DNA from: an uncultured Verrucomicrobia subdivision 3 bacterium | GTDB lineage: Bacteria > Verrucomicrobiota > Verrucomicrobiia > Limisphaerales > UBA11358 | Length of the DNA: 46,551 bases | Reading direction: 5' to 3' | NCBI GenBank assembly: GCA_903850425.1 | Contig: CAINLR010000081.1 | Coordinates: forward strand, 1-46,551 | Shown here: one piece after another, positions 1 through 46,551 of the stretch | Numbering within the stretch: the stretch's first letter is position 1 | Layout: every line of letters starts with the position of its first letter | Position numbers and translations under genes: made by a program | The notes under the pieces: model-generated | Databases searched by the model: none | What the model was told of the DNA's origin: nothing | Seen by the model: only the letters and a program-made list of their open reading frames with translations

Positions 1-124
1 GGACTATCTGGCCGAACGCAACCTGAACCCCAAACGGTATGTCTGGCGTGCCGCAGGCGCTGACATCCTGGCCAAGCTCCAGCGCGCCCGCCAAAAACTC
101 ACACAGTTAAAATCACGGTCTTGA
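1..124 (+). CDS. IS630-family transposase, C-terminal end (partial)
   Basis: The window opens inside a reading frame (from base 2) that ends with TGA at 122-124 and encodes about 40 residues. The pattern of a YLAERN-like stretch, then NPKRYVW, then ADILAKLQRARQKL matches the extreme C-terminus of IS630/Tc1-mariner-like transposases, where an asn-pro-lys-x-phe/tyr-val-trp motif precedes a terminal helix. The DDE catalytic core lies outside the window, so intactness cannot be judged. It converges on the leftward ribosomal protein operon, with the rplI terminator between them. Confidence 0.7.
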   Translation, partial: DYLAERNLNPKRYVWRAAGADILAKLQRARQKLTQLKSRS

Positions 125-162
125 AGGACACTACACTAGGCACGTCAAAGCGTAAAGCAAAA

Positions 163-188
163 AAGCCACGGAATAAATTCCGTGGCTT
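163..188 (-). terminator. Rho-independent terminator of the prs-rplI operon
   Basis: A perfect 12-bp inverted repeat (AAGCCACGGAAT at 163-174 and its complement at 177-188) with a 2-nt spacer lies 19 bp beyond the rplI stop codon. On the minus strand it is followed by six T residues (complement of 164-159), the standard layout of an intrinsic terminator. Confidence 0.85.
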
Positions 189-206
189 GATTGAAAAATA
201 CGTTGT

Positions 207-815
207 TTATTCGGCCTTGGCCTTCTTTTCGACTTTGACTTTCTTTTCTGCCTTGGGCTTGGTTTCAGCCGTTTCAGCTTTGGGCGCTTCGACGTGCTTG
301 CCGCGTTTTTCACTGTGTGGCCGCTTGTCTTCGGCCACCGGCGCGGGCGCCACAATCGGCGTGGTGCTGTCCACCCGGAGTTTCAAGGAAGCTTTGACGT
401 CGTGGTGCAAATTCAATTCCACTTCGTGTTCGCCGATGTGACGGAGCGGTTCCGCGAGATGGATTTTGCGCTTGTCGAGGGTGATGTCGAACTGGTGCTT
501 CAACTCATCGGCCAACATGCCGGCGGTGACCGTGCCGAACATCTTGCCGTCTTCGCCGGTCTTGACCTTGACGATGAGGACGAGTTTGCTCAACGCCTTG
601 GAGAGTTCGGTCATGGCGTTGAACTCATGCGCCTCGCGCTCGGCGCGGCGTTGCTTGAGCGATTCCATCTGCCGCTTATTGGACTGCGTCACGGGAATCG
701 CCAGGTGTTGCGGAATGAGATAGTTGCGGGCGTAGCCGGACGCAACTTTGACCTGGTCGGATTCACCGCCGAGGCCGACGATATTATGAGTGAGAATTAC
801 TTCAGTTTTTGCCAT
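207..815 (-). CDS. rplI: 50S ribosomal protein L9 with long charged tail
   Basis: L9 binds 23S rRNA domain V and bridges away from the large subunit. The N-terminal domain shows the family signature (VILTHNIVGLG, then GYARNYLIP near residues 28-36), followed by the long connecting helix and the C-terminal domain to about residue 150. The protein is 202 residues against the usual 148-150; the extra 50 or so are a Lys/Ala/Glu/Pro-rich low-complexity tail. The ATG at 815 is well placed. It is the last gene of the leftward operon. The rpsR gene that normally sits between ssb and rplI is missing here. Confidence 0.96.
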   Translation of the reverse strand: MAKTEVILTHNIVGLGGESDQVKVASGYARNYLIPQHLAIPVTQSNKRQMESLKQRRAEREAHEFNAMTELSKALSKLVLIVKVKTGEDGKMFGTVTAGMLADELKHQFDITLDKRKIHLAEPLRHIGEHEVELNLHHDVKASLKLRVDSTTPIVAPAPVAEDKRPHSEKRGKHVEAPKAETAETKPKAEKKVKVEKKAKAE

Positions 816-847
816 ACGAAAAAATAAAAGGTTGCGGAGTTAAAAAA

Positions 848-1315
848 TCAAAAAGGAACATCGTCATCATGCGGCGGTTCGGAATCGCCAGCTTCCGGGG
901 CGGGTGCGACGGCCGGGGCCGCTGCGGGGCGAGCCGCGCGCGGCGCCGAAGGTGCCGAAGCCGCGCCACCTTCGCTGCCCGGTGCGCTGCCGAGGAATTG
1001 AACGGTTTCGGCGACGACCCCGAGCTTGCTCTTCTTCTGGCCGGTCTGTTTGTCATCCCATTGATCCAAACGGAGACGGCCTTCGATCAGAATCGGCCGG
1101 CCTTTACGCATGTATTGGCCGACATTTTCGGCCGTGCGGCCAAAAACGTCCACGTCAACAAAAGTGACTTCTTCCTTCTTTTCGCCGGCTTCGTTCGTCC
1201 AGACGCGATTGACGGCCAGGCCGATCTTGGCGATGGCAGTCCCTTTGGGCGTGTAGCGCAATTCCGGATCGCGCGTCAGGTTGCCCACCAAGATGACTTT
1301 GTTGAAGCTGGCCAT
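848..1315 (-). CDS. ssb: Single-stranded DNA-binding protein
   Basis: SSB coats single-stranded DNA in replication, repair and recombination and recruits partners through its C-terminal tip. The first 105 or so residues form the OB fold (starts MASFNKVILVGNLTRDPELR, then GTAIAKIGLAVNR and a strand ending in FGRTAENVGQYMRKG). A Pro/Ala-rich linker follows, and the acidic tip ends DDDVPF, the conserved protein-docking peptide. Length 155 residues is normal. It lies 12 bp after rpsF in the same operon. Confidence 0.96.
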   Translation of the reverse strand: MASFNKVILVGNLTRDPELRYTPKGTAIAKIGLAVNRVWTNEAGEKKEEVTFVDVDVFGRTAENVGQYMRKGRPILIEGRLRLDQWDDKQTGQKKSKLGVVAETVQFLGSAPGSEGGAASAPSAPRAARPAAAPAVAPAPEAGDSEPPHDDDVPF

Positions 1316-1327
1316 GACGGAAGCGAA

Positions 1328-1633
1328 TTACTTCGCGGGCTTCGGTTCCGGCGAGGCGGTGAACAGCACGCGGAAAACGTCGTCGTTGTGCGCGAACTTG
1401 GTTTGGAGCGCGGCGATGACCGCCGGCGTGCAGTTAAAAATGATGTTGGCGTAGAAACCCGCGCTGTGCCGCTTGTCCGCGACGCGCGAGAACGCTTTCT
1501 TTTCCATTTTTTGCACGGTCTCAACCTTGCCGCCCGCCGTGGTGATTTCGGCGGAAATTTTGTCGAGGGCGTCTTTCACGCCTTCTTCTTTGCCTGCTGT
1601 GTTCAAGATGAACAAACCTTCGTAACGTTTCAT
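1328..1633 (-). CDS. rpsF: 30S ribosomal protein S6
   Basis: S6 binds the central domain of 16S rRNA together with S18. The protein (101 residues, typical) starts MKRYEGLFIL and carries the KKAFSRVADKRHSAGFYANI region and the C-terminal helix with NDDVFRVLF, as expected. Its ATG overlaps the pth stop codon by 4 bp (ATGA), implying translational coupling. Its partner S18 is not encoded next to it. Confidence 0.95.
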   Translation of the reverse strand: MKRYEGLFILNTAGKEEGVKDALDKISAEITTAGGKVETVQKMEKKAFSRVADKRHSAGFYANIIFNCTPAVIAALQTKFAHNDDVFRVLFTASPEPKPAK

Positions 1634-2229
1634 TTTTTTTCTTCTGTGGGGCTCATCGCCCCGTTGAATTGGCTCATCGCCTTTTGTAATCCACTATCCA
1701 ACCAGCATTCAATCTGGCCGGCTGCCCGTTCCAAAACTTTTTCCAACACTGCATTCTCGGCGGTTTCAAACTTGCCAAGAACAAAATTCGTAATCTCACG
1801 CGCTCCGTCGCGCCGACCAATCCCGATCCGCAACCGCGCAAACTCGCCCGAACCCAGATGCTGCGTCACAGATTCAATCCCGTGATGCCCGCCACTGCCG
1901 CCGCCGGGCCGCAGCCGGATTTCGCCCAAGGGCAAATCCGCGTCATCCACCGCGATCAACAGCTGCGCCAGCGGCAACTGATAAAACTTCACCAATGCGC
2001 CGACCGCTTCCCCGCTCAAATTCATGAACGTCTGCGGCTCGACCAGCAAAACTTTTTTTCCGTGTTTTTCTGCTCGTGCCACCTGCGCACTGAACTTTCG
2101 CTCTTTGGCCCAATCGGCTTTCCAACATGCCGCCAGTTTCTCGACCAGCAAAAAACCGGCGTTGTGGCGGGTGGATGCGTAATCCTTGCCCGGATTGCCC
2201 AAGCCCACGATGAGATGCCACGGCTCCAT
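1630..2229 (-). CDS. pth: Peptidyl-tRNA hydrolase
   Basis: Releases tRNA from prematurely dissociated peptidyl-tRNA in the cytoplasm. The N-terminal signature VGLGNPGKDYASTRHNAGF holds the equivalents of E. coli Asn10 and catalytic His20 (here N12 and H22). N70 lies in TFMNLSGEAV, and D96 in the VDDADLPLG stretch matches Asp93. The glycine-rich GGGSGGHHG loop is present. At 199 residues it is normal length. It follows rplY by 29 bp and overlaps rpsF. Confidence 0.95.
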   Translation of the reverse strand: MEPWHLIVGLGNPGKDYASTRHNAGFLLVEKLAACWKADWAKERKFSAQVARAEKHGKKVLLVEPQTFMNLSGEAVGALVKFYQLPLAQLLIAVDDADLPLGEIRLRPGGGSGGHHGIESVTQHLGSGEFARLRIGIGRRDGAREITNFVLGKFETAENAVLEKVLERAAGQIECWLDSGLQKAMSQFNGAMSPTEEKK

Positions 2230-2258
2230 ACGCGGGGGTAGCGGCTAGGCCGCAAAAA

Positions 2259-3002
2259 CTATTTCTTCTTCTCGGCCTTGGCTTCGGGTTTGGCTTCGGC
2301 TTTCTTGTCGCCAGCGGCAGCTTTCGCATCGCCTTTGGCGGCTGGAGCGGCCCCGGCCTCGTCTTTCTTTTCCTTGGTCATCTCGACATCGCCCGCAGCC
2401 GGAGCGGCGGCGTCGGCAGCCACGGCAATTTCCTCGGTGCGCGGTGCCGCGACGGAAACCACTGCGATGTGCGGGTCACCCATGATTTGAACGCCGGCGA
2501 CCACCGGGATTTCGCCAATGTGGATAGCCTTGCCAATTTCCAGACTGGTGACGTCAATGATGATCTGCTCGGGCAAATTTTTCGCGGTCGAGCGCACTTT
2601 GAGCTTGTGCAAAACGTGTTCGAGCGTGCCGCCACCGTTCTTGACGCCGTTCGGCTCACCGGTGGTTTCAATCGGCACCATGACGGTGAGAATTTCATCT
2701 TCCGCCACTTCGTGAAAATCCACATGCACCACTTTGCCGTCGAGCGGGTGATGCTGGATTTCCTGCACGAGGGCGAGGCGCTTGGCGCGCGGATCGTTTT
2801 CCACGGACAAATCCACGAGCAGATTTTCCGAGGCCGAGTGGTTGAGCAGATCCGCAAATTCTTTCGAGTTCAACTCGAGATTCTGCGGCTGGATCTGCCG
2901 ACCATAAATAACCGCCGGCACGCGGCCGGTGGCACGGAGTTTCTTCACTTCACCCCGGCGCGATTGCGTGCGGAGATACGATTTTAAAGGCACTGATTTC
3001 AT
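2259..3002 (-). CDS. rplY: 50S ribosomal protein L25/Ctc (TL5 type)
   Basis: Binds 5S rRNA. The N-terminal L25 domain begins with LRTQSRRGEVKKLRATGRVPAVIYG-type sequence (residues about 9-33) and the TL5 C-terminal beta domain follows to about residue 190. As in L9 of the same operon, a Lys/Ala/Glu-rich tail of about 55 residues is appended, giving 247 residues. It sits between prs and pth, an arrangement seen in many bacteria (prs-ctc-pth). Confidence 0.93.
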   Translation of the reverse strand: MKSVPLKSYLRTQSRRGEVKKLRATGRVPAVIYGRQIQPQNLELNSKEFADLLNHSASENLLVDLSVENDPRAKRLALVQEIQHHPLDGKVVHVDFHEVAEDEILTVMVPIETTGEPNGVKNGGGTLEHVLHKLKVRSTAKNLPEQIIIDVTSLEIGKAIHIGEIPVVAGVQIMGDPHIAVVSVAAPRTEEIAVAADAAAPAAGDVEMTKEKKDEAGAAPAAKGDAKAAAGDKKAEAKPEAKAEKKK

Positions 3003-3026
3003 CTTAGTATAAATTGTTCGGGACGC

Positions 3027-3971
3027 CTAACTGGTGCGTCCACCTTTGAATTCAAACAGCGAGTTCACCGACGAATTATTATGTATCCGTTTAATGGCTT
3101 CGCCCAAAAGTCCCGCGACGGACAACGTGGTTATCTTCAAACCGTCAATCGCAGGGCGTTGGACTGTATCAGTTGTAATCAGTTCGTCAATGGCAGAATT
3201 GCGTAATCTTGCAATGCCCGTCTCACCGAGCAGCGTATGGGAAACACAAGCTATGATTTGCTTGGCCCCTTTGGTTTTTAAGATCGCCGCCGCCGAAGTC
3301 AAAGTGCCCGCCGTCTCGGTCAAGTCATCCACCAGCAAGATATTTTTGCCGTCGATGTCGCCGATGACCGCCATGCTCTCCACTTCGGTCGCGCTCTTGC
3401 GGCGTTTGGCAACAATGGCCAGTTCCGCCTCCAGCGTCTGCGCATAAGCGTGCGCCATCTTAATACCACCTGCATCCGGGCTGACCACGACGAGGTTGGT
3501 CAGATTTTTCTTCTTCAAATAGTCATACATCACCGGCGCGGCGTAGAGATGATCCACCGGAATATCAAAAAATCCCTGGATCTGCTGCGCGTGCAGATCC
3601 ATCGCGAGAATGCGGTTCACGCCGGAGGCCACCAGCAGATTCGCCACGAGTTTCGCCGTGATCGGCACCCGCGGCTGGTCTTTGCGATCCTGACGCGCAT
3701 AGCCGTAGAACGGCAGCACCGCCGTAATGCGCGTGGCACTGGCGCGACGCAACGCATCAATGATGATGAACAACTCCATCAAATTATGGTTCGTCGGCGG
3801 CGAGGTGGGCTGGATGATGAAAATATCTTCACCGCGCACATTCTCTTCGATTTTGACAAACGTCTCGCCGTCGGGAAATGGCGTGACGGTGATCTGGCCC
3901 AGTTCCATGCCGATGGACTTGCAGATGGCGCGGGCCAGTGGCTCGTTCGCCGTGCCGGAAAATACTTTCAC
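3027..3971 (-). CDS. prs: Ribose-phosphate pyrophosphokinase
   Basis: Makes PRPP from ribose 5-phosphate and ATP for nucleotide, His and Trp synthesis. The start is GTG (minus-strand codon at 3971-3969), giving MKVFSGTANEPLARAI. Family features are the flexible-loop RQDRKDQPRVPI region, DLHAQQIQGFFDIPVDHL, and the PRPP-binding loop VDDLTETAGT, which carries TAGT instead of the more usual TGGT. At 314 residues it is typical. First gene of the leftward operon; its leader contains a hairpin at 4005-4022. Confidence 0.96.
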   Translation of the reverse strand: MKVFSGTANEPLARAICKSIGMELGQITVTPFPDGETFVKIEENVRGEDIFIIQPTSPPTNHNLMELFIIIDALRRASATRITAVLPFYGYARQDRKDQPRVPITAKLVANLLVASGVNRILAMDLHAQQIQGFFDIPVDHLYAAPVMYDYLKKKNLTNLVVVSPDAGGIKMAHAYAQTLEAELAIVAKRRKSATEVESMAVIGDIDGKNILLVDDLTETAGTLTSAAAILKTKGAKQIIACVSHTLLGETGIARLRNSAIDELITTDTVQRPAIDGLKITTLSVAGLLGEAIKRIHNNSSVNSLFEFKGGRTS

Positions 3972-4295
3972 AGATAAAAAATAGAATCGGGTTAAAAAAC
4001 GAAATCCGCCGCGAACGGCGGATGAAAACGCAAGCGAGACTGTAACAACGAAAATGTCGCGCGCAAGGGGAAATTACAAACAACCGCTCGCCACCATTGC
4101 CGCAGACTAAATTGCTTTAACGGCGTTCACTAAATTCAACAAAAATCTCCTTGGAGTGGCAATCGCGGTTTCCCAGCAGCAACGAAAAAAGACGCGTGAT
4201 AAGGGCTTCCCTTAGCCGACTAAAGTATTTCCCAGTTAGCCCAATCAGGTAAGGCACCAATTGTAGATTCCACTGAGTAGGCTTAAATTGCCTTC
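3972..4295. promoter_or_regulatory. Divergent intergenic region between prs and the PocR/AraC gene
   Basis: These 324 bp must hold the promoters of the leftward prs operon and the rightward regulator. I see no gene. It is locally AT-rich and contains, in the prs leader (4005-4022), a perfect 7-bp hairpin that on the minus strand has a TTCG loop (TCCGCCG-TTCG-CGGCGGA), plus two TTAGCC copies near 4214 and 4236. No promoter boxes could be assigned with confidence. Confidence 0.5.
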
Positions 4296-5279
4296 ATGCA
4301 AACAATATTTGCTAAATCAACGCCGGCAACCAACGGTCAGCTTGTGACGGAAGACGCGCGCGCCACCACCCTCGCCGTGTCTCCCGCCTCGGAAGGCAGC
4401 CACGGCAACCGGGCGCTGGTGGACGCGCTGGTCAACTCGCGCATCTACCGCGATTACGAACGCGCCTTTGGCAATCTCACCGGCCTGCCCATCGCCCTCC
4501 AACCGGTCGAGACGTGGCAACTGCCCCATCACGGCAAGCGCAATGAAAACGAACTCTGCGCCTTGATGTCACAGAAAAGCAGCGCCTGCGCCGCCTGTCT
4601 GCAAGTGCAGGAACGCCTGTGCCTGCAGGCTGCCACCGAAGCGCACACCATCACCTGCCCCGTCGGACTTTCCGACAGCGCCGTGCCGGTGCGCATGAGT
4701 GACCGCTTGATTGGTTTTCTCCAAATCGGCCAGGTGTTCCGCAAGAAACCCAGCACCGAACAGTTTGAAAAAGTGGTCAAGCTGACCGAAAAATGGGGGA
4801 TTAACACTGATCGCGCCACGCTGAAGCAGGCTTTTTTCTCCGGCAAAGTGGTCACGCAAAAAGAACATGATTCCGCCATCAAACTCCTGACCATCTTTGC
4901 CCAACATCTGGCCATGATGAGCAATCAGGTTTTCATCCAGCGCGAAAATGCCGAACCGCCGGTCATCGCCAAAGCGCGGGATTACATCCATGAACATCAG
5001 ACCGAGGAACTCTCTCTCGGCCAGGTCGCCAAATCCGTGAACATGAGCAGTTATTACTTCTGCAAGATGTTTAAGAAAGTTGCCGGCATCAATTTCACGG
5101 ATTATGTCGCGCGGGTGCGGATTGAAAAATCAAAAAATCTCCTGCTGAATCCTAATTTGCGCATCAGCGAAATCGCGTTTGAAGTGGGCTTCCAGTCGCT
5201 CACCCATTTCAACCGGGTCTTCAAGAAAATTCTCGGCCAGTCGCCGACGGATTATCGCGCGCAGTTGCTAACGCATTGA
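4296..5279 (+). CDS. AraC-family regulator with PocR ligand-binding domain
   Basis: A 327-residue transcription factor. Residues about 40-210 match the PocR domain, which in other proteins binds small hydrocarbon-type ligands; five cysteines (C88, C98, C101, C109, C121) are clustered in it, with a CAAC pair and a TCPVGL segment typical of this domain. Residues about 228-325 are an AraC double helix-turn-helix, with SLGQVAKSVNMSSYYFCKMF and the second helix ending IAFEVGFQSLTHFNRVFKK. It lies directly upstream of a histidine kinase and response regulator in the same direction, so it may control or be controlled with them; the ligand is unknown. Confidence 0.85.
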   Translation: MQTIFAKSTPATNGQLVTEDARATTLAVSPASEGSHGNRALVDALVNSRIYRDYERAFGNLTGLPIALQPVETWQLPHHGKRNENELCALMSQKSSACAACLQVQERLCLQAATEAHTITCPVGLSDSAVPVRMSDRLIGFLQIGQVFRKKPSTEQFEKVVKLTEKWGINTDRATLKQAFFSGKVVTQKEHDSAIKLLTIFAQHLAMMSNQVFIQRENAEPPVIAKARDYIHEHQTEELSLGQVAKSVNMSSYYFCKMFKKVAGINFTDYVARVRIEKSKNLLLNPNLRISEIAFEVGFQSLTHFNRVFKKILGQSPTDYRAQLLTH

Positions 5280-5387
5280 CGCGTGCCCCCGTCGCCGCTT
5301 CCATCCAGCGCCTCGCGGGTGATTTTTGACTCCACAATTGGCATTGGCTTTAACCAGCCGATCGCCAACAATTCCGGCGTTGCCGGG

Positions 5388-6467
5388 ATGAAGCCAAAAC
5401 CGAAATCAGCCACCGCTAAGCAGTCGTCGCAAGCCGCCTTGCGCGACGGCGAGGAACGCCTGCGCGCGATTCTGGAAACCGCCGTTGAGGGCATCATCAC
5501 CATCAACGAGCGCGGCCTCATCGAATCCTTCAATCGCGCTTCCGAAAACATCTTCGGCTACGCCGCCGCCGAGGTCATTGGCAAAAATGTCAGTGTGCTC
5601 ATGGCCACCCCGCACCGCGAGCAGCACGATACCTATCTCCAAAATTATCAGGAAACCGGCCACGCCAAGATCATCGGCATCGGGCGCGAAACTTTTGCCC
5701 GCCGGAAAGACGGCACTTTGTTTCCGATGGATTTATCCGTCAGCGAAGTGCAGTTGAGTGATCGCCGATTATTCACTGGTTTCATCCGCGACATCACGGA
5801 GCGCAAACGGCTGGAAAAGGAAAATCTGGAAATCAGCGAGCGCGAACAGCGGCGCATCGGCCAGGATTTGCACGACGGTTTGTGCCAGCATCTCGCGGGC
5901 ATCGAAATGTTGAGTCAGGTGCTGGCCAAGAAACTCGCGCCGCGCGAAAAGGCGGCGTCCGTCCGCGCCGCGGAAATCGCCGGCGCGGTGCGCGAGGCCA
6001 TCAGCCAGACGCGCTTGCTGGCGCGCGGGCTTTCGCCCGTGACGCTGGAATCTGAAGGTCTCATGTCCGCCCTGGCGGAACTGGCCTTAAATACAGAAAA
6101 AATGTTCCGCGTGCGTTGCAACTTCGATTGTCCGCAAGCGGTGAAGTTCGACGACCACGCCGCCGCGACGCATTTATTTCGCATCGCGCAGGAGGCGGTC
6201 TCCAATGCCATCAAGCATGGCAAGGCGAAAGCAATTTCCATCCAATTGGAGCAACAAGCCCGCCAAGTGCGGTTATGCATAAGCGATAATGGCGTTGGTT
6301 TCCCTGAAATATTTCCCCACGGCCAAGGCATGGGTCTGCGCATCATGCAGTCGCGCATCGGCATGGTCGGCGGCACGCTGCTGGTTGAACGCAACCGCGG
6401 CGGCGGCGTCAGGGTAACCAGCACCGCGCCGAACAACTCCGGAAGGTGTCATGGCGGCCATCAATAA
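5388..6467 (+). CDS. PAS-domain sensor histidine kinase, NarL/FixL-like
   Basis: The first ATG compatible with the domain start is at 5388 (359 residues); a GTG at 5283 would only add unstructured sequence. Residues 20-138 form a PAS domain. H80 in the QHDTY stretch and R100 in IIGIGR line up with the proximal haem His200 and Arg220 of Bradyrhizobium FixL, so an oxygen- or redox-sensing haem PAS is plausible (inference). A HisKA_3 dimerisation domain follows with phospho-acceptor H162 in QDLHDGLCQHL, then an HATPase domain with DNGVGF and GQGMGLRIMQ. No membrane segment, so cytoplasmic. It overlaps the response regulator gene by 17 bp. Confidence 0.88.
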   Translation: MKPKPKSATAKQSSQAALRDGEERLRAILETAVEGIITINERGLIESFNRASENIFGYAAAEVIGKNVSVLMATPHREQHDTYLQNYQETGHAKIIGIGRETFARRKDGTLFPMDLSVSEVQLSDRRLFTGFIRDITERKRLEKENLEISEREQRRIGQDLHDGLCQHLAGIEMLSQVLAKKLAPREKAASVRAAEIAGAVREAISQTRLLARGLSPVTLESEGLMSALAELALNTEKMFRVRCNFDCPQAVKFDDHAAATHLFRIAQEAVSNAIKHGKAKAISIQLEQQARQVRLCISDNGVGFPEIFPHGQGMGLRIMQSRIGMVGGTLLVERNRGGGVRVTSTAPNNSGRCHGGHQ

Positions 6468-7125
6468 AACTTCCGTCAAACGCCTGCTCATCGTTGACGA
6501 TCATCCGATGATGCGCACCGGCCTGGCCCAGTTGATCGGCAGCGAGCCGGACTTGAACGTCGTGGCCGAGGCGGACAACGCCCGGCAGGCGCTCGCGGCC
6601 GTCGAAAAAAGCAATTTTGACCTGGCACTGCTCGATATTTCCCTGCCGGACAAAAACGGCCTCGAACTCATCAAGGACCTCCGTGCAGTGCGGCCGGACT
6701 TGTCGATTCTGGTCGTCTCGATGCACGACGAGATGATCTATGCGGAGCGCGTGCTGCGCGCCGGTGGCCGCGGCTACATCATGAAACAGGAGGGCGGCGA
6801 AAAGTTTTTGCGCGCGATCCGACAGGTGCTCGCGGGGCAGATTTTTGTCAGCGAAAAAATGTCGGCGCGCATTCTGGAGATTTTCTCGGGGCGTCCATGC
6901 GCGACGGCGGCTTCGCCGGTGCAAAAACTTTCCGACCGCGAATTTGAAGTATTTCAACTCATCGGCCAGGGCATCGGCACGCGGGACATCGCCGGCCAAT
7001 TGCTCTTGAGTGTCAAGACGGTGGAAGTCCACCGCGCGAATATCAAAAAGAAATTGGGTTTGCAAACGGCACCGGAACTGGTCCGCCAGGCCGTCCGCTG
7101 GTTTGATTCGCAAAACCAGCATTGA
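6451..7125 (+). CDS. NarL/FixJ-family response regulator
   Basis: The 224-residue protein has a receiver domain with acidic pair D16-D17 and phospho-acceptor D62 (LALLDISLP), a switch Ser in VVSMHDE, and the conserved Lys in GYIMKQEG. A LuxR-type helix-turn-helix occupies about residues 150-215 (LSDREFEVFQLIGQG, then SVKTVEVHRANIKKKLGL). Start overlaps the kinase gene by 17 bp, so the two form a translationally coupled two-component pair. Targets unknown; the downstream acyl-CoA synthetase gene is a candidate. Confidence 0.93.
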   Translation: MAAINKTSVKRLLIVDDHPMMRTGLAQLIGSEPDLNVVAEADNARQALAAVEKSNFDLALLDISLPDKNGLELIKDLRAVRPDLSILVVSMHDEMIYAERVLRAGGRGYIMKQEGGEKFLRAIRQVLAGQIFVSEKMSARILEIFSGRPCATAASPVQKLSDREFEVFQLIGQGIGTRDIAGQLLLSVKTVEVHRANIKKKLGLQTAPELVRQAVRWFDSQNQH

Positions 7126-7252
7126 CCGGCCACCGTCCTTTCACCCTGCGTTGCCGGGTTTCAGGCAATAAATGGTGATGATTTGCCAATCCGCGAGAAG
7201 TCGCCACGGCGATGGCATGGCACTTTTTCTTCCGGCACATAACAAAGCATTT

Positions 7253-10021
7253 ATGACAAAACCAGCTAATTCAAATTCCATTTCCGGCATCGAATCCGCT
7301 CACGACATTCTCGGACAAACTCATCGCCGCGGGCTGCACCCGATTCTGGCGCCCAAAAGTGTCGCGGTCATCGGCGCAACCGAACGCAAACGCAGTGTTG
7401 GTCGCACCGTGATGACCAATTTAATCGAGGGCGGTTTTCCTGGAAAAATTTTCCCGGTCAATCCCATCCAGCCGACGATCCTCGGCCTGCAAGCCTATCC
7501 TAACGTGGCCGCGCTGCCGGAGGTTCCTGACCTCGCGGTCATCATCACGCCGCCGAAAACCGTGCCGGGCCTCATCAAAGAATGTGCCGCCGTCGGCATT
7601 CATGGCGTGATCATCATCTCCGCCGGCTTCAAAGAAGTCGGCGAGGAAGGCGTGGAGTTGGAGCGGCAGGTTTTGGCGGAGGCGAAACGCGGCAACATCC
7701 GCATCGTCGGCCCGAACTGCTTGGGCGTCATGGTGCCGGGACTGAAATTCAACGCCACGTTCGCCGCTGATATTGCGCGCCCGGGCAGCGTTGCTTTCTT
7801 GAGCCAGAGCGGTGCGCTGTGCACAGCGATTCTGGATTGGAGCTTGAAGGAGAATGTCGGGTTCAGCGCGTTCGTTTCGCTTGGCTCCATGCTCGATGTC
7901 GGCTGGGGCGATTTGATTTATCATCTCGGTGATGATCCGAATACCAAGAGCATCGTCATTTACATGGAATCCATCGGCGATGCGCGGGCGTTTCTTTCCG
8001 CCGCGCGCGAAGTGGCGTTGACGAAGCCCATCATCATCATCAAACCTGGCCGCACGGATGCGGCCGCGAAGGCCGCCGCGTCGCACACCGGTTCGCTCAC
8101 GGGCAGCGATGAAGTGTTGCAGGCGGCATTCCAGCGCGTGGGCGTTTTGCGTGTCGATACCATTTCCGAATTGTTCGACATGGCCGAAGTTCTCGCCAAG
8201 CAACCTCGCCCGAAAGGTCCGCGCCTGACCATTGTGACCAATGCCGGCGGCCCTGGCGTGCTCGCCACGGATATGCTGATTGGCAGCGGTGCACAACTCG
8301 CCGAGTTGTCGGCCGACACGATGGCCGCGCTGAACCAGATTTTGCCACCGACGTGGAGTCACAACAACCCAGTAGATGTTATCGGCGACGCCGGTGCTGA
8401 TCTTTACGCGAAGGCCGTGGACATCACCGCCAAAGATCCGAACACCGATGGATTGCTCGTTATTCTCACGCCGCAGGCCATGACCGACCCGACCGCGACC
8501 GCAGAGGAACTCAAGCCGTTCGCGCATATTGACGGCAAGCCGATCATCGCGAGCTGGATGGGGGTTGGTCAGGTTGAAGCCGGCGAAAACATTCTCAACG
8601 CCGCGAACATTCCGACGTTCAAATATCCTGACCGCGCCGCGAAGGCCTTTTACTACATGTGGGCCTACAGCGAGAATCTGCGTTCGCTTTATGAAACGCC
8701 GTCCGCTCCTGTGTCCAATGGTCGGGGCGACATTGACCGCGAGCAGGCGGAGAAAATCATTGCTACCGTGCGCAAATCGGGGCGCACGATTTTGACCGAA
8801 TTTGAGTCCAAAAAACTGCTGGCTGCTTATGGCATTCCGACGGTCGAGACGCACATCGCCCTGACTGAAAATGACGCGGTGAAAGAGGCCGCCCGGCTCG
8901 GTTTCCCGGTCGTGCTGAAATTGCATTCCGAAACCATCACGCACAAAACCGATGTCGGCGGCGTGCAGTTAAACTTGCGCACGGCCTCGGCGGTGCGTCA
9001 GGCGTGGAAATCAATCGAATCCTCTTGCACCAAAAAAGTTGGCAAGGAGCATTTCTGCGGCGTCACCGTGCAGCCGATGATCAAGCTCGATGGTTACGAA
9101 ATCATCATCGGCAGCAGCATTGATCCGCAATTTGGCCCGGTGCTGCTCTTCGGCACGGGCGGCCAACTGGTGGAAGTGTTCAAAGACCGCGCGCTCGGGT
9201 TGCCACCGCTGAATGCGACGCTCGCGCGCCGCATGATGGAACGCACCAAGATTTTCACCGCGCTCAAAGGCGTGCGCGGCCGCAAGGCGTCGGACATCGC
9301 CGCGCTCGAACAATTGCTCGTGCGTTTCAGCCAGCTTGTCGTCGAGCAGCCGTGGATCTCGGAAATTGACATCAATCCCCTGCTCGTCTCCTCCGAGCGG
9401 ATTTTTGCGCTCGACGGCCGCGTCGTGCTGCACGATCCAAAGACGCCGGAAGACCAATTGCCCAAGCCGGCCATCCGCCCGTATCCAGTGCAATATGTGA
9501 AGCCGTGGAAAATGAAGAACAAGGCCCCGGTCACCCTCCGTCCGATCCGGCCCGAAGACGAACCGATGATGGTGAAGTTCCACGAGACCCTCTCGGAAGA
9601 AAGCGTTTATCACCGGTATTTCAGCGCGCTCAACCTTTCCCAGCGCATCACGCACGAACGATTGACGCGCATTTGCTTCAACGATTACGACCGCGAAATC
9701 GCCTTGGTCGCCGAACTGAAACCGGCCAAGGAAACAGAAGAGAGTAAGATTCTGGGCGTCGGACGCTTGAGCAAGCAGCACGGCGCGAACGAGGCCGAGT
9801 TTGCCCTATTGGTAAACGACCAATGGCAGCGCCTGGGCTTGGGCCATGAATTGCTCAAGCAGCTCATCGAAGTGGGCCGCACCGAAAAACTGGCCCGCAT
9901 CGTCGGCACGATTCTCACCGATAACCATGCCATGCAGCACATCTGCAAAAAGCTTGGATTCAAAATGATCAACGACGAGGACCAACGCACCTGCACCGCC
10001 AGTTATATCTACTCAAAATAG
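7253..10021 (+). CDS. NDP-forming acyl-CoA synthetase fused to GNAT acetyltransferase
   Basis: A protein of 922 residues if started at the ATG at 7253; an in-frame ATG at 7172 would add 27 residues of no domain value. Order: CoA-binding Rossmann domain ([19 protein letters not shown]), succinyl-CoA-synthetase-like domains with [10 protein letters not shown], which matches the phosphohistidine loop, an ATP-grasp domain ([14 protein letters not shown] to EIDINPLLV), and a C-terminal GNAT domain from about residue 760 ([28 protein letters not shown]). It may convert acyl-CoA and ADP to acid and ATP, or act as a Pat-like protein lysine acetyltransferase; the retained His favours a working synthetase. 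It ends in a strong terminator, so is the last gene of its unit. Confidence 0.9.
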
Positions 10022-10039
10022 AACGGCCTTCAATTGAAC

Positions 10040-10080
10040 AACGGGCTTTGGCACATGTTGACTGCCAAAGCCCGTTTTGG
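10040..10080 (+). terminator. Rho-independent terminator after the acyl-CoA synthetase gene
   Basis: A perfect 14-bp inverted repeat (AACGGGCTTTGGCA at 10040-10053 and its complement at 10063-10076) with a 9-nt loop is followed by TTTT counting the stem end, 19 bp after the stop codon. Confidence 0.85.
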
Positions 10081-10082
10081 TT

Positions 10083-10364
10083 TGGTGGGAAGCGAAAGTG
10101 GGTAACGGACTGAAGCCATTTGGAGGCGGGCGCATTGGTTCCGGCCACGGGGTTGGTTTGCGAAAGCAAGTAATCAAGGTTCGTGAATACCAAAGCCTGA
10201 CGAAGAATATGTTGTGGAATCCTCAACGCGCAGTGCCGAATGGTCTGCGTTGGCTCAAATAGCTCGACCGATGCCGCAAATCATGCCTGAGCCCATGACA
10301 GGTCTTCCTGCCAACCTCGGGTAGAAAGACCAACTTCGGTCGGGACATCAAGACCACACCAACC
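10083..10364. other. Intergenic stretch with no recognised gene
   Basis: Between the terminator above and the tgt stop codon there is no reading frame with recognisable protein features; a 61-codon TTG-initiated frame at 10077-10262 has no support. No repeat or RNA structure stood out. Confidence 0.5.
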
Positions 10365-11510
10365 TTACCGTTCGTCGCTTGCCAGTTTCCGCGCCGCCAG
10401 AATCTTTTGCGATGGTTTGTAGCTGGCGATGAAGTTGCGATGGTATTCCGCGAACGTCCCCGCTGCGATCGCCGCGCGCACTTCGGTCATCACTTTCAAA
10501 TACAGATGCGAGTTGTGGACGCTCACCATGCGCAGACCGAGAATTTCATTTGCGCGCAGCAGATGGCGCAGATACGCGCGCGTGAACGTGCGGCACGCGT
10601 AACATTCGCAACCTTCCTCGATCGGGCCAAAATCAGTTTTGTAAGCCGCGCCCTTGAGCGCGAATGCGCCGGTGTGCGTCACCGCTGTGCCGGTGCGCGC
10701 GATGCGCGTGGGCAGCACGCAGTCGAACATGTCCACGCCGCGCGCGATCAACTCGACCATTTGCGCGGGCGTGCCGAGGCCCATCGCGTAACGCGCCTTG
10801 TGCGCGGGCAGATGCGGCTCGGCTAGTTCGATGGCGCGCATCATTTCCGGTTCGGGTTCGCCGACGCTCACGCCGCCGATGGCGTAACCGTCGAATTCCA
10901 TTTCCACCAAAGCCTTCGCGCACTGCTCGCGCAACGCGGCGTCGCTGCCGCCCTGCACGATGCCGAAAACTTTCTGACCGTCGGCGCGCGGCTGTTCGCG
11001 ACATTCACGCGCCCAGCGGATGGTGCGTTCCACGGCGAGGCGCTGCTCCTTGGCAGGCGCGTCGTGCGGCGGACACTCGTCGAACACCATCGCGATGTCC
11101 GAGCCGAGCACGCGCTGGATTTCCATGGATTCCTTCGGCCCGATAAATAAAAGCGAGCCGTCGAGGTGCGAGCGGAATTCCACGCCGTGCTCTTTTACTT
11201 TGCGAATTTTGGCGAGGCTAAATACTTGGAAGCCGCCGCTGTCAGTGAGAATGGGCTTGTCCCAATTCATGAATTTGTGCAGTCCGCCCGCCGCCCGCAT
11301 GACCTCAAGGCCGGGGCGCAGATTGAGGTGATAGGTGTTGCCCAGAATGATCTGCGTGCCCATCTCGTTGAGTTCGCGCGGGTCGAGCGCCTTCACACTC
11401 GCCTGGGTGCCGACAGGCATGAACACGGGCGTCGCGATGACGCCGTGTGCGGTGGTCAATTTTCCAAGGCGCGCTTTCGTGGCCGTATCGGTTTTGAGGA
11501 GTTTAAACAT
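10365..11510 (-). CDS. tgt: tRNA-guanine(34) transglycosylase
   Basis: Exchanges guanine for preQ1 at the wobble base of GUN-anticodon tRNAs (queuosine pathway). The catalytic TDSGGFQVFSL segment, the FGIVQGG motif, the GGVSVGEP loop and the nucleophile region MFDCVLPTRIARTG are all present. The zinc site is CECYAC followed by a His in MVSVHNSH. Length 381 is normal for the bacterial enzyme. ATG at 11510. It is monocistronic as far as can be seen. Confidence 0.96.
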   Translation of the reverse strand: MFKLLKTDTATKARLGKLTTAHGVIATPVFMPVGTQASVKALDPRELNEMGTQIILGNTYHLNLRPGLEVMRAAGGLHKFMNWDKPILTDSGGFQVFSLAKIRKVKEHGVEFRSHLDGSLLFIGPKESMEIQRVLGSDIAMVFDECPPHDAPAKEQRLAVERTIRWARECREQPRADGQKVFGIVQGGSDAALREQCAKALVEMEFDGYAIGGVSVGEPEPEMMRAIELAEPHLPAHKARYAMGLGTPAQMVELIARGVDMFDCVLPTRIARTGTAVTHTGAFALKGAAYKTDFGPIEEGCECYACRTFTRAYLRHLLRANEILGLRMVSVHNSHLYLKVMTEVRAAIAAGTFAEYHRNFIASYKPSQKILAARKLASDER

Positions 11511-11840
11511 CGCGCGCAGGATAAATCAAAACCGGGGCGATTGAAGACGAAAGTTTCAAAGCAGGTGCGTTCAATTTGACCTGGGCACCTTGCGCAACGC
11601 GTCAGCGTCTTGGGGTGCGATGGCTGAGGGGCACAGGGCTGGCATCGCTTGCGCTTGGAACGAACGTCTGCGATTGGCTTGGTTGTTTCCCTGCGGCCCA
11701 AACGCGGTGTGCGCCCCGAACCCTCACCCCCTGCACTCGACGACGCTCCGCGCAGTTTGGAAATCAACCAGCAACGCGCGCGCCTCCGGGGATGTGCCGA
11801 GGCCAACGCGGATTACCAGCGGACCAGCGTCGCGGCTGCC
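11511..11840. other. Intergenic stretch, GC-rich, no gene recognised
   Basis: 330 bp between tgt and the ACT-domain gene. Several short frames are open through it but none has domain-like sequence. The right half looks as though it could be decayed or repeat-derived, but I found no second copy in this window. The tgt promoter should lie at its left end. Confidence 0.4.
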
Positions 11841-12365
11841 CTAATTTACTTCCGCCAACGAAACATCCACGAACAGATCGGCGGCAATTTTTTCCAGAGC
11901 CTTTTTCAAAGCAGCGAGGTCGCAGTCTGCGGGCAATTGCAACCGCGCGCCGGCCTTGAACAGCATCTCGCCGGACATCGGCGCGCTGACCACTTCGCTG
12001 AAAAATTCCTCGACGTTCACCTGCGCCCGCGCGAGGACGCTGGTGATTTCGCGGACGATGCCCGGACGGTCGCTGCCGACAATTTCCAGTTTCGTCTGTT
12101 TGCCGGGCGCTGCCGCTGCGACTGGCTGGTCGGCGCGCACGACGATTTGCAGACCGTTTTGCTGGAGAGTTTGCAGCGCGGCCAGCAGGGCGTTTTTTTT
12201 CTCCGCCGAAATTTCCACGCGCAAAATCCCGGCGAATTCCCCGCCGAGCCGGCACATGCGGCTTTCCAGCCAGTTGCCGCCGTGATCGGCCACGGCCCGC
12301 GCAATGGACTCGACCAACCCGGTGCGATCCGGGCTGATGATGGTCATGACCAAGGGAATTTGCAC
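11841..12365 (-). CDS. Double ACT-domain protein (GcvR-like)
   Basis: A 174-residue protein starting at a GTG (12365). Two ACT domains are visible: residues about 4-80 (VMTIISPDRTGLVESIARAV, with GGNWLESRM) and about 90-170 (LEIVGSDRPGIVREITSVLA, with NVEEF). This matches the glycine cleavage system repressor GcvR and its relatives, which bind amino acids and act through partner proteins. No gcv gene is nearby, so the regulated pathway is unknown. It lies 12 bp downstream of the small unknown gene and is probably co-transcribed. Confidence 0.82.
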   Translation of the reverse strand: MQIPLVMTIISPDRTGLVESIARAVADHGGNWLESRMCRLGGEFAGILRVEISAEKKNALLAALQTLQQNGLQIVVRADQPVAAAAPGKQTKLEIVGSDRPGIVREITSVLARAQVNVEEFFSEVVSAPMSGEMLFKAGARLQLPADCDLAALKKALEKIAADLFVDVSLAEVN

Positions 12366-12377
12366 GGCAGAAAATGG

Positions 12378-12782
12378 TTACGGCTGGCTGGTGATTTTGC
12401 GCCAGTCCACGCTCTGGGTGCCAGCGTAAATGGCAAAAGCTTTTTCGTTCTGAATCAACACGGCGCGCACGACGCTGGAATTATCGGCCCCGCTCAGTTC
12501 CAAAATACCTTCCGGGATAAACCCGGTCTTTTTATGCACGTAGATGAGAGCGAACACCGCCTGGGCAATGGCGATATACGGCAGTTCCTTGTAGGCCCCT
12601 TCCACCACGTCCTCGACCGCAGCGGCGAGAAACTCAAGCTGGTTCAGGAGGTGCGGAAATTTCGGCGCGCTGATCTGGGTGAATTCCAGTTTCCACTGCG
12701 GCAGTTGGCGCAAAACTTTTTGAGCGACGGCGGGCGTGATGCTCGCAGAGCCATGGTTTACGAATTTGGCGATTTCGGACAT
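12378..12782 (-). CDS. Small helical protein, possibly YkvA/DUF1232-like
   Basis: 134 residues, starting MSEIAKFVNHGSASITPA. The C-terminal half (a hydrophobic segment FALIYVHKKTGFIPEGILELSG followed by a VVRAVL helix) loosely resembles DUF1232 (YkvA) proteins, in which an IPD-like motif follows a hydrophobic stretch. The match is by eye and weak. Likely in an operon with the ACT-domain gene 12 bp downstream. Confidence 0.55.
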   Translation of the reverse strand: MSEIAKFVNHGSASITPAVAQKVLRQLPQWKLEFTQISAPKFPHLLNQLEFLAAAVEDVVEGAYKELPYIAIAQAVFALIYVHKKTGFIPEGILELSGADNSSVVRAVLIQNEKAFAIYAGTQSVDWRKITSQP

Positions 12783-12905
12783 GCGGGCAATCTAGTGAAT
12801 GCCGTGCCATCGTCCAAGTGAAATTGTCGCCGGAAAATTTCTGAAACCGATGGACAAGGTCGGGTTGCGACGATTGTCGGCCCGCGCTACGGGCACGACA
12901 ACAGC

Positions 12906-12984
12906 AGTGGAACAGGCATCTGCCGGTTCCGTTCCAGACCAATGCCTGCGCCATGAACTCGACCGGCAAGATGCCTGTCCCACT
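12906..12984. repeat. Palindromic repeat element (ACAGGCATCT family)
   Basis: A 79-bp element with imperfect 24-bp arms: the left arm reads AGTGG-ACAGGCATCT-GCCGGTTC and the right arm reads its complement with one extra A and two changes. It fills the gap between two leftward genes and would form a long RNA hairpin. A REP-like or terminator-like role is possible. No other copy of this family was seen in the window. Confidence 0.7.
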
Positions 12985-13049
12985 ACCCATTGACTGCCGC
13001 TGCGCCCGGCGACGGTGTTTAGCGCCACGCGACAAACGCCAACCCTGAC

Positions 13050-14510
13050 TTACAACTTGTAGAACTGCTCCCAATCTTTCCGCGGCGACACGCCAGCAAG
13101 CAGGCCGTTGGCGACCTTGTGATTGGTGATCTGTTTGGTTGCCGGATCGAAGCTCAGCTTGGCATTCACCCGCTGCGCGAGGATGCCCAGCGCCATCGCC
13201 TGGCACAGCGGACCGGCCACGGCAAACGATGAGCGGCATTTTTCCTCGCCTTTGACGGCCTTGAGAAAATTGGCCCAGTGATTGGACGAACTCTTCGGAA
13301 CCGGCGGCAATTTGGACGCCATCTCCTTGGCCTTCGCATCCGGTATTATTTTCAGCGTCGTGGCGTGCGAACCGCCTTTGAAGGTCAGGCCTTCGCCGTA
13401 AATCACCTTGCCCGGCGGCATTTTCTTCGTGTCAATCGCCCCGCTCGTGGGCGGCGGAATATCGCCGTCCACCACGGCCGCGCCCAGATCGCTCGGCAGC
13501 GGTGGCAGATTATTCACGCCGTCATACCAGGTCAGTTCGCACGGCGGTTGCGTGCCGCGTGCCGGGAAGCGAAATGCCAGCGTCGAAGCCTGCGGGAAAA
13601 TAAACGGGTTCCAGCCGACGAGCTTTACGGCTTCGACTTCTGTCGGCAAGCCGAGCTGTAAAAACTCATGCGCGGTGTCAAAAATGTGCGCGCCCCAATC
13701 ACCGAGCGCGCCGTTGCCGAAATCAAACCACGAGCGCCAGTCGCCGTTGATGTAGCCCTTGTTGTATTTATGCGGTTGTGCCGTCATTTGCCAGACATCC
13801 CAATCGAGCGTGGCAGGGATGGCTTCTTCGGGGAGGTAGCCGGTGAGTTTGCTGAAGGCAAATTTCGGCGTGTCGTGCCAGCGACGCGAGCTGTTCATGT
13901 AAGCCGTGATCTTGGTGACGTTTTTGATGATGCCGGCCTCAGTCCAGGCTTTGAACTGGAAATAGTTCGCCTCGGAATGCCCCTGGTTGCCCATTTGCGC
14001 GGCGACTTTGTATTTTTTCTCGGCCTGCATCATCAGCTCGATTTGACGGAAGCTGTGGCCCATTGGCTTTTCGCAATAGACGTGCTTGCCCAGCGACATC
14101 GCCAGCATCGCGATGGGAAAGTGAGAGAAGTCCGGCGTCCCCACGCTCACGGCGTCAATGTCCTTGCCCATCTTGTCAAACATCTGCCGGAAATCCTGGA
14201 AACGCGGCACGTTCGGGAACTTCTTCAGGATCGCCTGCGTATGCGGCGCGCCCATATCGGTGTCGCAGAGCGCGACAATATTTGCCAGCCCCGTCGCATA
14301 AATGCTGTTAATGTCATCCGCGCCCCGGTTGCCGATGCCGCAGCACGCGACGTTTACTTTGCCGCTCGGAGAGACTACGGTCGAGCCCTCCGCCGCGAAC
14401 AGCAGGCGCGGAGTAAAGATGGAAGCTGTGCCAGCCGTCAGGACGCCTTTCAGAAACGAGCGGCGGCGCATCGGCGTGGCAATTAGGTTTTTTTGGTGAC
14501 TGGATTTCAT
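13050..14510 (-). CDS. Gfo/Idh/MocA-family oxidoreductase, Tat-exported
   Basis: A 486-residue NAD(P)-dependent sugar or inositol dehydrogenase-like protein. The N-terminus carries a twin-arginine signal (MRRRSFLKG followed by a hydrophobic stretch ending near LLFAAEG), so it is exported folded with its cofactor. The Rossmann motif is NVACCGIGNRGADD, and EKPMGHSF is the family EKP motif. The sequence is of the secreted type common in Verrucomicrobiota and Planctomycetota sugar-degradation loci. The ThuA-DUF1080 gene lies just upstream in the same direction (30 bp), suggesting joint function on an oxidised or keto-sugar. Confidence 0.92.
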   Translation of the reverse strand: MKSSHQKNLIATPMRRRSFLKGVLTAGTASIFTPRLLFAAEGSTVVSPSGKVNVACCGIGNRGADDINSIYATGLANIVALCDTDMGAPHTQAILKKFPNVPRFQDFRQMFDKMGKDIDAVSVGTPDFSHFPIAMLAMSLGKHVYCEKPMGHSFRQIELMMQAEKKYKVAAQMGNQGHSEANYFQFKAWTEAGIIKNVTKITAYMNSSRRWHDTPKFAFSKLTGYLPEEAIPATLDWDVWQMTAQPHKYNKGYINGDWRSWFDFGNGALGDWGAHIFDTAHEFLQLGLPTEVEAVKLVGWNPFIFPQASTLAFRFPARGTQPPCELTWYDGVNNLPPLPSDLGAAVVDGDIPPPTSGAIDTKKMPPGKVIYGEGLTFKGGSHATTLKIIPDAKAKEMASKLPPVPKSSSNHWANFLKAVKGEEKCRSSFAVAGPLCQAMALGILAQRVNAKLSFDPATKQITNHKVANGLLAGVSPRKDWEQFYKL

Positions 14511-14540
14511 AGGAATATCATTTGTTATTAGAGAATGAGT

Positions 14541-16187
14541 TCAGTTGCCGGGCAGCACCCGGATCTTGAGATTGCGGAAGGAAACTTCGTTGCCGTGATC
14601 TTGTAGGAGAATATGCCCGTCGGCCCATTCGCCAAATTCAGGAATGTTGTGAAACTTACTGCCGGCCACGATCTGCCGAAATTCGTCTGTGTTGCGGTCG
14701 AACTCCACCGTCTTCTCACCGTTCAGCCAGAAGGTAACGTGTTTGCCCTCCGCCAATATCCGCGCCTGATTCCATTCGCCCATCGGATTGACTTTCTTGT
14801 CCTTGGGCGCGGGAATCAGATCATAGAGCGAGCCGATGGTGCGGTTACCGTTCTTGCCGAGCTTGGCGTCGGGATGCCGCACGTCATCGAGAACCTGAAA
14901 TTCCATGCCGATGGCCGAGCCGACGGCGGTCTTCTCGCCCGTCTTCTTGTCAATGGGCGAAATATTCGGCTGCACGAAAATCTTGATGCCGCTATTCGCG
15001 CCGGGCGTGATCTTAAAATCCGCTTTGAGTTCAAAATTCGCATACCGTTCGCGCGTGATGATGTCGCCGCCGGCCGCCGATTCCTGACCGCCGTTTTCAT
15101 GCACGGTCAGCACGCCCTCTTTCATGGACCAGCCACTCTTGGGAAAACTGTCCGACTTCGGGGTGCGCCAGCCTGCCCCGGTCTTGCCATCCCAGAGCAA
15201 CTTCCAGCCGGCCGCTTTCTCCGCTGCCGTCAAAACATTGAGCGCCGCCGCCGGTGATTTCTTCGCCGCCGCCACCGCCGCTGGGGCCACGAAAATGGGA
15301 TTCGTGTAAGCCCCGGGAGCCGCCGTCGCGAGATTTGGTGTCACGTCCGCCGCCACTTCTCCCAATGCCCATTTGATGCCGCCGACGAGAATCTGCTGGA
15401 AAGTCGGGTTCGTCCAAACGTCCTCGCGATGCCCCATGGCAGTATACCAGACCCGGCCCTGCCCTTCCTTGCGCGCCCAGGTGTTCGGATACGCCGGGCG
15501 CTCATACATCGCGCCTTTCATGTGCGGCGCGTCAATCACCGTCAGCGCATGATCGTCCGGTGCAAAATCCTTCAGCGAATACCATTCTTCCTGGAACGCA
15601 AAACTGTCGCCCACTTTTTCAAACCCCGGGAAACGCGGATCAATCACTTTGTTCGTCGCCACCTGCTGCGCGCCATGAATGATGAATTCGCCACCGATGA
15701 AACAGGCGTAAGGATCCGCGTCCTTGCCGTGGTTGGCATAGCGATCCGGGCCTTTCTTCGATTCATTGGCCGTATGAAACGTATCCGTGGCGGCGTGTGT
15801 GCCGATGAATCCTTTGCCGCCGCGCACATAATCAAACAGCGCCTGTTTGCCGGCGGGCGTCATCGGCGGCTGCTTGTCCGTGCCTTCACTGCACAGGTCG
15901 CCAGTGGTGTAAAAGAACACCGCATCAAACTGAGCGAGATATTCCTTGCTGAACTTGGAGCCGTCTTTGGAAAACTCAAACTGCCAACCGTTCGGTGGCC
16001 CCAGTTCCAGCAACACCTTCTCGGCGTAACTGGGCTGGCCGTTCTTCCACGAGATCACCGAATGCTCAAAACCGCTGGATTTGGTGAAGAAAAGAATCTT
16101 CTTGGGTGCCGCCGTGGCGGTGACCGCCGCCGCCAGGACCAAACTGGTGAAAAGAAAAACGCGGGCGCAGAGTTGTGTAACTTTCAT
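14541..16187 (-). CDS. Secreted ThuA domain plus DUF1080 protein
   Basis: 548 residues with an N-terminal signal peptide (hydrophobic to about residue 27, AxA-type site). Residues about 28-270 are a ThuA (trehalose-utilisation, glutamine amidotransferase-like) domain with FFTKSSGFEHSVI, FIGTHAATDTFH and GRVWYTAMGHRED. Residues about 325-545 are DUF1080, a jelly-roll domain now linked to 3-keto-disaccharide hydrolysis (WKLLWDGKTGAGWRTP, then NSGIKIFVQ). The neighbouring Gfo/Idh/MocA oxidoreductase fits a 3-keto-glycoside route; this functional link is inference. Confidence 0.9.
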   Translation of the reverse strand: MKVTQLCARVFLFTSLVLAAAVTATAAPKKILFFTKSSGFEHSVISWKNGQPSYAEKVLLELGPPNGWQFEFSKDGSKFSKEYLAQFDAVFFYTTGDLCSEGTDKQPPMTPAGKQALFDYVRGGKGFIGTHAATDTFHTANESKKGPDRYANHGKDADPYACFIGGEFIIHGAQQVATNKVIDPRFPGFEKVGDSFAFQEEWYSLKDFAPDDHALTVIDAPHMKGAMYERPAYPNTWARKEGQGRVWYTAMGHREDVWTNPTFQQILVGGIKWALGEVAADVTPNLATAAPGAYTNPIFVAPAAVAAAKKSPAAALNVLTAAEKAAGWKLLWDGKTGAGWRTPKSDSFPKSGWSMKEGVLTVHENGGQESAAGGDIITRERYANFELKADFKITPGANSGIKIFVQPNISPIDKKTGEKTAVGSAIGMEFQVLDDVRHPDAKLGKNGNRTIGSLYDLIPAPKDKKVNPMGEWNQARILAEGKHVTFWLNGEKTVEFDRNTDEFRQIVAGSKFHNIPEFGEWADGHILLQDHGNEVSFRNLKIRVLPGN

Positions 16188-16303
16188 GTGTTTCGGAATT
16201 GGACGGATTATCCCCCGAATCGGTTACGATTCAAATCTTTCTTGGATTTTGAAAAATCAATGTTTCCTCCCGGTTTCATCTGTGGCTAAATCTGCCGGAC
16301 AAA

Positions 16304-17185
16304 ATGCAAGACCTCATCGCCAAAGCCGCGACGCTGCTGGAAGCGTTGCCCTACATCCAAAAATTCAGCGGCGAAACCTTCGTCGTCAAATACGGCGGCT
16401 CCTTCATGGACTCGCCCGACGCCGCCGTTCGCACCGGCGTGGCCCGCGACATCGTTTTTCTCGAAGCCGTCGAAATCAACCCCGTCGTCGTCCACGGCGG
16501 CGGCAAAGCCATCACCCGCGCCATGGAAAAAGCCGGGCTCAAGGCCAACTTCATCCAAGGCCAGCGCGTCACCGACGAAGCCACCGTGCAAATCGTGGAC
16601 GACGTCCTGTCGCGCGAAATCAATCCTGAAGTCGTCAAAACCATCAACGCCCTCGGCGGCCAGGCCGTCGGTTTCGCCGGTCCGGACATCTTCAAATGCA
16701 AAAAACTTTACCTCGACGACAAAGAAAATCCCGGCCAGAAAATTGACATCGGCTACGTCGGCGAAGTCATCGAAGTGAACGTCGCGCCGCTCAAGGAATG
16801 CATCTGGTGCGGCCACACGCCGGTCATCAGCCCCACCGCACGGGGCGAGGACGGCAAGATTTACAACTGCAACGCCGACGTGGCCGCCGCCATGTGCGCC
16901 ATTGCCCTCAACGCCAAACGCCTCGTCTTCATGAGCGATGTGCCCGGCCTGATGCGCGATTTCAAAGACCCGGCCACCCTCATCACCCATCTGCAAATTG
17001 ATGAAGTGCCCGCCCTCAAAGCCGCCGGCATTGTGGACAAAGGCATGATTCCCAAAGTGGACAGCGCCGTGAACGCCATCAAAGCCGGCGTGGAAAAGGT
17101 ATCCTTCGTGGACGGCCGCGTGTCGCATTCCGTCCTGATGGAAATCTTCACCGATGCCGGCGTGGGCACCGAAGTCGTGCTGTGA
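16304..17185 (+). CDS. argB: Acetylglutamate kinase
   Basis: Phosphorylates N-acetylglutamate in arginine synthesis. Motifs: FVVKYGGSFMDSP at the nucleotide site, NPVVVHGGGKAITRAM, GQRVTDEATVQIVDDVL, and GMIPKVDSAVNAIKAGV near the C-terminus, with a final VSHSVLMEIFTDAGVGTEVV. 293 residues is typical. It is followed by about 3.2 kb of repeats and fragments before argD and argF, in the same direction, so an ancestral arg cluster appears to have been split here. Confidence 0.95.
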   Translation: MQDLIAKAATLLEALPYIQKFSGETFVVKYGGSFMDSPDAAVRTGVARDIVFLEAVEINPVVVHGGGKAITRAMEKAGLKANFIQGQRVTDEATVQIVDDVLSREINPEVVKTINALGGQAVGFAGPDIFKCKKLYLDDKENPGQKIDIGYVGEVIEVNVAPLKECIWCGHTPVISPTARGEDGKIYNCNADVAAAMCAIALNAKRLVFMSDVPGLMRDFKDPATLITHLQIDEVPALKAAGIVDKGMIPKVDSAVNAIKAGVEKVSFVDGRVSHSVLMEIFTDAGVGTEVVL

Positions 17186-17485
17186 TTTGGCTTGGGGAAG
17201 GGAAAAGCCATCATCCCCACCGCGCCGGTCCGCTGCCCGGCTGGAAATAATTTGCGAAAATCGCTTGCGCCGCCGCCGATGGTGCTTATGATGGCTCCCA
17301 TCCACCACAAATCTTTCTGATGCTTCATCAGATTTCTTTGCGGTCGGGGCTGAGGAAACCATGAGCCGGGCAAGGCATGCGGAGTCAGGGTTGGATCGAA
17401 ACAGAATCAAGTTGTTCCCGATTCTGTTTCCCTCAAGGAGAAGCTTTGTCCCCTGCTCCCGGCAGTCCCCGGCACCAAATCCCCG
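17186..17485. other. Intergenic leader of the 21-bp array
   Basis: No gene. It contains an imperfect hairpin around 17306-17336 (CTGATG/CATCAG core) and the perfect hairpin at 17398-17430 listed separately. Beyond about 17465 it grades into the tandem array. Confidence 0.4.
17398..17430. repeat. Perfect 11-bp inverted repeat ahead of the 21-bp array
   Basis: GAAACAGAATC at 17398-17408 and its exact complement at 17420-17430 enclose an 11-nt loop, about 55 bp before the first complete 21-bp unit. It could be a transcription stop for argB (no clear T-tract) or a landmark of the array. Confidence 0.6.
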
Positions 17486-17674
17486 CCTGATACCACCGAC
17501 TCCTGACCTGATACCGCCAAGTCCCCGCTTGGTAAAGCCAAACCCCGGCCTGGTAAAACGAAATCCCGGCCTGATACCGCCAAATCCCGGCCTGATACCG
17601 CCGACTTCGCGCTGCGTAAAGCCAAGTCCCGGCCTGATACAATCAAAACCGGGCCTGATACGATCAAGTTCCGC
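17486..17674. repeat. 21-bp tandem repeat array, nine units
   Basis: Nine consecutive 21-bp units in perfect register, with a degenerate unit on each side (17465-17695). The unit reads approximately CCTGATACCGCC followed by AAATCCCGG; unit-to-unit changes are mostly single bases, and length never changes. No spacers intervene, so it is not CRISPR. Because 21 is a multiple of three the frames stay open and would encode seven-residue repeats, but no start, codon or domain evidence makes this a gene. It precedes the 238-residue unknown gene. Confidence 0.88.
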
Positions 17675-17860
17675 GGTCCTCAGCCCAAAATCGGCAATTA
17701 ACGGCCCTGGTTTGCCGTTGTTTGCAACGACATTTTTCGCATTACAAGCTTATTTGCAGACATTTGCACAATCCATCAGTGCTCCACCGAACCACCGCCG
17801 CGCGCCCCATTTCGCAATCCGCAATCCGCATCTTAATTAACCCACAACCACACTAAACTT

Positions 17861-18577
17861 ATGGCTGATCCCACCCCAACCCCAATCCCGGCACCTGCCA
17901 ACAAGACCTCCAAAGCCCACGGCGACCTCGATAAAGGTCACCTCGCCAACATCCAGCTCGGCGAAGATGTGGCCGCCGCCGCGCAAGATCCCGCCCATGC
18001 CGCCCGCCTGGCCACCGACGAACAAATAGACGCCCCCACCGTCGCCAACCTCGTCACCCTCACCACCGACACGCGCACGCTGGCCGGACAGGTCATCACC
18101 GCCAAGAAAGGCCACCTCACCGCCACCGCCACCGCCGTCACCGCACAAAAAGCGCTCGTCCGAGGACTGCGCGACATCCAGCAACGGGCCAAAGCCAAAT
18201 TCAAAGACAAGCCCAAACGCTCCGCCTACTGCATCAACAAGGAAAATTTCGGCCGCGACCGCCAGAGCCTCGAACAAGACGCCACCGATATCATCACCCT
18301 CGGTGCCGCCGATGCCTTGCGCGGGCTGACCCCCGCCAAAATCACCGCGGCCAAAGCCGCCCTGACCGCCTGGAAACAAGCCGACGTGAACCAAGGCAAA
18401 GCCGAAGAAGCCCGGAGCACCCTATTGGGCCAGCTCGAAGCCAAAGTGGAGGCCATCAACGCCGCCCGCCACGACATTCAACTGGCCGCCGACACCTGCT
18501 GGCCACCCACCGACAAAGCCAACGCCCCCATCCGCCGTTCGTTCAAGATTCCAACGAACAAATCCATCGTGCAATGA
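17861..18577 (+). CDS. Unknown Ala/Thr-rich helical protein
   Basis: 238 residues starting MADPTPTPIPAPANKTSK; Ala- and Thr-rich, predicted mostly helical, without signal peptide or membrane segment. The body reads like an amphipathic coiled array (LVTLTTDTRTLAGQVITAKKG, then AKFKDKPKRSAYCINKENFG) and ends with WPPTDKANAPIRRSFKIP. I do not recognise a named family. Similar low-complexity proteins of this size occur in Verrucomicrobiota genomes, from memory only. It sits about 190 bp after the 21-bp array and begins the repeat-rich insert between argB and argD. Confidence 0.7.
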   Translation: MADPTPTPIPAPANKTSKAHGDLDKGHLANIQLGEDVAAAAQDPAHAARLATDEQIDAPTVANLVTLTTDTRTLAGQVITAKKGHLTATATAVTAQKALVRGLRDIQQRAKAKFKDKPKRSAYCINKENFGRDRQSLEQDATDIITLGAADALRGLTPAKITAAKAALTAWKQADVNQGKAEEARSTLLGQLEAKVEAINAARHDIQLAADTCWPPTDKANAPIRRSFKIPTNKSIVQ

Positions 18578-18621
18578 GCAAGACACTGGCTATCCCGTAA
18601 ATTGCCCTGCAAAATAATTCT

Positions 18622-18648
18622 CCCTCTCCTCGCTCAACGAGGAGAGGG
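18622..18648. repeat. CCCTCTCCT-type palindrome
   Basis: An 11-bp perfect inverted repeat (CCCTCTCCTCG and its complement, 5-nt loop), followed by GCCGGGGTGA. This pattern is a widespread bacterial intergenic palindrome. It lies about 45 bp after the unknown gene and could end its transcript. Confidence 0.7.
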
Positions 18649-18707
18649 CCGGGGTGAAGAGTCACCGAAACGAAGTTGGCGCTTTGAACCCCGGAACCAA
18701 TGCCAAA

Positions 18708-18811
18708 GTAGCGCGGCCGTCCCCGGCGGCGGGTGCCGGCGGCGTCTCGCCGCCAGTTCCATCGCCGGGCGGGACGCCCGGCCAACCCGCCGGCGGGACG
18801 CCTGCGCTACA
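18708..18811. repeat. REP-like element, copy 1 (GTAGCGC family)
   Basis: A GC-rich element starting GTAGCGCGGCCGTCCCCGG and ending GGCGGGACGCCTGCGCTAC, so its outer ends are inverted complements; inner hairpins include GGCGGCG/CGCCGCC and GGGCGGGACGCCC. It is homologous to the copies at 19197-19322 and 19951-20056 that flank the RAYT gene, and to the copy inside the kinase gene at 32103-32216. Confidence 0.85.
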
Positions 18812-18896
18812 AGGTTCACGCAAGACCATGCCGCGCCGACGCCGCTGGGACGCATTGAATTGAAAATCCCAATAGAATTCTCGACTCGGTTCGGAA

Positions 18897-19055
18897 ATGG
18901 GCGATTTTGCAAGCGTAGTGAATAATAACCATTGGCACAGCAACCGTGAAAAGATTTACGACTGGATGGTCAAAAACGACCAAAAGCCGTATGCGGAATT
19001 GTATAAAGGAGCGGTTGTCATTTTATGCGAAAAACCTCCCGGTTACACAAGATGA
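18897..19055 (+). pseudogene. Short protein-like fragment of an unknown gene
   Basis: A 52-codon ATG-initiated frame with natural-looking protein sequence (HWHSNREKIYDWMVKNDQ, then YKGAVVILCEKPPGYTR) and low-GC codons unlike the flanking repeats. The sequence breaks off at TGA; another frame then carries QDDLLRHGRFEYKELAP to a stop overlapping the next ATG at 19098. I read this as a truncated or frameshifted gene once followed by the methyltransferase fragment. Family not identified. Confidence 0.5.
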
Positions 19056-19097
19056 TCTCCTTCGGCACGGTAGATTTGAATATAAAGAACTCGCTCC

Positions 19098-19196
19098 ATG
19101 ACCGTTCCCCAGCCATTTCAATATCAAGGCAGCAAGCGGGCGCTGGCACCGTTGATTCTGCAATATCTGCCCATCAGCACCACGCGGCCAGTTCGC
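19098..19196 (+). pseudogene. N-terminal fragment of a D12-class DNA adenine methyltransferase
   Basis: The ATG at 19098 opens MTVPQPFQYQGSKRALAP and continues to about LQYLPISTTR. PFQYQGSKRxLAP is the start signature of D12-class (Dam-like) N6-adenine methyltransferases, where it forms part of the AdoMet site. The frame then runs straight into the REP-like copy at 19197, so only about 30 residues survive; no other methyltransferase motif (such as DPPY) is found in the window. The ATG overlaps a stop codon in the preceding frame, indicating a former operon. Confidence 0.6.
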
Positions 19197-19322
19197 GTAG
19201 CGCAGCCGTCCCCGGCGGCGGGTTCGGGCACCGTCCCGGTGCGCGTTTCTGGAACTGGCGGCAATTTTGCAACTAGCGGCGAGACGCCGCTGCAACCCGC
19301 AGGCGGGGACGCCTGCGCTACG
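19197..19322. repeat. REP-like element, copy 2, upstream of RAYT
   Basis: Starts GTAGCGCAGCCGTCCCCGG and ends GGGGACGCCTGCGCTACG. Shares the outer inverted ends and the GGCGGCGAGACGCC-type inner segment with the copy downstream of the transposase gene. It joins directly to the broken methyltransferase fragment on its left and stops 4 bp before the RAYT ATG. Confidence 0.88.
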
Positions 19323-19326
19323 AGTG

Positions 19327-20031
19327 ATGCCTGACAATAAACATCTGGTGGCGGGATTGCATTCGCGCGGGGTGCTGCCGCATTTGAAACGCGAAGGCGG
19401 AACTTATTTTGTCACGTTCCGCCTGGCGGGCACCTTGCCGAAGGAAGTGCTGCTCCGGTTCAAACAGGAGCGCGCGGCCATTCTCCAGCAGGCCGAGGGG
19501 GCGAAACGTCCGCTGACGTGGCACGAGCAGGAGGAGTTGTTCCGATGGTATTCGAGCCGGGTGGACAAGCATCTGGATGCGGGTCACGGCACTTGTCATC
19601 TGTGCGATCCAGAACTGGCGGCAATTGTCGCCGGGGCGATTCAGTTTTTTGAAGGACAGCGTTATGAACTACGCGCGTGGGTGGTGATGCCGAATCATGT
19701 TCATGTGGTCGTCTGGCCGAAACCGCCGCAGACGTTGAGCGCCATTTTGCACAGTTGGAAATCCTACTCGGCGCATGAGATCAATCATCGTCTGCCGGCT
19801 CCGGTGGTTCCGTTCTGGCAGGGCGAATCTTATGACCATCTTATCCGCGACGAGGATGATCTGCACCGGTGCTGTCATTACACGCTGATGAATCCGGTGA
19901 ACGCCGGGCTGTGTGCGCGGATGGAAGATTGGAAATGGAGCAGCGCATATGTAGCGCAGCCGTCCCCGGCGGCGGGTGCGGGCACCGTCCCGGTGCGCAG
20001 TGCTACAACTGGCGGCGAGACGCCGCTGTAA
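19327..20031 (+). CDS. REP-associated tyrosine transposase (RAYT, Y1/HUH)
   Basis: Domesticated IS200-type single-strand transposase that in other bacteria recognises REP palindromes. The ATG at 19327 is chosen because the in-frame TTG at 19267 lies in the repeat. Features: HLKREGGTYFVTFRLAG at the N-terminus, the HUH motif in VVMPNHVHVVVWPK, a helix with LHSWKSYSAHEIN, and the Y1 region YDHLIRDEDDLHRCCHYTLMNPVNAG with the presumed catalytic Tyr. The last 25 or so residues are encoded by the downstream REP copy, which also supplies the stop codon. 234 residues; otherwise intact. Confidence 0.9.
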   Translation: MPDNKHLVAGLHSRGVLPHLKREGGTYFVTFRLAGTLPKEVLLRFKQERAAILQQAEGAKRPLTWHEQEELFRWYSSRVDKHLDAGHGTCHLCDPELAAIVAGAIQFFEGQRYELRAWVVMPNHVHVVVWPKPPQTLSAILHSWKSYSAHEINHRLPAPVVPFWQGESYDHLIRDEDDLHRCCHYTLMNPVNAGLCARMEDWKWSSAYVAQPSPAAGAGTVPVRSATTGGETPL

Positions 20032-20056
20032 CCCGCAGGCGGGACGTCTGCGCTAC
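19951..20056. repeat. REP-like element, copy 3, overlapping the RAYT 3' end
   Basis: 106 bp starting GTAGCGCAGCCGTCCCCGG and ending GGCGGGACGTCTGCGCTAC, in the same orientation as copies 1 and 2. The RAYT reading frame continues 81 bp into it before TAA. Together with copy 2 it brackets the transposase gene. Confidence 0.88.
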
Positions 20057-20097
20057 GACTTGACCATGATGCGGCAAATCCGGCGGGTTGATCTCGT

Positions 20098-20208
20098 GTG
20101 GCAAGGCGCGGAAGTGTCCAATATGACAAGCTAAAGGCGGACGCGGCCAAGGCGGGGTTGGAAATTCCGCAGTTTGTCAAAGACGTGCTGGCGAAAGCTT
20201 TGAAGTAA
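20098..20208 (+). pseudogene. C-terminal protein fragment, family unknown
   Basis: A 36-codon frame ending TAA at 20206-20208, with natural-looking sequence (YDKLKADAAKAGLEIPQF, then VKDVLAKALK). No start signal of its own beyond a GTG at 20098; the frame is stopped just upstream. It is probably the 3' end of a gene cut by the RAYT/REP insertion, possibly the operon whose 5' pieces lie at 18897-19196, but continuity cannot be proved. Confidence 0.4.
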
Positions 20209-20292
20209 CCAAAGGAATGGGTGATGACCGAATTCCGCAAAGCCCGCGCGGTGGAGAACTGTTTTTCTCGGCAACCACCGTCAAAAAGCCAA

Positions 20293-20326
20293 TTTCTTTA
20301 TGTTCTTTGCGGTGATTTCCGGTTAA
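20293..20326. repeat. Half of an AACCGCAAAGAACGC-type repeat
   Basis: Read on the minus strand this is TTAACCGGAAATCACCGCAA then AGAACATAAAG, the same word set as the palindrome at 32993-33072. Only one arm is obvious. It ends 12 bp before argD, so it lies in the argD leader. Confidence 0.5.
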
Positions 20327-20338
20327 AACATTGCGCCG

Positions 20339-21622
20339 ATGAAAGAAATTGTGCCAGCGCCACCCGCCATTGTGCGGAATGATTATGAGTCCATCCGCGA
20401 ACTGTTCGCGAAGAATGTCGTGCCCAGCTACGGGCGCTTCGAAATCGTCCTGAGCCACGGCGCGGGCAGCTATCTGTTCGACGTCACTGGCAAACGCTAT
20501 CTCGACCTCGGCAGCGGTATCGCGGTCTGTTCGCTCGGGCACGCCAGTCCGGCGATCACGGAGGCGCTCGTGGAACAGTCCAAGAAGCTGATCCACGTCT
20601 CCAATCTATATTTCACCGAGCCACAGGGCCGGCTCGCGGCGGAGATCGTCAAGCGCATCGGCGCGGGCAAATGCTTTTTCGCCAACAGCGGCGCAGAGGC
20701 GAACGAGGGTTTGTTCAAACTCGCGCGCAAATTTGGTCACGCTGAAGGCCGGTTTGAGATTCTGACGGCCACCAATTCTTTTCACGGCCGCACGCTGGCC
20801 GGCATCGCCGCCACGGGCCAGGACAAAGTGAAGAAGGGGTTTGAGCCCATGATGCCGGGCTTCCGGCACATTCCGTATAACGACCTCGCCGCCGCCCGCG
20901 CCGCAATTTCGCCGGCGACGGTCGCCATCATGATCGAAGGCGTGCAAGGCGAAGGCGGCGTCACGCCCGCCACGCCGGAATATCTGCTCGGCCTGCGCGC
21001 GTTGTGTGACGAGAAAAAATTGCTGCTGCTCATGGACGGCGTGCAGTGCGGCCATTATCGCACGGGCCGGTTCCAGAGTTTCCAGCGGATTCTCGAAGGT
21101 GTTCCCGGCGGCGAAAAATTTCTGCCGGACGGCCTTTCGATGGCCAAGTCGCTGGGCGGCGGTTTTCCCATCGGCGCGTTCTGGGTGCGTTCGCCATATC
21201 AAGATTTGCTCGGGCCGGGCACGCACGCCACGACTTTTGGCGGCACGCCGCTCGCGTGCGCTGTCGCCCTGAAAATATTCTCAGTCATCGAATCGGAAAG
21301 ACTAGAGGAGCAGGCGCGCAAACTCGGCGACTGGATGAAAAAGGAACTGGAGCGGCTCGTGCAGACGTATCCCACGGTCGTCAAAAATGCGCGCGGGCTT
21401 GGCTTCATGCTCGGCTTGGAATTGGCGGAGAATATTCCCGCGTTCGCGGCGAGCGACAAGTCGGCGGCGCTCCAATTTGTCAACCGGCTGCATGAGGCGG
21501 GCGTGATGACCATCCCCGCTGGCACGCACGTCATCCGGCTGTTGCCGGCGCTGAATTTGAAGCCGCAGGAAGCCGCCGAGGGCATCGCCGCCATTGAAGC
21601 GCTGGTCAAATTGCTGGCGTGA
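20339..21622 (+). CDS. argD: Acetylornithine/succinylornithine aminotransferase
   Basis: PLP-dependent class III aminotransferase, 427 residues. Features: FANSGAEANEGLFKLARKFG, TNSFHGRTLAGIAATGQ, and the PLP-lysine segment SMAKSLGGGFPIGAFW. At the site usually written DEVQxGxGRTG the protein has MDGVQCGHYRTG: the Asp that contacts the PLP ring nitrogen is kept but the adjacent Glu is Gly and GRTG is YRTG. Placement before argF in the same direction supports arginine synthesis rather than GABA or ornithine catabolism. 3 bp before the glycosylase gene. Confidence 0.88.
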   Translation: MKEIVPAPPAIVRNDYESIRELFAKNVVPSYGRFEIVLSHGAGSYLFDVTGKRYLDLGSGIAVCSLGHASPAITEALVEQSKKLIHVSNLYFTEPQGRLAAEIVKRIGAGKCFFANSGAEANEGLFKLARKFGHAEGRFEILTATNSFHGRTLAGIAATGQDKVKKGFEPMMPGFRHIPYNDLAAARAAISPATVAIMIEGVQGEGGVTPATPEYLLGLRALCDEKKLLLLMDGVQCGHYRTGRFQSFQRILEGVPGGEKFLPDGLSMAKSLGGGFPIGAFWVRSPYQDLLGPGTHATTFGGTPLACAVALKIFSVIESERLEEQARKLGDWMKKELERLVQTYPTVVKNARGLGFMLGLELAENIPAFAASDKSAALQFVNRLHEAGVMTIPAGTHVIRLLPALNLKPQEAAEGIAAIEALVKLLA

Positions 21623-21625
21623 TTT

Positions 21626-22279
21626 ATGACTCCCGCCGCCCATAAACACTTGGCGAATATTGATCCGGTAATGCGGGCGCTGATTTTGGAACACGGCGAG
21701 TGCGGGCTGGTGCCGGAAAAACGACGTTCACCGTTTCAATCGCTCGTCCAAGCGGTCGCGCACCAGCAACTCAACGGCACGGCGGCGAACACGATTCTGA
21801 CTCGCTTCAAAAAGCTTTTCCCGCGGCGCCGCTTTCCGCAGCCCCAGGATCTGGCCACCGTCTCCGATGAGCAGATTCGCGCCTGTGGATTTTCCTTCGC
21901 CAAAATCCGGGCCATCCGCGACATCGCGGCGAAAACGCTATCCGGCGTGGTGCCGACCGCGCGGCAGATTGTCACGTTATCAGACGAGGAAATCATTGAG
22001 CGACTTACGGAAGTGCGCGGGGTTGGGCGCTGGACGGTCGAGATGCTGCTGATTTTTCAGTTGGGCCGTGAAAACATTTTGCCGGTGGACGACTTCGGCG
22101 TGCGCAATGGTTTCCGCGTGGCCTACAAAAAGCGGGCCCTGCCGGAACCCAAACACCTACTCAAGTTCGGCAAACGCTGGCATCCGCACGCCACCACAGC
22201 GGCCTGGTATCTGTGGCGCGCGGCGGACTCAACCAAGGCAGCCGCGAAGAAAAAGACGGTCGCGAAGAAAAAGAAGTGA
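21626..22279 (+). CDS. HhH-GPD DNA-3-methyladenine glycosylase (AlkA-like)
   Basis: Base excision repair glycosylase, 217 residues. Helix-hairpin-helix with LTEVRGVGRWTVEMLLIFQL and the catalytic Asp in PVDDFGVRNGF. An AVAHQQLNGTAANTI helix matches the start of the AlkA core. The C-terminus ends in a Lys-rich tail (AAKKKTVAKKKK). It lies between argD and argF with a 3-bp gap on the left, so it is likely transcribed with them though unrelated in function. Confidence 0.9.
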   Translation: MTPAAHKHLANIDPVMRALILEHGECGLVPEKRRSPFQSLVQAVAHQQLNGTAANTILTRFKKLFPRRRFPQPQDLATVSDEQIRACGFSFAKIRAIRDIAAKTLSGVVPTARQIVTLSDEEIIERLTEVRGVGRWTVEMLLIFQLGRENILPVDDFGVRNGFRVAYKKRALPEPKHLLKFGKRWHPHATTAAWYLWRAADSTKAAAKKKTVAKKKK

Positions 22280-22342
22280 CGGCGCCCCCGGCTTCAGGTA
22301 ATAAATTCAATTTGGGTGGTCACCTCCCGAAATCTTTTTAGC

Positions 22343-23239
22343 ATGAAACACTTGTTGTCCCTGGAAAAACTGCCGCGCGCGGACTTTGAAAACATCATCC
22401 GCGACGCCGCCACTTTCAAACGCGAACGCGGCCAGCACCAAACCCGGCCGCTCGCCGGCCAGACGTGGGCGATGATTTTTTCCAAATCTTCCACGCGCAC
22501 GCGGGTTTCGTTCGAGGTGGGCATCCGCGAACTCGGCGGCGACGTGATGTTTCTCAACGCGAATGACATTCAACTCGGCCGCGGCGAACCGATCAAGGAC
22601 ACCGCGCGCGTGCTGGGCCGGATGATTCATGGCGCGGTCATCCGCACCTATGCGCAGCGCGACGTGGAGGAGTTTGCGGAGTTCGCCAAAATTCCCACCA
22701 TCAACGCGCTGACCGATGACGAGCATCCGTGCCAGGTGTTGACGGACATCGCCACGTTCGAAGAGTTGCGCGGCCCCATCGCGGGCAAGGTCGTCACCTT
22801 CATCGGCGATGGCGCGTGCAACATGCCGGTGTCGTGGATTTTTGCGGCGGCGAAACTGGGTTTTGAGTTGCGCATTGCCGCACCGAAAGAATTTCAGCCT
22901 GCAGCAGAAATCTTACAACGCGCGGGCGGGAAGTTGCTTTGCACGGAAGATTTAAAAGCGGCGGCGACCGGCGCGGATCTGCTCTACACCGACGTGTGGG
23001 TTTCGATGGGCAAGGAAGCCGAAGCGGCAGGGCGCATCAAAGTTTTGACCGGTTATCAAATCAACGCGCCCCTCGTGAAGCTCGCCAAGCCGGGTGCGCT
23101 GGTGATGCATTGCCTGCCGGCGTATCGCGGCAAGGAAATTGATGCGGAAACGTTCGAGGCGCACGCCAACACCATTTTCACGCAGGCGGAAAACCGGTTG
23201 CACACGCAGAAGGCGATTCTGAACTGGGCGGTAAGTTGA
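22343..23239 (+). CDS. argF: Ornithine carbamoyltransferase
   Basis: Converts ornithine and carbamoyl phosphate to citrulline. The carbamoyl-phosphate loop SKSSTRTRVSFEVG, DDEHPCQVLTDI, and MHCLPAYRGKEID (the HCLP ornithine-side motif) are all present. 298 residues from the ATG at 22343; the GTG at 22316 would add a 9-residue extension and is disfavoured. Third arginine gene of the cluster. Confidence 0.95.
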   Translation: MKHLLSLEKLPRADFENIIRDAATFKRERGQHQTRPLAGQTWAMIFSKSSTRTRVSFEVGIRELGGDVMFLNANDIQLGRGEPIKDTARVLGRMIHGAVIRTYAQRDVEEFAEFAKIPTINALTDDEHPCQVLTDIATFEELRGPIAGKVVTFIGDGACNMPVSWIFAAAKLGFELRIAAPKEFQPAAEILQRAGGKLLCTEDLKAAATGADLLYTDVWVSMGKEAEAAGRIKVLTGYQINAPLVKLAKPGALVMHCLPAYRGKEIDAETFEAHANTIFTQAENRLHTQKAILNWAVS

Positions 23240-23339
23240 CAATAAATGCCAACCGAGGCAGAAGAGACCGGCATATTGGAGCCAGAAACCAGTCGTTCTG
23301 CTCAAGTTCCCGCCGGTTGCGCCGGCTCAGTTCCGGCGC

Positions 23340-24173
23340 TCAAACCGCGTGCAAACGAAGATACTTCAGCGCGACTTTCAAGTCTTTCGGCAGCGGCGCA
23401 GTGATGGTCAGGGGTTCACCGGTGAGGGGATGCGGCAATTTTATTTCCTCGGAGTGCAGCGCCACGCGGCCGAGCAGCGGACGTTCTTCGCGACCGGGCT
23501 TGAGGCGATAATCCGATTTGAGCCGGGAGAGCCAGAGTTTTTTGCCGCCGTAAAGTTCATCGGCCACAATCGGCAAATCCACCTGGCCCAAATGAACGCG
23601 AATCTGATGCTGGCGGTCGGTCACGGGTTCGCATTGCACCCAGGCGTAGCCGGCGCGCGTGAAATTCTCGAGCAAGGTGATTTTAGTCTTGGCGACTTTG
23701 CCTTGGTCCTTGTCCACGCGCATCACCCCGGGTCTGACCGCATGGGCGCCGATTCTGGCATTCACTTCAAACGCAGGTTCGATCAGGGTGCCGCGCACCA
23801 GCGCGAGATATTTTCGCAGCGGCTTATCGCAACTAAACATATCCGCCAGCGCAATGTGCGCGGCCTTGTTCTTGGTCAGCAAAATAACGCCGCTGGTGTC
23901 GCCATCGAGCGAATGCTCGTTGTTCAGGTAAGTCAACTGCCGTTCCACCGCCCACGGTTTGCCGGCGGCAATGGCCGCGTGCAGCAACTTCATCAGGTTC
24001 GGACGCTCGACGGCGGGAATGCCGGCCACGACCTCCGCCGGGACTTCAGCTTCGGCCGCAGTGAGCAGACCGGCAGGCTTGTCGAGCGCCAGCAGATGGG
24101 CGTCCTCGAACAGCACGGGGATTTCCCAGAACTCGCGGGTGGCGGGCGAGGACAGTTTAATGGCCGCACTCAC
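23340..24173 (-). CDS. RluA-family pseudouridine synthase
   Basis: Isomerises uridine in rRNA or tRNA. 277 residues without an N-terminal S4 domain. Motif I LLALDKPAGLLTAA, motif II NNEHSLDGDTSGVILLTKN with catalytic Asp at residue 90, and motif III DRQHQIRVHLGQVDLPIVAD are visible. Motif II normally reads HRLDxxTSG; here the Arg is Ser. Substrate cannot be inferred. 2 bp after the chaperone gene's stop, so probably one transcript. Confidence 0.88.
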   Translation of the reverse strand: MSAAIKLSSPATREFWEIPVLFEDAHLLALDKPAGLLTAAEAEVPAEVVAGIPAVERPNLMKLLHAAIAAGKPWAVERQLTYLNNEHSLDGDTSGVILLTKNKAAHIALADMFSCDKPLRKYLALVRGTLIEPAFEVNARIGAHAVRPGVMRVDKDQGKVAKTKITLLENFTRAGYAWVQCEPVTDRQHQIRVHLGQVDLPIVADELYGGKKLWLSRLKSDYRLKPGREERPLLGRVALHSEEIKLPHPLTGEPLTITAPLPKDLKVALKYLRLHAV

Positions 24174-24175
24174 GG

Positions 24176-25840
24176 CTATTTCGCCGCACCGGTTGGCTGT
24201 TGCTGGTAAATGGGCGTGTTGCGCAGTTCGCGATTAGCCTCGCCTTGCAGCCAGATGTTGAAGGCTTCGGTCTGACGTCCGTGCCGCACCTGCGCGAGGA
24301 ACTGCGGAAATTCAGCAGCCTTTTTGGTCTCGTCCACAGGCAGCAGGGATTGAACGAACAGGACAAATCCGCCGTCCGCGATCGGGGCAAAATTGCTGAG
24401 GTGGCCCACCGGCGTGGTGAAGGCGGCCTGTTTCAGCTGGCCCAGTTCGGCGCGTTCGCCAAAACCGGGCACCTCCTGTGAACTCAAGGCAAACGGGGGC
24501 AGGGCCTGGGGTGACTGGCCGGCGGCAATGGCCACCTGCGCGAACGTTTTGCCCGCCGCCATCTGGTTCGTTGCGGTGGCATAGAAAGTGGCGCCCGCGG
24601 TTTGCGCCCGCGCAATCGCCTGCTGGTCTTGAAAATCCGAGGTCACGCGGCTGCGGATCGATTCGAGCGCGGGAATCGTGCTGGGCAACTGTTGCGCGAG
24701 GGCGATGACATAGACGCCATCCGTTGCGACAAATGGTCCGGCAAACGGTTCTTCCGCGCTCAATTTGAACGCCGCTTTGGTGAGCGGGGCGGGCGCATCA
24801 AATTCTTGCGGGCCGTCATTTGCCGCGAATGGCGCGGTGGTGTGGACGGCCAGGGCTTTTTGTTTGGCAGCGGTGAGGAGGTTCTCCGCCTTGGCGGGTT
24901 CGAGAGCGAACAGCGGATTGGCGAAGTCATTCGCCTGCTGGCGGGCGTCCATCAGCGCGCGTTGGTGGATAAGCAGTTCGCGGATTTTAGCTTTGGCTTC
25001 TTCAGGCGTCTTTACGCCGGCATACTGGGCGGCGTTCTGGCGATAATAGGCGTCCACATTTTCTTCCAGATTGGTTTTCGCCCACTCGGCCTTGGACTGC
25101 GCGAGGAAATTCGTGACCTCAAACACCACGTAGTTTAACGCCACGCGGTCGGGCAAACGGTAGGCGGCGAGGTTGTTGGTGTAGAACTGACCGACGGCGG
25201 CCGGCGTGACCGAGACTTGCGCGAGATAATTCGACGCGGTGAAAAACACCACCTGCGCGGAAATCTCCTGATGGTCGCGGATGTAGAGCTGTGAGGCTTC
25301 GGTCGGCGTGATCAGCAGGCCGGACAGGCCGAGCGACTGTTGAAGCTGTTGAATCACCAAGTCGTTGCGGACGTAGCGCTGGAAGTCGGCCGCATTCAGG
25401 CCCCCGGGAGCCAGCACACGCTCCAAGAACGCTTCCATCGGCACCGCTGGGTTGTTGCGCCCGGCAATGGATCGAAGCATTTCATTCGCGCCCGTCACCA
25501 CCGCATCCGCGCTGACGAAGATGCCGAGCGACTTGGCTTTTTGGGTGAGCATGAGGCGCACATAAGTTCCCTTGTTCATTTCCTCGCGGGTCATGTTGGG
25601 ACTCGTCTCCGGCCAATCACCGGCGTTCAACCGGTAGTAAAGCCGGAAGTCGCGTTGCGCCGCGGCAAACGCCTCAGGCTTGATTTCCTTGCCGTAAAGC
25701 GAACCGTAGCCACCGTCGCTCATGCGGCCATTGCTGTTGCGCGTCACGGGGCCGGCACCCCACCACAGGAAAGAAATGATGGTGGCGCCGATGATAATAA
25801 ACCACAGCCAGGACGAGTGCTTGCGAATTGTTCCAATCAT
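24176..25840 (-). CDS. Membrane-anchored SurA/PpiD-like chaperone or PPIase
   Basis: 554 residues from the ATG at 25840; a longer in-frame start at 25957 is not convincing. A single N-terminal membrane helix (WLWFIIIGATIISFLWWGAG) follows a short cytoplasmic MIGTIRKHSS, as in PpiD. The periplasmic part has a SurA-N-like helical region (residues about 60-230) and a rotamase-like repeat region (about 350-500) with weak PPIC similarity. It probably helps fold outer-membrane or secreted proteins; catalytic PPIase activity is uncertain. Confidence 0.8.
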   Translation of the reverse strand: MIGTIRKHSSWLWFIIIGATIISFLWWGAGPVTRNSNGRMSDGGYGSLYGKEIKPEAFAAAQRDFRLYYRLNAGDWPETSPNMTREEMNKGTYVRLMLTQKAKSLGIFVSADAVVTGANEMLRSIAGRNNPAVPMEAFLERVLAPGGLNAADFQRYVRNDLVIQQLQQSLGLSGLLITPTEASQLYIRDHQEISAQVVFFTASNYLAQVSVTPAAVGQFYTNNLAAYRLPDRVALNYVVFEVTNFLAQSKAEWAKTNLEENVDAYYRQNAAQYAGVKTPEEAKAKIRELLIHQRALMDARQQANDFANPLFALEPAKAENLLTAAKQKALAVHTTAPFAANDGPQEFDAPAPLTKAAFKLSAEEPFAGPFVATDGVYVIALAQQLPSTIPALESIRSRVTSDFQDQQAIARAQTAGATFYATATNQMAAGKTFAQVAIAAGQSPQALPPFALSSQEVPGFGERAELGQLKQAAFTTPVGHLSNFAPIADGGFVLFVQSLLPVDETKKAAEFPQFLAQVRHGRQTEAFNIWLQGEANRELRNTPIYQQQPTGAAK

Positions 25841-26071
25841 AGTGAAAAAATAGAACGCGCAGCCTATCTTGCGCGCAGTGACAACGCAAACGGAAAAAGC
25901 GCGCCGGCGGAAGAAAGCCACCGGGCACCCACCGCCAAGCAGCGGCGAAATCCCCAACCCCCTACTTCCTAAAGCTGCGTGCGGCCGCCGGTTTTATTGA
26001 CGCTCGGAGAATTGAGTGACATGCTCTCAGCGCGAGCGGCAACGAATGCCTGAATCAAATTAATCCGAATA

Positions 26072-26785
26072 ATGAAAAACGTAATCACCATTCTCAGTCG
26101 GGCTCGGGGCCTGGCCCTGGCGTCGGGGCTGCTCGCCGCCGTGGTTTTATGTGCAGGCGGCTGCGCGACGCCGCTCCAAAATTCGCTGGCCACGCACAAT
26201 TCCAGCCAATGGGAAAAGAGCATCGCCGCTTACGAAGCCAGCGACCAAACGAATCCGCCGCCGCCGCATCCCATCGTGTTCGTGGGCAGTTCCAGCATCG
26301 TGAAGTGGAAATCCCTCGCCGCCGATTTTCCGGACCTGCCGGTGATCAATCGTGGTTTCGGCGGGTCGCAACTGGCGGACTCGGTGAATTATGCCGACCG
26401 CATTGTCATTCATTATGCGCCGCGTGAGGTGGTGGTGTATGCGGGCGGCAACGACCTCAACGCCGGCAAATCGCCCGAGATTGTTTATGGCGATTTCGTG
26501 GCGCTGATGCAGAAGCTGCGCGCCGGCTTGCCCCACGCGCGACTGGCCTTCATTTCCAGCGCGCCGAATCATGCCCGCTGGGCGCAGGTGGAAAAAGTGA
26601 AACGCCTGAATGCGCTGGTGGAGGCCTATTGCCGGCGCCACGACATCGCGTTCATCAATGTTTTCCCGCTCATGCTCGGGCCCGATGGCCGGCCGAAACC
26701 CGATATTTACGTCGCGGATGGATTGCACATGAACGCCAAAGGCTATGCCATTTGGCAACCAGCCGTCGCCCCGTTTTTGAAGTGA
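26072..26785 (+). CDS. Secreted SGNH/GDSL hydrolase
   Basis: 237 residues. An N-terminal signal peptide ends around LCAGGC, possibly a lipoprotein site. SGNH blocks: I, VFVGSSSIVKW (nucleophile Ser); II, NRGFGGSQLADSV; III, VVYAGGNDLNAGK (Asn); V, DGLHMNAKGYAIW (Asp and His). Acts on an ester, perhaps a sugar acetyl or phospholipid; substrate unknown. Stands alone between two leftward genes. Confidence 0.9.
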   Translation: MKNVITILSRARGLALASGLLAAVVLCAGGCATPLQNSLATHNSSQWEKSIAAYEASDQTNPPPPHPIVFVGSSSIVKWKSLAADFPDLPVINRGFGGSQLADSVNYADRIVIHYAPREVVVYAGGNDLNAGKSPEIVYGDFVALMQKLRAGLPHARLAFISSAPNHARWAQVEKVKRLNALVEAYCRRHDIAFINVFPLMLGPDGRPKPDIYVADGLHMNAKGYAIWQPAVAPFLK

Positions 26786-26849
26786 GCGCTCGGGATTGGT
26801 CCTGCCGCGCGGATTTATCCGCCTGCTCTGCCAGCGGGGTATTGGCTTT

Positions 26850-27776
26850 TCACTTCACCGCCGGAACGATGACCGCAGCTGGTTTTGCTTTCGGCTTCCC
26901 GCCTTTGGGATCGAGGTTTTGTTCCAGGTCATTCGCCGTGACAACCGATTGAACGCCCGCCGCCGGCACTTCCACTTTGGCCACCCAGAGAATGCCATTC
27001 AGCACGACCTTGCGGAAATGATCGTCGCCCCAGTTGCGATGAAAATGGCCACCGGTAAAGCCAAAGCCGCGTCCGCCATCCGGGCGCTCGCTCGCCCAAG
27101 CCACGGTTTGAAGTTCGCCTTTGGCCACGGCGGCCCGCACCGCCGGATTTCCCTCGTGCGGCCCGTCGGCGCGATCCATCGTGTCGGGCGTTGGCACAGC
27201 GGCGAGAATCGCCTTTACGCCGGTCATGCCGTCCCGAAAGCGCATGTTGAAATACCATTCGTCTTTCATGCTGAACGGTTCCAGCCCGCGGGCGATGGGA
27301 TGATTGGGCAGCGTTTTGAAATCGGCCAGCCAGTGTGGGTTCACGGAACGGTTGATTTCGAAACAGCCGCCGATCCAGTCGAGAAATTCTTTCTGCCCAT
27401 TTTCCATCGTCGGTTCGACGGCATAATGAATGCACGCCAGACCGGTGCCCTGTTTCATCAGCGCGTCCAAGACCTTCAGATGGTCGTCTTGCAAGGCCGG
27501 ATGCCCGCCGCCGCCGTCGCTGTAAATCACCACCGCCGCCGCGCCTGTCAGCACGGCGGAATCCGCCGGCCAGCCGTTGGTATAAACCTCGACCTGGATG
27601 CCCGGAAAACCGGCGAGGCATTTTTGGAAGAGCAAGACGCCGGCGCGATGCTCGTGTTCACCAGGTCCGTGACTCGGTTTGCCGGCGATCATGACAATTC
27701 TTTTTTCGTCCGCCCGCCCCACAGTCGGAGCAAAGGCGATCAGCGATAGCAACAGGATGGCAGCGAGTGTTTTCAT
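26850..27776 (-). CDS. Secreted ThuA-domain protein
   Basis: 308 residues from the ATG at 27776, where the signal peptide MKTLAAILLLSLIAFAPTVG begins. ThuA domain: IVMIAGKPSHGPGEHEH, AVVIYSDGGGGHPAL, LACIHYAVE, and a C-terminal GFGFTGGHFHRNWGDDHFRK. Paralogous to the ThuA part of the 14541-16187 protein. ThuA-type proteins are linked to handling of trehalose and keto-sugars; the role here is not known. Confidence 0.88.
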   Translation of the reverse strand: MKTLAAILLLSLIAFAPTVGRADEKRIVMIAGKPSHGPGEHEHRAGVLLFQKCLAGFPGIQVEVYTNGWPADSAVLTGAAAVVIYSDGGGGHPALQDDHLKVLDALMKQGTGLACIHYAVEPTMENGQKEFLDWIGGCFEINRSVNPHWLADFKTLPNHPIARGLEPFSMKDEWYFNMRFRDGMTGVKAILAAVPTPDTMDRADGPHEGNPAVRAAVAKGELQTVAWASERPDGGRGFGFTGGHFHRNWGDDHFRKVVLNGILWVAKVEVPAAGVQSVVTANDLEQNLDPKGGKPKAKPAAVIVPAVK

Positions 27777-28113
27777 AAAATTGAAATTGTCTGTGGTTTT
27801 ATTGGTGGGCAAAAATTTATGCCGTTCAACTGCGCTTGCCAACTTCTATTCGCGCGAAAGAGTTGCCCCGGGCACAGCTCGCCCCTGCCCCGGCACGAAA
27901 TCCAAGCAGGGCGCGGCTGGGGCGTCCTCGACCGACCGCAGCAACTTGGACAGGACTGCTGCATCAGATTTATTCCAATGGCCACGGCCGCGCTCCGGGG
28001 CAGTGCGCGTCTGCGCCGGGTCACCTCGGGACAGATCATGACCCTCCTCACGACTCGAACCCCCGCGCGACTGTGGGTGAAGGGCCACAGGCCGGCTGCG
28101 AAACAAAGATTTT
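27777..28113. other. Intergenic stretch, GC-rich, no gene recognised
   Basis: About 340 bp between the ThuA gene start and the palindrome at 28114. Several frames are open but none shows domain-like sequence. It may contain another dispersed repeat unit, but no second copy was seen in this window. Confidence 0.4.
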
Positions 28114-28193
28114 TTAACCACGAAATACACGAAAAATTGCGAAGGGCCTATTTCCGTGTTCCCTTTCGTGTGCTTCGTGTATTTCGTGGTTAA
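28114..28193. repeat. Long palindrome (TTAACCACGAAATACACGAA arms)
   Basis: Perfect 20-bp inverted arms at 28114-28133 and 28174-28193 around a 40-bp centre. The sequence belongs to a class of palindromes common in environmental bacterial intergenic DNA (from memory). Its right arm contains the TAA stop of the sigma factor gene (28192-28190), so the element abuts or overlaps the gene end and may act as a terminator. Confidence 0.85.
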
Positions 28194-28939
28194 TTCCCAA
28201 ACGCGCCGAACAATGCGCTCATCTCCGCGTCCACTTGGGCCGCATCGATCAGCGTCTGGGCAATTTCTTCGCGGAGTAAAACACGATAGCGCTTCCGCAG
28301 CCGATGAATTGCCACGCGCACGGCGCCTTCTTCCAGACCCAAAGTCTGGGCGATTTCGCTTTGCGCGGTTTCACTGCTGCCCGCCATCAGAAACATTTTC
28401 AACTGCTCAAACAACTTCGCTTTGCCGTCGGCGGCGCATTCCGCCTGCAACCGCTCGATCACCTTCGCCAGCAATGCCAGCGCCCATTCGCGGTCGAACG
28501 CCTGGTCGGGACTCGGCTCGTGCGTCGCGGCCACTTGGAATTTTTTATCTGCCGTCTGCCAGTCCAGCGAGAGTTGCGCCGCGCCGCCGCCGCGCTTCTG
28601 CGCCTGCGTCTTGTCCCATTCATTCGCTAGAAAGTGTTTTAACGACGCCAGCAGGAACGCGCGAAACTTGCCGCGCTCGCTGTCCAGATTCGCGAGGTAA
28701 TTCTTCGCCAGCAACCGCGTAAAAAATGCCTGGACCAAATCCTCCGCGTCCGCCTTGTTGTGACCGCGCCGCCGCACATAAGCGTAAAGTGGGAACCAGT
28801 AGGTTTTGCAAAGCTCTTCCAGCGCGTCATCCGCCTGCGGCGTGTGGCGCTGGCCCGCCGCGAGCACGACCGTCCAATGCGTCGTGGCAAAAATATCGCC
28901 CGGCGCGGTCGAGACTGGCGTGGATTGCGCGGAGGTCAC
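28190..28939 (-). CDS. ECF-type RNA polymerase sigma factor
   Basis: 249 residues from a GTG at 28939; no in-frame ATG is available downstream of the repeat array. Starts MTSAQSTPVSTAPGDIFATT, with a HWTVVL motif typical of large sigma-factor families in Planctomycetota and Verrucomicrobiota. Region 2 (TYWFPLYAYVRRRG, ADAEDLVQAFF) and region 4 (SSETAQSEIAQTLG, then AVRVAIHRLRKRYR) are clear. Such sigma factors are often encoded near Ser/Thr kinases, as here. A 21-bp repeat array lies immediately upstream, in the place where its promoter should be. The stop codon lies in a palindrome. Confidence 0.9.
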   Translation of the reverse strand: MTSAQSTPVSTAPGDIFATTHWTVVLAAGQRHTPQADDALEELCKTYWFPLYAYVRRRGHNKADAEDLVQAFFTRLLAKNYLANLDSERGKFRAFLLASLKHFLANEWDKTQAQKRGGGAAQLSLDWQTADKKFQVAATHEPSPDQAFDREWALALLAKVIERLQAECAADGKAKLFEQLKMFLMAGSSETAQSEIAQTLGLEEGAVRVAIHRLRKRYRVLLREEIAQTLIDAAQVDAEMSALFGAFGN

Positions 28940-28997
28940 GGCAATGAAAGCATGGTAGCCAAGCCTGGGGCCGGATGCACTTGCATTAACCGAAACG

Positions 28998-29291
28998 AAC
29001 CTTTCAACGCCTTGGTCGCGGACGGCAACGAACCGGTCGAACGGCGCCATGAGCCGGTCGAACCGTGCCAGCCCCTGGTCGGAGCGTGCAACGAGCCGGT
29101 TGCTGGTGTCATACGCTCGGTCGGGTGGTTCCAAGCGCCGGTCGTGCTATTCAACGCGCCGGTCGTGCGGTTCAACGTGCCGGTCGGGTCGTTTAATGCG
29201 CCGGTTGTGCTATTCCAAAGACCGGTTGTGCCATTCCAAGGGCCGGTCGGGTCATTCAATGCGCCGGTCAGATCGTTCATTTGTCCAGTTG
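28998..29291. repeat. 21-bp tandem repeat array, fourteen units
   Basis: Fourteen consecutive 21-bp units in exact register (294 bp), with the most conserved part reading TTCAACGCGCCGGTCG and a variable five-base start. The leftmost units are more degenerate. No spacers. The array starts about 59 bp upstream of the sigma factor start and ends about 125 bp from the stop of the secreted Ig-like gene. All frames tend to stay open, producing long spurious reading frames. Same period as the array at 17486-17674. Confidence 0.9.
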
Positions 29292-29417
29292 CCAACAACT
29301 TATGCAAAATCGCCAGTTTTCGCGCGTGGCGGGGGCAAATCCGGCTTTCCCGGTGGAAAAGCGGCTGGCCACAGCCCATTTCCACCCCCAGGACGGCGCG
29401 AAATTCCGGTCGTTGGC
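29292..29417. other. Short spacer between array and secreted protein gene
   Basis: 126 bp with GC-rich sequence and no recognised signal; it includes several mixed inverted motifs (GGCTTTCCCGGTGGAAAAGC) that could terminate the leftward transcript from the kinase locus. Confidence 0.3.
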
Positions 29418-29831
29418 TCACTTATCTTTGGTCTTGAAGGTGAACAAATAGGGAATCGCCGGATGATGTTGCGGGTCCTGGAAACCGTGAAACTTCGGGC
29501 TGTTGATCCACCAGCCGTAGGCTTTGCCCGGCTCCAGTTTGACCTTCATCACGCACGTCTTATGGTCGGCTTCGTAGTGCGGTTTGCCCAGTGATTGCGG
29601 ATCGGAATTCTCCCAGGCGGTGGCCCAGCTCCAGGACTGATCGGCCATTTCCTTGCTGAAAGTAATTTTGATTTCCATTTCGCCCGGGACCACGTCCTTG
29701 CTGCCCGCTTCCGGCACGGTTTTGACGACGACCGGCGCGAAGTTGTCAATGTCCGGGGTCGCGGCGGTTTGCGCCAGCCCGCAGAGGGCGGTGGCGGCGA
29801 TGAGGCTGGTGAGGAGTGTTTTCGTTTTCAT
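29418..29831 (-). CDS. Secreted single-domain Ig-like (Big_5-type) protein
   Basis: 137 residues with signal peptide (MKTKTLLTSLIAATALCGLA). The mature part resembles bacterial Ig-like Big_5 domains: APVVVKTVPEAGSKDVVPGE, then IKITFSKEMADQSWSWA and AYGWWINSPKFHGF. It is closely similar over its whole length to the last 105 or so residues of the neighbouring kinase (VVETFPVSGASDVPPGE, RVRFSKPMTDGSWSWSSAWE), so one arose from the other. It lies 21 bp downstream of the kinase gene and is probably co-transcribed. Confidence 0.85.
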   Translation of the reverse strand: MKTKTLLTSLIAATALCGLAQTAATPDIDNFAPVVVKTVPEAGSKDVVPGEMEIKITFSKEMADQSWSWATAWENSDPQSLGKPHYEADHKTCVMKVKLEPGKAYGWWINSPKFHGFQDPQHHPAIPYLFTFKTKDK

Positions 29832-29852
29832 AATTTGATTTGGTATTTAGTT

Positions 29853-32800
29853 TTATTTGGTGTGGAAAATCAGCAGGTAAGGCACCGCCGGACGACCCGC
29901 CTGGTCGGTGAAGTTTTGAAATCTTTCGCTGTTCAGCCAAAACGCATAAGTTTGTCCCGGTTCCAGTTTCACCTGGACCACACAGGTGCGTGCGTCCGCT
30001 GCATAATGCGGCTTGCCGGTGAACTCCGGCGCGGAATTTTCCCACGCGCTGGACCAGCTCCACGAGCCGTCCGTCATTGGCTTGCTGAACCGCACGCGGA
30101 TTTCTGTTTCGCCCGGCGGCACATCGCTTGCGCCGGAGACGGGAAACGTCTCGACGATGACGGGCGGTTGTTTGTCCAATGTCACATTGTCCTGATCCTG
30201 CGGATGAGGCGTGATTTTAATCTCGGTCGGTTGCGGCTGACTGGCATTTCGTTGCTGTCCGGCCAAGGCCGAAAGGCGCTCGCTATAACTGCTGCCTGGG
30301 ACGCTTTGATCAAACGCATCCGCCGCATGAGTTGCGGCTTTATAAAGGTCTTTCCCCAGACTCAAATCGCCGGCTTTGATCGCACCATGTGCCCGCGTGT
30401 AAAGCGAAATTACATTGGCGGGCAGTTCCATATCTGTTCCGCGGAGATACCGATTAAGCGAACGCAGTTGTTCCAGGAACAACTCTGATGTCGTTTGCGC
30501 CGTGGCCTGGTCTTTTTGTGCGAGGGCTTTGTCGAGCGTGTCGCCCAATCCGTCCATGGCACCCAAAGCGGCAACGGCCTGGGCATAGTCGGGTTGGTTG
30601 GTTGAGCTGGTGGCCTTTGCCGGCGGTTCAATCAGCATCCGCAGGCCATCGCTCAAACTTTTTTGCTTGGCTGCTTCGAGCATTTTTTTGGCGGTTTCGT
30701 CAGCCTGGCCGGAGTCCACGAGGTTCTGCGACCATTTTTCGGCCTGGTCGAATTTGCCTTCGAGCAAATACAACCGCGCCAGCCCGAACCACGCGGCGGG
30801 CGCATTCGGCGCGGTCTGGAGTAGAAATTTTTCCGCGTCGTCATATTTCCGCTGCGACAAATAAATCTGTCCCAGCCCGTTCAGCGCCGCCGGATGATTC
30901 GGTTCAATGGCCACGGCTTTTTGAAACGACGTTTCCGCCGCCGCACTGTTGCCGGAATTGAATTGCGCCCAGCCGAGACCGTTCCATGTGTTCGCGTCGT
31001 CGGGCGCGAGTTGCACGGCTTGTTGAAATTTCGCCTCGGCCTCGGTCCGTTTGCCCGCCTGCAAGAGCTGCCAGCCTTCTTGACTCAATTCGGACGCGTG
31101 GTCGCTGGTCGAAGCGTGTTTGATGATGCTCACCAGCCGTTGCTGGAATTGTGACGGCTGCGCGGTTCGAGTGTCGCCGTTCAAATTCAGTTTGCGCTCG
31201 CTGGCGGCCTCGGCTTCGGTGCCAAAATAAATGCCAGCGAAAGCATGATGATCGTTATACATCGAAACATGCGGCAGTCCGGGCACAAGGTGGGAACGGG
31301 ATAGTTCAAAATCACCCCGGCCTTTGGAAATGTGGATGCTCTGCGGAGGTTCCGTCTGATTTGGAACCTCGTCATGATTGGTCGCCGTGATGTTCAGCCA
31401 CAAGGACGCTTCGTCGGCGCTGACGAGATTGTAATGACCTTTTACGGTCATCTGATTTTCACCGCGTTCGACCGAGGTGATTTCGATGGAATCGCCTTTT
31501 GGAAAATAAGATTGGCCGATGTAATCGGATTTCACAGCCGGCGGATGGGCAGACGGCTTGAAAATGGCTATCGGCACGATGATCGCCAGGACAATGATGG
31601 CGGAGGCAATCGCCAGCAAAGCAAACGCGCCGCGCGGATTTCCCAAATTGACCGTCTGCCCGAAGCGGGGAATCTGTTTTGGCACCCACGCCCGCGAGTC
31701 GCGTTTGCTGAAATAAACGGAAAGCCATTTCGGGCCGGTCCAATTCTGCGGGTTGCGCCACTCGGCTTCATTGATGGCCGTTTGTTCCGTCAGCGATTTG
31801 GCCGGCGGCGGCGTTTCTGAAATCGTCTCCACTTCCGTCTTGAGCACGTTGGCTTGCTGGTAGCGCAGTTCCGGTTTCTTTTCCAGCGCGCGCAGCACCA
31901 CTTCATCCAGCCGCACGTCAATGTGAACTTTTGACGACGGCGGGGCGATGCTTTTCCCGGGCAGCTCGCCGGTGAGCATCTGATAAAACACCACGCCGAG
32001 CGCGTAAATGTCCGCGCGATGATCCACGGCGTCGGGATGTTCCTTCTGCTCCGGTGCCATGTATTGCGGCGTGCCCATGACTTTGCCCGCATCGGTCAAA
32101 TCCTGGAGCGCAGGCTTCCCAGCCTGCGGGTTCACGGAGCCTCCCGGCTCCGTGGTTCCCGAACTGGCGGCGGGGACGCCGCCAGAACCCGCAAACGAGG
32201 ACGTCTGCGCTACGTTGCCGACAATTTTCGCCAGTCCAAAATCCGCGACCTTCACGCGACCGCGGCGATCCAGCAAAATATTTTCCGGCTTGATGTCGCG
32301 GTGGACGATGCCCTGATCGTGCGCGAATTGCAGCGCGTCGCAAATCTGGGGCACGATGGCCAGCGCCTCGCGCGCGGAAATGCGGCTGCTGTGGAGAAGC
32401 TGGCGCAAGTTAACGCCGTCCACGAATTCCATGAGGAAGTAGTAAAGTAAGGCAGGTGCCTCCCCGGCCGGCACCGGCATTCCCGCCGAACCGCTCGCGC
32501 TGACGCGCTCGCTGGGCAGGCGAGCCGCCTGCCCTATGTTACCGAATTCATACAGCGTCACGATGCCGGGATGATTGAGCTTCGCCAGCGCCCTGGCCTC
32601 GCGCGTGAAGCGTTCGGCAAACGCCGCGTCGTTGCCGATGCCGGGCGGAAGAATCTTCAACGCGACGATGCGATCCAATTGCTTCTGTCGCGCCTTGTAA
32701 ACCGCGCCCATGCCGCCTTTGCCGATGAGTTCGAGAATTTCCAGTTGCGGAAACAGCGGTGCCAGTTCCGCGACACTGGGCGGATGAAACGCTGGTTGTT

Positions 32801-32948
32801 TCGCATCCGTGACGGTGTCCGCCGCCGCGCCCATTTTGAGCAGACAGGAGGGACACAGTCCGGCCAACGCGCCGATTGGCAGCGGCGTGCCACATTGCGG
32901 ACATTTGTTTCCGTCGGGCATGGGTGCATTCATTTTTACCGTGTCCAT
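29853..32948 (-). CDS. Membrane Ser/Thr protein kinase with TPR and Ig-like domains
   Basis: 1031 residues. N-terminal zinc ribbon (C16, C19, C32, C35), then a Hanks-type kinase: GKGGMGAVYKARQ, catalytic K98 in VALKIL, HRDIKPENILL with D218, DFG at 236-238, GTPQYMAPEQ at 292-301. One membrane helix at about 441-464, then an extracytoplasmic part with TPR repeats (about 640-790) and a C-terminal Big_5-like domain (about 925-1031) paralogous to the adjacent secreted protein. Two in-frame inserts in the kinase domain, residues 138-167 and 245-282, correspond to palindromic repeat elements (see those entries). With the secreted protein and sigma factor it likely forms an envelope-sensing locus (inference). 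Confidence 0.9.
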   Translation of the reverse strand: MDTVKMNAPMPDGNKCPQCGTPLPIGALAGLCPSCLLKMGAAADTVTDAKQPAFHPPSVAELAPLFPQLEILELIGKGGMGAVYKARQKQLDRIVALKILPPGIGNDAAFAERFTREARALAKLNHPGIVTLYEFGNIGQAARLPSERVSASGSAGMPVPAGEAPALLYYFLMEFVDGVNLRQLLHSSRISAREALAIVPQICDALQFAHDQGIVHRDIKPENILLDRRGRVKVADFGLAKIVGNVAQTSSFAGSGGVPAASSGTTEPGGSVNPQAGKPALQDLTDAGKVMGTPQYMAPEQKEHPDAVDHRADIYALGVVFYQMLTGELPGKSIAPPSSKVHIDVRLDEVVLRALEKKPELRYQQANVLKTEVETISETPPPAKSLTEQTAINEAEWRNPQNWTGPKWLSVYFSKRDSRAWVPKQIPRFGQTVNLGNPRGAFALLAIASAIIVLAIIVPIAIFKPSAHPPAVKSDYIGQSYFPKGDSIEITSVERGENQMTVKGHYNLVSADEASLWLNITATNHDEVPNQTEPPQSIHISKGRGDFELSRSHLVPGLPHVSMYNDHHAFAGIYFGTEAEAASERKLNLNGDTRTAQPSQFQQRLVSIIKHASTSDHASELSQEGWQLLQAGKRTEAEAKFQQAVQLAPDDANTWNGLGWAQFNSGNSAAAETSFQKAVAIEPNHPAALNGLGQIYLSQRKYDDAEKFLLQTAPNAPAAWFGLARLYLLEGKFDQAEKWSQNLVDSGQADETAKKMLEAAKQKSLSDGLRMLIEPPAKATSSTNQPDYAQAVAALGAMDGLGDTLDKALAQKDQATAQTTSELFLEQLRSLNRYLRGTDMELPANVISLYTRAHGAIKAGDLSLGKDLYKAATHAADAFDQSVPGSSYSERLSALAGQQRNASQPQPTEIKITPHPQDQDNVTLDKQPPVIVETFPVSGASDVPPGETEIRVRFSKPMTDGSWSWSSAWENSAPEFTGKPHYAADARTCVVQVKLEPGQTYAFWLNSERFQNFTDQAGRPAVPYLLIFHTK
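32103..32216 (-). repeat. REP-like element inserted in frame in the kinase activation loop
   Basis: 114 bp encoding residues 245-282 of the kinase. Read on the minus strand it runs from TAGCGCAGACGTCCTCG through CTGGCGGCGTCCCCGCCGCC to AACCCGCAGGCTGGGAAGCC, the same outer ends and order as the elements around the RAYT gene (18708, 19197, 19951). It lies between DFGLAKIVG and LTDAGKVMGTPQYMAPEQ, that is, in the activation segment, and keeps the frame open (38 codons). Confidence 0.85.
32451..32533 (-). repeat. Palindromic element inserted in frame between kinase beta strands
   Basis: About 83 bp with inverted ends (GGCAGGTGCCTCC at the left; complement of GGCAGGCGGCTCG at the right). With a few flanking bases it encodes residues 138-167 of the kinase, between TLYEFGN and LYYFLMEFVDG, where kinases normally have a short beta4-beta5 turn. 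Distinct in sequence from the activation-loop element but of the same style. Confidence 0.78.
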
Positions 32949-32992
32949 GTCTCCTTCAGAAGCAAATCCGGAAAAATGTTACCGGATATTTT

Positions 32993-33072
32993 TTAACCGC
33001 AGCGAACGCAAAGGGCGCAGAGATTTGAAAGGGATAGGATACTTTGTGTTCTCTGCGTTCTTTGCGGGTGAA
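32993..33072. repeat. Imperfect palindrome (AACCGCA-GAACGCAAAG type)
   Basis: Left arm TTAACCGCAGCGAACGCAAAG (32993-33013) pairs imperfectly with the right arm 33042-33072, whose complement reads TTCACCCGCAAAGAACGCAG then AGAACACAAAG. It fills the gap between the kinase and ubiA genes and is related to the single arm at 20293-20326. Confidence 0.75.
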
Positions 33073-33088
33073 TATGAACGGTCAAGGA

Positions 33089-34042
33089 TCACCGCAGCTT
33101 GAAGCCGCCTTGAAAAATGACTTCCAGCGCCACGACCACGAGAAAAATCGCGCCCACTACGGCGTTCAAGCGGAAGAACGCGACGTTGATCCAGTTCACG
33201 CTGCGCCGGCGCGCGATCCAATGCTCCAGCGTCAGGCAGGCCAGAATCATCAGCCAGCCGATGAGATATGCGAGGCGAAAATGGCAAAGCAAACCGAAGC
33301 CGAGCAGCACGCCGCACATGACCATGTGCGCGAGAAACGCCGCCTTCAACGCGTTCTGCGGCCCCCAGGCCACGACCAGCGAACGCAAGCCATGCGACCG
33401 GTCGAACTCGTAATCTTGCAGTGCGTAAATGATGTCGAAGCCGATCAGCCAGAGCACGACGGCCAGCGCGAGCACGATTGGTTGCAGTCCAGTTGTCGCA
33501 TGCCTAATCCAATCTCCAAAATACTCAGATGAACGGAACATGTCCGCGGGTGACATGAACCCGAATTCGCCCTTCACCGCGAGCCAGGCCCCAATGGGGG
33601 CGAGGGCGAGGGCTATGCCCAGAAAGACATGCGTGTAATCCGTGAACCGTTTAGTCAGCGAATAAAAGCAAACCAGCACTAGCGCCACGGGTGAAAGATA
33701 AAAACAGAGCGGATTCAAAAACCAGCTTGCTACAACCATTGCCACGGCGGACAAAATGCAGAGCGCCAACGCGCTGGCCAGGGAGATTTGTCCGCTGGGC
33801 AGATGCCGTTTGGCCGTCCGCGGATTCAGCGCGTCGAACCTGCGATCCACGATCCGGTTGAACGCCATCGCGCAGGTTCGGGCCCCCACCATGGCCACCA
33901 GAATTAGCCCGAAGGTGCGCCACCCCGGCCAGCCGCGCTGGTCGCGCGCGGCCACAATCATCGCCGCCAGTGCGAACGGCAGCGCGAAGACGGTGTGCGA
34001 GAAACGCACGAACGAAGCCCATTTTTTAATGATAGAAAACAT
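33089..34042 (-). CDS. ubiA: UbiA-family prenyltransferase
   Basis: Integral membrane enzyme that prenylates an aromatic acid in quinone synthesis (4-hydroxybenzoate type, or MqnP in the futalosine menaquinone route). 317 residues, eight or nine hydrophobic segments. Aspartate motifs: NRIVDRRFDALNPRT (first) and YALQDYEFDRSHGLRS (second). Its start codon lies within the left arm of an inverted repeat. ubiX follows upstream on the same strand, separated by the four-helix gene; UbiA plus UbiX without other ubi genes fits either route. Confidence 0.92.
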   Translation of the reverse strand: MFSIIKKWASFVRFSHTVFALPFALAAMIVAARDQRGWPGWRTFGLILVAMVGARTCAMAFNRIVDRRFDALNPRTAKRHLPSGQISLASALALCILSAVAMVVASWFLNPLCFYLSPVALVLVCFYSLTKRFTDYTHVFLGIALALAPIGAWLAVKGEFGFMSPADMFRSSEYFGDWIRHATTGLQPIVLALAVVLWLIGFDIIYALQDYEFDRSHGLRSLVVAWGPQNALKAAFLAHMVMCGVLLGFGLLCHFRLAYLIGWLMILACLTLEHWIARRRSVNWINVAFFRLNAVVGAIFLVVVALEVIFQGGFKLR

Positions 34043-34070
34043 TCAACATTTAACATTCAACGCCCAACCT
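34036..34070. repeat. Left arm of inverted repeat around four-helix gene
   Basis: AT-rich iterated words AACATTCAACATTTAACATT followed by CAACGCCCAACCT, ending 7 bp before the stop codon of the four-helix gene and overlapping the ubiA start codon. Its complement matches the sequence at 34538-34575. Confidence 0.75.
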
Positions 34071-34077
34071 CGAAGGG

Positions 34078-34587
34078 TCAGGCGGTGTTTAGGGACGGAT
34101 AACGGTTTAGGTTGGCTGGATTGCGGCCGGCCGACGGGGCATTGCGTTGTGCGGTATGGATGCTGGAATGAAAAATCCGGATCAATTCTTCAGATTCACC
34201 CAAAATGAACACGAGATTGGTTTCGTGTTTTACCCAGGCTTTGTGTTTGATGAGCCGTGCCCAGCGCCGGGTTTCACGAAGTTCCTTCAGGCAAATTTTG
34301 AGCTTATGAATGAAATCCTCGCGCGATTCCGCCGCCTCCGCCTCGCCGTGATTTGGATCGGCCGGTGTTCCCGAACGCAGAATCTGTCCGGCCACATGAT
34401 TGCCCGCTCGCGTGGACGGAAGGCTTTCTGACAAATCAATCACCGCCGAGGCGATTTCCAGCAGGCGGTCTTCGAGATCAAATTTTCGCTTGCCATCGCC
34501 ACCTGCCTTTAGCTCCCAAGCATCCCCTGCCGTATCCTTGGGTGTTGAATGTTGGGTGTTGAATGTTGGATGTTTCCGTTTTTTCAT
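34078..34587 (-). CDS. Four-helix bundle protein (23S rRNA-intervening-sequence type)
   Basis: 169 residues. From about residue 36 it shows the family pattern: KFDLEDRLLEIASAVIDLSE, TRAGNHVAGQILRSGT, HGEAEAAESREDFIHKLKI and CLKELRETRRWARLI. Proteins of this family were first seen encoded in 23S rRNA intervening sequences and are related to the Avd accessory proteins; function is mostly unknown. The first 20 or so residues are encoded by the right inverted-repeat arm. It sits between ubiA and ubiX, bounded by inverted repeats, as though inserted. Confidence 0.85.
   Translation of the reverse strand: MKKRKHPTFNTQHSTPKDTAGDAWELKAGGDGKRKFDLEDRLLEIASAVIDLSESLPSTRAGNHVAGQILRSGTPADPNHGEAEAAESREDFIHKLKICLKELRETRRWARLIKHKAWVKHETNLVFILGESEELIRIFHSSIHTAQRNAPSAGRNPANLNRYPSLNTA
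34538..34575. repeat. Right arm of inverted repeat around four-helix gene
   Basis: TTGGGTGTTGAATGTTGGGT followed by GTTGAATGTTGGATGTTT, inverted relative to 34036-34070. The four-helix gene's start codon (34587) is just outside, and its first codons run through this arm. Confidence 0.75.
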
Positions 34588-34588
34588 T

Positions 34589-35146
34589 TCACTCCAGTTC
34601 CTCCGCCCAGCGCGGCGCGAGTTTGTTGGCGATGCCCATGTGATCCAGCACGCGCGCGACGACGGTGTCCACGACTTGAACCACGGAACCGGCCCCGGAA
34701 TAAAAGCTGGGGTTCGCTGGCATAATGATCGCGCCGGCGAGAATGAGCAGCTCCATGTTTTTGATGTGGATCAAACTGAACGGCGTTTCGCGCGGAACTA
34801 AAATTAATTTCTTCTTTTCCTTCAGCGTCACATCGGCAGCGCGAAGTAAGACGTCTTCGCTGTAACCGTGCGCGATGCGGCCCATTGTGCCCATGGTGCA
34901 GGGGATCACGACCATCACGTCCGGCGGATTCGAGCCGCTGGCGAACGGCGCGTTCATGCTCTTGAGATTATGCACTGGCACGCCGGCTGGCAGCTTCAGG
35001 CCGCCGGGAAGTTCCACGCTGATGACCTGCTGGGCATAGTTGCTCAACACGACGTGAAGCTCGTGTTTGCCCGGATCGAGGTTGTCGAGCAGGCGCTGCG
35101 CGTAAAGCGCGCCGGTGGCACCGGTGATGGCAACGAGAATTTTCAC
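34589..35146 (-). CDS. ubiX: Flavin prenyltransferase UbiX
   Basis: Makes prenylated FMN for UbiD-type decarboxylases. 185 residues from the GTG at 35146 (MKILVAITGATGALYAQRLL), which is exactly the family N-terminus; a farther in-frame ATG at 35200 adds non-homologous residues. Further motifs are DVMVVIPCTMGTMGRIAHG, LKEKKKLILVPRETPFSLIH and PANPSFYSGAGSV. 1 bp after it comes the four-helix gene. Confidence 0.93.
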   Translation of the reverse strand: MKILVAITGATGALYAQRLLDNLDPGKHELHVVLSNYAQQVISVELPGGLKLPAGVPVHNLKSMNAPFASGSNPPDVMVVIPCTMGTMGRIAHGYSEDVLLRAADVTLKEKKKLILVPRETPFSLIHIKNMELLILAGAIIMPANPSFYSGAGSVVQVVDTVVARVLDHMGIANKLAPRWAEELE

Positions 35147-35378
35147 AGGCGAAAATAATGACGGCGCACAGCGGTGGCGGCAAGGCAACAAAAACGGCAA
35201 GCGCCAGAGCCGCTTTAATCACCATGCTCCATACACTTTATTCGCCCGCCGTGATTTGAGTGTGATTGCCTGCGCCAGGCTTGATGAATGCAGTTTGGAA
35301 TTTCGCTGGCGCTTGGAGTTTTTGAAAAAGGTGCCTTGAAAAGCTTGAGTCCGCTGACCCGTTCCGCACAATTGCGGC

Positions 35379-36512
35379 GTGTTCAAAACTGCGGCATTCC
35401 TTTTTTGCGGCGCGCTGATGTTGTTTTTGGCGGGCTGCGCGACCACGCCCGGTTCCGGCGAGGTCACGCCGCCGGACTGGTCGCCGACCGCCGCCGATGC
35501 CAAACCGGCCTTGCCCACGAACCTCGTGCCGCTCTTGCTGCTGACCAAAACCAATCTGCCGACGGTCGCCACCGTTAATTCTCCGCCGCTCACCGTGCGC
35601 TCGAACCCGCCGCCGGTTCTCAAGCCGGCACCGTTCCTTACTTGGACATCGTTCGACCACTGGGCCGCTGAGAACAAAATCGGTGCGTTGCGCCGGCTGT
35701 CGGGCGGGCCAACCACGCGGTTTTATCTGGAGGCCAAAAATGGTTTGCTGGTGCTGGAGATCGGCAGCCGCGAGGCCATCTGGCGCGGCATGGAAATTCA
35801 CCTCGGCTTCGCGCCGGAAGTCATTGATGGGCAGATTTTCGTGCATGGCTTGGATCTGGAAAAAAACCTGGTGCCGTTGATTCTAGGTCCCCCGCTGACG
35901 TTCGGCACCAACCGCGTCATCATTCTGGATCCCGGTCATGGCGGCATCGCGGGCGGGACTATCAGCGTGCTGGACAAGCGGCCGGAAAAGGAATTCACAC
36001 TCGATTGGGCGCGGCGGCTCAAGCCGTTGCTGGAGCAGCACGGCTGGCAGGTTTATCTCACGCGCACAAACGATATGGATATTGCGCTGTCGAACCGGGT
36101 GAATTTCGCGGAGGCGCATCACGCCGACCTGTTCGTCAGCCTGCATTTCAATTCCGCCGCGCCGGACAAACGGCAAAGCGGCCTGGAAACGTATTGTCTG
36201 ACCCCGGTGGGCATGCCCTCGACCCTCACGCGCGGCTATCCGGATTTCTGGTCGCAGGTGTTTCCCAACAACCGCTATGACCGGGGCAATCTGCAACTGG
36301 CCGTGCAGCTGCACAGCGCGTTGCTGCACGCGAGCGGCGGGGAGGATCGCGGGGTGCGCCGGGCGCGGTTCATGGGCGTGCTGCACGGTCCGCCTTGCCC
36401 GGCGGTGTTGATTGAAGGTGGGTTTCTCTCCAATGCCCGCGAGGCGGAAAAAATTGCCAGCGGCGCGTTCCGGCAGAAACTCGCCGAAGCCGTTGCGAAC
36501 GCGCTCAAATGA
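35379..36512 (+). CDS. Lipoprotein N-acetylmuramoyl-L-alanine amidase
   Basis: Cleaves the stem peptide from peptidoglycan muramic acid, usually at the septum. GTG start. Signal with lipobox LFLAGC, then a Pro-rich linker and a small beta domain (residues about 95-170). Amidase_3 domain from about residue 178: VIILDPGHGG (zinc His), DLFVSLHFNSAAPD (second His), and a C-terminal PAVLIEGGFLSNAREAEKI with the catalytic Glu. 377 residues. Overlaps the epimerase gene by 4 bp (ATGA). Confidence 0.92.
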   Translation: MFKTAAFLFCGALMLFLAGCATTPGSGEVTPPDWSPTAADAKPALPTNLVPLLLLTKTNLPTVATVNSPPLTVRSNPPPVLKPAPFLTWTSFDHWAAENKIGALRRLSGGPTTRFYLEAKNGLLVLEIGSREAIWRGMEIHLGFAPEVIDGQIFVHGLDLEKNLVPLILGPPLTFGTNRVIILDPGHGGIAGGTISVLDKRPEKEFTLDWARRLKPLLEQHGWQVYLTRTNDMDIALSNRVNFAEAHHADLFVSLHFNSAAPDKRQSGLETYCLTPVGMPSTLTRGYPDFWSQVFPNNRYDRGNLQLAVQLHSALLHASGGEDRGVRRARFMGVLHGPPCPAVLIEGGFLSNAREAEKIASGAFRQKLAEAVANALK

Positions 36513-37468
36513 AAAAATCCAAACATATCCTGGTCACGGGCGGTGCCGGCTTCATCGGCGCGCATCTCGTCGAACGACTGCTGAAGGAGGGTAACCGGGT
36601 GGTGGTCGTGGATGATTTCTCGACCGGCGCGGCGGAAAATTTAAGCGCCGTCCAATCGCATCCGCGCCTGCGCATCGTGGCGGCCAAGATTTCCGCCTGC
36701 AGGGAATTCTCCCAACTCGCGGCCGAGGCGGAATTTATTTTTCATCTCGCCGCGACTGTCGGCGTGGACTTGGTGGTCAAATCGGCGCTGCACGTTTTGG
36801 AATCGAGTTTCAATGAGACCCAGATTCTGCTGCGCGCGGCGGCGCAAAATGCCACGCCGCTGCTGCTCACGTCCACCTCGGAAGTCTATGGTAAGAGCGC
36901 CAAGCCAGAGTTCAGCGAGGACGACGATTTGCTCATCGGCCCGCCCGGCCATGCGCGCTGGAGCTATGCCTGCTCGAAACTGACGGACGAATTCCTGGCG
37001 CTCGCCTACGCGCGCGAAAAAAATCTACCGGTCATCATTGTGCGGCTCTTCAACACCGTCGGCCCGCGCCAGACCGGACGCTACGGCATGGTGCTGCCGC
37101 GCTTCATCGCGGCGGCGAAACAGAACCAACCGCTGAGAGTGTTCGGCGACGGCCAACAGTCGCGCTGCTTTGGTTTCGTTCACGATGTCGTGGAAGCCTT
37201 GCTGCGTTTGCAGCAATGCGCGGCGGCGCGCGGCCAGGTATTCAACATCGGCGGCACGGAGGAAGTGTCCATGCTGGAACTCGCGAAGCTGGTGGTCAAA
37301 GCGCTGGGCTCCAAATCCCCGATTGAACTGATTCCCTATGACCAGGCGTATGCGCCGGGCTTTGATGACATGCGCCGCCGCAAACCGCGGGTTGAGAAAC
37401 TGGAGCAGTTCGTGAAATTTCATCCGCGCACCTCGCTCCGCGACATCATCCGGCTGACGGCGGCATAA
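36509..37468 (+). CDS. NAD-dependent nucleotide-sugar epimerase/dehydratase
   Basis: Extended short-chain dehydrogenase of 319 residues. Rossmann motif VTGGAGFIGAHL, catalytic STSEVYG and SYACSK (Tyr and Lys), and the substrate-side NTVGPRQTGRYGMVLPRF. Resembles UDP-glucuronate decarboxylase or UDP-glucose 4-epimerase-like enzymes; exact substrate not assignable. Translationally coupled to the amidase gene, suggesting an envelope role. Confidence 0.9.
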   Translation: MKKSKHILVTGGAGFIGAHLVERLLKEGNRVVVVDDFSTGAAENLSAVQSHPRLRIVAAKISACREFSQLAAEAEFIFHLAATVGVDLVVKSALHVLESSFNETQILLRAAAQNATPLLLTSTSEVYGKSAKPEFSEDDDLLIGPPGHARWSYACSKLTDEFLALAYAREKNLPVIIVRLFNTVGPRQTGRYGMVLPRFIAAAKQNQPLRVFGDGQQSRCFGFVHDVVEALLRLQQCAAARGQVFNIGGTEEVSMLELAKLVVKALGSKSPIELIPYDQAYAPGFDDMRRRKPRVEKLEQFVKFHPRTSLRDIIRLTAA

Positions 37469-37693
37469 CCAAACCTGCTTCACGGCCTCGCACTGTTGGA
37501 TTGGCATCCACAGCAATGGCGGCGAAGGCATATGGTCCGCCGACCTCCCCACAGCCCCCGGCACATGCCGCTTGTCAGTAGCAGCTATGCCAACGCCCTG
37601 CGCCTGGGGATGCTGGCACGCCATCAAAACACACGCCGCCACGGCCGGCCATCCCATCAGCGTCACCCGGCGAACTCTTATACAAACCAAATC

Positions 37694-38044
37694 ATGAGCG
37701 ATCCTGATTTTCTAAACCGCTATCGCGTCTGCACTGGCCAACTGGGCAGCGACGACGACGGCTTCAAGGGATTCTTTTGCGTCCGCATCAAAGGCGCACG
37801 CGTAAAGTGTATGGCGAGCGATGGCGAGGGCTGGCAACACGTCAGCGTCAGCGTGGACAAGAGCAACCAGCCGCCAAGCTGGGCGCTCATGTGCGCAGTC
37901 AAAGATTTGTTTTGGCAGCCGGAAGATTGTGTGATTCAGTTCCACCCGCCGGCCGCCGTTTACGTCAACCAGCATCCCGGCGTGTTGCATCTGTGGCGTT
38001 CCCTGCACACCGCGCAGCCCATGCCCCCGCTTTGGATGGTGTAG
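37694..38044 (+). CDS. Small conserved protein (DUF7694-like)
   Basis: 116 residues starting MSDPDFLNRYRVCTGQLGSD. The C-terminal half has a distinctive Trp/His/Pro pattern: PPSWALMCAVKDLFWQPEDC, then VIQFHPPAAVYVNQHPGVLH and LWR. This resembles small proteins known mainly from phages and their hosts (DUF7694-type, by memory); function unknown. It has its own terminator (38071-38103) and borders the integrated element. Confidence 0.65.
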   Translation: MSDPDFLNRYRVCTGQLGSDDDGFKGFFCVRIKGARVKCMASDGEGWQHVSVSVDKSNQPPSWALMCAVKDLFWQPEDCVIQFHPPAAVYVNQHPGVLHLWRSLHTAQPMPPLWMV

Positions 38045-38070
38045 CCATCCGGGCCTTCTCCGCCCACCCG

Positions 38071-38103
38071 CGCCAGTCATCCTCACGGATGGCTGGCGTT
38101 TTT
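38071..38103 (+). terminator. Rho-independent terminator
   Basis: CGCCAGTCATCC (38071-38082) pairs with GGATGGCTGGCG (38087-38098), with one mismatch, over a 4-nt loop, followed by TTTTTCTTT. Lies 27 bp after the small conserved gene. Confidence 0.8.
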
Positions 38104-38123
38104 CTTTGATACCATGATTTCTA

Positions 38124-38180
38124 TGATACTAGCTCTGATACTAGAGTTTGCATCCAGGCTAGGGTAGGCTAGGGTAGGTG
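38124..38180. repeat. Tandem short repeats at left border of the integrated element
   Basis: Two TGATACTAG copies (38124-38132 and 38136-38144), then two exact 10-bp units GGCTAGGGTA (38157-38176) followed by GGTG. The GGGTAGG words recur in the opposite orientation at 43112-43178 after the primase gene. Confidence 0.7.
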
Positions 38181-38255
38181 CATTTCTGGAAAATCGCCTC
38201 CTTTTGCTCTTTTACGACCGCAATAATCCCCAATAGCCACCGTGTAAAAATTAAA

Positions 38256-38280
38256 AACCCCCAGTAAAGACTGGGGGGTT
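38256..38280 (-). terminator. Terminator of tRNA-Phe transcript
   Basis: On the minus strand, AACCCCCCAGT and ACTGGGGGTT form a stem with one unpaired base around a 4-nt loop, followed by TTTAATTTTT. It begins 6 bp after the tRNA 3' end. Confidence 0.75.
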
Positions 38281-38285
38281 GAGAC

Positions 38286-38361
<76 letters not shown>

Positions 38362-38449
38362 AACCATTGCAAACATTGGTGTTTGTTCGGTTTTTGACGC
38401 TTTCCTATTACCGTTGCATCCCATCATTGTATACCGTAGAGTCTTTTTG

Positions 38450-39610
38450 ATGAAAGCAGACTTAACGGACACCACAACTGAGGGCGCTCAAAGCATCCCA
38501 ACCACCAACCGCAGCGACAATCTATCCACAGATGGTAAATGGAGATCGTTTCCGAAGGTTCCAAACCTGCTGCAATATGTCGTTGCGGGGACATATTACG
38601 CACGTTGCAAGGTCAAAGGCAAGCCGGTTCGTGTCGCGCTTGATACTGACGTTTTTACCACGGCAAAGCTGCGCTTGCCGGACAAATTAAAAGATATGCG
38701 CAAGCCAAAGGCGATTGTTGGCACGTTTGCAGAGGGACGGCTCCAATTTGAGCGGCAAACGAATTCCGATCATACGCTGGCCGAATTGAGCAAAGTTTAC
38801 CGCCTGCGCTGCGTTGCCTGCATCCTCAAATCGTGGCCGGCATTGGATAGCCTCAAAGTGGACAAAATCATAGAACAGGATGTCCGCGATTGGGCAGCAC
38901 GGTATGCGGAGCGCTACGCGCCTCAGTTCTTTAATAATTCCCTAAACGTATTGCGCCAAATTTTCACGCTGGCAGGGCTGGGCAGGGATGCAAATCAGGG
39001 ATACAAAATCAAACGGTTGGGAATTCGCTCCAAACCTCTGGAGCTTCCCACGTCGCAACAATTCGACCGACTTCTTACCGTAATTGAAACCTCCGGTGCA
39101 GCTCAGGCGAAAGATTGTGCCGACTTGGTTCGTTTCTTGAGTTTCACGGGCTGCCGGGTTGCTGAAATGAAGCAAGGGCTTTGGCAAGATGTGAATTGGC
39201 AAGAAAGTGAAATCAAAGTTCACTCAGTCAAACGCCGCTTAACCAGCGGCACCGCGTTGGCGCGAAGGGTGCCAATGATTCCAGCCTTGCGCCAGTTGCT
39301 TGAACGACTGCGCGAGCAGCGTCAACCACAGCCCAGTGATCGAATCTGCAAGGTATCGGAATGCCAAGGAGCGCTTACAAGGGCATGTAGAATCGTTGGC
39401 TGTGCCCGATTGACGCATCATTCCTTGCGCCACCTTTTTGCCACCAGATGTGTTGAGAGCGGCATGGATATTCCGACAGTTGCCAACTGGCTTGGCCATA
39501 GTGATGGCGGAATGTTGGCGCTAAAAATATATGGTCATTTACGCCGTGAACACTCACAAGCTATGGCACAGCGGGTCAGCTTTGGAATGGGACAAGCTGT
39601 AAGCACATAA
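38450..39610 (+). CDS. Tyrosine site-specific recombinase (integrase)
   Basis: 386 residues from the ATG at 38450. An N-terminal SAM-like binding region (about 100-185) precedes the catalytic domain with R236 (FTGCRVAEM), H324 and R327 (HHSLRH), H350 (WLGH) and nucleophile Y361 (KIYGHLRREH). All key residues are present, so it looks active. It sits beside tRNA-Phe and starts a four-gene rightward cluster. Codon use is less GC-rich than in the host genes. Confidence 0.93.
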   Translation: MKADLTDTTTEGAQSIPTTNRSDNLSTDGKWRSFPKVPNLLQYVVAGTYYARCKVKGKPVRVALDTDVFTTAKLRLPDKLKDMRKPKAIVGTFAEGRLQFERQTNSDHTLAELSKVYRLRCVACILKSWPALDSLKVDKIIEQDVRDWAARYAERYAPQFFNNSLNVLRQIFTLAGLGRDANQGYKIKRLGIRSKPLELPTSQQFDRLLTVIETSGAAQAKDCADLVRFLSFTGCRVAEMKQGLWQDVNWQESEIKVHSVKRRLTSGTALARRVPMIPALRQLLERLREQRQPQPSDRICKVSECQGALTRACRIVGCARLTHHSLRHLFATRCVESGMDIPTVANWLGHSDGGMLALKIYGHLRREHSQAMAQRVSFGMGQAVST

Positions 39611-39625
39611 CCGGGAGTTGACCGC

Positions 39626-40462
39626 ATGAAAAGAAAACTAGAACGAAAAGTGGATAAGTCCGCGCGTGATAAAAAGCTTGTCCTCACTCAACCAGAGCAA
39701 CCAAGAGATCATTGGCGACAAGCGCACTTTGACCTTGAAGTTCAATTGAGCAGGATGAGCACGCTTGACCCGTTCGCCGCCCCACCATCAACCAACGAAC
39801 CGTTTTACTCAATTTGCTTTTGGCAAACTTTGGAGCGCGGAAGAATACCATTTGAAGCCCCTGATCCAATTGCCTACGAAGGTGAGTTGAACGAGGATTG
39901 GCACAGATTTCTTTGTGGCCCGCTGCAACCGTTCAATGCAGCCTGTGGTCTGTTTCCCCCTTCAAGCCCCGAAGGAGCCCCGCCGTGGGCGCTACAAGCA
40001 GCCGCCGAATGTCTGAAGCGACTTAATTGCGACGCAAAGCGGTCCCGATCATACTTGGCAGGATGGTGCATTGGCTTTGGCATTGAGGTTGCGAAATTAC
40101 TAACAATATGGGAAGTAAGACTCTCTGAGTGCGCGAAATTACCAATCGAATTGAAACGACATTTTTTCGTCCGGGCGGCTGATGCTACAGAGCGCGATAT
40201 TAATATCAGCCTCGGCTTCTTGAATGGTTTCAGTGATGGCTTAACGGCCGCACGAGATGTAGATCATCAATCAGTTTCTTTTAAACGCTGCCTTTATATC
40301 GCCCTCCACTGGCCCGCACTTGGCGGATTAAGTCGCATTGCTGTCTCAAAACAACTCGTGGAACGTAGGCTTTCGACACCTTCAGAAGAACGCCAAGTGC
40401 TGCAATTCCTTAGCAAACTAGGCGTTCCTCGTCGTAAGAACGATAATTTTCCAAACCCATAG
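39626..40462 (+). CDS. Unknown protein of the integrated element
   Basis: 278 residues beginning MKRKLERKVDKSARDKK. No domain recognised; the middle part is rich in Pro and aromatic residues (TNEPFYSICFWQTLERGRIP, SSPEGAPPWALQAAAECLKR) and the last third is mostly helical. 15 bp after the integrase stop codon and in the same direction. Could be a regulator or an interference protein of the element, but nothing supports a specific role. Confidence 0.7.
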   Translation: MKRKLERKVDKSARDKKLVLTQPEQPRDHWRQAHFDLEVQLSRMSTLDPFAAPPSTNEPFYSICFWQTLERGRIPFEAPDPIAYEGELNEDWHRFLCGPLQPFNAACGLFPPSSPEGAPPWALQAAAECLKRLNCDAKRSRSYLAGWCIGFGIEVAKLLTIWEVRLSECAKLPIELKRHFFVRAADATERDINISLGFLNGFSDGLTAARDVDHQSVSFKRCLYIALHWPALGGLSRIAVSKQLVERRLSTPSEERQVLQFLSKLGVPRRKNDNFPNP

Positions 40463-40571
40463 CATTGGCCGTGCCTTACCCCCCTGATAATCTGCCCGTC
40501 AGTTTATCAGTGATAACTGCCATCTCCTTTGGTCAGTAGGCAGCCCTCGCCGCCTGATCAAAGCTGATTTC

Positions 40572-40841
40572 ATGCTTACGCATGTAAACATCAGCACCGG
40601 GCGCGCAGAGGTCAGCGAAGGCCAGACCACTGCGACGCAAAACCCAACCACAACCGCAGCGCCCCTGCCCCGTCTCGCCTACACCATGCGCGAAACGGCG
40701 GATATCATCGGCGTCAGCTATATCACTGTTCATCGGCTTTTGAAGCGTGGCAAGCTCCGCTCATCGGACGCCATCCGCAACAAGGTCATTCCGCTTACGG
40801 AAATTGAACGATTCCTCAAGGACTCCATCGCCAATAATTAA
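40572..40841 (+). CDS. Excisionase/MerR-like helix-turn-helix protein
   Basis: 89 residues. After a variable N-terminus of about 38 residues comes an HTH_17-type domain: MRETADIIGVSYITVHRLLK, RGKLRSS, and a wing ending PLTEIERFLKDS. This is the standard form of small excisionase or AlpA-type regulators encoded with integrases. Ends 19 bp before the primase start. Confidence 0.85.
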   Translation: MLTHVNISTGRAEVSEGQTTATQNPTTTAAPLPRLAYTMRETADIIGVSYITVHRLLKRGKLRSSDAIRNKVIPLTEIERFLKDSIANN

Positions 40842-40860
40842 CTCCTGCAATCTTAATCCT

Positions 40861-43107
40861 ATGTCGAAAACAAATCAGTTTGACGCGCCTATGACCTTGA
40901 CCCAATTGAAAGACTTGCTGGCTGCCAAGACGGGCAGCGAGCCAAAGCCAGCAGGCGGCGGATTCTCCAGCCGTTGCCCAGCACATGAAGACAAAAATGC
41001 GAGCCTGACATTCAGCACGGGCCGACAGGGCTTGCTACTAAAATGCCATGCTGGATGCACCTTTGATGATATCCTCCAAGCGCTTGGCCTTAAGCCAATT
41101 CAACTCTTCAACAACGGGCACACGGCGACAAACAGCAAACCCACTGCCAATGAAAAACTTAACATCGTTGAAACCTATCCCTACCACGATGCCACAGGCA
41201 AATTGAGTTATGAGGTCTGTCGACTTGAGCCCAAAGGCTTTCGGCAACGCCAGCCAGACCTCGGCCGGCCGGGCAAGTGGATTTGGAACTTGAGCGGCGT
41301 TGAACGCGTCCTGTATCGCTTGCCAGAACTCTTAACGGCGGTAAAGGCGGAGGAAACGATATTCGTCGCGGAAGGTGAGAAAGACGTAGCCGCGCTGACA
41401 GCAAAAGGGTTCGCGGCAACCTGCAATGCGGCCGGCGCGGGCAAGTGGCAACTGGAGTTTGCCGAATGGTTCAAGGGTGCAAAGGCTGTCTGGATCATTG
41501 CGGACAAGGACGGCCCCGGCCGCAAGCACGCTGACACCGTTGCAACCAATCTGCGGCCTGTCATCCGATCCGTGAAGGTGATTGAATTGCCAGACATTCA
41601 CGGCAAGACGGTGAAAGACTCACACGATTTCTTTGCGGCTGGCGGCACAGGGGATCAACTCGTCTCGATTTTTGAGACAACCAAGGAATTTGAATTACCC
41701 GCCGAGCCTAAGAAATCGGATAACGTCGAGCAGCCCTTCGAACGAGTCACCAGCACGGGACTGATTTGCGTCGAGGACGCCGCAAAACTTTCCACCATTC
41801 CGCTCTACTTCTATGCTGACAAATCATCTTGGTATGCGCCCGATAACCGGAGTGGCTATTTCAAAGCAACATCCGCCGCAGCCCAAGCATTCCTTGCCAA
41901 TTACGGTTTTAGCAAGGCCTTTAAGGACTCACAGGGCAACTCAACCGCCGAATGCGCGATGATCTGGAAAATGCAAAACGATTCTGTCGCCTATGCGGGC
42001 GAGCTGGCCGGCTATCCTGCTGGTTGCCATGAGATCAATGGCCGGCGAATCCTGGTGACGCATTCGCCACGAATGGTAATCCCGGAGGCTGGCGATTTCC
42101 TGACGATTTCCCGCCTGATTGAAACCATGCTGGCTTACGATGAGTATCCGCAGGCGCAGATTTTTTTCGCGTGGCTGGCAAATTCATTCGCGGCATTGCT
42201 TGACCACTTTGGAAACCCAGCGGAGGCGAGTTTTCAATTTGCCCCGGCGCTTTACATTACCGGCCCACGCGAATGCGGAAAGTCGGCTCTCATCAAACTG
42301 GTTTTACAACCGCTGTTCGGCGGCCGAATGGCCGACCCGACGAGTTACTTGAAGGACGGCAAATTCAATAAGGACCTATTTGCCGCCCCACTGCTAATCA
42401 TTGATGACAAAGGCGCATCCTCAAGCCTGGCTGAACGCCGCCAGCGCGGTGAGGCAATCAAATCGCTTATTTGGACCGACGAACACCGCATGGAAGGCAA
42501 GGGCGCAGACGCGCTCATGTTGAAGTTGTTTCGTCGCCTGGTCATGGCCAGCAACGACGATGAAGCCGGATTGCAAATCTGTCCCGCGCTCTCGCCGAGT
42601 TTGGTGGATAAGCTGCTCATTCTGCGCGCCCGTCGCCCTGACGGGTTGCCAACTACCCACGCAGAGCAAAGTGAATGGGCAAAACAAATCCGCGCCGAAC
42701 TGCCTGCTTTCGCGCACTGGCTGCTGCAATATCAATTCCCGGTCATGCCTGAAATCATAATTTCACCGCGAACGCGATTGCCAATCTTCCAACATAAATC
42801 CATCGTTGCTGCGCTCTATGATTTACAGCCTGAAACGCGCTTGCTAGAGCTGATAGACCTTTATGGCTTGGTTGACAAGCTCCTGCCATGCTGGGAGGGC
42901 TACGCGACTGACTTTGAACAGGCCATGCGAGCGCTGGACGAAAGACATCTGCTTGACCGAATTTTTACCAGCGGAGTAACGGCAGGCAAAATGTTGACCG
43001 AGATTTCGCGAATGAGCCCGGAACGGGTGACGACAACGATGCGTGGAGGGAAATCATATTATCGGATTTTCCCACCTCTCGAAATCAAACCTGCCCAACC
43101 AATCTAA
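40861..43107 (+). CDS. Primase/replicative ATPase of phage-plasmid type
   Basis: 748 residues from the ATG at 40861. A CHC2-like zinc finger (C39, H42, C62, C66; CPAHEDKNASL, KCHAGC), a Toprim domain with E171 (FVAEGEKDVAAL) and D215/D217 (IIADKDGPG), and a downstream P-loop ATPase with GPRECGKS at 468-475 and a Walker B-like LLIIDDKG. This domain order is found in replication proteins of temperate phages, P4-like satellites and plasmids. It is the last gene of the integrase cluster and is followed at once by iteron-like repeats, as expected for a replication gene next to its origin (inference). Confidence 0.9.
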   Translation: MSKTNQFDAPMTLTQLKDLLAAKTGSEPKPAGGGFSSRCPAHEDKNASLTFSTGRQGLLLKCHAGCTFDDILQALGLKPIQLFNNGHTATNSKPTANEKLNIVETYPYHDATGKLSYEVCRLEPKGFRQRQPDLGRPGKWIWNLSGVERVLYRLPELLTAVKAEETIFVAEGEKDVAALTAKGFAATCNAAGAGKWQLEFAEWFKGAKAVWIIADKDGPGRKHADTVATNLRPVIRSVKVIELPDIHGKTVKDSHDFFAAGGTGDQLVSIFETTKEFELPAEPKKSDNVEQPFERVTSTGLICVEDAAKLSTIPLYFYADKSSWYAPDNRSGYFKATSAAAQAFLANYGFSKAFKDSQGNSTAECAMIWKMQNDSVAYAGELAGYPAGCHEINGRRILVTHSPRMVIPEAGDFLTISRLIETMLAYDEYPQAQIFFAWLANSFAALLDHFGNPAEASFQFAPALYITGPRECGKSALIKLVLQPLFGGRMADPTSYLKDGKFNKDLFAAPLLIIDDKGASSSLAERRQRGEAIKSLIWTDEHRMEGKGADALMLKLFRRLVMASNDDEAGLQICPALSPSLVDKLLILRARRPDGLPTTHAEQSEWAKQIRAELPAFAHWLLQYQFPVMPEIIISPRTRLPIFQHKSIVAALYDLQPETRLLELIDLYGLVDKLLPCWEGYATDFEQAMRALDERHLLDRIFTSGVTAGKMLTEISRMSPERVTTTMRGGKSYYRIFPPLEIKPAQPI

Positions 43108-43111
43108 AAAC

Positions 43112-43178
43112 ACCCTACCTTACCCTACCTTACCCCACCTAAAAGTTTAGGGGGTAGTAGGTAGGGAAAGTGAGGGTA
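43112..43178. repeat. Iteron-like repeats and hairpin after the primase gene
   Basis: Two exact 10-bp units ACCCTACCTT (43112-43131) then ACCCC, followed after an ACCTAAAAGTTTA loop by GGGGGTAGTAGGTAGGG, which pairs with the first half with a short bulge. On the minus strand the unit reads AAGGTAGGGT, close to GGCTAGGGTA at 38157. A candidate origin or border site; may also terminate the primase transcript. Confidence 0.65.
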
Positions 43179-43256
43179 GTTTGAGACTTTGCACCACCGG
43201 GATAGAGTCGAGCACGCTATTCTATTTATCCGCCGCAACGTCCCCCGGAGAAGTTC

Positions 43257-43701
43257 ATGCAGGGGGTAGCCATAACCGCCGCGGCCATCGGCCAGAAAAT
43301 TGGCCGGATTTGGCTGCAAATTTGGCCGTTGATTGGCTGGGAACTTGCCGCAGATTGGCCGGGCGCTGGCCGTTATCGTGGCTGGCTACGGGCGGAGTTA
43401 TGGGCAAAACTCGAAAGATTCGGCTGTTTTGCAGTGCCGGCAGCTAGATTTGCTACCGATAGACGGCTTGGTTGCTGGCTGCCCGCTCTATGGCCGGGCT
43501 TGGCAGGCTGTGGCTGGGCTGGTTACGCGGCCGCGACTGAGAGCTTTGGAAGGGGCCTTGGGAGTTAGCCGAAGCCGGCTTGTCGGCTGGCCGATGGCTG
43601 GCTGCGAGTTTTCGGGAGTTGTCGTCGGTCAGTGATTGCCGCCAGCAAGTTTGCTGGGCACACCCGATAATTGAGCTGGTTTGCTTGGCTGGCAATTGGG
43701 C
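43257..43701 (+). other. GGCTGG-rich, strand-biased tract, no gene
   Basis: About 450 bp dominated by TGGCTG, GGCTGG and TGGCCG on the plus strand, with almost no CCAGCC on that strand, giving a strong G+T skew. All three plus frames are largely open and would give Trp-rich peptides, but none looks like a protein. The skewed composition continues through the direct repeat at 43702-43944. Confidence 0.6.
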
Positions 43702-43944
43702 TTGCAGCCGTTAAGAAGCGTATGGCCGGCCATGTGATTGGCTGCGGTTTTGGCTATGGGCTGGCTGGTTTTGGCTGAAATTGTGGCTGGCGTTGGCCAC
43801 CGCATTGAGCAAAGTTGCTGGAAAATGCCAATGATTTAGCATTTTAGCTCTTCATGTAGCCGCGACGTGGCTGGCTTGGCTGTGGCCGAAGCCGGAGGGC
43901 TGACACCGGGCTGCCATTTAGCCGGGCCACGGCTACGGCTGGCC
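43702..43944. repeat. 243-bp direct repeat, copy A
   Basis: Begins TTGCAGCCGTTAAG and ends GGCTACGGCTGGCC; aligned without gaps to copy B at 45580-45822, with about ten mismatches. Contains GGCTGG words and an AT-rich centre (AATGATTTAGCATTTTAGCT). Confidence 0.9.
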
Positions 43945-44027
43945 GGCTGGCGATGATGGGCCATGGCTTGAATAGTCCAACCGTTTTCAACAAAGCTAAA
44001 TCATTTGCCTCATCCACCTTCATCAAA

Positions 44028-45266
44028 TCACTGCATTAAGGCCCGATAAAACCGTTGTGCATATTGATTTGAACTTGTTTCTGTAAAAGACCAAATTCCA
44101 TTACCATCAGTGAAGTTTGTTACAACTGGTTGCCATGCTGGGGAATTGAGATTGGTGGCTGCTTGCAAAATATATGGATAGCTTGGCAAGCCGTTAAATT
44201 GCAAAACTGAATTTGCCCCATTGCATCTGTCAGAAAAGTTTTGCGGCGGGTAAAGTAAATGTCCGGTAAAAACCCCTACGGTAGAAGTAGTCATCGCCAA
44301 ATTTATCCCATTGGCTGATGAAACAATGCCACTTCCACAACTCTGCCCGGTATCTATCCAAGTTCGTCCCGAGTCTACAGATGCATAAAAATCCCCAGAA
44401 ACAGCTCCAGCTACCAATCTATTTCCGTCAGCCGATGAGACGATTTTCTGCCAATTTAAGTTTGGAGCGCTTGTTTTGGACCATGTCATGCCAGAGTTTG
44501 TAGAAATATATATGCCGTTAGCCAAATACCCGCCAGCCACCAGTTTTATTCCATCGGATGACGAAGCAACGCAACCCCATTGCACACCAGGAATATTATT
44601 TGATTTCCAATTAAATCCTGAATTTGTGGATGTATAAATGTTGATCGTATCTGTCGCAATTAACTTTGTTCCATCGGATGATGTTGCTATGCGAAGCCAC
44701 GATGGCCCGGGTGGTTTCCCAATCGTGGCGACCCAAGTGGTCCCCGAATTTGTTGAGACCCAAATACCATAATAACATGTAGCAGCCAATTTTGTTCCGT
44801 CCGCCGATAAAGTAACCGAATTCCAATCTTCCCAAGGTGCGCTCGTTTTTACCCATGAGAATCCAGAGTTGCTAGAGATAAAAATAAACCCTTGGCTGGT
44901 GTTAACATAATCGGTGTGGCCGCCAGCGACCATTTTCGTTCCATCAGACGACGCTGCAATACAGGCTAATCCCAAATTTCCAGCACCTAGCACAGATGTC
45001 TTTGTCCATGTAAGCCCCCTATCAGTTGACGAATAAATAAAGGCGTTGCCAACCACACCAGCCAAAGCTGCTAATGTTTTCCCATCCGAAGACGACGCCA
45101 TTTGCCCCCAATATATTTGTCCCCAATAACTATCAGTGCTTGGCGCACTGGTTTGCGTCCAAACATAAACCTGGGCAAAAAGTGATTCGGGACAAAACGC
45201 GGCAATGGTAATCAGAAAAAAACAGTTTTTGAAAAAGTTTATGGGGTTGCACCACTTAATTTTCAT
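44028..45266 (-). CDS. Secreted BNR/Asp-box beta-propeller protein
   Basis: 412 residues with a signal peptide (hydrophobic stretch ending near ESLFAQ). The body has about seven repeats built on SSDGTKL and STNSGxTW words, the Asp-box pattern of sialidase-like or photosystem-assembly-like beta-propellers (for example ISTNSGMTWSKTSAPNLNW). The C-terminal 75 residues (YILQAATNLNSPAWQPVVTN, FYRALM) are of a type that ends many Verrucomicrobiota secreted proteins. Codon use is AT-richer than in the core genes. It lies between the two 243-bp direct repeats, so may be mobile cargo. No enzymatic residues could be assigned. Confidence 0.82.
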   Translation of the reverse strand: MKIKWCNPINFFKNCFFLITIAAFCPESLFAQVYVWTQTSAPSTDSYWGQIYWGQMASSSDGKTLAALAGVVGNAFIYSSTDRGLTWTKTSVLGAGNLGLACIAASSDGTKMVAGGHTDYVNTSQGFIFISSNSGFSWVKTSAPWEDWNSVTLSADGTKLAATCYYGIWVSTNSGTTWVATIGKPPGPSWLRIATSSDGTKLIATDTINIYTSTNSGFNWKSNNIPGVQWGCVASSSDGIKLVAGGYLANGIYISTNSGMTWSKTSAPNLNWQKIVSSADGNRLVAGAVSGDFYASVDSGRTWIDTGQSCGSGIVSSANGINLAMTTSTVGVFTGHLLYPPQNFSDRCNGANSVLQFNGLPSYPYILQAATNLNSPAWQPVVTNFTDGNGIWSFTETSSNQYAQRFYRALMQ

Positions 45267-45355
45267 GCCGCCAGCTTAATTGGAATTCCACGCCTGACAA
45301 GCATTGGTAAAATTTCACTTGCCATTATTTCATGGCGAGCATTGACTGATTACCT

Positions 45356-45592
45356 ATGGGTGAAACAGAAATTCAAATTGCGATTCAAATGTTCGAAGAA
45401 AATCACAGACTCATTGATCCTTTGAAAAGTCCATACGAACACAACATGACGTGTGGACTCTTAGCAATGGCTCGTGCCTTGGCCGAAATGAACGATCAAA
45501 TTATTGCACTTACAATGCGAGGTTCGGGTGTGGCAAAACCTGCGACTCCCGTAGCGTCCAGCAACGTCCCCGGACGGGTTTGCGGCCGTTAA
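45356..45592 (+). CDS. Small unknown protein ending in direct repeat B
   Basis: 78 residues, MGETEIQIAIQMFEENHRLI, then HNMTCGLLAMARALAEM. The first 53 or so residues look like ordinary protein. The last 20 run through sequence resembling the repeat region, with the TAA stop inside copy B (45580-45822), so the natural C-terminus may be lost. Family unknown. Confidence 0.5.
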   Translation: MGETEIQIAIQMFEENHRLIDPLKSPYEHNMTCGLLAMARALAEMNDQIIALTMRGSGVAKPATPVASSNVPGRVCGR

Positions 45593-45822
45593 GTAGCCTA
45601 CGGCCGGCCATGTGATTGGCTGCGGTTTTGGCTATGGGCTGGCTGGTTTTGGCTGAAATTTTGGCTGGCGTTGGCCACCGCATTGAGCAAAGTTGCTGGA
45701 AAATGCCAATGATTTAGCATTTTAGCTCTTCATGTAGCCGCGATGTGGCTGGCTTGGCTGTGGCCGAAGCCGGAGGGCTGAAACCGGGCTGCCATTTAGC
45801 TGGGCCAAGGCTGCGGCTGGCC
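45580..45822. repeat. 243-bp direct repeat, copy B
   Basis: Begins TTGCGGCCGTTAAG and ends GGCTGCGGCTGGCC; same length and orientation as copy A with roughly 95% identity by eye. It ends 5 bp before the stop codon of the protease fragment. Confidence 0.9.
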
Positions 45823-45827
45823 TCCGG

Positions 45828-46070
45828 TCAATACACCAACACAAGCACGGCCGCCGCCTGCGCCGACTTGACCACCTCCTCAAACGATTCCTCCTTCGTG
45901 CTTGGCTCTTTGAGTTTGGCTGCCACCTCCGGCACCGACTCCAGGAAGCTCAAAAGCAGGCTGCTCTTCACCGCGTAGTTCACATTCTCCGGCAGCGACC
46001 CGGTGGCCGCCAGCGCCGCCGACGCATTCAGTTTGGCCGCGACGATGCCCACCACGTTGCCGCGCGCACC
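45828..46070 (-). pseudogene. 3' end of a trypsin-like serine protease gene, cut by the CRISPR array
   Basis: 80 codons and a TGA stop. The sequence GNVVGIVAAKLN, then GSLPENVNYAVKSSLLLSFL and a helical tail ending AAAVLVLVY, matches the C-terminus of bacterial trypsin-like (S1C/HtrA-type) peptidases, where a GxVVGVVxxKLN strand precedes the QNVNFAIK motif. The catalytic His, Asp and Ser are missing. Upstream, the frame runs directly into the first CRISPR repeat, which begins at 46071. Confidence 0.75.
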
Positions 46071-46551
46071 GTTTTGATCTCGCCCCCCCCGGGCAATTTG
46101 GTATTTTCCTGTCGCCCGTGTTCCTGTTGCCCGTGTTGTTTTGATCTCGCCCCCCCCGGGCAATTTGGTATTAACTGGCGTTCCAGATACTTCACGAGGG
46201 TTTCGTTTTGATCTCGCCCCCCCCCGGGCAATTTGGTATTGTGCCGGCGGTGGTGGTGGCGGCCTCGTTATCGTTTTGATCTCGCCCCCCCCCGGGCAAT
46301 TTGGTATTCCAGTGGCGATAGTGACGGATATGGTAAGTCAGTTTTGATCTCGCCCCCCCCCGGGCAATTTGGTATTCACCCAACACACCAACCCCCGAAA
46401 CGGATGCAGTTTTGATCTCGCCCCCCCCGGGCAATTTGGTATTATGATTGCCCCTGCCTTTGGATTCCCGATCCTGTTTTGATCTCGCCCCCCCCCCGGG
46501 CAATTTGGTATTTTGACCGTTGCCGCAATCTGTTCGTGCATCCGGTTTTGA
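46071..46551. CRISPR. CRISPR array, seven spacers visible, truncated by the window edge
   Basis: Seven full repeats and the start of an eighth. The plus-strand repeat is GTTTTGATCTCG, a run of 8, 8, 9, 9, 9, 8 and 10 C in order, then GGGCAATTTGGTATT (35-37 bp). Every spacer is exactly 32 bp: 46106-46137, 46173-46204, 46241-46272, 46309-46340, 46377-46408, 46444-46475, 46513-46544. Spacers are unrelated to each other. No degenerate repeat or AT-rich leader is seen on the left, so the leader is probably to the right and orientation is unsettled; in the reverse orientation the repeat ends in CAAAAC. No cas genes in the window, so the type cannot be named. Confidence 0.95.

Follow-up and report, generated by a model that had tools for sequence, protein, structure and literature searches.

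GTAG-ended palindromes that lie inside ORFs in association with RAYT genes have been described previously, with the highest intragenic GTAG count reported for O. terrae, a verrucomicrobium, and flexible linkers or loops were proposed as tolerant, neutral sites for such REP sequences (PMC3733652). In the same report, recB of two Xanthomonas was struck at about the same site, and other genes of that functional class were struck at different sites (PMC3733652). The biochemistry of the REPtron and RAYT-REP systems involves a Y1 HUH transposase together with a GTAG tetranucleotide and a hairpin (PMC8266576). Another described case is the RPE of Rickettsia, a palindromic repeat found in frame in unrelated genes and predicted to be compatible with the host protein (review, PMC10969869). 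The RPE sequences of R. conorii carry CGTC at their ends, and a dedicated transposase is apparently missing for CGTC repeats (PMC3733652).

Here, we analyzed a stretch of 46,551 nt from an uncultured Verrucomicrobia subdivision 3 bacterium (hereafter the window), in which one Ser/Thr kinase gene carries two in-frame inserts, and compared it with relatives in other genomes, mostly represented by incomplete assemblies. The larger pattern is probably one of in-frame hairpin repeats in flexible loops of this kinase and other everyday enzymes, swapped between species of probable Verrucomicrobia.

The window kinase and its two inserts

The kinase gene and its inserts are located as follows.
29853 to 32948, minus strand: Ser/Thr kinase ORF of 1031 aa in a single frame, with a PknB-like kinase domain, TPRs and Big_5
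32442 to 32543, minus strand: insert 1, residues 136–169, in the beta4-beta5 turn, with degenerate GTAG-like inverted ends, missing from the closest relative (genome G021)
32105 to 32213, minus strand: insert 2, residues 246–282, in the activation loop, a GTAG-ended REP-type element with four hairpins

Pfam searches assigned Pkinase (PF00069), TPR and Big_5 domains to the 1031-aa protein. As claimed in a preliminary description of this DNA, the kinase domain contains two extra segments, at residues 137–168 (nt 32445–32540) and 246–282 (nt 32103–32213), the frame stays open throughout, and the Hanks-type motifs GxGGMG, K, E, HRDxKPEN, DFG and APE are all kept. Both segments are extra relative to insert-free homologues, which themselves align full-length with PknB. 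PknB is the nearest solved kinase by fold for the window kinase domain (Z 22.4, rmsd 2.3, 217 residues aligned) and also by sequence when an insert-free homologue is used as the query. A 27-sequence AlphaFold model placed the inserts in the beta4-beta5 turn and the activation segment, both at low confidence (pLDDT about 48 for insert 1 and 30–44 for insert 2).

The palindromic character that had been attributed to both segments held for insert 2 and was weaker for insert 1. More palindromic than chance would give, the 109-nt element of insert 2 reached a DNA fold z of −6.0 relative to dinucleotide-shuffled loop sequences, and it has GTAG beside a hairpin, at nt 32213, and GGAG at the opposite end. 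Dispersed copies related to it are present in its own genome, including one of 76% identity on another contig (G000:C120) and, in agreement with the proposed kinship to REP-like copies around a RAYT gene, two GTAG-ended copies of 75 and 66% on C81; a further contig, C197, bears similar ends. By comparison, insert 1 (102 nt) has weak hairpins (z = −1.3) and only degenerate, imperfect ends, and no other full-length match to it was found in its own genome at E ≤ 0.01, where a mixed six-element query, with the best 40 of 94 candidates scored so that a miss is possible, returned only partial matches of 35 and 40 nt. Insert 1 is read as mobile because of its imperfect GTAG-like inverted ends and because its peptide (GQAARLP...) resembles the GQASSLP-type inserts in the same loop of other genomes.

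A RAYT gene with flanking REPs, as expected of a GTAG REP system, was found in the window at 19267–20031.
18708 to 18810, no strand assigned: GTAG-type REP composite with the same family of ends
19197 to 19321, no strand assigned: GTAG-type REP composite upstream of the RAYT domain, 66% identical to insert 2
19267 to 20031, plus strand: RAYT (REP-associated Y1/HUH transposase) ORF with a putative start, Y1_Tnp (PF01797) at 19651–19827, and HUH and Tyr motifs retained
19951 to 20056, no strand assigned: GTAG-type REP composite, 75% identical to insert 2, encoding the C-terminus of the RAYT ORF

The assignment of this ORF as a RAYT rests on PF01797 and on its alignment with other RAYTs. Since the REP copy at 19951–20056 supplies the final codons, the C-terminus of the predicted transposase would itself be REP-encoded.

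The closest relative by whole-domain score, in G021, lacks insert 1 and carries a diverged insert 2 (peptide identity 67% vs. 90% in the kinase core), and thus does not share both inserts as conserved peptides. Between these two kinases, insert 2 showed pS of 0.18–0.21, pN of 0.15–0.16 and w of 0.67–0.85, against pS of 0.46–0.47 and w of 0.07–0.08 in the kinase core. In most insert pairs pN was near pS, the exception (L157/L180) having one change only. The insert peptides appear to be free of visible selection, with little protein-level constraint. It had been suggested that the element is tolerated or used as protein sequence; these values agree with toleration and do not support use.

The parallel with Rickettsia RPE drawn in the preliminary description proved apt for an in-frame, RAYT-associated GTAG palindrome inside a kinase, because the window kinase likewise has an in-frame palindromic insert that is missing from homologues. 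Unlike RPE, with its CGTC tag and no transposase, the present system has GTAG ends and a RAYT, recurs at the same sites and shows family turnover. The window insert thus appears to work like an RPE without being one.

Other repeats were also observed in the window. A CRISPR-like array lies at the contig end (46071–46551), with a repeat of about 35 nt that contains a long C-run and occurs in seven copies at 67–69 nt spacing. A 247-nt direct repeat, 96% identical, lies at 43698–43944 and 45576–45822, on either side of a 412-aa ORF (44028–45266). The 21-nt tandem repeats at 17474–17662 and 29034–29285 overlap ORFs and would give seven-residue units if translated.

Occupancy and turnover of the two kinase loops

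Thirty close homologues, obtained from a search with matches in 35 of 59 genomes, were compared first, followed by a wider survey of 123 distinct kinase domains, in 27 of which at least one loop was not parsed by the anchors used. Both loops were hypervariable in the two sets and the core was not. Loop 1 was ≤7 aa in 72 of 107 parsed kinases and ≥16 aa in 28, and loop 2 was ≤20 aa in 25 of 110 and ≥34 aa in 41; many distant homologues have loops of 6 aa and 18 aa. Inspection of the DNA revealed that in many kinases the long forms are palindromic or repeat sequences differing from genome to genome. Among the first 30 homologues, 19 of the 49 loops of ≥36 nt had a fold z ≤ −3 against shuffles. 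Across the 123 domains, 16 of 17 strong inverted repeats were centered in the parsed loops, which make up 12.5% of the DNA (binomial p 5e-14, a value too small since the rows are related), and the 17th (L197) also lies in the activation segment but was overlooked by the anchors. Recognized inserts contain 14 of the 17, the remaining three being L199 (a 6-aa loop with no insert, probably chance), L141 and L149; L180 and L062, both counted, are one gene in two records. The shuffles and the loop concentration ruled out chance or base composition as the source of the palindromes. All 64 kinase matches listed in the close-homologue search were stop-free in frame, and in-frame stops were met in one kinase row among the wider-survey matches listed (G230:C24, TAA) and in the MutS row of G021 (TGA).

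In loop 2, different families often have identical nucleotide boundaries, with GTAG starting 19 nt into the loop in eight kinases and CTAC ending 28 nt before the loop end in eight, four of each belonging to the RARHS clade. Other inserts, namely FGVPPSGG, TPSLSP and PSTLNSQ, are non-GTAG or simple repeats. As the FGVPPSGG and TPSLSP inserts have other ends, the kinase loops admit more than GTAG elements.

Turnover was assessed on a tree of 75 kinase cores with the loops excluded, from which 34 distant rows of 109 had been dropped and whose bootstrap was unsettled; the family labels were peptide patterns defined after the sequences had been viewed, with L046, L176 and L076 hand-corrected beforehand. 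The loop-2 label changes about 38 times on this tree, compared with a minimum possible of 10 and an average of 43 for shuffled labels (1 of 200 shuffles gave so low a number). The labels are somewhat clustered relative to the shuffles, and part of the pattern is therefore inherited. The RAGSPLP family (F3) changes 7 times for 7 rows, with at least 6 changes forced by starred branches, and the corresponding figures are 6 for 6 rows in TPSLSP, 5 for 6 in GRDAPLG, 7 for 7 in RADLPV, 4 for 4 in FGVPPSGG and 5 for 6 in VAQTS, the family of the window. The four RARHS rows form a single clade, and the sisters L051 and L147 (100/99) carry different elements at one spot. Judging from these comparisons, the same two kinase loops have been repeatedly occupied by unrelated elements that turn over between species.

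Silent divergence was lower in the element loop than in the gene next to it in all five pairs (0.21 vs. 0.47, 0.09 vs. 0.42, 0.08 vs. 0.24, 0.06 vs. 0.29 and 0.14 vs. 0.58), which are not all independent (two share a row, one RARHS clade) and involve small counts; in element-free loops it was not below the adjacent gene in 3 of 3 pairs, one of the nine pairs having been dropped for unequal loop lengths. Of 42 hairpin pairs in six related elements, 7 had both partners altered in one or more of the sequences. The element DNA would accordingly be younger than the surrounding gene, or homogenized, or constrained as a hairpin.

Copies of the kinase inserts were also sought elsewhere in their genomes, where all counts are lower bounds, the best 40 candidates per genome having been scored. 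Eight inserts of six genomes, searched jointly there, gave at least 22 to 68 matches per genome; the inserts of G001, G010 and G018 have copies in their own genomes, and for the G007, G016 and G037 inserts the matches were weaker or partial. Six further inserts, searched in G017, G025, G035, G030, G109 and G040, gave at least 15 to 54 matches each, the GRDAPLG-type query being derived from G002, a genome outside those searched. Among the matches listed, own-genome copies of the G001, G010, G018, G030, G109 and G025 inserts had 75–98% identity, the best copy reaching 89% for the G109 insert and 98% for the G025 insert, and the window-type four-hairpin element of G030 had more than 10 near-full-length copies at 75–83%. 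The G040 insert had short arm matches and the G035 insert no copy among the matches listed in its own genome.

The family of insert 2 (F1) is common, in diverged form, to the window, G021, G031, G030 and G040, which constitute a supported clade on a quick 109-row tree. This clade, the single RARHS clade and the clustering of labels are what would be expected if an ancestral protein insert had been vertically inherited and had diverged, with the palindromes arising secondarily. Such an origin is nevertheless very improbable, considering the repeated family changes on the tree, the silent divergence of the elements below that of the gene, the both-side changes at 7 of 42 hairpin pairs, the element copies outside the gene, and the 6-aa and 18-aa loops in many distant homologues.

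Repeats and embedded transposases in other host proteins

In a 698-kb contig of G001, about 90% of which is predicted ORF, we found 27 strict GTAG palindromes, of which 14 lie in frame inside predicted ORFs (two in the kinase gene), 6 overlap the ends of ORFs and 7 lie in intergenic regions. The hosts include MutS, a U32 peptidase, RibD, a CofH/MqnC-type radical SAM protein and a type ISP methylase. When 17 other tetranucleotides were considered as palindrome ends in the same 698 kb, each gave 0–20 cases (GATG 20, GGAT 13, TAGG 12); GTAG is thus the top tag in G001, yet not exclusive, and it was rejected as the sole end type.

Four other proteins were then compared across genomes, MutS and RibD being picked since G001 bears an element in each, and RF3 and DnaE being the two judged best suited, after their domains had been seen, among 10 genes drawn at random from 94 in G001 that lacked a strict palindrome. 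The inverted repeats fell in two loops of MutS (16 of 19, in 31 frames), in one loop of RibD (6 of 8, in 30 frames) and in two loops of DnaE (6 of 6, in 30 frames). Owing to overlaps (three in L249, two in L275), the 16 MutS loop repeats represent 13 distinct elements, some of them simple repeats, and AGTTTCAAG in MutS is a simple or non-GTAG repeat insert. In RibD of L283, an element-like repeat lies away from the recurrent loop. RF3 had no element-type repeat in 30 frames, taken from genomes other than G021, G022 and G037, and its two inverted repeats were both read as chance. Given the non-GTAG or simple repeats in MutS and in the kinases, RAYT cannot account for all inserts. In the MutS loop of G001, the GTAGCAGC element is followed by the 3′ end of an element that relatives carry whole, an arrangement we read as a new element over an old one, i.e., a replacement footprint.

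Two further observations concern these proteins. The first variable loop of MutS in G004 (L275) contains, in frame, well over 100 residues of foreign sequence that do not resemble REP peptides. In G021, G022 and G037, the RF3 alignment is interrupted near residue 293–299, and the parts are 90 nt apart in G021 and G022; more loop inserts may be the reason.

The earlier emphasis on the activation loop as a special site was not borne out, as the same events occur in MutS, RibD and DnaE loops. The location of insert 2 in the activation segment and the retention of the frame could suggest regulatory inserts, selected to tune kinase activity through this loop. We consider this very unlikely, because pN is near pS in most insert pairs, the peptides are unrelated among homologues, and the same process is seen in the loops of the other three enzymes. 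A disorder-prone reading frame was favored in 38 of 44 element loops, but equally in 27 of 31 element-free loops, and selection for it is not claimed.

Y1_Tnp was present in 36 of 40 genomes searched, with 201 matches, and was absent from G007 (91% complete) and G016 (73%), though the kinase loops of both hold elements; a RAYT therefore need not be present now. Among the Y1_Tnp matches listed, long open frames, plus DnaE by chance, led to six RAYTs embedded in frame in host proteins, a number that covers in-frame cases only and gives no rate. They are located in DnaE of G026 (L372) and G037 (L366), ClpB of G006 and G014 (L367/L368), PriA of G018 (L369) and AlaRS of G013 (L371). A frame with Y1_Tnp in G020 (L370) was dropped as an embedded case, no host domain having been found. 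In the second DnaE loop of G026, the RAYT lies between two identical 69-nt REP copies within one stop-free frame of 1469 aa; the search for DnaE in this genome gave only two matches, both of them pieces of the RAYT-bearing frame. The RAYT of G037 occupies the same DnaE site, its contig starting within the RAYT, and the two ClpB proteins carry a RAYT at one common site. The contig of the G013 AlaRS case ends inside alaS. REP copies flank the embedded RAYTs in some cases.

All six embedded RAYTs retain the HUH and Tyr motifs, and the C-terminal tail of free RAYTs is missing from those in DnaE and ClpB. Pfam matches to both host and Y1_Tnp were obtained in 5 of 7 composite frames; the DnaE RAYT of G026, under that threshold, was recognized by alignment and fold. 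Like the REPtron and RAYT-REP systems, the present one combines a Y1 HUH transposase with GTAG and a hairpin, and the best fold match of the G026 model (pLDDT 85.6) is the solved RAYT-REP structure 4er8 (E 3e-6). In contrast to those systems, the embedded RAYT frames have no stop and, on each side that could be seen, read through into host sequence.

For ClpB, the comparison of G006 with G014 gave dS of 0.95 and w of 0.11 for the embedded RAYT, and dS of 0.83/0.78 and w of 0.10/0.13 for the ClpB halves. By these similar values, the ClpB RAYT appears to match its host in both age and constraint. Comparing G026 with G037, we obtained corresponding values of 1.05 and 0.21 for the DnaE-embedded RAYT and 0.80 and 0.32 for DnaE after the insert. 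It is a tentative proposal, with chances somewhat short of even, that an autonomous REP-RAYT-REP unit without its former stop codon is translated as an additional domain in loops of housekeeping proteins (DnaE, ClpB, PriA, AlaRS), that purifying selection at the protein level maintains it there, and that it seeds solo REPs into protein loops proteome-wide, in an intein-like niche without splicing in which loops serve as reusable landing pads.

Inteins with homing endonucleases similarly place a mobility enzyme in frame inside essential proteins; in the present case no splicing (Hint) domain was found in the seven composite frames, and the inserts presumably stay in the protein. This likeness, together with the strong hairpins in the mRNA, would fit elements that are removed before or during translation, in an intron-like or intein-like manner or by ribosomal bypass. 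That explanation is the most improbable of those considered, for no intein domain was found among the Pfam matches of the seven composite frames at E ≤ 1e-6, and removal would not demand that 64 of 64 listed kinase matches be stop-free, although the TAA of G230:C24 and the TGA of the G021 MutS depart from this rule.

Exact boundaries shared among families could result from transposition and equally from recombination that replaces one element with another in place. Each loop might have received a single old insertion that other families then overwrote through ectopic gene conversion at shared ends (GTAGGGC...GCCCTAC), with little new transposition. The same nucleotide boundaries across families in kinases and MutS, and the reduced silent divergence in 5 of 5 element-bearing but none of 3 element-free loops, make this a serious alternative, which we hold to be possible but less than probable. 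Families without shared ends (GTAGCGGC, GTAGCGCA and TTTGGAGTT) occur in the same loop, GTAGCGGC and GTAGCGCA with shifted 5′ boundaries; a hairpin constraint on the DNA could equally reduce silent divergence; and the in-frame RAYT units show that insertion does happen.

Proposed mechanism and significance

Taken together, it is likely that the kinase inserts are GTAG-type REP elements that were mobilized in trans by RAYT and landed in frame in two permissive surface loops of the PknB-like kinase, and that the same system fills loops of MutS, RibD and DnaE, with its RAYT form embedded in DnaE, ClpB, PriA and AlaRS. On this proposal, REP elements would be non-autonomous, hairpin-forming DNA, for which the RAYT single-strand transposases are the putative movers. 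We infer translation of the inserts from the conservation of the frame, and the segments would be left in the protein as disordered loops. An in-frame, stop-free insert would be harmless in these two loops, which may be why they are struck again and again, and an element already in residence may offer the next one a place to land or to recombine. Only in-frame elements would survive, and with time new insertions, recombination or the two together would exchange them. The presumed autonomous form would be a RAYT frame without a stop codon, placed between two REP copies in the clearest cases and embedded in host proteins.

Intragenic REPs are already known, and the present elements resemble those of PMC3733652 in being RAYT-associated GTAG palindromes inside ORFs. 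Compared with that report, many families have here refilled the same loops of the kinase, MutS, RibD and DnaE across an order, and complete RAYTs are present in frame; its supplementary target list may hold more cases, kinases included. A literature search, which covered articles outside their supplements, did not turn up a report of recurrent loop occupancy with family turnover or of RAYTs as in-frame domains of housekeeping proteins.

These findings turn a one-off oddity into a testable system, in which mobile DNA lives in flexible loops of housekeeping proteins and its turnover is visible between species. They offer natural insertion-scanning data for kinases, MutS and DnaE, as well as a route for repeats to become protein sequence. 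If the embedded RAYTs are translated, a transposase could become inseparable from essential host proteins.
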